Source of the DNA: a virus
IMG/VR virus record: IMGVR_UViG_3300025289_000070
Span: 1 to 36,527 of that record
Length of the DNA stretch: 36,527 nucleotides
Strand: one strand, 5' to 3'
Positions 1-36,527 of this stretch are shown one piece after another. The first letter of the stretch is position 1. Every line of letters starts with the position of its first letter. Both the position numbers and the translations under genes were made by a program. Under the pieces are notes generated by a model. That model saw nothing but the letters and a program-made list of their open reading frames with translations, did no database searches and was not told the origin of the DNA.

Positions 1-2
1 CT

Positions 3-506
3 TTGAAATATGCGTTAAATATTGTTGGAAAATTTATTAAAGTTTCAGTTGGAGCAGGTGGAGGAGGTGGAGGAGGTGGTGATGGTCCAGGTGTTAGCGG
101 CGGAACTGGAGGTCGTGGAGGCGGAGGAATGATAATTGAAGTTGGTGGAGCATTAAATTTTACAACTACAAATGGGATAACTGTTGCTGGGAGCAATGGG
201 ATTGATGGAACAAGTAGTGGTAGCACTGGTGGCGGCGGTGGTGGCGGAGGAGGAGCAGGTGGAGTAGTAGCAATCATTTATAATACTTTAACAGCTAATA
301 CTGGAACAATCGTAACAACGGCTGGTTCTGGCGGAATTGGCGGGTCAGGGATAAATAATCCCACTGATTGGGGTGGTGGAGGAGGTAGTGGAGGAACAAA
401 TAGATATGTTTCTATTGCTGGTAATAATGGTTCTGGACCAAATGGCGGAAATGGTGGAGCAGGTAGTTCAGGAGATAGTTATATATTGGTTAATGAAGAA
501 TTTTAA
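3..506 (+). CDS. Gly-rich tail fibre/adhesin, C-terminal part (5' truncated)
   Basis: This is the 3' part of a gene that begins before the window; the first two bases belong to a preceding codon and no credible start is present. About 167 codons remain. They are dominated by Gly runs (for example eight and nine consecutive Gly) between short hydrophobic strands, and end with a compact SGDSYILVNEEF-type tail. Gly-rich blocks of this kind form polyglycine-helix sandwiches or shufflon-like adhesin tips in phage receptor-binding proteins; that is family knowledge, not shown here. The nozzle-like gene follows within about 30 bases. The gene at the right edge (35718) ends in the same kind of Gly-rich sequence, so the two may be halves of one gene. 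Confidence 0.7.
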   Translation: MKYALNIVGKFIKVSVGAGGGGGGGGDGPGVSGGTGGRGGGGMIIEVGGALNFTTTNGITVAGSNGIDGTSSGSTGGGGGGGGGAGGVVAIIYNTLTANTGTIVTTAGSGGIGGSGINNPTDWGGGGGSGGTNRYVSIAGNNGSGPNGGNGGAGSSGDSYILVNEEF

Positions 507-538
507 TTTATATAAATGACAAATATAATTTGGCAACA

Positions 539-2059
539 ATGATTTACGAACAAAAGATAAATAATTTTTCAGGCGGAATGAGTGATGACCCGCGTGAGCA
601 ATCTTCCATTGTCGGTTCTTTAATCAAGAATTTTGATATTTTTAGCAACCGCTATAAACTTACGCCTCATCGTTCAACCGAAACCGATGAAAATGACGGC
701 TCAACTGCAGACGGAATGAAACAATACGATGTCAGGCATTTTACGCTTGGTTCAAACGGAAAACTTTACGGATTGGGGAAAAACGCCAGTAGTCAGCCAA
801 AAGTAGTGTCAAAAGCCGACCCGACAACGGGAAATTGGACTTTACCAGCCACAGCAGAAGGAAACGCCGCCAGAATACTTGGTTGTTTTATAGAATGGGC
901 TGGGGCGTTTTGGTTCTTACAAGGAACTAATCAGGTGGCAAAATGGGTATTAGACAGCACGATTACCAATTCAGTGGCGACAATTGGTTCAACGATTATA
1001 ACGACTGTTCAAGGACTTATATTCGGGGATAATCTTTTTATCGCTTACAACAACAAACTTATAAAGATTTCTTCCGTTGGAGCGGTTACGGACGATGTTA
1101 CGCCCGCCTTGCCTTCGGATATGCGGATTACTTCGCTTGCCCGATACGGAAATTACATAATGATTGGAATGGCTTTTGGGACTTCGGTTACCGCTTCGCC
1201 CACAGGCAGGTCAATGGTTTATATGTGGGACGGCTCATCAACGACCGTATTTTCGGATATTATTGATTGGGGCGAAGGAGCTTTAATGTGCTTGGGAAAT
1301 GTTGAGGGCAGAATTGTTGGAATAACCGATAAATATCTTTCGTCTCCTCTTGGACTTACAAGGGGTTCAATGATTATAAAAGTTTGGGCCGGAGGAATAC
1401 CGGAAGTTTATAAAGAAATTGTCGCTAATCAAATTGTTACGCTCGGCAGGTTTCTAAACGAAGTTAAGGTAAAGGGTAATAAGATGTATTGGGTAGCTTC
1501 TATTCCTTTTGGATTAAGCACAGCGACAGAATCAACTTTTCATTTAGGAATATGGTGTTTTGGAAGAAAGAATATACATTCCGATTTTACTTTAAGTTTA
1601 GATTTCGTGGAAGAAGATATTGATACGGCTAATTACAAAATCAATTCTTTCGGTAATGCTGGCGATTATTGGTTTATAAATCACAGCGCCGATGGAAGTA
1701 TTGAGAAAACCGATGATACGGCGAATTATACTCACACTTCAATTTATGAAAGCCAGATATTCAATAATGATGATTCGAGTGAAACGAAAAAATTAAATGG
1801 TGTAAAAGTATTCACCGCTCCTTTGCCCGCGGCGGGACAAGTGGTATTAAAATATCGCAAAGACGAAGAAACAAGCTGGACGACTATTTTTACACATACA
1901 ACGGATAATAGCATTTCGCACGCCGCTATAAACATTGAAAGTTCAGGGGCAACGCTTCCGCAGTTTAAGGAAATTCAGTTTAGATTGGAAAGTCAAGGAT
2001 TTGCGGAAATTACAGGTTTCAAAATGAAGTATGAAATTATTGATTTAGATATTTTTTAA
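539..2059 (+). CDS. Tail nozzle/tubular structural protein, beta-propeller-like
   Basis: A 506-residue protein with no catalytic motif. It begins with an NNFSGGMSDDPR-like block typical of large podovirus tail proteins, followed by regularly spaced beta-rich repeats containing WAGAFWF, YNNKLIKI and YMWDGSST-like strands that suggest a propeller or nozzle fold. Its position between a fibre gene and coupled tail genes supports a virion tail role. I chose ATG at 539; a TTG at 530 in the same frame is the alternative. There is no Shine-Dalgarno site, but TATAAT at 524-529 lies nine bases before ATG 539, which fits a leaderless start and would place the TTG inside the -10 box. It ends in a TAATG overlap with the next gene. 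Confidence 0.65.
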   Translation: MIYEQKINNFSGGMSDDPREQSSIVGSLIKNFDIFSNRYKLTPHRSTETDENDGSTADGMKQYDVRHFTLGSNGKLYGLGKNASSQPKVVSKADPTTGNWTLPATAEGNAARILGCFIEWAGAFWFLQGTNQVAKWVLDSTITNSVATIGSTIITTVQGLIFGDNLFIAYNNKLIKISSVGAVTDDVTPALPSDMRITSLARYGNYIMIGMAFGTSVTASPTGRSMVYMWDGSSTTVFSDIIDWGEGALMCLGNVEGRIVGITDKYLSSPLGLTRGSMIIKVWAGGIPEVYKEIVANQIVTLGRFLNEVKVKGNKMYWVASIPFGLSTATESTFHLGIWCFGRKNIHSDFTLSLDFVEEDIDTANYKINSFGNAGDYWFINHSADGSIEKTDDTANYTHTSIYESQIFNNDDSSETKKLNGVKVFTAPLPAAGQVVLKYRKDEETSWTTIFTHTTDNSISHAAINIESSGATLPQFKEIQFRLESQGFAEITGFKMKYEIIDLDIF

Positions 2060-2526
2060 TGGCACAAGATATTCAGCAACAATTAAATAATTTAAAAAAT
2101 GAAATTCAAGAATTGAGGTATATTTTAAGTCGTAAAACAGGATTGGGTTCGGCTGATATTAAGGGCAGAATAGTAGCTCCTTCAAATGTTGGCGGAAGCA
2201 TATCAATAGGAACAGGCGATATAAATTCTGCTGGAATGTTTGCGGCGGGAGTAATAGACCAAACGGCTATCGGAGCAAATGCGGTGGGACAAAGCGAATT
2301 AAAAGATGAAACAGCCGATATTACAATTACAGGAACGAATACATCGGGGACAGCTTCGGTTTCAAGCGGTTCAATTCCAATAGGATATTTTCTAACTGCT
2401 TTTACAACGCCTGCGGCAAGTTATGTTCAATTAGTTGTGTCGGGAACTACATTGACAGCAACATTAAGCGTTGCTCCCGGAGCGGGAAATTCTATAAGTA
2501 TAAGAATTATTTTATTAAAACCTTAA
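2059..2526 (+). CDS. Small tail/fibre structural protein with N-terminal coiled coil
   Basis: A 155-residue protein. Residues about 3-25 are rich in Gln, Leu and Glu in a heptad-like pattern and probably form a trimeric coiled coil. The rest is Gly/Ser/Thr/Ala-rich beta sequence with an AIGANAVGQSELKDE-like segment, a motif common in phage tail-fibre repeats. The start codon overlaps the stop of the preceding gene (TAATG), implying translational coupling, and no Shine-Dalgarno site is seen. The role as a fibre or base protein is inferred from composition and context. Confidence 0.55.
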   Translation: MAQDIQQQLNNLKNEIQELRYILSRKTGLGSADIKGRIVAPSNVGGSISIGTGDINSAGMFAAGVIDQTAIGANAVGQSELKDETADITITGTNTSGTASVSSGSIPIGYFLTAFTTPAASYVQLVVSGTTLTATLSVAPGAGNSISIRIILLKP

Positions 2527-2530
2527 AACT

Positions 2531-4303
2531 ATGGCATATACCAAAGATGAGTTATATTCAAAAGAATATGTTGACCAGATAAATACATCAGGTATGTCTA
2601 TTGTTGGTTCTTCACCCGGAAGAGTACAGGAAGAATATAACAGAGCAATAGCGAGTGGTGTTAATCCTAATAAACTTAAAATGGATATCAAGCCAATCGT
2701 GCAACCAAGCGGTGAAATTACCCGTCCTATTGGCGATTATCCTCCAACTCAATTAACTGGTGGTGGATTATGGACAGGAACTGGAATAATGCCAATTACC
2801 GGAGCAAGCATTACGCCGGCCGCTGATTTATCTAAACAAATATCTGTCCCTTCTTATAATCCTGCTTATGACATAAGCAAGTTGGGAAGCGGTATTATGA
2901 CATACGAAGAAGCGACAAGCGGAGATGCGGGAATTAAAACATATAAAGAAAGACAGGCAATTCAACCAACTGGATTAGCTCCCGAAGAAAGAAAAGCTCA
3001 AACGCTTTCGGAACGAATACAAGCATTAAACGAACAATTAACAGGACAATCAGCTTTTAGAGCGGGACAAGAGATTTCTCAAGATGTTTTAGGAAAACAA
3101 AGAACAGTTCTTGATTTAACATCTCAATTAAGAATTTTACAAAATGAAGCATTGGCGATTCCTTTACAACAAGCAGGCGTGAATGTGACTTCGGCAATGC
3201 TTGGAGCAAAGCAAAGAGAACTCTTAACTCAAAATTCCATTAAAGCTCTTGGTATTTCCGCTTTTTTGGAAGCGGCAAGAGGTAATTTAGCGTTAGCTTA
3301 TGATTTAGTTGATAGGGCAGTGGCGGCAAAATTTGACCCGATGAAAGAAGAAATAGCAGCGAAAACCGCCAATTATAATTTAATTATAAAGAGTCCTGAA
3401 TTTTCTTTATCTGAACAAAAAAGAGCGCAACAATTAAAAGATATTGAAACGGCAAAAAGTGCTGTAATAAAAAAACAAGAAATAGAAACAGAAAATATCT
3501 ATAAAATAGGATTGGAAGCCGCTAAAAATGGAGCGAGCGCAATGATATTAAGGGATATAAATAACGCAAAATCTCCGCAAGAAGCATTAGAAATTGTGGC
3601 AAAAAGCGGAATTTATAAAAAAGAAATAAAACCAACTGGAATACTAACGCCGACATCAGAAATTATTACCACCCCAAGCGGAGAACAATTAGAATACGGC
3701 ACGCCCGAATATATGATTGAAAGATTAAAACAAACTGCTGGTTCTAAAACAAAATTGGTAGCAAGTGAACGAGAACAACTTGGAAAATTCGCTAATGTTG
3801 TTGCCCTTACTGATAATTTAATGCAAAGTTTGGATAAAGCGACCAATGACCCAATTCTTGGTTATCTTAAATCATTAAATCCCTATGATTTTGATGCTCG
3901 GGCTGTTAATGCACAAGTAACGGCTCTTGTGCCAAGTGTAGCTCGGGCTTTATATGGCGAAGTTGGCGTATTAACTGATACCGACATTGAACGCTATCTT
4001 AAAACATTACCGAATATCCGTTCAACCACAGACCAAAATAAATTTATCGCGGCAATGACTTTATCTAATGCTAAAAGGGCTTACGAACAAACACTTCTTA
4101 ATTCAGCTAATTCAGGCGTAAATGTGTCGGGATTTGTTGATAGTTATAAAAATTTAACTGATAGATTAACTAAAATAGAAAAAGATATTGGAGTTGGGAA
4201 AATAATCGGTGTTCCTGAAAATAAAGTAGCAATTTTTGATGAAGTTATTTCAAAACCACAAGGATATTGGTCTAATCTTTGGAATGCTATAATAGGAAAA
4301 TAA
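2531..4303 (+). CDS. Internal virion/DNA-ejection-type protein
   Basis: A 590-residue largely helical protein. Residues about 140-330 are Gln/Glu/Lys/Ala-rich with long predicted helices. A C-terminal block around residues 430-545 contains ILGYLKSLNPYDFDARA and YGEVGVLTDTDIERYLKTLPN segments, which resemble a conserved domain of putative ejection or injection proteins in environmental podovirus-like genomes. That resemblance is from memory and was not searched. It follows the tail genes with a 4-base gap and is separated by one base from the next large helical protein, consistent with a pair of internal core or ejection proteins. Confidence 0.5.
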   Translation: MAYTKDELYSKEYVDQINTSGMSIVGSSPGRVQEEYNRAIASGVNPNKLKMDIKPIVQPSGEITRPIGDYPPTQLTGGGLWTGTGIMPITGASITPAADLSKQISVPSYNPAYDISKLGSGIMTYEEATSGDAGIKTYKERQAIQPTGLAPEERKAQTLSERIQALNEQLTGQSAFRAGQEISQDVLGKQRTVLDLTSQLRILQNEALAIPLQQAGVNVTSAMLGAKQRELLTQNSIKALGISAFLEAARGNLALAYDLVDRAVAAKFDPMKEEIAAKTANYNLIIKSPEFSLSEQKRAQQLKDIETAKSAVIKKQEIETENIYKIGLEAAKNGASAMILRDINNAKSPQEALEIVAKSGIYKKEIKPTGILTPTSEIITTPSGEQLEYGTPEYMIERLKQTAGSKTKLVASEREQLGKFANVVALTDNLMQSLDKATNDPILGYLKSLNPYDFDARAVNAQVTALVPSVARALYGEVGVLTDTDIERYLKTLPNIRSTTDQNKFIAAMTLSNAKRAYEQTLLNSANSGVNVSGFVDSYKNLTDRLTKIEKDIGVGKIIGVPENKVAIFDEVISKPQGYWSNLWNAIIGK

Positions 4304-4304
4304 T

Positions 4305-5651
4305 ATGCCTAAAATAACACAAGAACAATATGAAATAATGATTGGAAAAGGATTAACTTCGCAAGAAATTTCAAATATAGCTCAACAGAAAGGATATACA
4401 ATTTCTTTTGATAAACCGCAAGCCGAAGGAATTATTAGCGGAATTAAAGAAGATATTGGCGGAAGAATAACTGAAACATTAAAAGCTGGAGAGAGATTTC
4501 AGGAAGGAAAACAAACATTGCCAGAAACAATTTTACAGACCGGTGGTCAAATTGCTGGCGGATTTACTGATATTATTATGAAAGGTATTGGCGCAATTAT
4601 CCCAGACATTATTGAAGAACCAATTAAAACTGGATTAGGGAAAGTTGCTCAAACAGAAACAGCGCAAAAAGCAATACAAGGTTATCAATCTTGGGCAGAA
4701 AAAAATCCCAGAGCCGCCGCAGATTTAGAAGCGGTTGTAAATATAGCGTCTTTATATCCAGCCGCTAAATCAGCACAGGGTATTATTAAGGGAGGCGCAA
4801 AAACTACTCAATACGGATTTAAAGCAGTATCAGGGACTGGTAAAATAACTGCGGCGGGGGGAAAACAAGTTTTTAAGTCAGCATTTGATTTAACGGCAAA
4901 AGAAGCTCTATTAGTGCAGGCATATAAAGCCAAAGTTCCATTTTCACAAAGATTTATGGCGGCATTAAAAGGAAAAGAAATAGCACAAGCGCCAATTACC
5001 GCGGGAGAAACAGCTTTTAGAAAAGGATTAGTTGGCACAGAAACAATGATTGGGGTTCAAGCTAAAAGAGCGACAACTAATTTATGGGATGATATGATAA
5101 ATCCCGCTTTATCTCAAACAAAGGAAAAAGTTAATATGAAATCCTTTTTTAAGGACATTGAGAAAAAAATTGTTAATGAAACAAAAGACGCCGCAAGAAG
5201 AAGGGATTTATTAGATGCTCTTGGTTCGCTTAAAGATGATTATAAACATATTCCAAATGTTTCTTATTCTCGTCTTCAAGGTATTAAGTCGGATTGGGCT
5301 AAATTTGTTCCAGAGAAAGCATATAAAGGAAAACCAATAGCTGGCGCTTATAACGAAGTCAAAAATATGGCGGCAGAAGAAGCACGGCATAAAATTTATT
5401 CAGCATTAGGGGAAGAAGTTAAACAGGCATACCTTGATTATGGAAATCTTAAAGGACTTATGCAGTGGGGACGAAAAGCTATGACGGAGGGTGCTTTTAA
5501 GGGGGGATTTGGTTCATTTATGTCCGCTTTTTATGATACAACGATGACTCCAATTAAAACTATTGGAGGAAAAATAATTTATAAAACTGGAAAAGGATTA
5601 GAATTGATTGGAGAAAAAGGGGCAAAAACGATTGCTGATATTTTTGATTAA
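4305..5651 (+). CDS. Internal virion/ejection-type protein, second of pair
   Basis: A 448-residue protein. An N-terminal region (residues about 1-60) resembles a small helical UBA-like unit, followed by an amphipathic hydrophobic centre (residues about 65-190) with alternating Gly/Ala/Ile stretches that could insert in membranes, and a Lys/Glu-rich helical C-terminal half. No enzyme motif was recognised. An AGGAAA-like sequence ends six bases before ATG. Location directly after the 590-residue protein suggests a partner in genome delivery. Its stop codon overlaps by four bases the stop of a small gene on the opposite strand. Confidence 0.45.
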   Translation: MPKITQEQYEIMIGKGLTSQEISNIAQQKGYTISFDKPQAEGIISGIKEDIGGRITETLKAGERFQEGKQTLPETILQTGGQIAGGFTDIIMKGIGAIIPDIIEEPIKTGLGKVAQTETAQKAIQGYQSWAEKNPRAAADLEAVVNIASLYPAAKSAQGIIKGGAKTTQYGFKAVSGTGKITAAGGKQVFKSAFDLTAKEALLVQAYKAKVPFSQRFMAALKGKEIAQAPITAGETAFRKGLVGTETMIGVQAKRATTNLWDDMINPALSQTKEKVNMKSFFKDIEKKIVNETKDAARRRDLLDALGSLKDDYKHIPNVSYSRLQGIKSDWAKFVPEKAYKGKPIAGAYNEVKNMAAEEARHKIYSALGEEVKQAYLDYGNLKGLMQWGRKAMTEGAFKGGFGSFMSAFYDTTMTPIKTIGGKIIYKTGKGLELIGEKGAKTIADIFD

Positions 5652-5767
5652 GATTTTAATTCGCCGATAAACCAAAATAATAACCAAATTAAAGTTATAA
5701 AAAATCCAGCCCAAATACCAAAAATTAAAGACGATATTAAAAATAGAAAAATAGATGTAATGCCCAT
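5648..5767 (-). CDS. Small two-segment membrane peptide (39 aa), only leftward gene
   Basis: On the minus strand an ATG at 5767 opens 39 codons ending in TAA at 5648. The product is almost entirely hydrophobic (Ile, Leu, Phe, Trp) with a Gly-containing centre and a GELKS tail, as expected for one long or two short membrane segments. The 150-base gap has no rightward ORF. On the minus strand TTTACA (5802-5797), a 17-base spacer and TATTAT (5779-5774) precede ATG by exactly six bases, the same leaderless geometry as other genes in the window. No function is known; it could be a small holin-like or superinfection-type peptide, but that is a guess. Confidence 0.45.
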   Translation of the reverse strand: MGITSIFLFLISSLIFGIWAGFFITLIWLLFWFIGELKS

Positions 5768-5768
5768 A

Positions 5769-5803
5769 TTCAAATAATACTATAAATATGTTAAAATGTA
5801 AAT
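5769..5803 (+). promoter_or_regulatory. Promoter for HNH gene, overlapping a divergent promoter
   Basis: TTCAAA (5769-5774), a 17-base spacer and TAAAAT (5792-5797) end six bases before ATG 5804. The minus-strand promoter of the small membrane gene occupies the same bases in reverse, so the two polymerase sites are mutually exclusive. Confidence 0.5.
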
Positions 5804-6523
5804 ATGCCAAAAGGAATACCTAAAAATGGAATAAATAAAGGATGGTTTAAAAAGGGGATATATAACGGAAATGGAGGTTATGGAGGATTTAAAAAGGGAC
5901 ATAAAAATTATCTTTTAAAACAATCTAAACAAGCAAAAGAAAAGATAAGTAAAAATAATGCTCGTTATTGGTTAGGTAAAAAATTTTCTGAAGAACACAA
6001 AAGAAAAAGAATAGAAACTCGTAAAATAAATGGTTGGTTTAAAAATCCAGAAAAAACAAAAATTAAAATGAAAGGTAGAATAGAAGAAAAAAATCCAAAT
6101 TGGAGGGGAGGTAAACCAAAATGTGAAGATTGTAATAAAGTTATATCTTATAATGGAAAACGCTGTGTAAAATGCGCCAGAAAAAAAAGTGTTAAAAGGG
6201 GCAAAGAAAGTCCTCTATATGTTGATGGAAGAACGCCAGAAAATCATAAAATAAGAGTTAGTATAGAATATTGTTTATGGCGTAAATCAGTTTTTGAAAG
6301 AGATAATTTCACTTGCCAAAAATGCGAAAATAAAAAAGGTGGAAGTTTAAAAGCACACCATATAAGAAATTTCGCTGAAGAAAAAGAATTAAGAACAAGT
6401 ATAGAAAACGGAATAACATTTTGTGAAAATTGTCATAAAGAATTTCATAAAAAGTATGGGATTAAAAAAAATACAAGGGAACAATTACAAGAATTTCTAA
6501 TTAAAAATGAGACAATTAACTAA
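5804..6523 (+). CDS. HNH homing endonuclease with NUMOD3-type repeats
   Basis: A 239-residue basic protein that probably makes a site-specific double-strand break or nick to spread its own gene. Residues about 45-75 contain NUMOD3-like DNA-binding sequence (WLGKKFSEEHKRKR). A second zinc ribbon follows (CEDC near residue 107 and CVKC near 125). The C-terminal HNH nuclease has RDNFTCQKC, an AHHI metal/catalytic pair, and FCENCHKEFH, keeping all four structural Cys. It sits between the ejection-protein gene and the collagen-like fibre gene, and its last 17 bases overlap the fibre gene start, so it is inserted at a gene joint. Predicted leaderless promoter immediately upstream. Confidence 0.85.
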   Translation: MPKGIPKNGINKGWFKKGIYNGNGGYGGFKKGHKNYLLKQSKQAKEKISKNNARYWLGKKFSEEHKRKRIETRKINGWFKNPEKTKIKMKGRIEEKNPNWRGGKPKCEDCNKVISYNGKRCVKCARKKSVKRGKESPLYVDGRTPENHKIRVSIEYCLWRKSVFERDNFTCQKCENKKGGSLKAHHIRNFAEEKELRTSIENGITFCENCHKEFHKKYGIKKNTREQLQEFLIKNETIN

Positions 6524-7235
6524 AAAAGAATTACAACTTATAGAACTTGCTGAAAAAGGAGGAAAAGATAAAGACCTTCTACTTTTTGATGCTATTTTTG
6601 CTTTAGAAGACGAATTAAAAAAATCAATTCAAGAAATTAAGGATAAGTTTGATATTGCTGTGAAAGATATTAAAGATAATGTGCCTGACTTAAATAAAGT
6701 TTTAGAAAGTGTGATAGGGAGAGAAGGCAAGGCGGGATTAGCTGGCGAAAATGGAAAACAAGGCGAAAAAGGAGAGGCGGGTAAAGACGGCAGAAATGGA
6801 ATTGATGGAATTGATGGTAAAAATGGAGTTAGTGGTAGGGACGGAATGAATGGTAAAGACGGATTAAATGGTTCGCCAGATAATCCCGGGCAAATAAGAG
6901 ATAAACTTGAAACTCTTAAAGGCAAAGAAAGATTAGATATATCCGCCATAGATGGATTGGAAGAAAAAATTAAAGAAATCCCCGAAAGACCGACAACAAC
7001 TATTTTCGGAGGTAGGATACAACCTCGTTTTGTGAAGTTTAGTTTTACTGGAAACGGCGCTACTACCGCATTTACGCTTCCCCGTGAACCGGCTGGTAAG
7101 GGATTAGCATTGTGGGCGTATTATCAGGGGCAATGGCTACAACCGGCAATTCATTTTAATATCTCAAAATTAACATTTACAACAACTTTTACAGCGGAAA
7201 ATGGAACGACTATTGAAGGATTTTTAATGATATAA
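6507..7235 (+). CDS. Collagen-like tail fibre protein
   Basis: A 242-residue protein. Residues about 1-70 are helical, probably coiled coil. Residues about 72-125 are an uninterrupted Gly-X-Y series of roughly 17 triplets (for example GEKGEAGKDGRNGIDG), the signature of a collagen triple helix, common in phage fibre shafts. The C-terminal domain (about 165-242) is a beta-rich head with FSFTGNGATTAFTL, a pattern frequent in fibre or virion attachment proteins. Start ATG at 6507 overlaps the upstream HNH gene. Location among fibre genes supports a trimeric fibre or neck appendage. Confidence 0.75.
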   Translation: MRQLTKKELQLIELAEKGGKDKDLLLFDAIFALEDELKKSIQEIKDKFDIAVKDIKDNVPDLNKVLESVIGREGKAGLAGENGKQGEKGEAGKDGRNGIDGIDGKNGVSGRDGMNGKDGLNGSPDNPGQIRDKLETLKGKERLDISAIDGLEEKIKEIPERPTTTIFGGRIQPRFVKFSFTGNGATTAFTLPREPAGKGLALWAYYQGQWLQPAIHFNISKLTFTTTFTAENGTTIEGFLMI

Positions 7236-7247
7236 TTTATTAAAATA

Positions 7248-9392
7248 ATGAAAAAACTAATACTTATAACAATTTTAATGTTCGTGATTATAACCACGAC
7301 AACTCAAGCGGGTTTTCTTGATTGGGCAAAGAATTTATTTAATGAGAATTTAGGAATAGCGGTCAGAACATTTATGCCTTCGCAGGGCGGAACGGGTATA
7401 TCTTCAAGCACTGCTTCCAATGAAGGAAAATATCTTAAAGTTTCTTCCACTACGCCTAATTTAATTTATTCATTTGATACTCCGGCTGGCGGAGCTGGTG
7501 GCGGTTCAACAACAACAATCGCTGGTCTCAAACCCGATACAGATATTTTCTTTTTAACTTCCACTTCGGGAATAAACATAACGACTTCTTCACCTGCCAC
7601 AATACAATTTAATTTAGGAATAGCCACGACTACTCAATTAGCCATTACAAGTTTAGCGGGACAGACTGGTTGTTTAAGTGTTTCAGCGACTGGCAAAGTG
7701 GCGACTTCAACCTGTTCAGGCGGGACAGGTATTACTTCATTGGGCGGACAAACTGGCGGAACTCAAACATTTTCAACTTCAACTGATACCAATATCCAGT
7801 TAAGGATAGTTTCTTCGGCTGACGACCATCAATTTACGCCTGTTTGGGCGGGAACTTTGGCTGATAGTAGGATTACTTCCGCGAATACTTGGAATGCCAA
7901 AATAACAACTTCTTCTTTATCTTCAACTGCCACGGGATTAAGTTATGACAATGTTGGAGGTGTATTTTCTTGGACTGCTGGATATGAAGGATTAAAAACT
8001 GCGTCATCAACTAATTGGAATACCGCTTATGGCTGGGGTAATCACGCTACGGCTGGCTATCAGAATACTTTAACATTTCCTCTTGTTTATGCTTCCACAA
8101 CTCACATAACAGCAACTACACCTCTTATTATTACAAATGGCGTATTATCAATGCCAACCTCTACCGCTTCCCAGAATGGATTTTTACTTGGAACTGATTG
8201 GGCTACTTTTAATGCTAAAATAACCACCACATCTCTTTCAATCGCTTATGCTCCTTTGTCTTATAACAACTCAACAGGAGTATTCACACTCCCGACTTCA
8301 ACCGCTTCGCAATCTGGTTTCCTTTCGTCTGCTGACTGGGGAACTTTTAACGGGAAACAGAACAATATCTCATTTCCAATAGCTGTTGCTTCAACTTCTT
8401 TAACAGGAGGGCTTGGATTGACTTTAACCACAAACGATATGGCTTGCGATACTGCTTCTGGTTCGGTGTTTGGTTGTCTGGCTTCGGCAGATTGGACGAC
8501 ATTTAATAATAAACAAGGAACTTTATCATTTCCGTTAGCTTACGCTTCAACTACGCATTTAACCGCTACCTTGCCGCTTTTAATTACAGCAGGCGATTTA
8601 TCTTTGACTGGCAGATTATCAACAATAAACAGCATTGCCACTTCAACGGGTTCTTTAATTATCGGCAGAAACGATACGACTGGCTGGTATGGATTAACAG
8701 TTGGGACTAATGGAAAAGTTTTAATGGCTTCTTCAACAGCCACAAATGGTGTTAACTGGGAAACAGTGGTGGCTTCCGCTTCGGCAGGCGGTTCTGATAC
8801 TAATGTTCAAGTTAATGAAGCAGGAGCGATTGCGGGATATTCAACGCTTACTTATGCTTCTTCAACTGGATTATTAACTGTTGGCTCTTCAACAATTACG
8901 GGAGTTTTAACTATACCAAATGGAGCAGGCGGAACAGTGGTTAATTCGGCGGGACAAATAACAATAGATACAACTACCAGAACGCTTAACTTCTATGATG
9001 GCACAGCAGAAGTTGTATTAAATCCCGAACAATGTTTAGGAGGATTTATAATGGAAAATCCGACTTCAACAGCAGGAACAATAGATAATAGTCCTGGGAT
9101 TTTATTAACTTCTTTTAATACAACTTCAACTATAACTAAAGTTAAAGGTGTAAATACAAAATTAGGCGATACTTTTACTTTTAATTTGACTTATAATTCT
9201 AATCGTAATTCTGCCACTACTACTTTTGCAGTATTTTCAGCACAACAAACAATTACTTCAACTTCTACACTAACCGTTCTTAATAGTTTTGCGTCATCTA
9301 CGCCGAATAAGGATGATATTTTAAGAATAAGTTTCTCTGCCGCTTCTTCATCGCATATGATGATAGATGTATGTTGGAGACAAACACCATAA
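7248..9392 (+). CDS. Large Thr/Ser-rich fibre-like protein with Sec-type leader
   Basis: A 714-residue protein. Residues 1-22 form a classical signal peptide (Lys-Lys, hydrophobic core, cleavage near TQAGF). The body is a long array of beta repeats with Thr/Ser clusters, including recurrent tail-fibre units such as DWATFNAKI, DWGTFNGKQ and DWTTFNNKQ spaced by about 80-90 residues. A TIDTTTRTLNFYDG segment precedes a C-terminal domain at about 590-714. The repeats are typical of long tail fibres, yet an export signal on a virion fibre is unusual, so a secreted or membrane-tethered surface protein cannot be excluded. TATAAT at 7231-7236 lies 11 bases before ATG without a clear -35. Confidence 0.65.
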   Translation: MKKLILITILMFVIITTTTQAGFLDWAKNLFNENLGIAVRTFMPSQGGTGISSSTASNEGKYLKVSSTTPNLIYSFDTPAGGAGGGSTTTIAGLKPDTDIFFLTSTSGINITTSSPATIQFNLGIATTTQLAITSLAGQTGCLSVSATGKVATSTCSGGTGITSLGGQTGGTQTFSTSTDTNIQLRIVSSADDHQFTPVWAGTLADSRITSANTWNAKITTSSLSSTATGLSYDNVGGVFSWTAGYEGLKTASSTNWNTAYGWGNHATAGYQNTLTFPLVYASTTHITATTPLIITNGVLSMPTSTASQNGFLLGTDWATFNAKITTTSLSIAYAPLSYNNSTGVFTLPTSTASQSGFLSSADWGTFNGKQNNISFPIAVASTSLTGGLGLTLTTNDMACDTASGSVFGCLASADWTTFNNKQGTLSFPLAYASTTHLTATLPLLITAGDLSLTGRLSTINSIATSTGSLIIGRNDTTGWYGLTVGTNGKVLMASSTATNGVNWETVVASASAGGSDTNVQVNEAGAIAGYSTLTYASSTGLLTVGSSTITGVLTIPNGAGGTVVNSAGQITIDTTTRTLNFYDGTAEVVLNPEQCLGGFIMENPTSTAGTIDNSPGILLTSFNTTSTITKVKGVNTKLGDTFTFNLTYNSNRNSATTTFAVFSAQQTITSTSTLTVLNSFASSTPNKDDILRISFSAASSSHMMIDVCWRQTP

Positions 9393-9393
9393 A

Positions 9394-9636
9394 ATGATTT
9401 TAGCACCCAAAACATCAACAGGATTATTTAGGATAAGAGTTAAGGGCAGTGAGTATGAAATAGACCAAAGTCAGCTTAAAAAATTGGCTGATGTGGTTAA
9501 AATAAAAACAATTGTCAATACTTTTTTAATTAGTAAAGGATTCCAAATAGATGTTTATTACAATCCGCCAGTAATAATGTGTTGGATTGGTTCTATAAGC
9601 GAACCAATACCAAATGAATGGTGGATTACTGAATAA
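9394..9636 (+). CDS. Small hypothetical protein in fibre operon
   Basis: An 80-residue protein starting at ATG 9394 just after the long fibre gene's stop; an in-frame upstream ATG at 9367 lies within that gene and is less likely. It begins with MILAPKTSTG and ends with a Trp-rich PNEWWITE tail. No motif was recognised. Its stop codon directly abuts the next ATG (TAAATG), so it is co-translated with the lectin-like protein. A small virion or chaperone role is possible but unsupported. Confidence 0.55.
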   Translation: MILAPKTSTGLFRIRVKGSEYEIDQSQLKKLADVVKIKTIVNTFLISKGFQIDVYYNPPVIMCWIGSISEPIPNEWWITE

Positions 9637-10320
9637 ATGGCAAGAATTATAGATGAAAATTTAGAAGGCACAGGTTATGAGGAAACTTGGACTGAAGTCG
9701 TAGATACCGGATGCACACTGGATGAAGATGCCGCTATTCCGGGGACTCCGCCTACGGGCGCAGGCAGTCAATGTTTGAAAGCGATTACTCTTAATGCGAC
9801 TAATGACCTTGCCTATGCCCAGCAAATTTTAACAAATATGAATATTGCTTATATAAGGTTTTATATTTATTGCGACCAAGAAGGGTTGGCAAATGACAAT
9901 CTACTTAGAACTACTTATATTTTAAACTCTGCAGGCACAACTGTTTGTGGAGTATATCTTACGCAGACAAGCGGTGTGCTTTACTTAAAATTTATTTATT
10001 ATTCTGGAGGAGCATTCGTTACTGCTCCTGCCAGTTTTACTTTTTCTCTTAATACTCATTATAGGATTGAATATAGATATGATGTTGCGAATATGTTATG
10101 GGAGTGGAGAGTTGACGGCATTACTCAAGATAGTGGTTCTTTGACTTCTGCTACTCGGATTCCAAATAGATTAAGGACTGGCATCTGGTTTAATAATGGC
10201 GGCGCTCAATCTACTTTATATACTGACCTTGTGGTTTGGGATGATGCTAATTGGGTGGGGGCTGAATCTGAGAAACCATCTATAATAAGAAAAATAAGAG
10301 GCAGAGGAATATCAAGATGA
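9637..10320 (+). CDS. Concanavalin/LamG-like lectin-domain virion protein
   Basis: A 227-residue protein. Alternating beta strands with AYIRFYIYCD, HYRIEYRYD and WEWRVDG segments, followed by a TRIPNRLRTGIWF strand and an aromatic DLVVWDDANW near the end, match the layout of concanavalin A-like jelly-roll domains (LamG/polysaccharide-lyase-like heparin-binding type) used by phages for host glycan recognition. The last 15 residues are basic. It starts immediately after the previous stop and overlaps the next ATG by four bases (ATGA). Glycan binding is inferred from fold resemblance only. Confidence 0.6.
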   Translation: MARIIDENLEGTGYEETWTEVVDTGCTLDEDAAIPGTPPTGAGSQCLKAITLNATNDLAYAQQILTNMNIAYIRFYIYCDQEGLANDNLLRTTYILNSAGTTVCGVYLTQTSGVLYLKFIYYSGGAFVTAPASFTFSLNTHYRIEYRYDVANMLWEWRVDGITQDSGSLTSATRIPNRLRTGIWFNNGGAQSTLYTDLVVWDDANWVGAESEKPSIIRKIRGRGISR

Positions 10321-10517
10321 AATACTTACCATTAATTTTAATAATAATCGGCATAATCTTATCTATGATTATCGGTAATTTTATTGTTCAACAATATGCT
10401 CAATATAAGCAATTCAAAAAAGATTTTGAAGAATTTCGGCAAGCGACTATTCAGCAAGTTAGCATTAACACTCAAAATATCGGAGCAATAGTTAATTTTA
10501 TAAATACAAAAAAATGA
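10317..10517 (+). CDS. Single-TM coiled-coil protein, lysis-cassette member
   Basis: A 66-residue protein with an N-terminal hydrophobic segment at about residues 4-27 followed by a Gln/Lys/Phe-rich amphipathic helix. It is ATGA-coupled to genes on both sides and directly precedes another small membrane protein and the endolysin gene. The layout resembles a holin, antiholin or spanin-like component, but there is no sequence signature to choose among these. Confidence 0.5.
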   Translation: MKYLPLILIIIGIILSMIIGNFIVQQYAQYKQFKKDFEEFRQATIQQVSINTQNIGAIVNFINTKK

Positions 10518-10786
10518 ACGAAATTACCACGCTTATAGATTTTATTCAAAATATCGGCTTTGTCGGCTTGCTTATAATTTTGGCTATTCCAAGTTTGCGA
10601 AAAAAGATTTTTAATGGAGAGGGAAAAATTATAACTGATATTCGGGATAATCACCTTCACGAAATCAAAGAAATTTTGAAAGAAACTAAAGACGACCAAA
10701 AATCTTGCCATATACGCATAGAAGAAAAATTAGAAGATATTAAGGAGCATTTAATTTATTTGAAAGCAAAACAAAATGGAAAATAA
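10514..10786 (+). CDS. Holin/haemolysin-XhlA-like small membrane protein
   Basis: A 90-residue protein. A hydrophobic segment at about residues 14-28 is followed by a charged amphipathic helix with one Cys and many Lys/Glu to the C-terminus. This one-segment-plus-helix plan is found in XhlA-type and other small holins. It overlaps the preceding gene by four bases and the endolysin start by eleven, so lysis proteins are translationally coupled. Assignment rests on topology and neighbourhood. Confidence 0.5.
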   Translation: MNEITTLIDFIQNIGFVGLLIILAIPSLRKKIFNGEGKIITDIRDNHLHEIKEILKETKDDQKSCHIRIEEKLEDIKEHLIYLKAKQNGK

Positions 10787-12080
10787 AATTAAAGGCGGAT
10801 TGAATTATGTCAGTCCGACAATAAGAGATTTCAAATACTCTCAATCATTCGGAGCGGTTGATTTATCGCAGTTGCCGAAAGATGGAATAGGCAGAAAACC
10901 GACTAAAATACTTAATCAATTTTCAAGTGATTTTTGCACTTCTTTTGGCTCAGCGGCAATGCGAAGTTTTACAGAAGGAGTAGATTTAGACCCATTCTGG
11001 ATATGGGCAAAAGCCGCTCAAATAAGAGGAGATTGGAAACAATGGGGATTGACTTTACCGGAGATTGTTGATGTTTTGCGTAAATATGGCATACTTGAAG
11101 AAGCGGAACAGCCATTCAATCTTCTTTCAAAAGACAGAGATTTTCTCGCCCAGTATTCTAATTATCCAGATTTAACAGAAAAAGCGAAAAAGCATATTGG
11201 CGGAGCAAGATTTTGGGTTGATGGTCCGTATACTTTCTTTGATAATTGTCGTTCAGTTTTATGGCAGAATAGATTGGATAATCTTGTTATATTGGTTGGA
11301 GCGGAATGGCACGAAGAATGGTCGCTTGCCAGCAATGGAATAATTACAGTTCAAAATTACAATCCAAAAAGCCAATGGTTCGGACACGCTTTTGTTTTTA
11401 TAGATTTCAAACAAATAAACGGAGAGGATTTCTTAATCGCTCAACTTTCAAATGGAGAAGAGTTTGGAGATAAAGGATTATTTTATTTCAGCAGAGAAGT
11501 TGTTAATTCAAACGCATTTAGATTTGGCGGAGTAGTGGTAAAGGATTACGACCCAGAACTTGCGAAAAAACAATGGAACATTATGGCAAAGATTTTAGAT
11601 TTAATATATAGAATTGTAAAACTAATGAAAGAAGGAAAAAAAGAGGAAACTCCTGATATTGAAGAATTTCTCGTTGAAGAAGCGGTTAAAACACCTGAAA
11701 AGGTTTCAAGAATTAAAGATTGGGCGAAAGCGATTGAAATAGAAGAATCAAGTAAACCGCCAAAGAGTTCAGACAGAAATAGAAGAAACAATAATTGCGG
11801 CAATCTTAAAGCATCAAATTTAATTCAATCGTTTGAAGGTTATCTTTCAAAAGATTTAGATAATTTTGCCATATTCAAAGATTATAATTCTGGATTTAAC
11901 GCTTTATGTAAATTTTTAACTTTGGCGGCGGAAAACAAATTAGTTCCTTATAAGAACGCCAGAACGCTTTATCAATTTACAAAAGTATATGCTGAACCGC
12001 CAAATGATAATTATGTCAAAAATGTCGCTCTTGCTTTGAAGGTAATAAATATAAATGCTGATATTTCAACTTTACTATGA
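10776..12080 (+). CDS. Endolysin candidate: papain-like peptidase plus RNNNxGNL domain
   Basis: A 434-residue protein of two modules. Residues about 10-255 look like a C1-type papain-fold cysteine peptidase: QFSSDFCTSFGSA places the nucleophile at Cys54, GHAFVF places His204, and LSNGEEFGDKG supplies a candidate Asn226. Residues about 335-430 begin with RNNNCGNL, like the RNNNPGNL start of a lysozyme-like or virion-hydrolase domain, and continue with FAIFKDYNSGFNAL. Together they would cut peptide cross-links and glycan. Cys replaces the usual Pro in the GNL motif. The gene follows two small TM proteins and is ATGA-coupled to a 27-codon TM peptide, supporting a lysis function; a structural or inactive role is the alternative. 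Confidence 0.6.
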   Translation: MENKIKGGLNYVSPTIRDFKYSQSFGAVDLSQLPKDGIGRKPTKILNQFSSDFCTSFGSAAMRSFTEGVDLDPFWIWAKAAQIRGDWKQWGLTLPEIVDVLRKYGILEEAEQPFNLLSKDRDFLAQYSNYPDLTEKAKKHIGGARFWVDGPYTFFDNCRSVLWQNRLDNLVILVGAEWHEEWSLASNGIITVQNYNPKSQWFGHAFVFIDFKQINGEDFLIAQLSNGEEFGDKGLFYFSREVVNSNAFRFGGVVVKDYDPELAKKQWNIMAKILDLIYRIVKLMKEGKKEETPDIEEFLVEEAVKTPEKVSRIKDWAKAIEIEESSKPPKSSDRNRRNNNCGNLKASNLIQSFEGYLSKDLDNFAIFKDYNSGFNALCKFLTLAAENKLVPYKNARTLYQFTKVYAEPPNDNYVKNVALALKVININADISTLL

Positions 12081-12160
12081 AAGACATTGTTTTTGCGATT
12101 ATTGTTTCAATTTTTTGGATAGTTATAGTTTCAATAGCAATGAAATTTATATGGGAATAA
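12077..12160 (+). CDS. 27-residue single-TM peptide overlapping endolysin stop
   Basis: ATG 12077 overlaps the endolysin stop in ATGA. The 27 codons encode MKD, then about 18 hydrophobic residues (Ile, Val, Phe, Trp), then MKFIWE, ending TAA at 12160. The HNH start at 12151 lies inside its 3' end in another frame. The tight coupling and ideal membrane-span length suggest a micro-holin or lysis peptide. It would be missed by standard length cut-offs. Confidence 0.5.
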   Translation: MKDIVFAIIVSIFWIVIVSIAMKFIWE

Positions 12161-12519
12161 TAAATTATATTAAAGACAAATGGCGTGGAAGTGAATTGGG
12201 TGGAATAAAAAGAAGTTCAAAGTGGTCATCGGTCAGAAAACAATATCTTAAATTAAATCCTAATTGTGCCGTTTGCGGAAAGGAAAATAGATTTTTGAAA
12301 TCCAATGAGATACATCATTGTATTCCTATATTTTGGGATAAATCTTTAGAATTACAAGAATCAAACCTTATAACATTATGTCCTGAACATCATTTCTTAT
12401 TTGGGCATTTAATGGACTGGAAATCTTTTGCAAAAGATGTTAGGATTGATAGTGAAATATGGAAGAAAAAAATACAAGACAGACCAAAGAAAAATGTAAT
12501 TTCTGTAATAAATTTATAA
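12151..12519 (+). CDS. HNH endonuclease (classical C2-HH-H type)
   Basis: A 122-residue protein starting at ATG 12151. The in-frame sequence further upstream reads the TM-peptide region in a non-coding frame and is rejected. It has WSSVRKQYLKLNPNCAVCG, then EIHHCIPIFWDKS, then LITLCPEHHFLFGHL, the full Zn-bound HNH signature including the LFGH ending common in phage HNH nucleases. No NUMOD3 repeat is present. It overlaps the TM peptide by ten bases and the next HNH gene by 61. It probably arrived by homing next to the lysis cassette; a packaging-associated HNH is less likely because terminase is far away. Confidence 0.8.
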   Translation: MGIINYIKDKWRGSELGGIKRSSKWSSVRKQYLKLNPNCAVCGKENRFLKSNEIHHCIPIFWDKSLELQESNLITLCPEHHFLFGHLMDWKSFAKDVRIDSEIWKKKIQDRPKKNVISVINL

Positions 12520-13085
12520 GGTTTGATAATAAAATTGGCGTATGTCGTAATCATAGGTTGTTATCTTTAATATTTCGTCAACAAAACAGAGACAATTATC
12601 ATAATAATATAGAAGAAAATAGAAGAAAAAATAGAGAATACGCAAAAAAGTTTAGAAAAAAGAAACAAATTTATGATAAAAATTATCGTAAATTAAATGG
12701 GAAAAAAATTGATACGAGAATTAAAAAATGGAGAAAAGAACGAAAAAAATATGACTCACTTTTCAAACTGAAATTTCTTCTTCAATCTCGTATTAACCAT
12801 ATTTATTGTGCTCTTAAATATAAAAAGAAAAATAGAACAATGGAATTAGTTGGATGTGATTTACAAACATTAAAAGAATATATTGAAAAACAATTTAAAG
12901 AAGGAATGACTTGGGAAAATCACGGATTTTATGGGTGGCATATAGACCATATAATTCCATTAGGAACAGCCAAAACCGAAGAAGAAATGATTAAACTTTG
13001 TCACTATACAAATCTTCAACCATTATGGGCATTAGAAAATTTAAGAAAAAGTAAAAAAATAATGAAGATTGAAAATCGTCCTTAG
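12459..13085 (+). CDS. HNH endonuclease with N-terminal zinc knuckle
   Basis: A 208-residue basic protein. Residues 13-30 form a CxxC...CxxH knuckle (CNFC, VCRNH), which supports the start at 12459 despite the 61-base overlap with the preceding HNH gene. A long Arg/Lys/Asn-rich helix follows. The C-terminal nuclease has WHIDHIIPLG and LCHYTNLQPLWALENLRKS, the IDHIIP-type HNH family seen in many phage homing enzymes. It is unrelated in sequence to the NUMOD3-HNH copies around it, so at least two nuclease lineages are present. Confidence 0.8.
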   Translation: MEEKNTRQTKEKCNFCNKFIRFDNKIGVCRNHRLLSLIFRQQNRDNYHNNIEENRRKNREYAKKFRKKKQIYDKNYRKLNGKKIDTRIKKWRKERKKYDSLFKLKFLLQSRINHIYCALKYKKKNRTMELVGCDLQTLKEYIEKQFKEGMTWENHGFYGWHIDHIIPLGTAKTEEEMIKLCHYTNLQPLWALENLRKSKKIMKIENRP

Positions 13086-13106
13086 TAGTTTATCCCCAAT
13101 TTGGGA

Positions 13107-13141
13107 TTGAAAGGTCGCAAAAAACAAGATATAATTAAAAT
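13107..13141 (+). promoter_or_regulatory. Leaderless promoter upstream of HNH gene
   Basis: TTGAAA (13107-13112), 17-base spacer, TATAAT (13130-13135), then six bases to ATG 13142. The recurrent octamer AAAGGTCG (13110-13117) overlaps the -35 box. Confidence 0.6.
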
Positions 13142-13669
13142 ATGGGAAGATTAAAAGGTGGAATACCTTGGAATAAAAATAAAAAGGGATTACAAATTGG
13201 TAGAAAAATAACTGATAAAGAAAAAGAAAATCTTAGAAAAAGAATGAAAGAAAATAATCCTATGAAAAATCCTGAAATTGTTGATAAGGTTAAAAAAAAA
13301 TTATTAGGAAGAAAATTACCACTTGATGTAATTGAAAAATTAAAAGGACGAAAGCCGTGGAATAAAAATTTAAAAGGATATATGGCTGGTGAAAAACATT
13401 ATAACTGGCAAAGTGGTAAATCTTTTGAACCTTATGGATTAGAATTCAATAAAGATTTAAAAGAAGTAATCAGAAATAGAGATAGGAGAAAATGTTTTAT
13501 TTGTGAAAAAACAGAATTGGAAAATAATAAAAAGTTAGATTGTCATCATATAGATTATAATAAAAGAAATAGTAATCCTAATAATTTAATTTCTTTATGT
13601 AGAAGTTGTCATATAAAAACGAACAATAAAAAAGAAAATTGGAGAAATTTTTTTAAAATTTATAAATAA
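13142..13669 (+). CDS. NUMOD3-HNH homing endonuclease
   Basis: A 175-residue protein. Two PWNKN segments (GIPWNKNKKG, RKPWNKNLKG) and KIT/K-E-N-L-R-K repeats match NUMOD3-type DNA-binding units. The C-terminal nuclease carries RRKCFICEKTE, DCHHIDYNKRNSNPNNLI and LCRSCHIKTN, with both CxxC pairs and the HH/N/H residues intact. It stands alone behind its own promoter and is followed by the holin-like gene. The same nuclease subfamily (DYNKxNxNPNNLI) recurs at 14085. Confidence 0.85.
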   Translation: MGRLKGGIPWNKNKKGLQIGRKITDKEKENLRKRMKENNPMKNPEIVDKVKKKLLGRKLPLDVIEKLKGRKPWNKNLKGYMAGEKHYNWQSGKSFEPYGLEFNKDLKEVIRNRDRRKCFICEKTELENNKKLDCHHIDYNKRNSNPNNLISLCRSCHIKTNNKKENWRNFFKIYK

Positions 13670-13698
13670 AGGTCGTTAAATAATATAATTAAACTTAA

Positions 13699-13896
13699 AT
13701 GCAACGATATTCTACAGAACAAGCGGCGAACATAGCAGTTTTAATCGGTTTTGCTCTTAATTATTTTAACTTAAATATCAGTAGCGAAGAAACAACAGGA
13801 GTTATTTCAGCAGTAATGATTTTAGGCGGCATTGTTTATTCTTGGTATAAGCGCTATCAGAGAGGAGATATTTATTTATCAGGTATAAGAAAATAA
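13699..13896 (+). CDS. Holin-like protein (65 aa, two TM segments)
   Basis: A 65-residue protein with two hydrophobic segments at about residues 10-24 and 33-50 separated by a short polar SSEE loop, and a basic C-terminal tail (YKRYQRG). Size and topology match class II phage holins. TATAAT at 13684-13689 lies nine bases before ATG and AAAGGTCG at 13668-13675 lies upstream; no good -35 is visible. It sits between two homing-endonuclease genes. Confidence 0.6.
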   Translation: MQRYSTEQAANIAVLIGFALNYFNLNISSEETTGVISAVMILGGIVYSWYKRYQRGDIYLSGIRK

Positions 13897-14084
13897 AATT
13901 TGGCTGGGATGTGCGAGTTAATACGGCATTCTGGCAAAAATAGATATAGCAATTTTCAAAAAGACCAAAATTATATTATACTTTTATAAATTGTCTTTAT
14001 TTTGAAAATGTTGCGACAAGAAATTTTAATGGTTTCTTGTTTATATTTATTTTTATTTAAAATAAATATAAATAATAAACTATT
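13897..14084 (+). other. Non-coding stretch with three tandem hairpins
   Basis: No convincing ORF is present. Three consecutive stem-loops occur: an imperfect one pairing 13949-13965 with 13993-14014, a perfect 8-bp one (ACAAGAAA 14016-14023 with TTTCTTGT 14033-14040), and a perfect 12-bp one (14041-14052 with 14060-14071, 7-base loop) ending 13 bases before the HNH start. It could be a terminator plus leader for the HNH gene or the 5' part of a former intron. Confidence 0.5.
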
Positions 14085-14657
14085 ATGAAAAGGAGATTTA
14101 AGTATACAGAGGAAACAAGAAAGAAAATAAGTCAAATAATGATGGGGAATAGAAATGGTAAGAATAGTTTATTTCAAAAAGGGAATAAAATAAATGTAGG
14201 TAAAAAACGTTCCGAAGAAACAAAAAAGAAAATCAGTGAAGCAAATAAGGGTAAAAAGCGTTCAAAAGAATTCAAGAAAAGAATGAGTGAAATTCATAAG
14301 GGTAAAAAATTTTCTTCAAGATTAGGGATTAAACATTCAAAAGAAACAAGAAAAAAAATGAGTAAAGCTCGTAAGGGAGAAAAACATTGGAATTGGCAAG
14401 GCGGAATTTCATTTGAAGAATACGGGATAGATTGGACTGATGATTTAAAAGAAAGTATAAGAAAAAGAGATAATTATATTTGTAATTTATGTGGTATTCA
14501 TCAAGATGAATTAGATGGTCGCCATAAAAAATTAGATATTCATCATATTGATTATGATAAATATAATTTAAATCCGAATAATTTAATTACACTTTGTAGA
14601 AATTGTCATATGAAAACTAATTATAATAGAAAATATTGGATTGAAAAATTTGGATAA
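14085..14657 (+). CDS. NUMOD3-HNH homing endonuclease
   Basis: A 190-residue protein with four or more NUMOD3-like repeats of the KKRSEETKKKISEANKGKK type (residues about 10-105), each expected to place a helix on DNA. The nuclease domain contains DNYICNLCG, DIHHIDYDKYNLNPNNLI and LCRNCHMKTN with all Zn and catalytic positions present. It is preceded by tandem hairpins and followed, in the same reading frame after its TAA, by a coding remnant of another gene, so it appears to be inserted in or at the edge of an older gene. Confidence 0.85.
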   Translation: MKRRFKYTEETRKKISQIMMGNRNGKNSLFQKGNKINVGKKRSEETKKKISEANKGKKRSKEFKKRMSEIHKGKKFSSRLGIKHSKETRKKMSKARKGEKHWNWQGGISFEEYGIDWTDDLKESIRKRDNYICNLCGIHQDELDGRHKKLDIHHIDYDKYNLNPNNLITLCRNCHMKTNYNRKYWIEKFG

Positions 14658-14836
14658 TTGCGGCAAGAAACTTCGGTTTCTGCTTTGGGAGAGATTGATG
14701 ATTCTAAAACGAATCTTACTTTTGGAGAGTAGTCGCTTCAAAAGGACACATTACGCTGGTCGCAAGCCCAACAATGTCAGATTTGACTGACAGGGTTTAT
14801 GGAGAATTAGACTTTTCTCTTCAAAACATAAACTAA
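14658..14836 (+). pseudogene. C-terminal remnant of an interrupted gene (frameshifted)
   Basis: After the HNH stop, the same frame stays open from 14658 to a TAG at 14730-14732 (segment with SVSALGEIDDSKTNLTFG). A second frame is open from 14708 to TAA at 14834-14836 (VVASKGHITLVASPT, LTDRVYGELDFSLQ). Joining them with a single missing base near 14725 gives one natural-looking protein end of about 59 residues. There is no start codon in context. The parent protein was not recognised; the upstream part may have been lost or displaced by the HNH insertion. Confidence 0.45.
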
Positions 14837-14866
14837 AAAATCTCTTTCAAAGCAGGAATCTAAATT

Positions 14867-15400
14867 ATGATAAAATTTTTTATAATTTTACCAATAGTTT
14901 TTACAAATTTAATAAGTTTGCTTCCGGAAAAAGAAGTGATAATTCCAGAAAGGACGATTGTTTTTGAAGCGGAAATAACCGCTATAAACGCCCCTATACA
15001 GGGGTTTAAGCCGATAATGTGGGCTGATGAGAAGCCAAAATGTAAAATAGAAATAGAAGATAGAATTACGACTTGCGGCTATTTTGATAAAGAAAAATTT
15101 GATTGGTCTAAAATTAAGAATGAAGAAATTATAAAAAAACTTATTAAGTGTGAATCAAATTATCAAATAGTTAGTCGTCCAGATTCAGATGGAATAATAT
15201 CAGACGGAATACTTCAATTTCATAGAGGAAAAGACGATAAAATAGAAACTGGAACTTGGGGAGAATGGTCAAGAGAATCGGGAATACAAGGCGACCCGAT
15301 GAATCCAGAGAAAGCGATTGAAATGGCTGATTTTGCGATTGACCACGGAAAATTATCGCATTGGTCTTGCGCTTATATTACTGGATTATTGAAGAAATGA
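14867..15400 (+). CDS. Exported lysozyme/transglycosylase-like protein
   Basis: A 177-residue protein. A hydrophobic N-terminus (residues about 1-18) looks like a signal peptide or signal anchor. The C-terminal half has KLIKCESNYQ with the probable catalytic Glu, SDGILQF, GDPMNPEKAIEMADFAI and HWSCA, the layout of small SLT/lysozyme-like domains common in Patescibacteria and their viruses. It would cleave peptidoglycan in the periplasm or wall. It lies apart from the peptidase-type endolysin, so the window may encode two lytic enzymes. An AGGA sits 10-13 bases before ATG. Confidence 0.6.
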   Translation: MIKFFIILPIVFTNLISLLPEKEVIIPERTIVFEAEITAINAPIQGFKPIMWADEKPKCKIEIEDRITTCGYFDKEKFDWSKIKNEEIIKKLIKCESNYQIVSRPDSDGIISDGILQFHRGKDDKIETGTWGEWSRESGIQGDPMNPEKAIEMADFAIDHGKLSHWSCAYITGLLKK

Positions 15401-15432
15401 AAAGAAGTCGCACTACAATCGTTTTATAGCCG

Positions 15433-15470
15433 TTGACAACGACTATCAACATAATGTATAATTAGGGGGT
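15433..15470 (+). promoter_or_regulatory. Strong promoter with palindromic -35 region
   Basis: TTGACA (15433-15438), 18-base spacer, TATAAT (15457-15462), ATG at 15471. The -35 box is centred in a perfect CGTTG-A-CAACG palindrome, a possible operator. Predicted transcripts start at or within a base or two of ATG. Confidence 0.65.
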
Positions 15471-15644
15471 ATGAAACAGGAAATAGACGGCAAAGTATCC
15501 CAAAAACGATGTATAGAATGCCGACGGAGGTTCGGCAAATCTAAAATGTTTTGGAAAAGGAAATTTTGTTCTGAAAAATGTCGCAATAAAGCACATAAAA
15601 ATAGAGTTAAAATAGCTTATGAGGAATATAAAAAAAGAATTTAA
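15471..15644 (+). CDS. Small zinc-ribbon protein (57 aa)
   Basis: A 57-codon gene right after a consensus promoter. CIEC at residues 14-17 and CSEKC at 33-37 form a CxxC...CxxxC zinc ribbon, with the FCSEKCRNKAHKN ending typical of short treble-clef or ribbon proteins; the remainder is strongly basic. It probably binds nucleic acid, or resembles the N-terminal Zn ribbons of HNH proteins elsewhere in the window. Three bases separate it from the next ATG. Confidence 0.65.
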   Translation: MKQEIDGKVSQKRCIECRRRFGKSKMFWKRKFCSEKCRNKAHKNRVKIAYEEYKKRI

Positions 15645-15647
15645 AAT

Positions 15648-16154
15648 ATGAAATATTTAAAGTATTTAAAATATATATTAAAACATAAATGGTATGTAAT
15701 GATTGAGTGCTTTAAAAATGGCTTGATTTGGAGAGGATTGATGCATGATTTAAGTAAATTTCTGCCAAGTGAGTTTATTCCTTATGCGAATTTCTTTTAT
15801 GGGAATAATAAAGATATTAAAAGGGGTAGAAATTCAACTGGATATTACAAGCCGACTGACACAGGTGATAAAAAGTTTGATTTTGCTTGGCTTTTACACC
15901 AAAAAAGAAATAGACACCATTGGCAATGGTGGATTTTACCGGAAGATAAGGGTGGAGTTAAAATATTATCCATACCAGAACCTTATTTAACCGAAATGCT
16001 TTGCGATTGGATAGGAGCAGGAAAAGCACAAGGACATTTTTCTCCGAAAGATGATTATTTATTAGAAACAAGAAATTGGTGGAATGCAAATAATCATAAA
16101 ATGCAATTACATCAAAATACAAGATTATATTATGAAAGAATTTTGAAATTATAA
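15648..16154 (+). CDS. DUF5662-like HD-type protein
   Basis: A 168-residue protein. Key visible elements are HKWYVM, GLMHDLSKF (an HD pair followed by SK), FAWLLHQKRNRHHWQWWI and EMLCDWIGAGKA. These match my memory of DUF5662, a phage-borne family with an HD-like metal-binding core; a phosphohydrolase role for that family is conjecture. It shares the promoter at 15433 with the zinc-ribbon gene. A shorter overlapping frame inside it is a shadow. Confidence 0.55.
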   Translation: MKYLKYLKYILKHKWYVMIECFKNGLIWRGLMHDLSKFLPSEFIPYANFFYGNNKDIKRGRNSTGYYKPTDTGDKKFDFAWLLHQKRNRHHWQWWILPEDKGGVKILSIPEPYLTEMLCDWIGAGKAQGHFSPKDDYLLETRNWWNANNHKMQLHQNTRLYYERILKL

Positions 16155-16186
16155 ATTAAAAGCAAGAAGCACATTAAAAACTAAAT

Positions 16187-16204
16187 ATGAAAGGAGGTGC
16201 GATA
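16187..16204 (+). promoter_or_regulatory. Consensus Shine-Dalgarno inside a seven-codon mini-ORF
   Basis: AAAGGAGGTGCGAT ends directly before ATG 16204. It is itself the body of a mini-ORF (ATG at 16187, seven codons, stop overlapping the next gene). This is the strongest ribosome site in the window, contrasting with its neighbours. Confidence 0.55.
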
Positions 16205-16365
16205 TGTTAATTGCTTGGTGTAGGAAAAAACACAAGAAAATACCAAATGGGAAAGTAGACCATTGGTGTATGCGGGTTTATTGTCGGCATTTGAAATTCA
16301 AAACAGAGAGGAGGCGCTATGGAAAAGTTAAGAGTGGTTCTGGCAATAATTTGCCCTTCGTGTAA
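16204..16365 (+). CDS. Small Cys/His-rich basic protein (53 aa)
   Basis: A 53-codon ORF behind a consensus Shine-Dalgarno. It contains WCRKKHKK, DHWCMRVYC and CRHLKF, giving three Cys and several His that could bind zinc, and then a basic tail. The last 47 bases overlap the next gene in another frame, so the tail beyond about residue 38 may be unconstrained. Function unknown. Confidence 0.45.
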   Translation: MLIAWCRKKHKKIPNGKVDHWCMRVYCRHLKFKTERRRYGKVKSGSGNNLPFV

Positions 16366-16504
16366 AAGGGTAAAAAAGAACAAGGAATGGATTTATTTGA
16401 CGGCGGCAGATTGGCTACGAATACGGCAAAAGTATGTCATAGATGAAAGCCAATCTTTTTGCCCTGATTGTCAAAAATTGGGAGGTGGTGATTATGCTAT
16501 TTAG
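16319..16504 (+). CDS. Small zinc-ribbon protein (61 aa)
   Basis: A 61-residue protein with CPSC at residues 12-15 and CPDC at about 48-51 flanking a helical EWIYLTAADWLRIRQKY segment, the usual spacing of a two-knuckle zinc ribbon. A strong GAGGAGG site precedes ATG by five to six bases. The stop overlaps the next gene's start region by 11 bases. Likely a nucleic-acid or protein adaptor; no known family was identified. Confidence 0.6.
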   Translation: MEKLRVVLAIICPSCKRVKKNKEWIYLTAADWLRIRQKYVIDESQSFCPDCQKLGGGDYAI

Positions 16505-16814
16505 AATAATTCTATTGACTTTACTGCTTTTGTTGTTCGCCATCGCTATCTTTGCCGCCGAACCGGCCGCAGAACCATTCTGTCCGACAGAATATCAGTA
16601 TATTTTGAAATATCCTGTTGTGGCGGAAACTACTTGCGACAGCGGAAAGGAAAAAGAATATCCCTGCGAAATTAGAGTGGCAATGGGAGAAAAAAAGAAT
16701 GTGATTTTTCTGGTGGTCTATGACAAGAAAAAAGAAAAGGTTATCTATATCAGCGTCAATGAGTTGTTTTTGGGAGAGGGAATGGTAATTTTTGATGTCC
16801 GGACGCAGTTATGA
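16494..16814 (+). CDS. Exported small protein with signal peptide (106 aa)
   Basis: Start ATG 16494 is fixed by GGGAGGTGG seven bases upstream; an earlier in-frame ATG at 16443 is rejected because it lies deep in the preceding gene. Residues 1-20 are a Leu-rich signal peptide with an IFAAEPA cleavage site. The mature part has three Cys (near residues 27, 45 and 54) and beta-rich NVIFLVVYDKKKEKV sequence. It may act in the envelope, for example in superinfection exclusion, but there is no direct evidence. A strong terminator follows. Confidence 0.55.
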   Translation: MLFRIILLTLLLLLFAIAIFAAEPAAEPFCPTEYQYILKYPVVAETTCDSGKEKEYPCEIRVAMGEKKNVIFLVVYDKKKEKVIYISVNELFLGEGMVIFDVRTQL

Positions 16815-16843
16815 TGCTGATGTAACATATGTTACTATACAAA

Positions 16844-16877
16844 GGGGGGTTAAATTAGATTAATCCCCCATTTTTAT
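16844..16877 (+). terminator. Rho-independent terminator
   Basis: A 10-bp stem (16844-16853 with 16860-16869, one G-T pair, ATTAGA loop) is followed by a T-rich ATTTTTATT tract. It closes the Shine-Dalgarno-rich cassette. Confidence 0.8.
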
Positions 16878-16878
16878 T

Positions 16879-16906
16879 AAAAAATCGCCTCCTTTCGGTT
16901 GGGCGA
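16879..16906 (-). terminator. Possible leftward terminator
   Basis: Read on the minus strand, a 6-bp stem (GGCGA/TCGCC core, 16906-16885) is followed by six T. No leftward gene is nearby, so it may simply block antisense transcription. Confidence 0.3.
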
Positions 16907-16922
16907 GAAAAAATGCTGTTTT

Positions 16923-16980
16923 TTGCTTTCAGAGTGCTACTCTGCGCTATAATAATATACCTATTTGACAAATAAGTCAA
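16923..16980 (+). promoter_or_regulatory. Candidate operator-promoter region before HTH gene
   Basis: A perfect palindrome CAGAGT-GCT-ACTCTG (16930-16944) sits just upstream of TATAAT (16948-16953), inside the spacer to a weak TTGCTT (16923-16928, spacing 19). A second inverted repeat TTGAC-N6-GTCAA occurs at 16965-16980. These could be binding sites for the HTH protein downstream. Confidence 0.4.
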
Positions 16981-17015
16981 GAAGAAGCAATTAACAGATT
17001 GTCCACTTTTGAAGT

Positions 17016-17050
17016 TTGTAAAAGGATAAAAAATAGTTTATTATATTTTT
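17016..17050 (+). promoter_or_regulatory. Leaderless promoter for HTH gene
   Basis: TTGTAA (17016-17021), 17-base spacer, TATTAT (17039-17044), six bases, ATG 17051. Confidence 0.5.
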
Positions 17051-17350
17051 ATGGGACGAAATATATTTTCAAAAGAACAGGTGGAAGAAATTCGCAAATT
17101 ATACAAAGGCGGATTGTCTTCGGTGAAACTCGGAAAAATGTTTAATTGCGACCATACGACAATTTTATCAAATATCGGAACATTAAAAAGAAAATTAAAA
17201 CACATACAGCCAACACATAAACAGCCTTATGCGAAAAAACCTGTTGCGTTAAAACCGCAATTAGGTTATGATGAAATAAAATTAAAACAAGAAAGTAAAA
17301 AGTTTATTAGAAATGAAGTGGGCGAATTGATTGAAGTATTGACTTTATAA
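17051..17350 (+). CDS. Helix-turn-helix DNA-binding protein
   Basis: A 99-residue protein. Residues about 6-42 (FSKEQVEEIRKLYKGGLSS, then KLGKMFNCDHTTILSNI) form a clear HTH of the resolvase-tail or homeodomain-like type. The rest is basic and then Gln/Lys-rich. Likely a small transcription factor of the early region. The last codons (VLTL-stop) are built from the -35 part of the next promoter, so gene end and promoter overlap. Confidence 0.7.
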   Translation: MGRNIFSKEQVEEIRKLYKGGLSSVKLGKMFNCDHTTILSNIGTLKRKLKHIQPTHKQPYAKKPVALKPQLGYDEIKLKQESKKFIRNEVGELIEVLTL

Positions 17351-17368
17351 AAAGAATTATGATATAAT
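17339..17368 (+). promoter_or_regulatory. Promoter of first structured RNA unit
   Basis: TTGACT (17339-17344), 18-base spacer, TATAAT (17363-17368). Predicted start near 17375. The context GTATTGACTTTATAAAA is nearly identical to the promoter at 17555. Confidence 0.65.
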
Positions 17369-17383
17369 TGGAATATATGAAGA

Positions 17384-17443
17384 TTGGCTATCTCATATTA
17401 TCTTAATTTAAGATAGGGTAAGGAGTAATCCGCTCATAGCCAA
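17384..17443 (+). ncRNA. Candidate three-way-junction leader RNA
   Basis: P1 pairs TTGGCTAT (17384-17391) with ATAGCCAA (17436-17443), 8 bp. Inside are a 7-bp hairpin (17399-17405 with 17409-17415) and GGA-GTAA-TCC (17422-17431) with a GNRA-type loop. The P1 3' strand ends immediately before ATG 17444, and an AGGAG lies within the small hairpin. It does not match a riboswitch class I know. A cis-acting leader or a short RNA are both possible. Confidence 0.5.
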
Positions 17444-17566
17444 ATGAATAATAATTATATTCGTAAAATTCAATTTTTTGGTTGGACGAAAAGAAGATAC
17501 CGAGAAATCCGTCCACTTGTTAAAAGATTAGAAAAAAAGGAAATAAAAAGGGTATTGACTTTATAA
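17444..17566 (+). CDS. Small basic protein (40 aa)
   Basis: Forty codons directly after the structured leader, ending TAA at 17566. The product is Arg/Lys-rich (GWTKRRYREIRP, then a Lys-rich helix) and ends VLTL like the HTH protein, because the same promoter motif forms both 3' ends. No family recognised; nucleic-acid binding is plausible from charge. Confidence 0.5.
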   Translation: MNNNYIRKIQFFGWTKRRYREIRPLVKRLEKKEIKRVLTL

Positions 17567-17583
17567 AAGTTTTGCCTTATAAT
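17555..17583 (+). promoter_or_regulatory. Promoter of second structured RNA unit
   Basis: TTGACT (17555-17560), 17-base spacer, TATAAT (17578-17583). Predicted start near 17590, giving a leader of about 114 bases. Confidence 0.7.
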
Positions 17584-17598
17584 TTTAAAAATTAAATA

Positions 17599-17703
17599 CC
17601 GCTAATGCGGGGGACAAGTTAGCAAGTTAAAGTTCCCTGCGGGACTTGTGCCATTAATGAGAGCAATCTTAAAGATGGTGCTTGTCCCATAGGGAATTTT
17701 TTT
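17599..17703 (+). ncRNA. Candidate riboswitch-like leader RNA
   Basis: CCGC-TAAT-GCGG (17599-17610) abuts P1, 8 bp of GGGACAAG (17611-17618) with CTTGTCCC (17681-17688). P1 encloses a bulged hairpin (17630-17637 with 17641-17647) and a wobble-rich hairpin (17648-17655 with 17674-17680). An alternative hairpin TCCC-ATA-GGGA (17685-17695) plus T7 excludes P1 and covers the AGGGAA Shine-Dalgarno of the next gene. This looks like an expression platform; the ligand is unknown. Confidence 0.55.
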
Positions 17704-17976
17704 ATGGAAAAAATATCAAAAGAATATAAATTAAAAAAAAGTAGAATATATACCCGAGAACAATCACTTTGCGAGGAAATCTGGCTTTGGCTTAATAAAA
17801 AATTGCCATTTTCAAGAATTATGCGTATTATTAAAGAAAAAGGAATAACAGCAACTTATATGATTTACAATGAAATAAAACAATCTAATCCGAGAAATCG
17901 TTTATCATTATTTATTTGGAAAGTGAAAAACGAGAAAGTTGAAATTTTAGATAACAAAAAAGAGACGAGTTTTTAA
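17704..17976 (+). CDS. Unknown 90-aa protein behind structured leader
   Basis: A 90-residue basic protein with CEEIWLWLNKKLPFSRIMRIIKE near residues 23-45 and a C-terminal LFIWKVKNEK segment. No family was recognised; the helical middle could be a DNA-binding or protein-interaction unit. Its AGGGAA ribosome site lies in a hairpin that competes with the leader P1, so expression is probably switched. The stop codon lies in the loop of the terminator that ends the unit. Confidence 0.6.
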   Translation: MEKISKEYKLKKSRIYTREQSLCEEIWLWLNKKLPFSRIMRIIKEKGITATYMIYNEIKQSNPRNRLSLFIWKVKNEKVEILDNKKETSF

Positions 17977-17989
17977 TTCGTCTCTTTTT
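17957..17989 (+). terminator. Rho-independent terminator overlapping gene end
   Basis: A perfect 12-bp stem pairs 17957-17968 with 17978-17989 (GAGACGA/TCGTCTC core extended by A-T pairs), with a nine-base loop and a terminal T run. Confidence 0.8.
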
Positions 17990-18093
17990 AATTGTCCGAA
18001 ACGTCCGCCCGATTAACTTTTTAGAAAATCAGCATTCCAGACAATTTTCTTTAACAATATAAGTTTATCAAATAAAGAACGGATTGTCAATAG
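17990..18093. other. Intergenic sequence, nothing identified
   Basis: No ORF or promoter was seen. A weak 7-bp inverted repeat (AGAAAAT 18023-18029 with ATTTTCT 18044-18050) is the only structure. Confidence 0.4.
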
Positions 18094-18424
18094 CCCGCCG
18101 CTACGAACTGGGGAAACCCTTATGAAGAAGAACGGGAAGCTATTAGGCAATATCTTATCTTAAAAACAGCATTGAAACCGAAAGGTCAAGAAATTTTTAA
18201 GAATAAATAAGAAACGGACATCACAAGGATTAGATAATTAGGAAAACTAATCCCTTTCTGTTATCCCGCCAGACAGAAGAGCTTTACTTACAAACTTATG
18301 TTATTAAAGAAATAAATACTAACGCTTTGACTCCTCTTTATTACGAGGAAGATGGCGGGATATAGAAGAAATAGAAAATATATTCGGGCAAAAATTAATC
18401 TGTAAATTAAAAAATTATAACAAA
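18094..18424 (+). pseudogene. Decayed coding region (three open fragments)
   Basis: Three fragments read like protein in different frames without starts. One runs 18094-18210 after a TAG (NWGNPYEEEREAIRQYLI, ends GQEIFKNK). The second runs 18234-18365 (SRQTEELYLQTYVIKEIN). The third ends just after the HNH start at 18427 and includes DIEEIENIFGQKLICKLKN. Stops and a probable shift near 18355 break them. The parent gene is not recognised. The promoterless, stop-interrupted state suggests erosion beside the HNH insertion. Confidence 0.4.
18262..18362. repeat. 10-bp inverted repeat enclosing 81 bases
   Basis: TATCCCGCCA (18262-18271) and TGGCGGGATA (18353-18362) are perfect inverse complements, the most G+C-rich words in this AT-rich stretch. 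A smaller 7-bp repeat GGATTAG/CTAATCC (18227-18253) lies just upstream. It could close an RNA structure or mark a small mobile remnant. Confidence 0.5.
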
Positions 18425-18426
18425 AT

Positions 18427-18945
18427 ATGCCAGTAGGAATTTATCAAAGAACAGAATATCATAAAAATAGATTAAGAGTTCCACATAAAGGTTCAGGAGT
18501 TTATCAAAGAACAGAAGAACATAAACAGAAATTAAAAGTTTCTCGTAAGGGTAGTGGAATTTATATAAAAACAGAAGAACATAGAAGAAAATTAAGTGAA
18601 AAAAATAAAGGGAAAAATAAAGGAAAAAATAATTCAAATTGGAAAGGCGGAATAACAAAAGAAAATTTTAAAATAAGAAATTCATTAGAAATAAAATTAT
18701 GGCGAAAATCAGTTTTGGAACGAGATAATTTTACTTGCCAAAAGTATGGAATAAAAGGAGGAAAATTACATTCTCATCACATAAACAATTTTGCCGATTT
18801 TTCAGAATTGAGATTTGCCATAGACAATGGAATTGCTTTATCAGATAAAGCACATTGGGAATTTCATCATATTTATGGTCGTAAGAATAATACGAAAGAA
18901 CAATTAGAAGAATTTTTAGGCAACAGGGTAGTAGTGAAAAATTAA
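18427..18945 (+). CDS. NUMOD3-HNH homing endonuclease, Zn sites degenerate
   Basis: A 172-residue protein. Three IYQRTEYHKNRLRV / TEEHRRKLS-type repeats form the DNA-binding half. The nuclease keeps RDNFTCQK, SHHINNF and AIDNGI, but the second Cys of the first CxxC is Tyr and the second CxxC reads SDKAH, so three of four structural Cys are lost; it ends HIYGRKNNTKEQLEEFL. It may fold without zinc, as some family members appear to, or be decaying. TATAAC at 18416-18421 lies five bases before ATG. Confidence 0.8.
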   Translation: MPVGIYQRTEYHKNRLRVPHKGSGVYQRTEEHKQKLKVSRKGSGIYIKTEEHRRKLSEKNKGKNKGKNNSNWKGGITKENFKIRNSLEIKLWRKSVLERDNFTCQKYGIKGGKLHSHHINNFADFSELRFAIDNGIALSDKAHWEFHHIYGRKNNTKEQLEEFLGNRVVVKN

Positions 18946-18949
18946 AACT

Positions 18950-19129
18950 ATGAAAAGAAAATCTAAAAATCCAGAATTAAAAGATTTTCGTTTAATTCCA
19001 AAAACGGCAGGGGTGATATTGGGCGGAATATGGATTAAAAATGATAATTCAGAATTGAAAATAAAAATAGCGTGGTTAGACGGATTTTATAGTTTTCGGC
19101 CATTAAAAGAAAACGAAAAAAGTTTATGA
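18950..19129 (+). CDS. Small protein of unknown function (59 aa)
   Basis: A 59-codon ORF four bases after the HNH gene and ATGA-coupled to the methyltransferase gene. It is Lys-rich at the start and has GVILGGIWIKNDNS followed by a beta-rich AWLDGFYSFRPL. It may be a small partner of the methyltransferase; no motif supports this. Confidence 0.5.
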   Translation: MKRKSKNPELKDFRLIPKTAGVILGGIWIKNDNSELKIKIAWLDGFYSFRPLKENEKSL

Positions 19130-19650
19130 ATTTACCTATAAATAAAATAATAATAGAACGAAAATGGGCGATGCCATCAGCTTGGACATTCACCATAAAA
19201 CCGATAAAAGAATTATTGAAAGAAGAAATGAATTTAAATAAAGAAATTTGGTTAGACCCATTTGCTGGTTTAAATAGTCCGGCACAATATAGAAATGATT
19301 TAAATAATAATACTAACGCGCAAGACCACGAAGATGCTCTTGAATGGTTAAAAAAAAGAAAAGAAGCAGATGGGATATTGCTTGACCCGCCATATTCATT
19401 AAGACAAGTTTCAGAACATTATAAAAAAGCAGGAATTAAAATAACAGGGTGGCATACTTCAATGGCGTGGGGTTCAAGAATTAAAAATGAAGTGGCAAGA
19501 ATTATTAAACCCGGTGGTAAGGTAATCTGTTTTGGTTGGAATTCTATGGGGCTTGGTAAAAATAGAGGATTTAAGATGGAACGAATACTTTTAGTAGCTC
19601 ACGGAGGAAGTAAAAACGATACAATTATAACCGTAGAAAGAAAATTATGA
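19126..19650 (+). CDS. DNA N6-adenine/N4-cytosine methyltransferase (DPPY)
   Basis: A 174-residue SAM-dependent methyltransferase. LDPFAG at residues 43-48 is motif I (SAM binding), LLDPPYS at 85-91 is catalytic motif IV, and PGGKVICFGWN near 137-147 is the late beta-strand motif. The FAG-before-DPPY order is that of alpha or gamma amino-methyltransferases. There is no separate target-recognition domain and it is short. No cognate restriction gene is visible, so it is probably an orphan enzyme protecting phage DNA or marking it for regulation. Its ATG overlaps the stop of the 59-residue gene. Confidence 0.75.
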   Translation: MNLPINKIIIERKWAMPSAWTFTIKPIKELLKEEMNLNKEIWLDPFAGLNSPAQYRNDLNNNTNAQDHEDALEWLKKRKEADGILLDPPYSLRQVSEHYKKAGIKITGWHTSMAWGSRIKNEVARIIKPGGKVICFGWNSMGLGKNRGFKMERILLVAHGGSKNDTIITVERKL

Positions 19651-19707
19651 TGGATTTTATAGTCGCAATCCCGAAAACCTTATTTTAACCCAAAACCGCC
19701 TAAAAAG

Positions 19708-19727
19708 TTATTCACAGGTTGTTCACA
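19708..19727 (+). promoter_or_regulatory. Tandem DnaA-box-like sites
   Basis: TTATTCACA (19708-19716) matches TTATNCACA, and TTGTTCACA (19719-19727) is one base off, 11 bases apart, so both face the same side of the helix. They precede the HTH gene promoter. Either a replication start or a DnaA-controlled promoter would fit. Confidence 0.45.
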
Positions 19728-19736
19728 GTTGGGCTA

Positions 19737-19771
19737 TTGCTTTTTTATAATTAGTTTAATAATATGTTAAT
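19737..19771 (+). promoter_or_regulatory. Leaderless promoter for small HTH gene
   Basis: TTGCTT (19737-19742), 17-base spacer, TAATAT (19760-19765), six bases, ATG 19772. A TATAAT at 19746-19751 is an alternative -10. Confidence 0.45.
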
Positions 19772-19966
19772 ATGGCAAGTAAAGATAAATTAAATAAAAA
19801 ACAAATTTTAGCTATTCCGCGATTATTAAAAAAGAATACTATTGGCGGGGTGGCAAAAAAATATAATGTTTCGTGGCAGGCAATTTGGTATTGGATAAAT
19901 AGATTAAGAAAAAAAGGAATAAAGGTTGAAACAAGAAAATCTGGGTCAGTTTCAAAGATATTTTAA
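19772..19966 (+). CDS. Small HTH protein, in-frame stop before a 34-codon extension
   Basis: A 64-residue protein with an HTH at residues about 8-48 (KKQILAIPRLLKKNT, GVAKKYNVSWQAIWYWI), like the N-terminal DNA-binding unit of transposases and phage regulators. The TAA at 19964-19966 is followed in the same frame by 34 further open codons to TAA at 20069-20071, acidic and protein-like (NNDEEIELNADGSERTEKDEL). The full gene may have been 98 residues with an acquired stop, or the extension may be separately translated. Confidence 0.6.
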   Translation: MASKDKLNKKQILAIPRLLKKNTIGGVAKKYNVSWQAIWYWINRLRKKGIKVETRKSGSVSKIF

Positions 19967-20097
19967 AAGGTCGCCAAAATAAAACAAAACAATGATGAAG
20001 AGATTGAATTAAATGCGGACGGAAGCGAAAGAACAGAAAAAGACGAATTAAGAAATCGTTATGGAATATAAAGGTCGGTAAATAAACTAAAACTAAA

Positions 20098-20289
20098 ATG
20101 AAACAAGAAAAAAGAACATACGGATATAATCTATCAGAAAAAAAAGAGGACATAACTCGTTGTATTCAATCAGTTTCTGAACAAGGTCGATATGGTTCAT
20201 TTCATTCACATCAATGTTTTCGTAAAAGAGGATTTGGGAAAGATGGACTATATTGTAAACAACATTCTAAATTTAAATTTAATTCTTGA
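20098..20289 (+). CDS. Small Cys/His protein (63 aa)
   Basis: A 63-residue basic protein with TRCIQSV, HSHQCFRKRG and YCKQHSKF, giving three Cys and several His that could bind one zinc ion. AAAGGTCG lies 20 bases upstream of its ATG. It precedes a one-TM protein gene. No family was recognised. Confidence 0.5.
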   Translation: MKQEKRTYGYNLSEKKEDITRCIQSVSEQGRYGSFHSHQCFRKRGFGKDGLYCKQHSKFKFNS

Positions 20290-20300
20290 TTAACAAAACT

Positions 20301-20474
20301 ATGAAAAACAATAAATACGAATTTGCCGAAATAGACGGCTTAACCTATCTCAAAGCAAAATTAAAAAAAGTAAAAAAAGAAGAAAGTTTTTTGAGAGCAA
20401 TTTTGGCGGGAGTTCTTTTGATGATTGGTCTTGGATTGATATTTTTAATCGGGATAGGTATTGATAATAAATAA
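20301..20474 (+). CDS. Small single-TM protein (57 aa)
   Basis: Starts at ATG 20301 (an in-frame TTG at 20286 is weaker). The first 35 residues are charged and helical; residues about 36-54 form one Leu/Ile/Gly membrane span, ending GIDNK. It may be tail-anchored. One base separates its stop from the HNH start. Function unknown. Confidence 0.5.
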   Translation: MKNNKYEFAEIDGLTYLKAKLKKVKKEESFLRAILAGVLLMIGLGLIFLIGIGIDNK

Positions 20475-20475
20475 T

Positions 20476-21180
20476 ATGCCAAATAAAGGATATAAGCAGA
20501 TAGAAGAACATAAAAGAAAATTAAGTGAGATAAAAAAGAGAAATCCTGTTAAATTTTGGTTAGGCAAAAAAAGAAGTAAGGAAACAAAAAAGAAAATGAG
20601 TAAAAATAATAGAAGATTTTGGTTAGGTAAAAAACATTCCGAAGAACATAAGCGAAAGTTAAGTGAAACTCATAAAAAATTCTATCAAGAAGGGGGTAAA
20701 TCGTGGAATATAGGTAAGAAATTATCCGAAGAACATAAGAAAAAGATGAGCGAAAGTCAAAAAGGTAAAAAACATCCACATTCCGAAGAAACAAAACGAA
20801 AAATAAGTTTAGCAAATAAAGGCAGAATTATATCAGAAGAATGGAAAAAGAAAATGAGTTTAGCTCAAAAAGGTGAAAAAAGTCATTTATGGAGAGGCGG
20901 AGTAAATCCAGAAAACGATACGATTAGAAAAAGTATTGAATTTCGTTTATGGCGTGAGGCAGTATTTGCGAGAGATAATTGGACTTGCCAAAAAACAGAA
21001 ATTAAGGGTGGAAAATTACATCCTCATCATATTCAGAATTTTAGTCAATTTCCTGAATTAAGATTTGCTATTGATAATGGAATTACTTTATCAGAAAAAG
21101 CACACAAAGAATTTCATAAAAAGTATGGGATTAAAAACAATACGAAAGAACAAATAGAGGAATTTATAGTATTACAATAA
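20476..21180 (+). CDS. NUMOD3-HNH homing endonuclease (longest repeat array)
   Basis: A 234-residue protein with about six NUMOD3-like repeats (residues about 5-135), for example KKHSEEHKRKLSETHKK and KKLSEEHKKKMSESQKG. The nuclease has RDNWTCQKTE, PHHIQNF, AIDNGI and KAHKEFHKKYGIKNN. As in the 18427 copy, three of the four Zn Cys are replaced. A close relative left the C-terminal remnant at 22604-22696. ATG 20476 is chosen over TTG 20461, which lies within the upstream gene. Confidence 0.8.
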   Translation: MPNKGYKQIEEHKRKLSEIKKRNPVKFWLGKKRSKETKKKMSKNNRRFWLGKKHSEEHKRKLSETHKKFYQEGGKSWNIGKKLSEEHKKKMSESQKGKKHPHSEETKRKISLANKGRIISEEWKKKMSLAQKGEKSHLWRGGVNPENDTIRKSIEFRLWREAVFARDNWTCQKTEIKGGKLHPHHIQNFSQFPELRFAIDNGITLSEKAHKEFHKKYGIKNNTKEQIEEFIVLQ

Positions 21181-21212
21181 ATATATGAAAAAAGAAACAA
21201 AGGTCGGTAAAA

Positions 21213-21268
21213 ATTAATTACAGAGTGGAGTGTGTGAGTTTTAAGTAATTAATTCTCATACATTCCAC
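21213..21268 (+). ncRNA. Pseudoknot-capable leader of nuclease gene
   Basis: A 14-bp stem pairs 21225-21238 with 21255-21268 and includes two G-T pairs that are stable only in RNA. Its 16-base loop contains GTAATTAAT (21245-21253), complementary to ATTAATTAC (21213-21221) just 5' of the stem. The two helices interleave as an H-type pseudoknot or are mutually exclusive. The element ends 12 bases before ATG 21281 and has no T tract, so translational control is more likely than termination. Confidence 0.55.
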
Positions 21269-21280
21269 CCTTACAAAAAA

Positions 21281-22180
21281 ATGAAAACTTATGAATTAAA
21301 ATCGACACAAAATAAAGATTTATTTCGTGTGGTGGATAGAAAAGGTAATTGGAATAATTACTTTATAAAAAGCAAAAATAAATATGTCCGTTCGGTTAAT
21401 TTTATTCTTGATAATGGATATACGAAGGGTATTAGATTTGTTAAATGGTTAAAAACAAAATCAGAAGAAGAAGCTGATAAAATCTTAAAAGAAACCGGCG
21501 AGCGCGGCGATAGAATTCATCAGTTTGTCGCAAGATTGTTTATATTACAGGGAAAAGCTGATAGATATACTTCCGTATTGGCGGAAGATAATTTGACCGA
21601 AGTCCAGTTAAGCGATGACGAGTGGGACGCAGTGCTGGCATTTCAGGAGTTTTGGAACAGACACGACAGCTCGTTAATCGCTTCGGAATATCCAATTTAT
21701 AATCTTAAATACGGATATGCCGGAACGCTTGATATAGTTATGCGATTGAATAAAGAATGCGGAATAAAAACTTGTAAATGTAAGGATTATATCAAGAAAA
21801 TCGGATTGATTGATATTAAAAGCGGCGGAGGGATTTATTCTTCTTACGGGGCGCAACTCGCCGCTTATGGAATGGGTCAAAATTTTAAGGAGATTTTAGG
21901 AAAAAATAAAATTGGTTATACGGCGGTATTGAGAATAGGAACAAATCATAAAACTACCGGAGGTTATGAATTTGGGCCGTATAATTCGCAGGAAACAAAA
22001 ACGCATTTCAAAGAATTTTTATCGGCAATGACGATTTGCGATGCGGAATATAAGCCGTTTAATCCAGAAAAAGAAATACAAGATATACAAGAAAATATAA
22101 ATCTTGAAATAAAACAAGAAACGCTGGTTGAGACACCAAAAAAGGTCGCCATTAAAAAATCTAAAAAAGATAATGCCTAA
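21281..22180 (+). CDS. PD-(D/E)XK nuclease, RecB/Cas4-like
   Basis: A 299-residue protein with the RecB-type nuclease pattern: GDRIH (His80), ASEYPIY (Glu136), AGTLDIV (Asp151), GLIDIKSG (Asp178, Lys180) and YGAQLAAYG (Gln192, Tyr196). A small CGIKTCKCK insertion lies near residues 160-167, but the four Cys of a Cas4 Fe-S cluster are not evident. The last 30 residues are Lys-rich. It likely acts as a recombination exonuclease together with the next gene, which it overlaps by eight bases. Confidence 0.75.
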   Translation: MKTYELKSTQNKDLFRVVDRKGNWNNYFIKSKNKYVRSVNFILDNGYTKGIRFVKWLKTKSEEEADKILKETGERGDRIHQFVARLFILQGKADRYTSVLAEDNLTEVQLSDDEWDAVLAFQEFWNRHDSSLIASEYPIYNLKYGYAGTLDIVMRLNKECGIKTCKCKDYIKKIGLIDIKSGGGIYSSYGAQLAAYGMGQNFKEILGKNKIGYTAVLRIGTNHKTTGGYEFGPYNSQETKTHFKEFLSAMTICDAEYKPFNPEKEIQDIQENINLEIKQETLVETPKKVAIKKSKKDNA

Positions 22181-22562
22181 TATAAAATTTGAATCGGAAT
22201 GGTTAAAAGCCGGCGTCAATGTCATTAAAGGCGATAAAATCAGATTTTTAGACGCGGGGACGCAGGATAAAGATAAAAGATGGGTATTTACCGTTGCGGT
22301 GATAAGCGGAAAAAGCGGCAATGTAAGGGCTCAAAAGAAATTTTCGTTGAATAAGGTTAATTTTAACGCTATTGCTTCTTTTTATAGCGGGAATAGCGAT
22401 GCTTGGATTGGCAAAGAAATGACAGTTGATGTAAGGATTGTTGATAATCCTCGCACTGGCGAAGGGGTTCAAGCTGTAAGATTGATAGGACAGAATGATA
22501 TTGTTAATAATGAGTTAGATGAATTAGCTGAAAATGAAGAAGGCGAGAATTTTCTTGAATAG
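22173..22562 (+). CDS. Candidate single-strand DNA-binding/recombination partner
   Basis: A 129-residue protein from ATG 22173; an earlier in-frame ATG at 22128 lies inside the nuclease gene. It is rich in beta strands, with GVNVIKGDKIRFLDAG, RWVFTVAVISGKSG and GKEMTVDVRIVDN, suggesting an OB-like fold, and ends in an acidic tail (NELDELAENEEGENF) as SSB proteins do. Pairing with a RecB-like exonuclease fits a phage recombination or repair module. There is no direct family match from memory, so the role is inference. Confidence 0.5.
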   Translation: MPNIKFESEWLKAGVNVIKGDKIRFLDAGTQDKDKRWVFTVAVISGKSGNVRAQKKFSLNKVNFNAIASFYSGNSDAWIGKEMTVDVRIVDNPRTGEGVQAVRLIGQNDIVNNELDELAENEEGENFLE

Positions 22563-22570
22563 TAAAATTC

Positions 22571-22598
22571 GGGGCGTTGGTAATAAAATCAACGCCCC
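22571..22598 (+). terminator. Perfect 9-bp hairpin without T tract
   Basis: GGGGCGTTG (22571-22579) pairs with CAACGCCCC (22590-22598), 10-base loop. It follows the SSB-like gene. Without a T run it may be a transcript-stabilising or pause hairpin rather than a true terminator. Confidence 0.45.
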
Positions 22599-22603
22599 AA
22601 TGA

Positions 22604-22696
22604 ATAGCGCATAAAGAATTTCACAAAATATATGGGAGGAAAAACAATATCAAAGAACAGATTGAGGAGTTTATAATAGTTTATGGCAAAAAGTAA
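22604..22696 (+). pseudogene. C-terminal remnant of a NUMOD3-HNH gene
   Basis: Codons from 22607 to TAA at 22694-22696 read AHKEFHKIYGRKNN, then IKEQIEEFI, matching the last 25-30 residues of the 20476, 18427 and 5804 HNH proteins. No upstream nuclease part remains; the frame begins after TGA at 22601. The 3' end overlaps the start of the next gene by 14 bases. This is direct evidence of a past homing insertion removed by deletion. Confidence 0.7.
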
Positions 22697-23081
22697 TTCC
22701 ATAAAGAAATTAAGAAAAGAAGCAGATAAAATTTTTCAGCAAAGGTGTATGGATAGCGAATTGTGCGAATTATGCGGAAAACAAGCATATTGTTGTCATC
22801 ATATAATCGCGAAATCTTTATCAAATAGATTAAGATACGAGTTGAGAAATTCTATTAAAGTTTGTATGGGTTGCCATAATTGGATACACAGCAGGGCAGA
22901 CCCCGCAATCTTTCAAAAGATTAGAAAAGTAAAGGGCGAAAAAATAATGAATTGGCTTGAAAAAACAAGAAGAGAACCAGTAAAAATAAATAAACAATAC
23001 TACGAAAATGTCATTATCAATCTTCAAAACGATAACAGAATACGCGAAAGAAATAATGGAAAACAAGAATGTCCCTACTAA
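22683..23081 (+). CDS. HNH nuclease, NinG/Rap-like
   Basis: A 132-residue protein with MAKSNSIKKLRKEADKIFQQ, then CELCGKQAYCCHHIIAKS and VCMGCHNWIHS: CxxC, HH and CxxCH nuclease residues in a compact domain without NUMOD repeats. The long N-terminal helix and position beside a RecB-like nuclease resemble NinG/Rap recombination endonucleases of lambdoid phages. It more likely serves phage DNA metabolism than homing, though the latter is not excluded. It overlaps the next gene by 26 bases. Confidence 0.65.
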   Translation: MAKSNSIKKLRKEADKIFQQRCMDSELCELCGKQAYCCHHIIAKSLSNRLRYELRNSIKVCMGCHNWIHSRADPAIFQKIRKVKGEKIMNWLEKTRREPVKINKQYYENVIINLQNDNRIRERNNGKQECPY

Positions 23082-23355
23082 ATTGGCGGATATTCATTTG
23101 GAAATTGCCGCAAAATATGCTTTTTTATCGGATATTTATAAGGATGTTCAAATAGAAAAAGCCCAATTTTGGGTAATAAAAGAAGCTGGCGATAAACCAT
23201 TATCCGATACAGCAGTGGAAGCAAAATGGCGACAAACAGAAGGCGGTTTGAAAGAATTAAGGTTAAAATATGAAATGCGAGGATTAGAAAAGTTAATGTC
23301 AGCGATTAAAAGTTCAATAGTGGTAAGTAGTTTTGAAACTAAAAATATGTTTTAG
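23056..23355 (+). CDS. Small helical protein of unknown function (99 aa)
   Basis: Start ATG 23056; an earlier ATG at 23008 is inside the NinG-like gene. The protein is helical and charged (KLADIHLEIAAKYAFLSDIYK, AKWRQTEGGLKELRLKYEMRGLEKLMSAI split by a KPLSDTAVEA turn). Such proteins occur beside phage recombination genes, but I do not recognise a named family. One base separates it from the following gene. Confidence 0.5.
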   Translation: MENKNVPTKLADIHLEIAAKYAFLSDIYKDVQIEKAQFWVIKEAGDKPLSDTAVEAKWRQTEGGLKELRLKYEMRGLEKLMSAIKSSIVVSSFETKNMF

Positions 23356-23356
23356 T

Positions 23357-23662
23357 ATGAATATAACTATTAAAAATTTTGAAAAACCTACGCACGAAAC
23401 AGACGGCAAGTATTGGATAAATTTACAAATAGAATATGTTAAAAGAGTAAAGACGGCAAAAAAATTTATTGTTATTAAATTGCCGCAAGGATTTTGCCAA
23501 CCAGTTAATCCAAATAATTTGCTAAAATATGGCAAAAAAACAGAAGCAGTTTATCTTTATCCAAACAATCCAATGAAATTAGTCGGGCAGTATTATGAAT
23601 TATTCAACGAGGGAATACAGGAACGAATAAAATTTGACCCGTATTTCTTTGAAAATTTATGA
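23357..23662 (+). CDS. Small protein of unknown function (101 aa)
   Basis: ATG 23357 follows the previous stop by one base; in-frame ATG 23333 would start within that gene. The middle has KFIVIKLPQGFCQPVNPNNL and a YLYPNNPMKLVGQYYELFNEG segment suggesting a compact alpha/beta fold. No catalytic residues are obvious. Its TGA overlaps the next ATG. Confidence 0.5.
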   Translation: MNITIKNFEKPTHETDGKYWINLQIEYVKRVKTAKKFIVIKLPQGFCQPVNPNNLLKYGKKTEAVYLYPNNPMKLVGQYYELFNEGIQERIKFDPYFFENL

Positions 23663-23766
23663 CAAAAGAAAATAAAATCTGGGTAAAAATTCAATGGTTA
23701 TTTGCGAGATTTCTATTTAAGATTGGATTGATAAATAGAATATTAAAAGATTTGATTTTTAGATAA
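23659..23766 (+). CDS. Small basic hydrophobic peptide (35 aa)
   Basis: ATGA-coupled 35-codon ORF. The product alternates Trp, Phe, Leu, Ile with Lys/Arg, as in an amphipathic or membrane-associated helix. The -35 box of the next promoter lies in its last codons. Confidence 0.4.
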   Translation: MTKENKIWVKIQWLFARFLFKIGLINRILKDLIFR

Positions 23767-23791
23767 AAAAGAGTTATAATTAAATAAAATT
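23752..23791 (+). promoter_or_regulatory. Promoter with 11-base gap to ATG
   Basis: TTGATT (23752-23757), 17-base spacer, TATAAT (23775-23780), ATG at 23792. Predicted leader of only about five bases. Confidence 0.6.
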
Positions 23792-23965
23792 ATGAAAACA
23801 TATTGGTTAATAGATAAAACTTATGGGCGTCTTAAGAGATTTAATATATCATCTGCTGAATTTTTTGCGAGAAAATTAAAAAATTACAAAAAGAAAAATA
23901 AACTATTTAATAATTTAGATATTGTTAAATTGGATAAAAATTATAAAATTAAAGAAGTATTATGA
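23792..23965 (+). CDS. Small basic protein (57 aa)
   Basis: Fifty-seven codons behind a consensus promoter. It has TYWLIDKTYGRLKRF, SSAEFFARKLKNY and Lys/Asn-rich sequence, an overall small alpha/beta basic protein. No family recognised. Confidence 0.5.
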   Translation: MKTYWLIDKTYGRLKRFNISSAEFFARKLKNYKKKNKLFNNLDIVKLDKNYKIKEVL

Positions 23966-23983
23966 TTACTTTATAATTAAACT

Positions 23984-24187
23984 ATGAAAGAAGTATTAAA
24001 AACAATCCAAAAATAGCAAAAAAACAACGATGTTATTTTTTATGGAGTATTTGTTGAATTTAATAAAAAAGGAGATGTAAAAAACGACAAAATAATCGCT
24101 TATGGCGATAGGAAAACCCTCAACATTTCATTAAAAGAATTTAATAAGATGTTTAAAGAAGATAAAAACGAGTTCATAAATTGGTGA
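23984..24187 (+). pseudogene. Small gene with in-frame amber at codon 11
   Basis: ATG 23984 opens ten codons (MKEVLKTIQK), then TAG at 24014-24016, then 56 further open codons in the same frame to TGA at 24185-24187. The downstream part is clearly protein-like (NNDVIFYGVFVEFNKKGD, KTLNISLKEFNKMF). A -10-like TATAAT (23972-23977) lies six bases before ATG with a poor -35. Either a nonsense mutation, a sequencing error, or amber readthrough explains this. Confidence 0.5.
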
Positions 24188-24219
24188 TATGAAAAATTTT
24201 ATTAAGAAATTACTATAAA

Positions 24220-24627
24220 ATGGCCGGTAAAAAAAACAAAGACAAACGACAAATAGATTTTTTGGCATATTATCTTAATCCTAAAAGTCCGACATTTAGC
24301 AACGCTTATCAAAGCGCCAAGAAAGCGGGTTATACTCACGAATACGCCAATAGCATAACGGCCTTGGCTCCGGAATGGCTATCAGAAGCAATGGGGAATC
24401 AAAAAATGGTTAAGAAAGCCGAGAAAAATCTTGATGAATTTCTTGATTTTAATAACAAAGATAAAGATAAATTAAAGATTAAAGCTGATATAAGTAAATT
24501 TGTAGCGGAAAGATTAAATAAAAATAGATGGAGTCAAAGACAAGAGCATACCGGCAAAGACGGAACAGATTTATTTAAGCCCAGCAAAGAAGAACAAGAT
24601 AAAATCAATCAAGTATTTAATGAATAG
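24220..24627 (+). CDS. terS: Terminase small subunit
   Basis: A 135-residue protein. Residues about 20-50 (PKSPTFSNAYQSAKKAGYTHEYANSI) form the DNA-binding HTH typical of small terminases, a helical oligomerisation region follows, and residues about 85-125 contain ADISKFVAERLNKNRWSQR then EHTGKDG, a familiar C-terminal block of this family. It recognises phage DNA and loads TerL. It overlaps the next gene by eight bases. No ribosome site is visible. Confidence 0.8.
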   Translation: MAGKKNKDKRQIDFLAYYLNPKSPTFSNAYQSAKKAGYTHEYANSITALAPEWLSEAMGNQKMVKKAEKNLDEFLDFNNKDKDKLKIKADISKFVAERLNKNRWSQRQEHTGKDGTDLFKPSKEEQDKINQVFNE

Positions 24628-25558
24628 AGAAGAATGGTTGAAAAAACTACAAAGCAGTAATGCTCCGTTAAAATATCCCGAAATAGACGCTAAAATAAGA
24701 CAGCACATAAAAGATAAAGGAAACATAGTGAGTGTAGAAGGCGCGTTTGGAGATACTTTCAGAAATATGGCCTATGTGGAAGAATATATTAAAACCGATA
24801 AGGGTATTCAAACAAAGTTTTACGGATGTTCAATCTTATTTAAAGGCGATTTAAAGCGAGAAACTATTGATAGCGTGGCGACAAACAAAAGAGTTTTAAT
24901 CGCTACGATTGAATTGGTATTAAAATATAAATATCAGCTAATAATAGGTTTATTTTTTTGGAAAACGATATTAAGAAATTTAGTGGATTGGTATATTCAG
25001 ATTTTTGAGGTGGATTTAGGAAAAAAAACTTATGTTAATTTAGACGATTTTTCTTCTTTGTCGCGAGAGATAATAAGAGTCGGGATTGAATGCGCCGAAA
25101 AAATACCCTTAAATAAATATCCATTAAGCCGATATGATAGTAGGGAATATAGAGTTGATGTAAAAAGATTGTTTTGGTGTTTAGGGACGATTATTCAAAG
25201 TGATTTTGCTTATTATTGGCGTATTCAGGATTTTTTAAGCAATTTTCAAAAAACAAAAAATATCCGCAAAGAAATGAATAGATTGTTTAATTTGGCGATA
25301 GAAAGAGAAAATCAAATTAAAGAGAAGATAATTATATTAAAAAGATTTATAATGCTGATTTTATTATTTCCACCATTTAGAAAAATGGTTGAAATATATT
25401 TTAATAAACTTGATATGAATAGAATAAAACCCGATGAAGAAGATTTATACTGGGCAGGAAGAAGACAAGGTTATAATTTCGGAGGAATATCTTATAAAGA
25501 TAGATTAGAAGAGATTGAGTGGATAGATAAAGAAAACGGGCATATTATTATACAATAA
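24620..25558 (+). CDS. Unknown protein between terminase genes (312 aa)
   Basis: A 312-residue protein lying between TerS and TerL. Two hydrophobic stretches (about residues 103-125 and 237-262) might be buried helices or membrane segments; the rest is charged. The end has EEDLYWAGRRQGYNFGGISYKDR. I recognise no catalytic motif. Overlapping both terminase-module neighbours suggests a packaging-linked or host-takeover role, but that rests on position alone. Confidence 0.5.
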   Translation: MNREEWLKKLQSSNAPLKYPEIDAKIRQHIKDKGNIVSVEGAFGDTFRNMAYVEEYIKTDKGIQTKFYGCSILFKGDLKRETIDSVATNKRVLIATIELVLKYKYQLIIGLFFWKTILRNLVDWYIQIFEVDLGKKTYVNLDDFSSLSREIIRVGIECAEKIPLNKYPLSRYDSREYRVDVKRLFWCLGTIIQSDFAYYWRIQDFLSNFQKTKNIRKEMNRLFNLAIERENQIKEKIIILKRFIMLILLFPPFRKMVEIYFNKLDMNRIKPDEEDLYWAGRRQGYNFGGISYKDRLEEIEWIDKENGHIIIQ

Positions 25559-25732
25559 ATGAAAATGGATAAGATAATAAAAAAGATTGGAAATAAATAT
25601 ATTGGTGGCGCTTTTATAAAAGAAGGAGCAAGAGTTATTATTATACAAACCAATAAACATAATTTAAGAATTAACGCGGTAAAAGAACTTAAAAAGAACA
25701 TTAAGGATTACTTTGAACAAAATCTTAAATAA
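25559..25732 (+). CDS. Small basic protein (57 aa) before TerL
   Basis: A 57-codon ORF beginning immediately after the previous stop (TAAATG) and overlapping the TerL TTG start by 20 bases. It is Lys-rich, with YIGGAFIKEGARVIIIQTN and NAVKELKKNIKDYF. It may be a small partner of terminase; no family is recognised. Confidence 0.5.
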   Translation: MKMDKIIKKIGNKYIGGAFIKEGARVIIIQTNKHNLRINAVKELKKNIKDYFEQNLK

Positions 25733-27275
25733 AACAATTCTTGAAACTTTGAATAGCGGTTTAATGTCGCAGATTCGGATATTGTTTTCTTTTAATCAAG
25801 ATAATGACATTGAGTTAATAAGAAAAAAGTTTTTTTATTGGAGTAGGTATTTTTTTCCGAATTATTTTGAAAGTAAAGACGCTGATTTTCATAGGAAAAT
25901 AGATGAGGGAAATATTGGAGTTTATCTGAATGGCGATAGTTTTTTGGATATTATATTTCGTGGCGGTTCAAAAACTACGAGAACGAAGTTATTTATAGCG
26001 TTTGCGATAGCCAACGATGAAAGCCATTATAGGAAGTATTTTAAAACTCTTTCAAAAGACAGCAAAAATTCAAAACAGATAACGACCGATGTTTATAATA
26101 TGTTGATTTCACGAAGAGTAAGGGCGTTATATCCTGAAATCTTTGAGAAAACAACGGAAAAAAGAGAGGAAACAATGACGAGTTTTACTACGGCAACCGG
26201 TATTAAAATGACGGCTGATAGCGTGGGAACTGACCAAAGAGGCGATATTCAAGATGAGAGCCGACCAGATTTTATTTTAATGGAAGATTTTGAAACAAGA
26301 TTATCGCTTATGTCCGCCCAGATTACGCATAAAATTTGGGAGAATATGGAAGAAGCCAAAACAGGATTAGCAAAAGACGGCGGAATAGTGTATAATTCAA
26401 ATTACATATCAGAAAGAGGAAATACGCATAAATTAGTTCAGAAAATTAAAAATCAAATAATCATTCCGATAGAGAGGAACGGCGAATCGACTTGGGGCAG
26501 ATATACAAAAGACGATATAGCGAAAATTAAAAAAGACACGGAAGATTATGAGGGGGAATATCTTTGTAAGCCTTCGGCTGGCAAAGATGTTTATTTTGAC
26601 AGGGAAAGCGTTGATAAGCAGATACCAAAACAGCCGATTGATGAAGTGGCGGGATTAAAGATATTCAAGAAATATGACCCCTCGCATAGAATTGGAAGCG
26701 GACACGATGTTGCGGCTGGCGTAGGATTAGATAGTTCAACAAGCGTATTTATGGATTTTGATTGTTATCCGATACAAGTAATTGCCACATATAAAAATAA
26801 TGAAATCAAACCCGATGCTTTTGCTTATGAAATAGCAAGGCAGGCAAAAAGATTTGGTGAAAATTATGTCGCTGTTGAAAAAAATTACGGAAGCACGATT
26901 GACATTTTAAAAACTATTTATCCGACAAGTAAAATTCATAAAACAGAACGAGCACCGAAAATAGTGTTTCAAGCTCCGACTGAATATGGATTTGAAACAA
27001 ATTCGGCAACTAAACCGTCAATGATGACCGCTTTATCGCAGGCCATAGAAAACGGATTGATTGAATTAAACGACTCTGATTTAATTGCCGAAGCAAGAGG
27101 ATATACGCTCGGCGATTTGATGGATAAAGAAGTTGACGCAAGATTAACAACGAGACATTTTGATTTATTGGTGGCTTGCGCCATTGCTTTTCAAACTAAC
27201 AGATTTATTAAAAAGCCCGAAAAAACAATATATAGTCAAATAGATTCCAAAGAAAAATCAAATCAATCAAGATGA
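25713..27275 (+). CDS. terL: Terminase large subunit
   Basis: A 520-residue packaging ATPase and nuclease. IIFRGGSKTTRTKL places Walker A near residues 83-89 and PDFILMEDFE places Walker B with its Glu near 187-193. The C-terminal RNase-H-like nuclease begins around GHDVAAGVGLD (about residue 330), with later acidic residues near VAVEKNYGS and at the C-terminal end (EVDARLTTRHFD). It cuts concatemeric DNA and pumps it into the prohead. The start is uncertain: TTG 25713 gives full length, and ATG 25764 is the first in-frame ATG. Confidence 0.85.
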   Translation: MNKILNKTILETLNSGLMSQIRILFSFNQDNDIELIRKKFFYWSRYFFPNYFESKDADFHRKIDEGNIGVYLNGDSFLDIIFRGGSKTTRTKLFIAFAIANDESHYRKYFKTLSKDSKNSKQITTDVYNMLISRRVRALYPEIFEKTTEKREETMTSFTTATGIKMTADSVGTDQRGDIQDESRPDFILMEDFETRLSLMSAQITHKIWENMEEAKTGLAKDGGIVYNSNYISERGNTHKLVQKIKNQIIIPIERNGESTWGRYTKDDIAKIKKDTEDYEGEYLCKPSAGKDVYFDRESVDKQIPKQPIDEVAGLKIFKKYDPSHRIGSGHDVAAGVGLDSSTSVFMDFDCYPIQVIATYKNNEIKPDAFAYEIARQAKRFGENYVAVEKNYGSTIDILKTIYPTSKIHKTERAPKIVFQAPTEYGFETNSATKPSMMTALSQAIENGLIELNDSDLIAEARGYTLGDLMDKEVDARLTTRHFDLLVACAIAFQTNRFIKKPEKTIYSQIDSKEKSNQSR

Positions 27276-27685
27276 TAATTCTTAAAGAATATCCGCAAAA
27301 TTATGAATTGATAAAAGCGAAATTTAAATTGAAAGAAGGAGTTGTTTTTACATTCGGGGAAATAATATATAATCCTTCGGGAAATGTAATTAGTTATCCG
27401 CTTTATAAACACGAAGAAAATCACAGCAAACAGCAAGGAGATAATCCTAATAAATGGTGGAATAGATACCTTCAAGATGATTCATTCAGATTAAGTCAAG
27501 AAATACCGAGTTATCAAATTCAGTATAAAGAATATAAAAAAGTTGTTAAAGATAGAAATAAGTTGTATATTATTTTAAGAAAACTGGCGGAAGATTTGAG
27601 CGGAGATTTATATGGAAATCTTTTATCGTTTGATGAGGCGATTAAAGCGATAAAAAATGAAAAACTTTATGAATTTAGGGTTTGA
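27272..27685 (+). CDS. Putative zinc metallopeptidase (HEENH)
   Basis: A 137-residue protein, ATGA-coupled to TerL. KHEENHSKQQG at about residues 47-57 matches the HExxH zinc-peptidase motif (His48, Glu49, His52) and is followed by WWNRYLQDDSFRLSQEIPSYQ, where Glu76-78 region could give the third ligand, and a YQIQYKEYKK helix. Phage proteins of this plan are rare to my knowledge. In the head-assembly module it might be a prohead or host-directed protease; activity is unproven. Confidence 0.5.
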   Translation: MIILKEYPQNYELIKAKFKLKEGVVFTFGEIIYNPSGNVISYPLYKHEENHSKQQGDNPNKWWNRYLQDDSFRLSQEIPSYQIQYKEYKKVVKDRNKLYIILRKLAEDLSGDLYGNLLSFDEAIKAIKNEKLYEFRV

Positions 27686-27753
27686 CAAGTTAGTTCAAAT
27701 TATTAAAATAATAATAGGCATAATCGGTTTGGGGATTTTGTATAAGATATATC

Positions 27754-27788
27754 TTGTCTTGACTTATTTTTTATGCTATAATGTAAAT
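27754..27788 (+). promoter_or_regulatory. Leaderless promoter with extended -10
   Basis: TTGTCT (27754-27759), 17-base spacer ending TGC, TATAAT (27777-27782), six bases, ATG 27789. Confidence 0.5.
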
Positions 27789-28109
27789 ATGAAAAAACTA
27801 ATTAAGAAAAAGGTTGTAGAAAAACCAATTTTAAAAAAGCCCAAAGAGCCAATAAAAGAAATTCCTAATAGTTTGTATTCAGTTTCTTTAAACATTTTTG
27901 GCAAGGAAACAAAATACGAAGGTAATACTTTATTTGAGATATTTGATATGATTAAACCGGACACATTAAGGGGTAAGGCGATTTTAATTGTAAAAAAAGA
28001 AGGGTTAAAATCGGAAATAATATTAAAACCATTTCAATTAAAACGATTGATGTTTTCCGATGCTTTTAGGCAAATTTTAAATAAACGCATTAATTTATTA
28101 TTAAAATGA
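27789..28109 (+). CDS. Small basic protein, unknown (106 aa)
   Basis: From ATG 27789 the protein is 106 residues: a Lys/Pro-rich start (KKKVVEKPILKKPKEP), then a beta/alpha domain with SVSLNIFGKETKYEGNTLFE and a basic C-terminus. The frame is open upstream to ATG 27657, which would add an N-terminal hydrophobic segment of about 30 residues; the promoter ending six bases before 27789 favours the shorter form, though a membrane-anchored form is possible. ATGA overlap with the next gene. Confidence 0.5.
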   Translation: MKKLIKKKVVEKPILKKPKEPIKEIPNSLYSVSLNIFGKETKYEGNTLFEIFDMIKPDTLRGKAILIVKKEGLKSEIILKPFQLKRLMFSDAFRQILNKRINLLLK

Positions 28110-28432
28110 AAGACATAGATTTAATTTTAGATGATAGTGAAATACTGGCTATTCAGATGTTTTTTGATAATCAAAAGCAATTTCAAGCCGTTAAAAAGGT
28201 TTTATTGTGGGAGATTTATCAAAATGGAACACTTAAAAAGGGCGAAAATCCTAATCCTTTAAGAAATTCCTTTATGGGAGTCGCGATGACTGCCGATGAC
28301 CCGCTTAAAATAGGCCAAAGAGTTATGGCTATGGCGGAAGGGATAAACTTTTTAGAATTGGGATTTAAGCAATTATCTAAATATTCAAAAAAAGAAGAAA
28401 AAATAGGAGATAATGCGAACCAAGCGCGCTGA
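28106..28432 (+). CDS. Small head-module protein, unknown (108 aa)
   Basis: A 108-residue protein with an acidic start (IDLILDDSEILAIQMFFDN), a helical core and NFLELGFKQLSKYSKKEEK. It is ATGA-coupled to the upstream gene. It lies between TerL and the head genes, where small chaperone or decoration genes are common; no specific role can be assigned. AAAGGTCG begins at its stop codon. Confidence 0.5.
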   Translation: MKDIDLILDDSEILAIQMFFDNQKQFQAVKKVLLWEIYQNGTLKKGENPNPLRNSFMGVAMTADDPLKIGQRVMAMAEGINFLELGFKQLSKYSKKEEKIGDNANQAR

Positions 28433-28456
28433 AAGGTCGTTAATGGAAATAGATTT

Positions 28457-28831
28457 ATGAAAAATAATATAATTTTAGCAACTATAACGGCAATAATAGT
28501 AAGTTTGATATTTGTATTTATTATTATATCCGAAGAGGAAAAATTCGGGGAAATATCCGGTAATTCAGCATTAGGGACTAATTCAACTCTTACTGCTACA
28601 ACTACCGCTAAATTATGGTTGGCGGGAGCGAGCAACGCTCAATTTAGAAGTTTTAGCAATGTTGGCGTTTATGATGCTTGGCTTTCAGCGACAACTACTA
28701 ATTTAGTCGCGGATTATGGATTATGGTTAAAAGCGTCTTCAACTTTAATTTTAAGCGGAGATAGTTTATATACCGGCGCAATTTATGGAATTGGAACAGG
28801 AACGACAACAATTAGTATTTTACAGATTTAA
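28457..28831 (+). CDS. TM-anchored Thr/Ser-rich small structural-type protein
   Basis: A 124-residue protein. Residues about 5-25 are a hydrophobic anchor, followed by a short acidic stretch and a beta-rich Thr/Ser/Gly domain (STLTATTTAKLWLAGASNA, DYGLWLKASST) resembling a capsid decoration or fibre-like unit. The N-terminal anchor is odd for a virion protein. AAAGGTCG lies 17 bases upstream of ATG. A multi-hairpin attenuator follows. Confidence 0.5.
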   Translation: MKNNIILATITAIIVSLIFVFIIISEEEKFGEISGNSALGTNSTLTATTTAKLWLAGASNAQFRSFSNVGVYDAWLSATTTNLVADYGLWLKASSTLILSGDSLYTGAIYGIGTGTTTISILQI

Positions 28832-28848
28832 AATAAATAAATAATTAG

Positions 28849-28947
28849 AAAACTCTTGTAAATTTGGTAGAGCTATTCGTGCTTCCAAAGATTTCTTACA
28901 AGAGTTTTTTTTGGAAGCAAGAATGGCTCTACCAATAGAGCTTTTTT
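28849..28947 (+). terminator. Multi-state attenuator (two terminators, one antiterminator)
   Basis: Terminator 1 is a perfect 13-bp stem (28849-28861 with 28896-28908) with T8. Terminator 2 is GCTCTA-CCAA-TAGAGC (28926-28941) with T6. A 27-bp near-perfect stem (28864-28890 with 28909-28935; one mismatch, few G-T pairs) overlaps parts of both and excludes them. Such alternate folding is the hallmark of attenuation or an RNA switch between the flanking head-module genes. Confidence 0.65.
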
Positions 28948-28978
28948 GTAAAAGGTCGATTAAAAAAGATAAAATGAA

Positions 28979-29524
28979 ATGATTAAAAATATAGCGATTA
29001 TAGTATTAGCGGGAGCTGTTTTATTGGTAAGCGGTCTTTATTTAATGAGGCCAGTTCAATATGTGCCATTTGGAGCTTCACCCGGTCCGACTCATACCAA
29101 CGATGAGCAATTTTTAGCGGAAACAAGAATCAATATGCCGAGACAGACCGGTTCTGTTCTTAATATGGCTTCATCGGCGGTTGCGACTTTAACGGCGGCT
29201 CAAGTTTGCGATAATTCGGTTGTTCAAAAAGGGGATTGGGCGGGGATTGCTTCATCTACAGCGATTGTTAATTTACCGACAGCGGCTTCTTTATTTGCCG
29301 ATTGTCTGACGACTAATGGGGATAGATTTAGTATTTTATTTAGGAATACCAACGCAACGGCTGGCTCTTCAACTTTAATTGTTGCTGGGGCATCAACTAC
29401 TCTTGTTGGGGTAGATAGCAACGCGGATGTAATTAACGGAGTAAATGAAGCGGTTATTAATTTTATTAGATATTCAGCGACTGAATTGGTCGCCGATATA
29501 AGAGAAATAACAGCGGCTGACTAA
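28979..29524 (+). CDS. TM-anchored structural-type protein (decoration-like)
   Basis: A 181-residue protein. Residues about 3-22 are a hydrophobic signal or anchor, then RPVQYVPFGASPGPTHTND, and a beta-rich domain ending NFIRYSATELVADIREITAAD. It resembles the preceding anchored protein in plan and Thr/Ser/Ala usage but not closely in sequence. Located just before scaffold and capsid genes, it may be a head or surface protein. ATG 28979 is preferred over a short ATG at 28974 in another frame. AAAGGTCG lies 20 bases upstream. Confidence 0.5.
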   Translation: MIKNIAIIVLAGAVLLVSGLYLMRPVQYVPFGASPGPTHTNDEQFLAETRINMPRQTGSVLNMASSAVATLTAAQVCDNSVVQKGDWAGIASSTAIVNLPTAASLFADCLTTNGDRFSILFRNTNATAGSSTLIVAGASTTLVGVDSNADVINGVNEAVINFIRYSATELVADIREITAAD

Positions 29525-29637
29525 TTTACGGAGTTATACCTCTCGTTAAAAAGGTTTTAACAGTTATCACTCTGGGATAAAAGTGTTTATGGGCTTATTA
29601 TTATCCCAAAAAACATAAATAATTCCCATTATCATTT
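29525..29637 (+). promoter_or_regulatory. Structured leader before scaffold gene
   Basis: A perfect 7-bp hairpin GTTAAAA-AGG-TTTTAAC (29545-29561) and a longer-range GGGATAA/TTATCCC pairing (about 29574-29611) occur. No clear promoter was found. Function is uncertain. Confidence 0.35.
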
Positions 29638-30225
29638 ATGGCAAATAATGAATTAGATTTAGAGGTTGAGTCAGTTGAAGACATTGTTGAAATAAAAAAC
29701 GATGAAGGAATTGACACAACCGACTGGAAATCTTTGGCTTTAAAAAATCAAGGTATTGCGAAACGTTTTAAGACCAAACTTGAAAAAGTAAAGGAATTAA
29801 AACAGCAAGAACTTGAAAAAAAGCCAGAAATTCCAGAAAAAAAGGAAAAAGATAGTTTTGATTACGCAGAATTAGCTTATCTTGAAGGAGCAAGAGGTAT
29901 TACCGAAGAGGAAGACCAAAATTATATTCTTCAAGAAGTAAAAACTACGGGAAAAAACCTCAAAGAAGTTGTAAACTTTAATTATATTAAAGAGAAACTT
30001 CAAGAGAATAAGGAGGCAAGAATTACTAAAAATGCTCTTCCACAAGGAGGTAATCGGGGAACTTCTAATAAAGATTTAGATTATTGGGGAGCTCAAATTG
30101 CCAGCGGAAAAGCTAAACTTTCGGATATTCCGGATAAAAACCTTCGCAGAGAAGTGCTTAATAATCGGATTAAAACCGAACAAGATAAAAGTAAATTTGC
30201 TCCTGATTCCGTAGTAATAGGTTAA
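29638..30225 (+). CDS. Scaffolding protein
   Basis: A 195-residue acidic, helical protein rich in Glu, Lys and Gln with coiled-coil segments (KTKLEKVKELKQQELEKK, about residues 45-65) and an LQEVKTTGKNLKEVVNFNYIKEKL block, followed by a Gly/Asn-rich QGGNRGTSNKD linker and a charged C-terminal helix. Composition and its place directly before the capsid gene are typical of phage scaffolds, which bind capsid subunits via a C-terminal basic helix during prohead assembly. Confidence 0.65.
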   Translation: MANNELDLEVESVEDIVEIKNDEGIDTTDWKSLALKNQGIAKRFKTKLEKVKELKQQELEKKPEIPEKKEKDSFDYAELAYLEGARGITEEEDQNYILQEVKTTGKNLKEVVNFNYIKEKLQENKEARITKNALPQGGNRGTSNKDLDYWGAQIASGKAKLSDIPDKNLRREVLNNRIKTEQDKSKFAPDSVVIG

Positions 30226-30264
30226 TTCTAAGTCGGCGTAGTCATAAATTAAAATACTTTAATT

Positions 30265-31125
30265 ATGGGCTACGACAACACAAGAATATACGCAGAAGAA
30301 TGGGCTACACGGCTTCAAGAACAGCTTGACGAGCCGACAAAGTTTAAGGACATCTGTCGTGTTGAATATACGAATGTGAAAGTTTTTCACAATCCTTATT
30401 TGACCGACCCGACTGTTCAAACTTTATCCCGTGGGACTCCGTATACAATGCAACCCATCACGGAAACTGATGAGAGTATTACTATTGATTCTACTTATGT
30501 CGGCGCCAGCTTTATTGATAGGGCTGATTTGGCTCAATCAACGCTTCTTGGACAAATGGAACTTGCCACTCGGCAAGGCGTTCTTTTGAATAGGAAAATT
30601 GAAGCGGCGGTTTACGCAGACCACGCCAATTTAACGGATTTTGGCGCTGGCGATATTTCTGGTGGGTCAGTGGCAGATACTACTACAATAACTGTTTCTT
30701 TAACTAATATTGACGATATTGTCACTCACCTTATTCGTGTAATAAGTGTGGCAAGCGGCGATGAATTATTTGAAAGAAACGGAGCTTTTATCGTGTGGAG
30801 GCCTGCTGATTTCCAAATCCTAACTACATATATGACGCAGAATGGATTTTCAACAGCAGACACCGCATTGAAAGGAGGTGTGAAAGGCGGAGTGGAATAT
30901 ATGGGTATTACTCATTATAAATCCAATCAATTAGCTGCTAATCACGTTATTGCCGGAGTAAAGAAACTTTATCATCTTGGTATTCTTTCAAGCACTTACG
31001 GCCAAATTGTGATTACTCAAGACCCAGCTTTAACTTCAGGTATCGGCGTGGTAAGCCGCGTTGATTATAAGGGTAAAGCTTGGACTCGCGTAAAGCCAAT
31101 ATTATTTGACATAAATGTTAGTTGA
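30265..31125 (+). CDS. Major capsid protein
   Basis: A 286-residue protein following the scaffold gene. It has an N-terminal helical arm (YAEEWATRLQEQLDEPTKF), a central beta-rich region (PYTMQPITETDESITIDSTYVG), a long spine-like helix (LLGQMELATRQGVLLNRKIEAAVYAD), and an A-domain-like VWRPADFQILTTYM and RVDYKGKAWTRVKPILFD ending. These are features of HK97-fold or P22-like phage coat proteins. Codon usage is richer in G+C than flanking HNH genes. It builds the icosahedral shell. Confidence 0.75.
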   Translation: MGYDNTRIYAEEWATRLQEQLDEPTKFKDICRVEYTNVKVFHNPYLTDPTVQTLSRGTPYTMQPITETDESITIDSTYVGASFIDRADLAQSTLLGQMELATRQGVLLNRKIEAAVYADHANLTDFGAGDISGGSVADTTTITVSLTNIDDIVTHLIRVISVASGDELFERNGAFIVWRPADFQILTTYMTQNGFSTADTALKGGVKGGVEYMGITHYKSNQLAANHVIAGVKKLYHLGILSSTYGQIVITQDPALTSGIGVVSRVDYKGKAWTRVKPILFDINVS

Positions 31126-31138
31126 TTAGGAAAACAGG

Positions 31139-31212
31139 TTGACTTGTTAAAATAATCAGACTATAATTCTTATAAATTAGGATGTGGAAAATAAATTAAA
31201 ATTCCACATCCT
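31139..31212 (+). promoter_or_regulatory. Consensus promoter plus 5'-end hairpin for HNH gene
   Basis: TTGACT (31139-31144), 17-base spacer, TATAAT (31162-31167). The predicted RNA starts near 31174 and immediately forms a perfect 13-bp hairpin (31177-31189 with 31202-31214), 12-base loop, ending 11 bases before ATG 31226. The hairpin could protect the mRNA 5' end or limit translation of the endonuclease. Confidence 0.65.
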
Positions 31213-31225
31213 AAAATATAAGAGT

Positions 31226-31909
31226 ATGGCTTATAAAAATATAGAGGACGCGAGAAAATACCAACACGATTATTATTTAAAGTTTCCGCATCCATTAATT
31301 AAAAAAACGAAAGAAGAAAAATTAGCGATAAAAAGAAAATGGTATCACGATAATTTAGATAAAAATAAAGCGATTGCTAAAAAATCTCGTGAGAAGCATA
31401 AAGAACAAAGAAAATTAGATATAAAAATCTGGCGGGAAAAGAATAAAGAATGGGTAAGAAATTACAACAAGAAATATCAGAAAGAATATTATTTAAATAA
31501 CAAAGAAGAAATTGACGAAAAAAATAAACTTTATGCCAAAACTCATCGAAGAGAAATGGTGAGAAATGTTCAGAGATATGTTAAAAGAAATAAAGAGAAA
31601 GTAATCAAGTATAGAAAACAATACGAAAAAACATTAAATGGAAAATATCGTCAATTACAACATAGAGCAAGGATAAAAGGACAAGAAACAGATATAACAA
31701 TAAATCAATTCCGAGAAATTATATTATCACCTTGTTATTATTGTGGAGAAAAAGAAAAACCAAGAGGGATAGATAGGGTAGATAATAATCAAAATTATTT
31801 ATTAAAAAATTCAGTAGCTTGTTGTAAAATTTGTAATTTTATGAAAAAAGCGTTATCTAAACAACAATTTTTAGAACATATAGAAAAAATTTATAAAAAT
31901 ATAATTTAA
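31226..31909 (+). CDS. HNH homing endonuclease (GIDRVDN type)
   Basis: A 227-residue very basic protein starting at ATG 31226 rather than the GTG at 31184, which lies in the hairpin. The first 150 residues are Lys/Arg/Asn/Tyr-rich helical repeats likely to bind DNA. The nuclease has SPCYYCGEKEKPRGIDRVDN, then NSVACCKICNFMKKALS, the CxxC...IDRxDN...CCxxCNxxK family. It is inserted between capsid and portal genes and overlaps the portal ATG in TAATG. It is a third HNH lineage distinct from the NUMOD3 copies. Confidence 0.8.
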   Translation: MAYKNIEDARKYQHDYYLKFPHPLIKKTKEEKLAIKRKWYHDNLDKNKAIAKKSREKHKEQRKLDIKIWREKNKEWVRNYNKKYQKEYYLNNKEEIDEKNKLYAKTHRREMVRNVQRYVKRNKEKVIKYRKQYEKTLNGKYRQLQHRARIKGQETDITINQFREIILSPCYYCGEKEKPRGIDRVDNNQNYLLKNSVACCKICNFMKKALSKQQFLEHIEKIYKNII

Positions 31910-33669
31910 TGAATAATATTTACGAATTTATAACAACTGAAACCGCTAATTTTAGATTGCCAATTCCAGTGGTGGAAAATTGGGATTGGAATATGTATGA
32001 CCATATTAAAAAGAGCGTTATTTATAAATACGGACAACTTTTAACCGGCAAAACGGACAATAAAGCCACAAAAAATATAATTCTTCCCATTCTTCGGCTT
32101 CGTTATAGGACGGAGGGATTTGATGTAAAAAATATTACATTATTCGTGGATTCGGCTAAAAATTATTGGAAATCATTTTTAATCAAGAAATTTCACGAGC
32201 GTTTTGCGGCAAAATATAAGATTGATACTTTTATTGATGAAGGTTCGGAAACTGATATTGATTTTGGGGGAGTATTAGTCAAAGATACCGGCGATATTTG
32301 TCCCGAAGTCGTGTCTTGGCAATCAATCGCTTTTTGCGACCAGACAGATATTCTTTCCGGGCCGATAGCCATAAGGCATCAGTATTCTCCCGACCAGCTT
32401 AAAGAAATGGAAAAAAAAGGTTGGAAAGAAATTGACAGGGTTATTGCGTTGGCAAAAGAATATAAAACTGATAATCAAAAATCGGGTAAAGAATCTAAAA
32501 CTCCGGGCAAATATATTGAAGTTTATGAAGTTCACGGAATGTTTCCGAAATCTTGGTTAAGCGATGACGATTCTTTATTAGAAGATGAAGAATATACTCA
32601 CCAACTTCATATCTGCACTTTTTATACAGGGGAAGACAAGAAAAAACACGGCATTACTTTATTTAAGGGCAGTGAAAAAAAACTGCCATTTAAGATTAGA
32701 TTTGATAAAATTTATAACAGAGCTTTGGGATTTGGAGGTGTTGAAGAACTTATTGAACCTCAAGTATGGGCGAATTACGGGTTAATGAGAATTAAGGATA
32801 TGCTTGATGCCGCTTCAAAGATTATTTTTCAGACAAAGGACCCTGCGTTTGCCAATCGCAATAAGCTTCAGAATATGGATAATCTTGAAATTACGGTTGT
32901 GGAAGACGGAAAAGAAGTCAGACAAATAGATACTTCTCCTAAAACAATGGCGCTTTTTGATAATTTTATTCAAATTATGGAAAATCACGCCAGACAAACG
33001 GGAATGGCCACGGAAAGTTTAATGGGCGAAACTCCCACCGCTGGCACTCCATTCAAGCTCCAAGAACTTATAACTAATACTTCTATGAGTTATCACGAAT
33101 ATCGTATGGGCAAGTATGCGATATTTATTGAAGAAATATATCGAAATTGGATTATTCCTAAAATAGTCAAAGAAATCAATCAAGGAAGCGAATTTCTTTC
33201 GGATTTGGATTTGGACGAATTAAAATATGTCGCTGATAGTTTGGTTGTTAATGAATCCAATAAAATGATTAAAGAAAAAATATTAAGCGGACAATTAGTT
33301 TCTTTTGAAGAAATTGAAGCTCATAAACAAATGGTAAGAGATGATTTTATGAAAGGCGGGAATAAAAGATTTATTAAAATTATAAAAGATGAATTTAAGG
33401 ATATGCCTGTCAATATCGGTATTTCCATTGCCGGCAAACAAAAGGATATGATTAAATTTACCGATAAACTTGTTAATATCTTTCGTTTCATTATTTCTAA
33501 TCCGCAAGGTTTTTCCGAAGCAATGAAAATGCCCGGAGTAGCCAAAACATTTAATGCCATTCTTGAAGCAAGCGGATTAAGCCCCGCTGATTTTTACCAG
33601 CCAGCCATACAGCAAACTATACAACCACAAACAATTAAACAACCAGAAATGGCTAATCAAATAATATAA
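31909..33669 (+). CDS. Portal protein
   Basis: A 586-residue protein with the layout of large podovirus-type portals: an N-terminal helical wing (KKSVIYKYGQLLTG), DFGGVLVKDTGDICPEVVSWQSIAFCDQTD beta-rich clip region in two parts, a YIEVYEVHGMFP strand, the central LGFGGVEELIEPQVWANYGLMRIKD wing/stem, and a QTGMATESLMGE then HEYRMGKYAIFIEEIYRNWIIPKI long helical segment. It forms the dodecameric DNA channel and joins TerL during packaging. It lies after the capsid gene rather than before, with an HNH gene between them. Confidence 0.75.
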   Translation: MNNIYEFITTETANFRLPIPVVENWDWNMYDHIKKSVIYKYGQLLTGKTDNKATKNIILPILRLRYRTEGFDVKNITLFVDSAKNYWKSFLIKKFHERFAAKYKIDTFIDEGSETDIDFGGVLVKDTGDICPEVVSWQSIAFCDQTDILSGPIAIRHQYSPDQLKEMEKKGWKEIDRVIALAKEYKTDNQKSGKESKTPGKYIEVYEVHGMFPKSWLSDDDSLLEDEEYTHQLHICTFYTGEDKKKHGITLFKGSEKKLPFKIRFDKIYNRALGFGGVEELIEPQVWANYGLMRIKDMLDAASKIIFQTKDPAFANRNKLQNMDNLEITVVEDGKEVRQIDTSPKTMALFDNFIQIMENHARQTGMATESLMGETPTAGTPFKLQELITNTSMSYHEYRMGKYAIFIEEIYRNWIIPKIVKEINQGSEFLSDLDLDELKYVADSLVVNESNKMIKEKILSGQLVSFEEIEAHKQMVRDDFMKGGNKRFIKIIKDEFKDMPVNIGISIAGKQKDMIKFTDKLVNIFRFIISNPQGFSEAMKMPGVAKTFNAILEASGLSPADFYQPAIQQTIQPQTIKQPEMANQII

Positions 33670-33670
33670 A

Positions 33671-34227
33671 ATGGCTACAATAATTGAAACCCAAATTAAA
33701 GTTCACGGGAATAAGGGTATAGATTTTGAGAAAAAATGTTCTATTTGTCAAAGAATTTTCTTTGTTACTTTTTCACATTAGATAGTAAATATTGTTCGCA
33801 AAAATGTTATGGAGAAAGCAAAAAAGGTTCTATCTCTTGGAATAAAAATAGACCCTGGACAAAAGATGAAAAAAATAAACTTAGCGAAGCTCATATTGGT
33901 ATTAAAATGCCACCACGAACTATTGAACATAGAAAAAATATGGCTTTATCGAGAAAAGGAAAAAAGAGCCACTTATGGAAAGGGGGAGTTTCTAATGAAA
34001 ATAAAAAAATAAGAGCGGGCATTGAATTTCGTCTTTGGCGTGAAGCAGTATTCGTCAGAGATAATTGGACTTGTCAAGAATGTGGAATTCGGGGCTATGA
34101 ATTACATCCTCACCACATTAAACCATTTGCCAACTTTCCCGAACTTCGCTTCGCAATAGATAATGGATTGACATTGTGTGCGAAATGCCACAAAAAAACT
34201 AATAATTATGGAAATCTTAATAAATAA
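33671..34227 (+). pseudogene. NUMOD3-HNH homing endonuclease, broken by 1-base deletion
   Basis: ATG 33671 opens 36 codons with CSIC at residues 23-26 and stops at TAG 33779. The second half of the same zinc ribbon (KYCSQKCYG) and the rest continue in the -1 frame, open from 33730. Restoring one T in the T5 run near 33770 rejoins the ribbon (CxxC...CxxxC). Downstream are WNKN and TIEHRKNMALSRKG NUMOD3 repeats and an intact nuclease with TCQECG, PHHI and LCAKCHKKTN. No canonical slippery heptamer is seen. An internal ATG (33736) could still give a nuclease lacking half of the Zn ribbon. Confidence 0.65.
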
Positions 34228-34230
34228 AAT

Positions 34231-34932
34231 ATGATAATCACAGATATTATTGCAGAATTAAATACACTTTGTGATAGTAACGACACATCTTATCCTTCGG
34301 CGGATAAATTAAGGCGTATAAATTTTGCCTATGAATATATTATTATGCTTATACAGGGTTGCGATGGGCTGTGGCAATTCGATGACCAAAATTATACCGA
34401 TTTTCCCATTGGCACGACTACGCTTGTAAATTCGCAGAATGATTACGCTTTTGATTCGGCGATGCTGGAAATAGAAAGGGCGGAAGTGAAAGACATAAGC
34501 GGTATTTGGCAAATACTTTATCCAATAGATAAATCGCAGATAAATGAAGCAATAGATGAATTTTATAAAACAGACGGGCTTCCTCTGTATTATGACAAGC
34601 AAGGAGCGTCAATTATTCTTTATCCCGCTCCTGATAACGGAGTTTCCGTAACTTTGGCTTCGGGATTAAAGATTTATTTCAAAAGAACAGCGAGCATATT
34701 TACAGCGGCCGAAGTGACGACAGGCACAAAAGTTCCGGGTTTTGCTTCGCCTTATCATATGATTTTGGCTTATATGGCGGCTATTCCCTATTGTCAGAGT
34801 TATAAAAAAGATAGAGTTCCGATGTTAATGGCGGAAGTGGAAAGATTGAAAAAATTGATAATACAACATTATGGGCGAAGAGAACAAGACCGACGGAAAT
34901 TAATAACGACAGCGGGTATAAATCACAGATAA
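34231..34932 (+). CDS. Head-to-tail adaptor-like protein
   Basis: A 233-residue protein with an N-terminal helical region (DIIAELNTLC, ADKLRRINFAYEYIIMLI), an inserted beta domain (LWQFDDQNYTDFPIGTTTLV, LPLYYDKQGASIILYPAPD), and a C-terminal helix (ERLKKLIIQHYGRRE). Proteins of this plan after the portal gene act as P22 gp4-like adaptors closing the portal. Placement three bases after the broken HNH and before other structural genes agrees. Specific function is inferred. Confidence 0.6.
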   Translation: MIITDIIAELNTLCDSNDTSYPSADKLRRINFAYEYIIMLIQGCDGLWQFDDQNYTDFPIGTTTLVNSQNDYAFDSAMLEIERAEVKDISGIWQILYPIDKSQINEAIDEFYKTDGLPLYYDKQGASIILYPAPDNGVSVTLASGLKIYFKRTASIFTAAEVTTGTKVPGFASPYHMILAYMAAIPYCQSYKKDRVPMLMAEVERLKKLIIQHYGRREQDRRKLITTAGINHR

Positions 34933-34933
34933 T

Positions 34934-35158
34934 ATGGCTACATTCACAAATCAATCAAAAAATACGGCAAGTTGGTCTAATGCTTCAAAAAATACGGCGG
35001 TATTTAAGAAAATACTTAAACACGGTAATGAGAGTTTATTAAGCGATTTGGCGAATTTTACTTTTGAAGATGTGGTTTTTACTTCAGGTGAGAAATTAAA
35101 GGATATAACCTTTGCCGATTTAACGCAACAAGTATGGACAAATATAACAAAAAATTAA
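34934..35158 (+). CDS. Small structural-type protein (74 aa)
   Basis: A 74-residue protein beginning MATFTNQSKNTASWSN then ASKNTAVFKK, an approximate internal repeat, then an acidic-aromatic end. It begins one base after the adaptor stop. Small proteins with NQSKNTA-like starts are frequent between adaptor and tail genes of environmental phages, to my memory; function unknown. Confidence 0.55.
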   Translation: MATFTNQSKNTASWSNASKNTAVFKKILKHGNESLLSDLANFTFEDVVFTSGEKLKDITFADLTQQVWTNITKN

Positions 35159-35161
35159 ATT

Positions 35162-35728
35162 ATGAAGAAAGGAAGCAAAATGACAATTAAATCAAGAGAG
35201 AAAATGAAAAATGCTAAAAAACGTTTTTTTACTAATGGGGGGATTATTTGGAATAAAGGTAAAAAAATGTCAGAAGAAACAAGAAAAAAAGTTAGTTTAT
35301 CTTTAATTGGGAAGATTGGAAGAAATACTGGGAATAAACATACAGAAGAATCTAAAGAAAAAATACGACAAGCAAATTTAGGTAAAAGATATTCTCCTAA
35401 AACTGAATTTAAAAAAGGTAAATTATCGTTCAAATGGAAAGGGGGAATAAGTAAGATGTTAGGATATAATTCTTTTAGGTCAAGGCATCGTAAAATACAG
35501 AAAATAACAAATGGTGGTTCACATTTTTTTACTGATTGGCAAACCCTAAAAGCACAATACAACTGGACTTGTCCTTGTTGTAAAAAACAAGAACCCGAAA
35601 TTAAATTAACCGAAGACCACATTATTCCACTTTCAAAAGGCGGTTCAGACAATATAGAGAATATCCAACCTCTTTGTATATTTTGTAATCAAAAAAAATA
35701 TACCCAAATTATTAAATATGAAAAATAA
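35162..35728 (+). CDS. NUMOD3-HNH homing endonuclease
   Basis: A 188-residue protein. NUMOD3-like repeats occupy residues about 20-95 (KKMSEETRKKVSLSLIG, KHTEESKEKIRQANLGK). The nuclease domain is of the EDHIIPLSKGGSDNIENIQPLC type: WTCPCCKKQ, TEDHIIPLSKGG and LCIFCNQKK. It thus combines NUMOD3 repeats with a DHI..GG-type HNH different from the other copies. It starts three bases after the 74-residue gene and overlaps the next ATG by 11 bases, again at a gene joint. Confidence 0.85.
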   Translation: MKKGSKMTIKSREKMKNAKKRFFTNGGIIWNKGKKMSEETRKKVSLSLIGKIGRNTGNKHTEESKEKIRQANLGKRYSPKTEFKKGKLSFKWKGGISKMLGYNSFRSRHRKIQKITNGGSHFFTDWQTLKAQYNWTCPCCKKQEPEIKLTEDHIIPLSKGGSDNIENIQPLCIFCNQKKYTQIIKYEK

Positions 35729-36527
35729 TAAAGGATTTATAAATATAATAACAATAATAGGAGTAGTAATTTTAACGATAGTATCATCTATTGGATATTT
35801 TTCTTATAAAGAAAATAATTTAGGGGCTACTATATCGCAAACACAACTTACCGATACTATAAATATTTTCCGCACAAATGTAAATTCATCTTTAACAAAC
35901 ATAAATGATGCTTTAAGCAACGCCACAAGTGGCAATCCCGGACACTACCACACTTTATCCAATGACGCTTCGGCGACAGGAACCTTGCCAATAAATAAAG
36001 GTGGGACTAATAATTCATCTTCTTTTAATAAGGGATTAGTAATGGCAAGCGGAACTGATGCTTTTAGTTCTTTACAAACCAATGGAGTAGGTTCAATTCC
36101 AATCGCTTCTGGAACAGCTTGGGTGGCGAATACTTTAACTGCCGGAAACAATATAACGATAACAAATGCGGTTGGTTCAATAAGTATTGCCGCTTCAAGT
36201 TTATTTGGAGGAACTGGAGCTGATGGAGCTTTTGTAGCAACAACCACAGTATTTGATTTAACATCAAGTTCAACCAAAGTCTTTAATTTTTCATCTATTT
36301 CAATAACAGGAACAAGCACTGTTTCATTTTCAAATCCTTACGCAAGTGGAACAATTATTATATTAAAATCAAAAGGAGATGTAACAATTACTTGCACATC
36401 TGCTCCTTGTATTTATGCCACTTCAACTGGAGCAACTGGCGGTGCGGGTGGTGCCGCACAAACTACTGGCAGTGTTGGCATTAACGGAATAGCAAATATT
36501 ATTGAAACTACTGGCGGTAATGGCGGG
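35718..36527 (+). CDS. Tail fibre protein with pilin-like N-terminus, 3' truncated
   Basis: The gene runs off the right edge after 270 codons. Residues about 5-28 (GFINIITIIGVVILTIVSS) resemble a type IV pilin or signal-anchor start, but the Glu5 of true pilins is missing. The body has HYHTLSNDASATGTLPINKGGT, a frequent fibre repeat, Thr/Ser strands, and an end rich in GGAGG/GGNGG, the same low-complexity style as the window's first gene. It is probably the N-terminal half of one receptor-binding fibre. A TM-like N-terminus again distinguishes fibre genes of this phage. Confidence 0.65.
   Translation, partial: MKNNKGFINIITIIGVVILTIVSSIGYFSYKENNLGATISQTQLTDTINIFRTNVNSSLTNINDALSNATSGNPGHYHTLSNDASATGTLPINKGGTNNSSSFNKGLVMASGTDAFSSLQTNGVGSIPIASGTAWVANTLTAGNNITITNAVGSISIAASSLFGGTGADGAFVATTTVFDLTSSSTKVFNFSSISITGTSTVSFSNPYASGTIIILKSKGDVTITCTSAPCIYATSTGATGGAGGAAQTTGSVGINGIANIIETTGGNGG

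Follow-up and report, generated by a model that had tools for sequence, protein, structure and literature searches.

The window, that is, the whole stretch of DNA that was analysed, is a complete virus record of 36,527 bases with a GC content of 33%. It represents a tailed phage with genes for a terminase, a capsid protein and an exonuclease, a portal-like gene and many HNH endonuclease genes; a tRNA/tmRNA search gave no match. Relatives of the terminase were found by search in about 30 IMG/VR contigs and in two metagenome-assembled bacterial contigs, one of which belongs to a 1.2-Mb MAG. Considering that genomes of the same class are 0.5-1.2 Mb in size, the host of the phage is probably one of the Patescibacteria-like bacteria with tiny genomes.

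The locus studied here consists of a sigma-70-type promoter, a leader of about 114 nt (from ~17590 to 17703) and an ORF of 90 codons whose ATG is the very next codon after the leader (Table 1). The promoter, which is near-consensus, and the approximately 114-base leader described in an earlier note on this DNA are both present. A promoter scan revealed no other promoter-like site on the + strand between 17590 and 17704. The promoter region contains one copy of a 17-nt exact repeat (17336-17352 and 17552-17568), which it has in common with a second promoter (window positions 17336-17446). Downstream of the latter lies a leader of 70 nt that has a closing stem of 8 bp (UUGGCUAU/AUAGCCAA) and extends to the ATG of a 40-aa ORF. 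We considered this leader (17375-17443) as a similar element because of its closing stem, but rejected it as its fold is barely more stable than those of shuffled sequences (z -1.6 to -2.0).

The 90-aa gene is real, as shown by codon usage that is coding in its own frame and not in the two other frames, and by the presence of relatives. A relative (33% identity, E 6.9e-10) was found in the 1.2-Mb MAG, and when a five-sequence profile was run against 286 small genomes from the bacterial class of this MAG, 30 proved to have members of the family. The protein had no significant match in Pfam, NCBIfam or PDB, and its structure prediction was poor (mean pLDDT 61.5). With a hairpin terminator at its 3' end, the gene appears to form a one-gene unit, presumably under the control of the leader. 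A single-sequence covariance model did not find the leader near 24 loci of relatives of the 90-aa family, a result that carries little weight given the insensitivity of the model; the lack of the leader in the relatives checked suggests that it is not the ancestral regulator of this gene family. Further downstream, positions 17990-18426 form a non-coding stretch ahead of an HNH gene with an apparently broken reading frame (..NPYEEEREAIRQYLILKTALKPKGQEIFKNK*), perhaps a gene that the HNH element has interrupted.

Table 1. Features of the leader locus and relatives of the 28847-28947 element in other contigs
Feature	Coordinates	Strand	Evidence
Sigma-70-type promoter, TTGACT-17 nt-TATAAT	17555-17583	+	11/12 consensus positions
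Transcription start	~17590	+	inferred from promoter
Small 5' hairpin P0, CCGC-UAAU-GCGG	17599-17610	+	minimum-energy fold
Antiterminator-like 9-bp hairpin, GCGGGGGAC (17607-17615) : GUUCCCUGC (17632-17640)	17607-17640	+	-40.1 kcal/mol
P1, GGGACAAG (17611-17618) : CUUGUCCC (17681-17688), two hairpins inside	17611-17688	+	-38.8 kcal/mol if enforced
Dominant 72-nt hairpin, GCAA loop, lower stem UUCCCU:AGGGAA	17629-17700	+	minimum-energy fold
AGGGAA in 3' arm of long hairpin, weak ribosome-site candidate	17691-17696	+	unpaired probability <=0.003 per position
U7 tract (T7) after hairpin, predicted intrinsic terminator abutting start codon	17697-17703	+	sequence
90-aa ORF, small protein family shared by Patescibacteria-like genomes and phages of such hosts	17704-17976	+	codon usage, relatives
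Hairpin terminator at 3' end of 90-aa gene, closing one-gene unit	17957-17989	+	15-bp stem, z -6.0
Relative of 28847 element, L010	~6820-6935		B arm, -25 to -27 kcal/mol
Relative of 28847 element, L054	8273-8365		B arm, -31 kcal/mol
Relative of 28847 element, L022	9284-9385		B arm, -27 kcal/mol
Relative of 28847 element, L079	~4270-4375	complement	identified by inspection

The predicted fold of the leader (-47.6 kcal/mol) is dominated by a long hairpin with 29 bp in four stems (11+5+8+5) separated by symmetrical internal loops. This hairpin is completed by the pairing of TTCCCT (17633-17638) with AGGGAA, runs straight into U7 and ends 3 nt ahead of the AUG at 17704. It is much more stable than expected from shuffled sequences (z = -6.9 for 17590-17715, -6.1 for the leader 17590-17703 and -8.7 for 17629-17706). 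The stable hairpin and the U-run that immediately follows it have the form of an intrinsic terminator or attenuator, and the combination was the second strongest hairpin-plus-T-run among the 181 T-runs of the window. A terminator scan that admitted only loops of 3-8 nt missed it, the lower stem beside U7 is just half G-C, and three to four of the U's are able to pair with AAAG. The earlier note had mentioned the TTCCCT:AGGGAA pairing as a possibility and thereby underrated it, as this pairing belongs to the dominant fold. The TCCC-ATA-GGGA sequence and the T7 tract described there were both found; however, the dominant fold is the long hairpin, and the 4-bp TCCC/GGGA hairpin, which that note had set against P1, is not the main competitor.

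As in attenuators, several mutually exclusive states are open to the 5' segment of the leader: it can fold back on itself as P0, bind the 5' arm of the lower stem, or bind the 3' arm. The 8-bp P1 enclosing two hairpins, as previously proposed, does exist and goes beyond chance, since this pairing of the 5' segment beats ~99.9% of shuffles (p about 0.001); at equilibrium, however, its probability is about 1e-6, and it is ~9 kcal/mol weaker than the long-hairpin state. A 9-bp pairing between 17607-17615 and 17632-17640, absent from the earlier note, rivals P1 at least equally (p about 0.002 versus shuffled 5' segments) and occurs in the best fold obtained when 17691-17703 (AGGGAAU7) is forced to be single-stranded. 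Both are competing pairings of the kind that prevents the terminator in an attenuator.

We also modelled co-transcriptional folding by a home-made coarse master-equation simulation with direct-path barriers, three rate constants and three elongation speeds. Because this simulation is sensitive to the rate constant and leaves out the exit-channel footprint of the polymerase, its numbers should be taken as indicative only: open forms made up 97-100% of the molecules until 17691, divided between P1 plus P0 and the 9-bp hairpin plus the upper hairpin, with P1 in 4-58% of the molecules right before AGGGAA emerged, and the terminator form then reached 36-96% at 17696 and 56-99% at 17704, varying with the rate assumptions. 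As the long hairpin displaced the open forms at 17694-17704 in the model, the decision would be made with the polymerase on or near U7. Taken together, the computed energies, the shuffles and the simulated order of folding support a bistable leader with exclusive folds, one of which is predicted to cover both the U-run and the pre-start sequence.

The earlier note had also described the element as masking a Shine-Dalgarno (SD) site. The start region of the 90-aa gene was indeed predicted to be masked, with a mean unpaired probability of 0.11 at -15 to -4, one of the lowest accessibilities in the 27 genes tested; the SD and/or AUG region is predicted to be held in a stem, as in T4-type hairpins. 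On the other hand, AGGGAA is a weak SD sequence and most genes of this phage have none: an SD-like 4-mer could be identified in the 22 nt upstream of only about a quarter of the genes. A -10-like hexamer was located 5-9 nt ahead of the start in seven genes, compared with about two expected; examples are the genes at 13142, 13699, 17051 and 22683. The scarcity of SD sites and the excess of TATAAT-like boxes right before start codons suggest that many mRNAs of this phage are probably leaderless. The SD masking worded in the note is therefore doubtful: masking of AGGGAA itself is possibly less important, and masking of the whole start region may matter more.

Strong structure (z below -5) in the 80 nt upstream of the start was found in only 4 of 29 genes, namely the 90-aa gene, the HNH genes at 14085 and 31226, and the exonuclease gene at 21281. 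The two HNH endonuclease genes have long near-perfect palindromes up to their start codons (14027-14085, z -5.4 to -6.8; 31139-31226, z -8.3 to -8.4), whose stems lie 0-5 nt from the AUG and have no U-run. The 5' arm at 31139 shares sequence with a consensus promoter, which recalls the T4 arrangement, in which only mRNAs started upstream hide the start. The strong hairpin before the exonuclease gene (21200-21281, z -5.3 to -6.6) ends 13 nt from the ATG.

To characterize the RNA class of the leader, an Infernal/Rfam search was run as the earlier note had suggested. No family could be identified in the whole window at the gathering threshold, and all matches from a permissive scan of 17540-17760 were below threshold and at chance level (best E 0.26). 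The sole copy found outside the window, in contig 3300025322_000808, was identical in sequence. Beyond this copy, no homolog of the leader was detected by exact 18-mers in viral contigs, by blastn in phages and plasmids, or by nhmmer and blastn in the terminase relatives, and a single-sequence covariance model found none either, the latter being a weak negative since this model detects only its own sequence and the palindromic minus strand. The relatives of the terminase and capsid protein share head genes with the phage but lack the leader region. Three other hits of a P1-pattern search, in L042-L044, were inspected and judged to be due to chance, and a CRISPR-repeat mimic, a retron RNA and a 6S-like RNA were dropped because no match supported them. 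With no Rfam match and an identical sequence as the only other copy, no riboswitch class or ligand is supported, and the term 'riboswitch-like' used in the note goes beyond the evidence.

A second switch-like RNA was identified at 28847-28947 (+), just ahead of a virion gene, which is followed by the scaffold and capsid genes. It is composed of two interleaved hairpins (A5'-B5'-A3'-B3'), of which A carries the motif AAACUCUUGYRA/UYRCAAGAGU and B is long, followed by a T-run terminator that uses B3' as its 5' arm. Related phages keep this topology, and also its place where gene order is readable, with B arms that are almost wholly changed (Table 1). The A arms vary as AAACUCUUG-UAA/UUA, -CAA/UUG and -CGA/UCG, which represent compensatory changes, although part of this set was found through a pattern requiring complementarity. 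In contrast to the leader (17590-17703), this predicted element is backed by sequence comparison among relatives. The A-arm motif recurs, again interleaved with a long hairpin, at 2117-2173 (complement) of L082, a contig without detectable relation to these phages; it may be a chance occurrence or may reflect a wider spread of the element.

On the basis of these results, the most likely reading of the leader, to which we give about an even chance of being correct, is a cis-acting, default-off element of the 90-aa gene that combines attenuation at U7 with occlusion of the start region. The polymerase would initiate at ~17590, and the 5' segment GCGGGGGACAAG would first pair with GUUCCCUGC, or later with CUUGUCCC (P1); both early arrangements would keep AGGGAAUUUUUUU unpaired. 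Newly made AGGGAA would then push the 5' segment off UUCCCU, and the 72-nt hairpin would be completed while the polymerase sits on U7, so that most transcripts would stop. In read-through transcripts, ribosome binding would be hindered by a hairpin that ends 3 nt from the AUG. If the displacement were delayed, the 90-aa protein would be made, and candidates for causing such a delay are an RNA-binding protein, a translating ribosome, an antitermination-modified polymerase and faster elongation. The pairings, their energies and, within the coarse simulation, their order are results of computation; termination, start-site occlusion and regulation are what we infer from them. This default-off reading is favored by the strong promoter, the stable hairpin abutting U7 and the AUG, the two alternative pairings beyond chance, the simulated order of folding, the low accessibility of the start and the real gene with its own 3' terminator, as well as by the second switch-like terminator RNA in the phage, whose topology is conserved in relatives. 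Against it stand the lack of a sequence-diverged homolog and of the leader in the family relatives checked, together with the half G-C lower stem, the U's pairable with AAAG, the absence of the hairpin from the terminator scan and the dependence of the home-made simulation on its rate constant.

The leading rival is a T4-type timing hairpin that acts on translation alone, as in genes e, soc, I-TevI and mobE; it would hide the start, and U7 would be a non-terminating, AU-rich start context. It owes this position to the stems of the HNH genes at 14085 and 31226, which reach the AUG without a U-run as in the T4 and Aeh1 cases, and such hairpins have been documented in T4-like phages, homing endonucleases included (PMC3014915). 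However, U7 directly follows the stem of the leader hairpin, and we found no alternative promoter that would start transcription within or beyond the 5' arm. Since the one strong promoter in the vicinity precedes the entire hairpin, its transcript contains the whole hairpin, and this promoter alone could not expose the start in the manner of T4 late promoters; we consider this explanation unlikely. A stand-alone small RNA of ~114 nt, with the 90-aa gene expressed only through read-through, would be consistent with the promoter, the compact stable fold and the terminator-like 3' end, all of which an sRNA gene needs. This seems rather improbable, given that the ATG follows U7 without a gap, that the gene belongs to a real family and that no further + strand promoter-like site separates the RNA from the start of the gene.

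It was also considered that a metabolite- or ion-sensing riboswitch might operate here, in which a ligand would stabilize the P1 three-way junction (on) versus the long hairpin (off). P1 with its two inner hairpins does compete with the terminator, and the complementarity of its arms is above chance. Nevertheless, the absence of an Rfam class and of any diverged homolog found, and hence of a conserved aptamer, a downstream protein family without known metabolic role and the energetic disadvantage of P1 relative to the off state make a riboswitch quite improbable. The chance is slimmer still that the leader represents a new sensing RNA class in phages of Patescibacteria-like hosts, in which the P1 three-way junction, stabilized by a phage protein or small molecule, would override the U7 terminator and time the production of a small protein shared with the host. 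Finally, a translating ribosome on a short leader ORF might select the fold. Two candidate ORFs, MRGTS (17605-17622) and MRAILKMVLVP (17657-17692), overlap the switching segments, and the latter stops within AGGGAA; but ORFs of such short length would be expected to arise by chance, both lack an SD sequence and the peptides contain no telling codon runs, which makes such an attenuator very unlikely and the least probable of the explanations considered.

If the default-off reading is right, the leader would provide a compact and testable case of RNA-based gene control in phages of an almost uncultured host group, and within a genome in which SD sites are rare. Together with the conserved switch-like RNA ahead of the head genes and the two HNH start-codon hairpins, it would then suggest a lineage that relies on RNA folding for gene control.

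Several known systems resemble the leader in part. The put RNAs of phage HK022 are structured phage RNAs near a promoter that act on polymerase at distant terminators. The leader is likewise a structured phage RNA near a promoter with a possible cis effect on termination, whereas its terminator is part of the leader RNA itself. In T4 (e, soc, gene 49 and I-TevI) and Aeh1 (mobE), a long hairpin covers the pre-AUG region of the gene (PMC3014915), and the leader hairpin has the same position before a small phage gene. However, a late promoter in the 5' arm or region yields a hairpin-free late mRNA in T4 and Aeh1, whereas the entire hairpin of the leader is downstream of its promoter and is followed by U7. 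Attenuators and terminator-type riboswitch platforms, such as the trp and his leaders and the Bacillus riboswitch leaders, share with the phage leader a chain of exclusive pairings that ends in a hairpin and U-run directly upstream of the gene. The phage leader differs from them in having no leader peptide with control codons, aptamer or family relation, and in that its terminator loop contains a 48-nt hairpin. Although its sequence is unique, it looks like an ordinary type of switch and represents a single example of a familiar kind of device.
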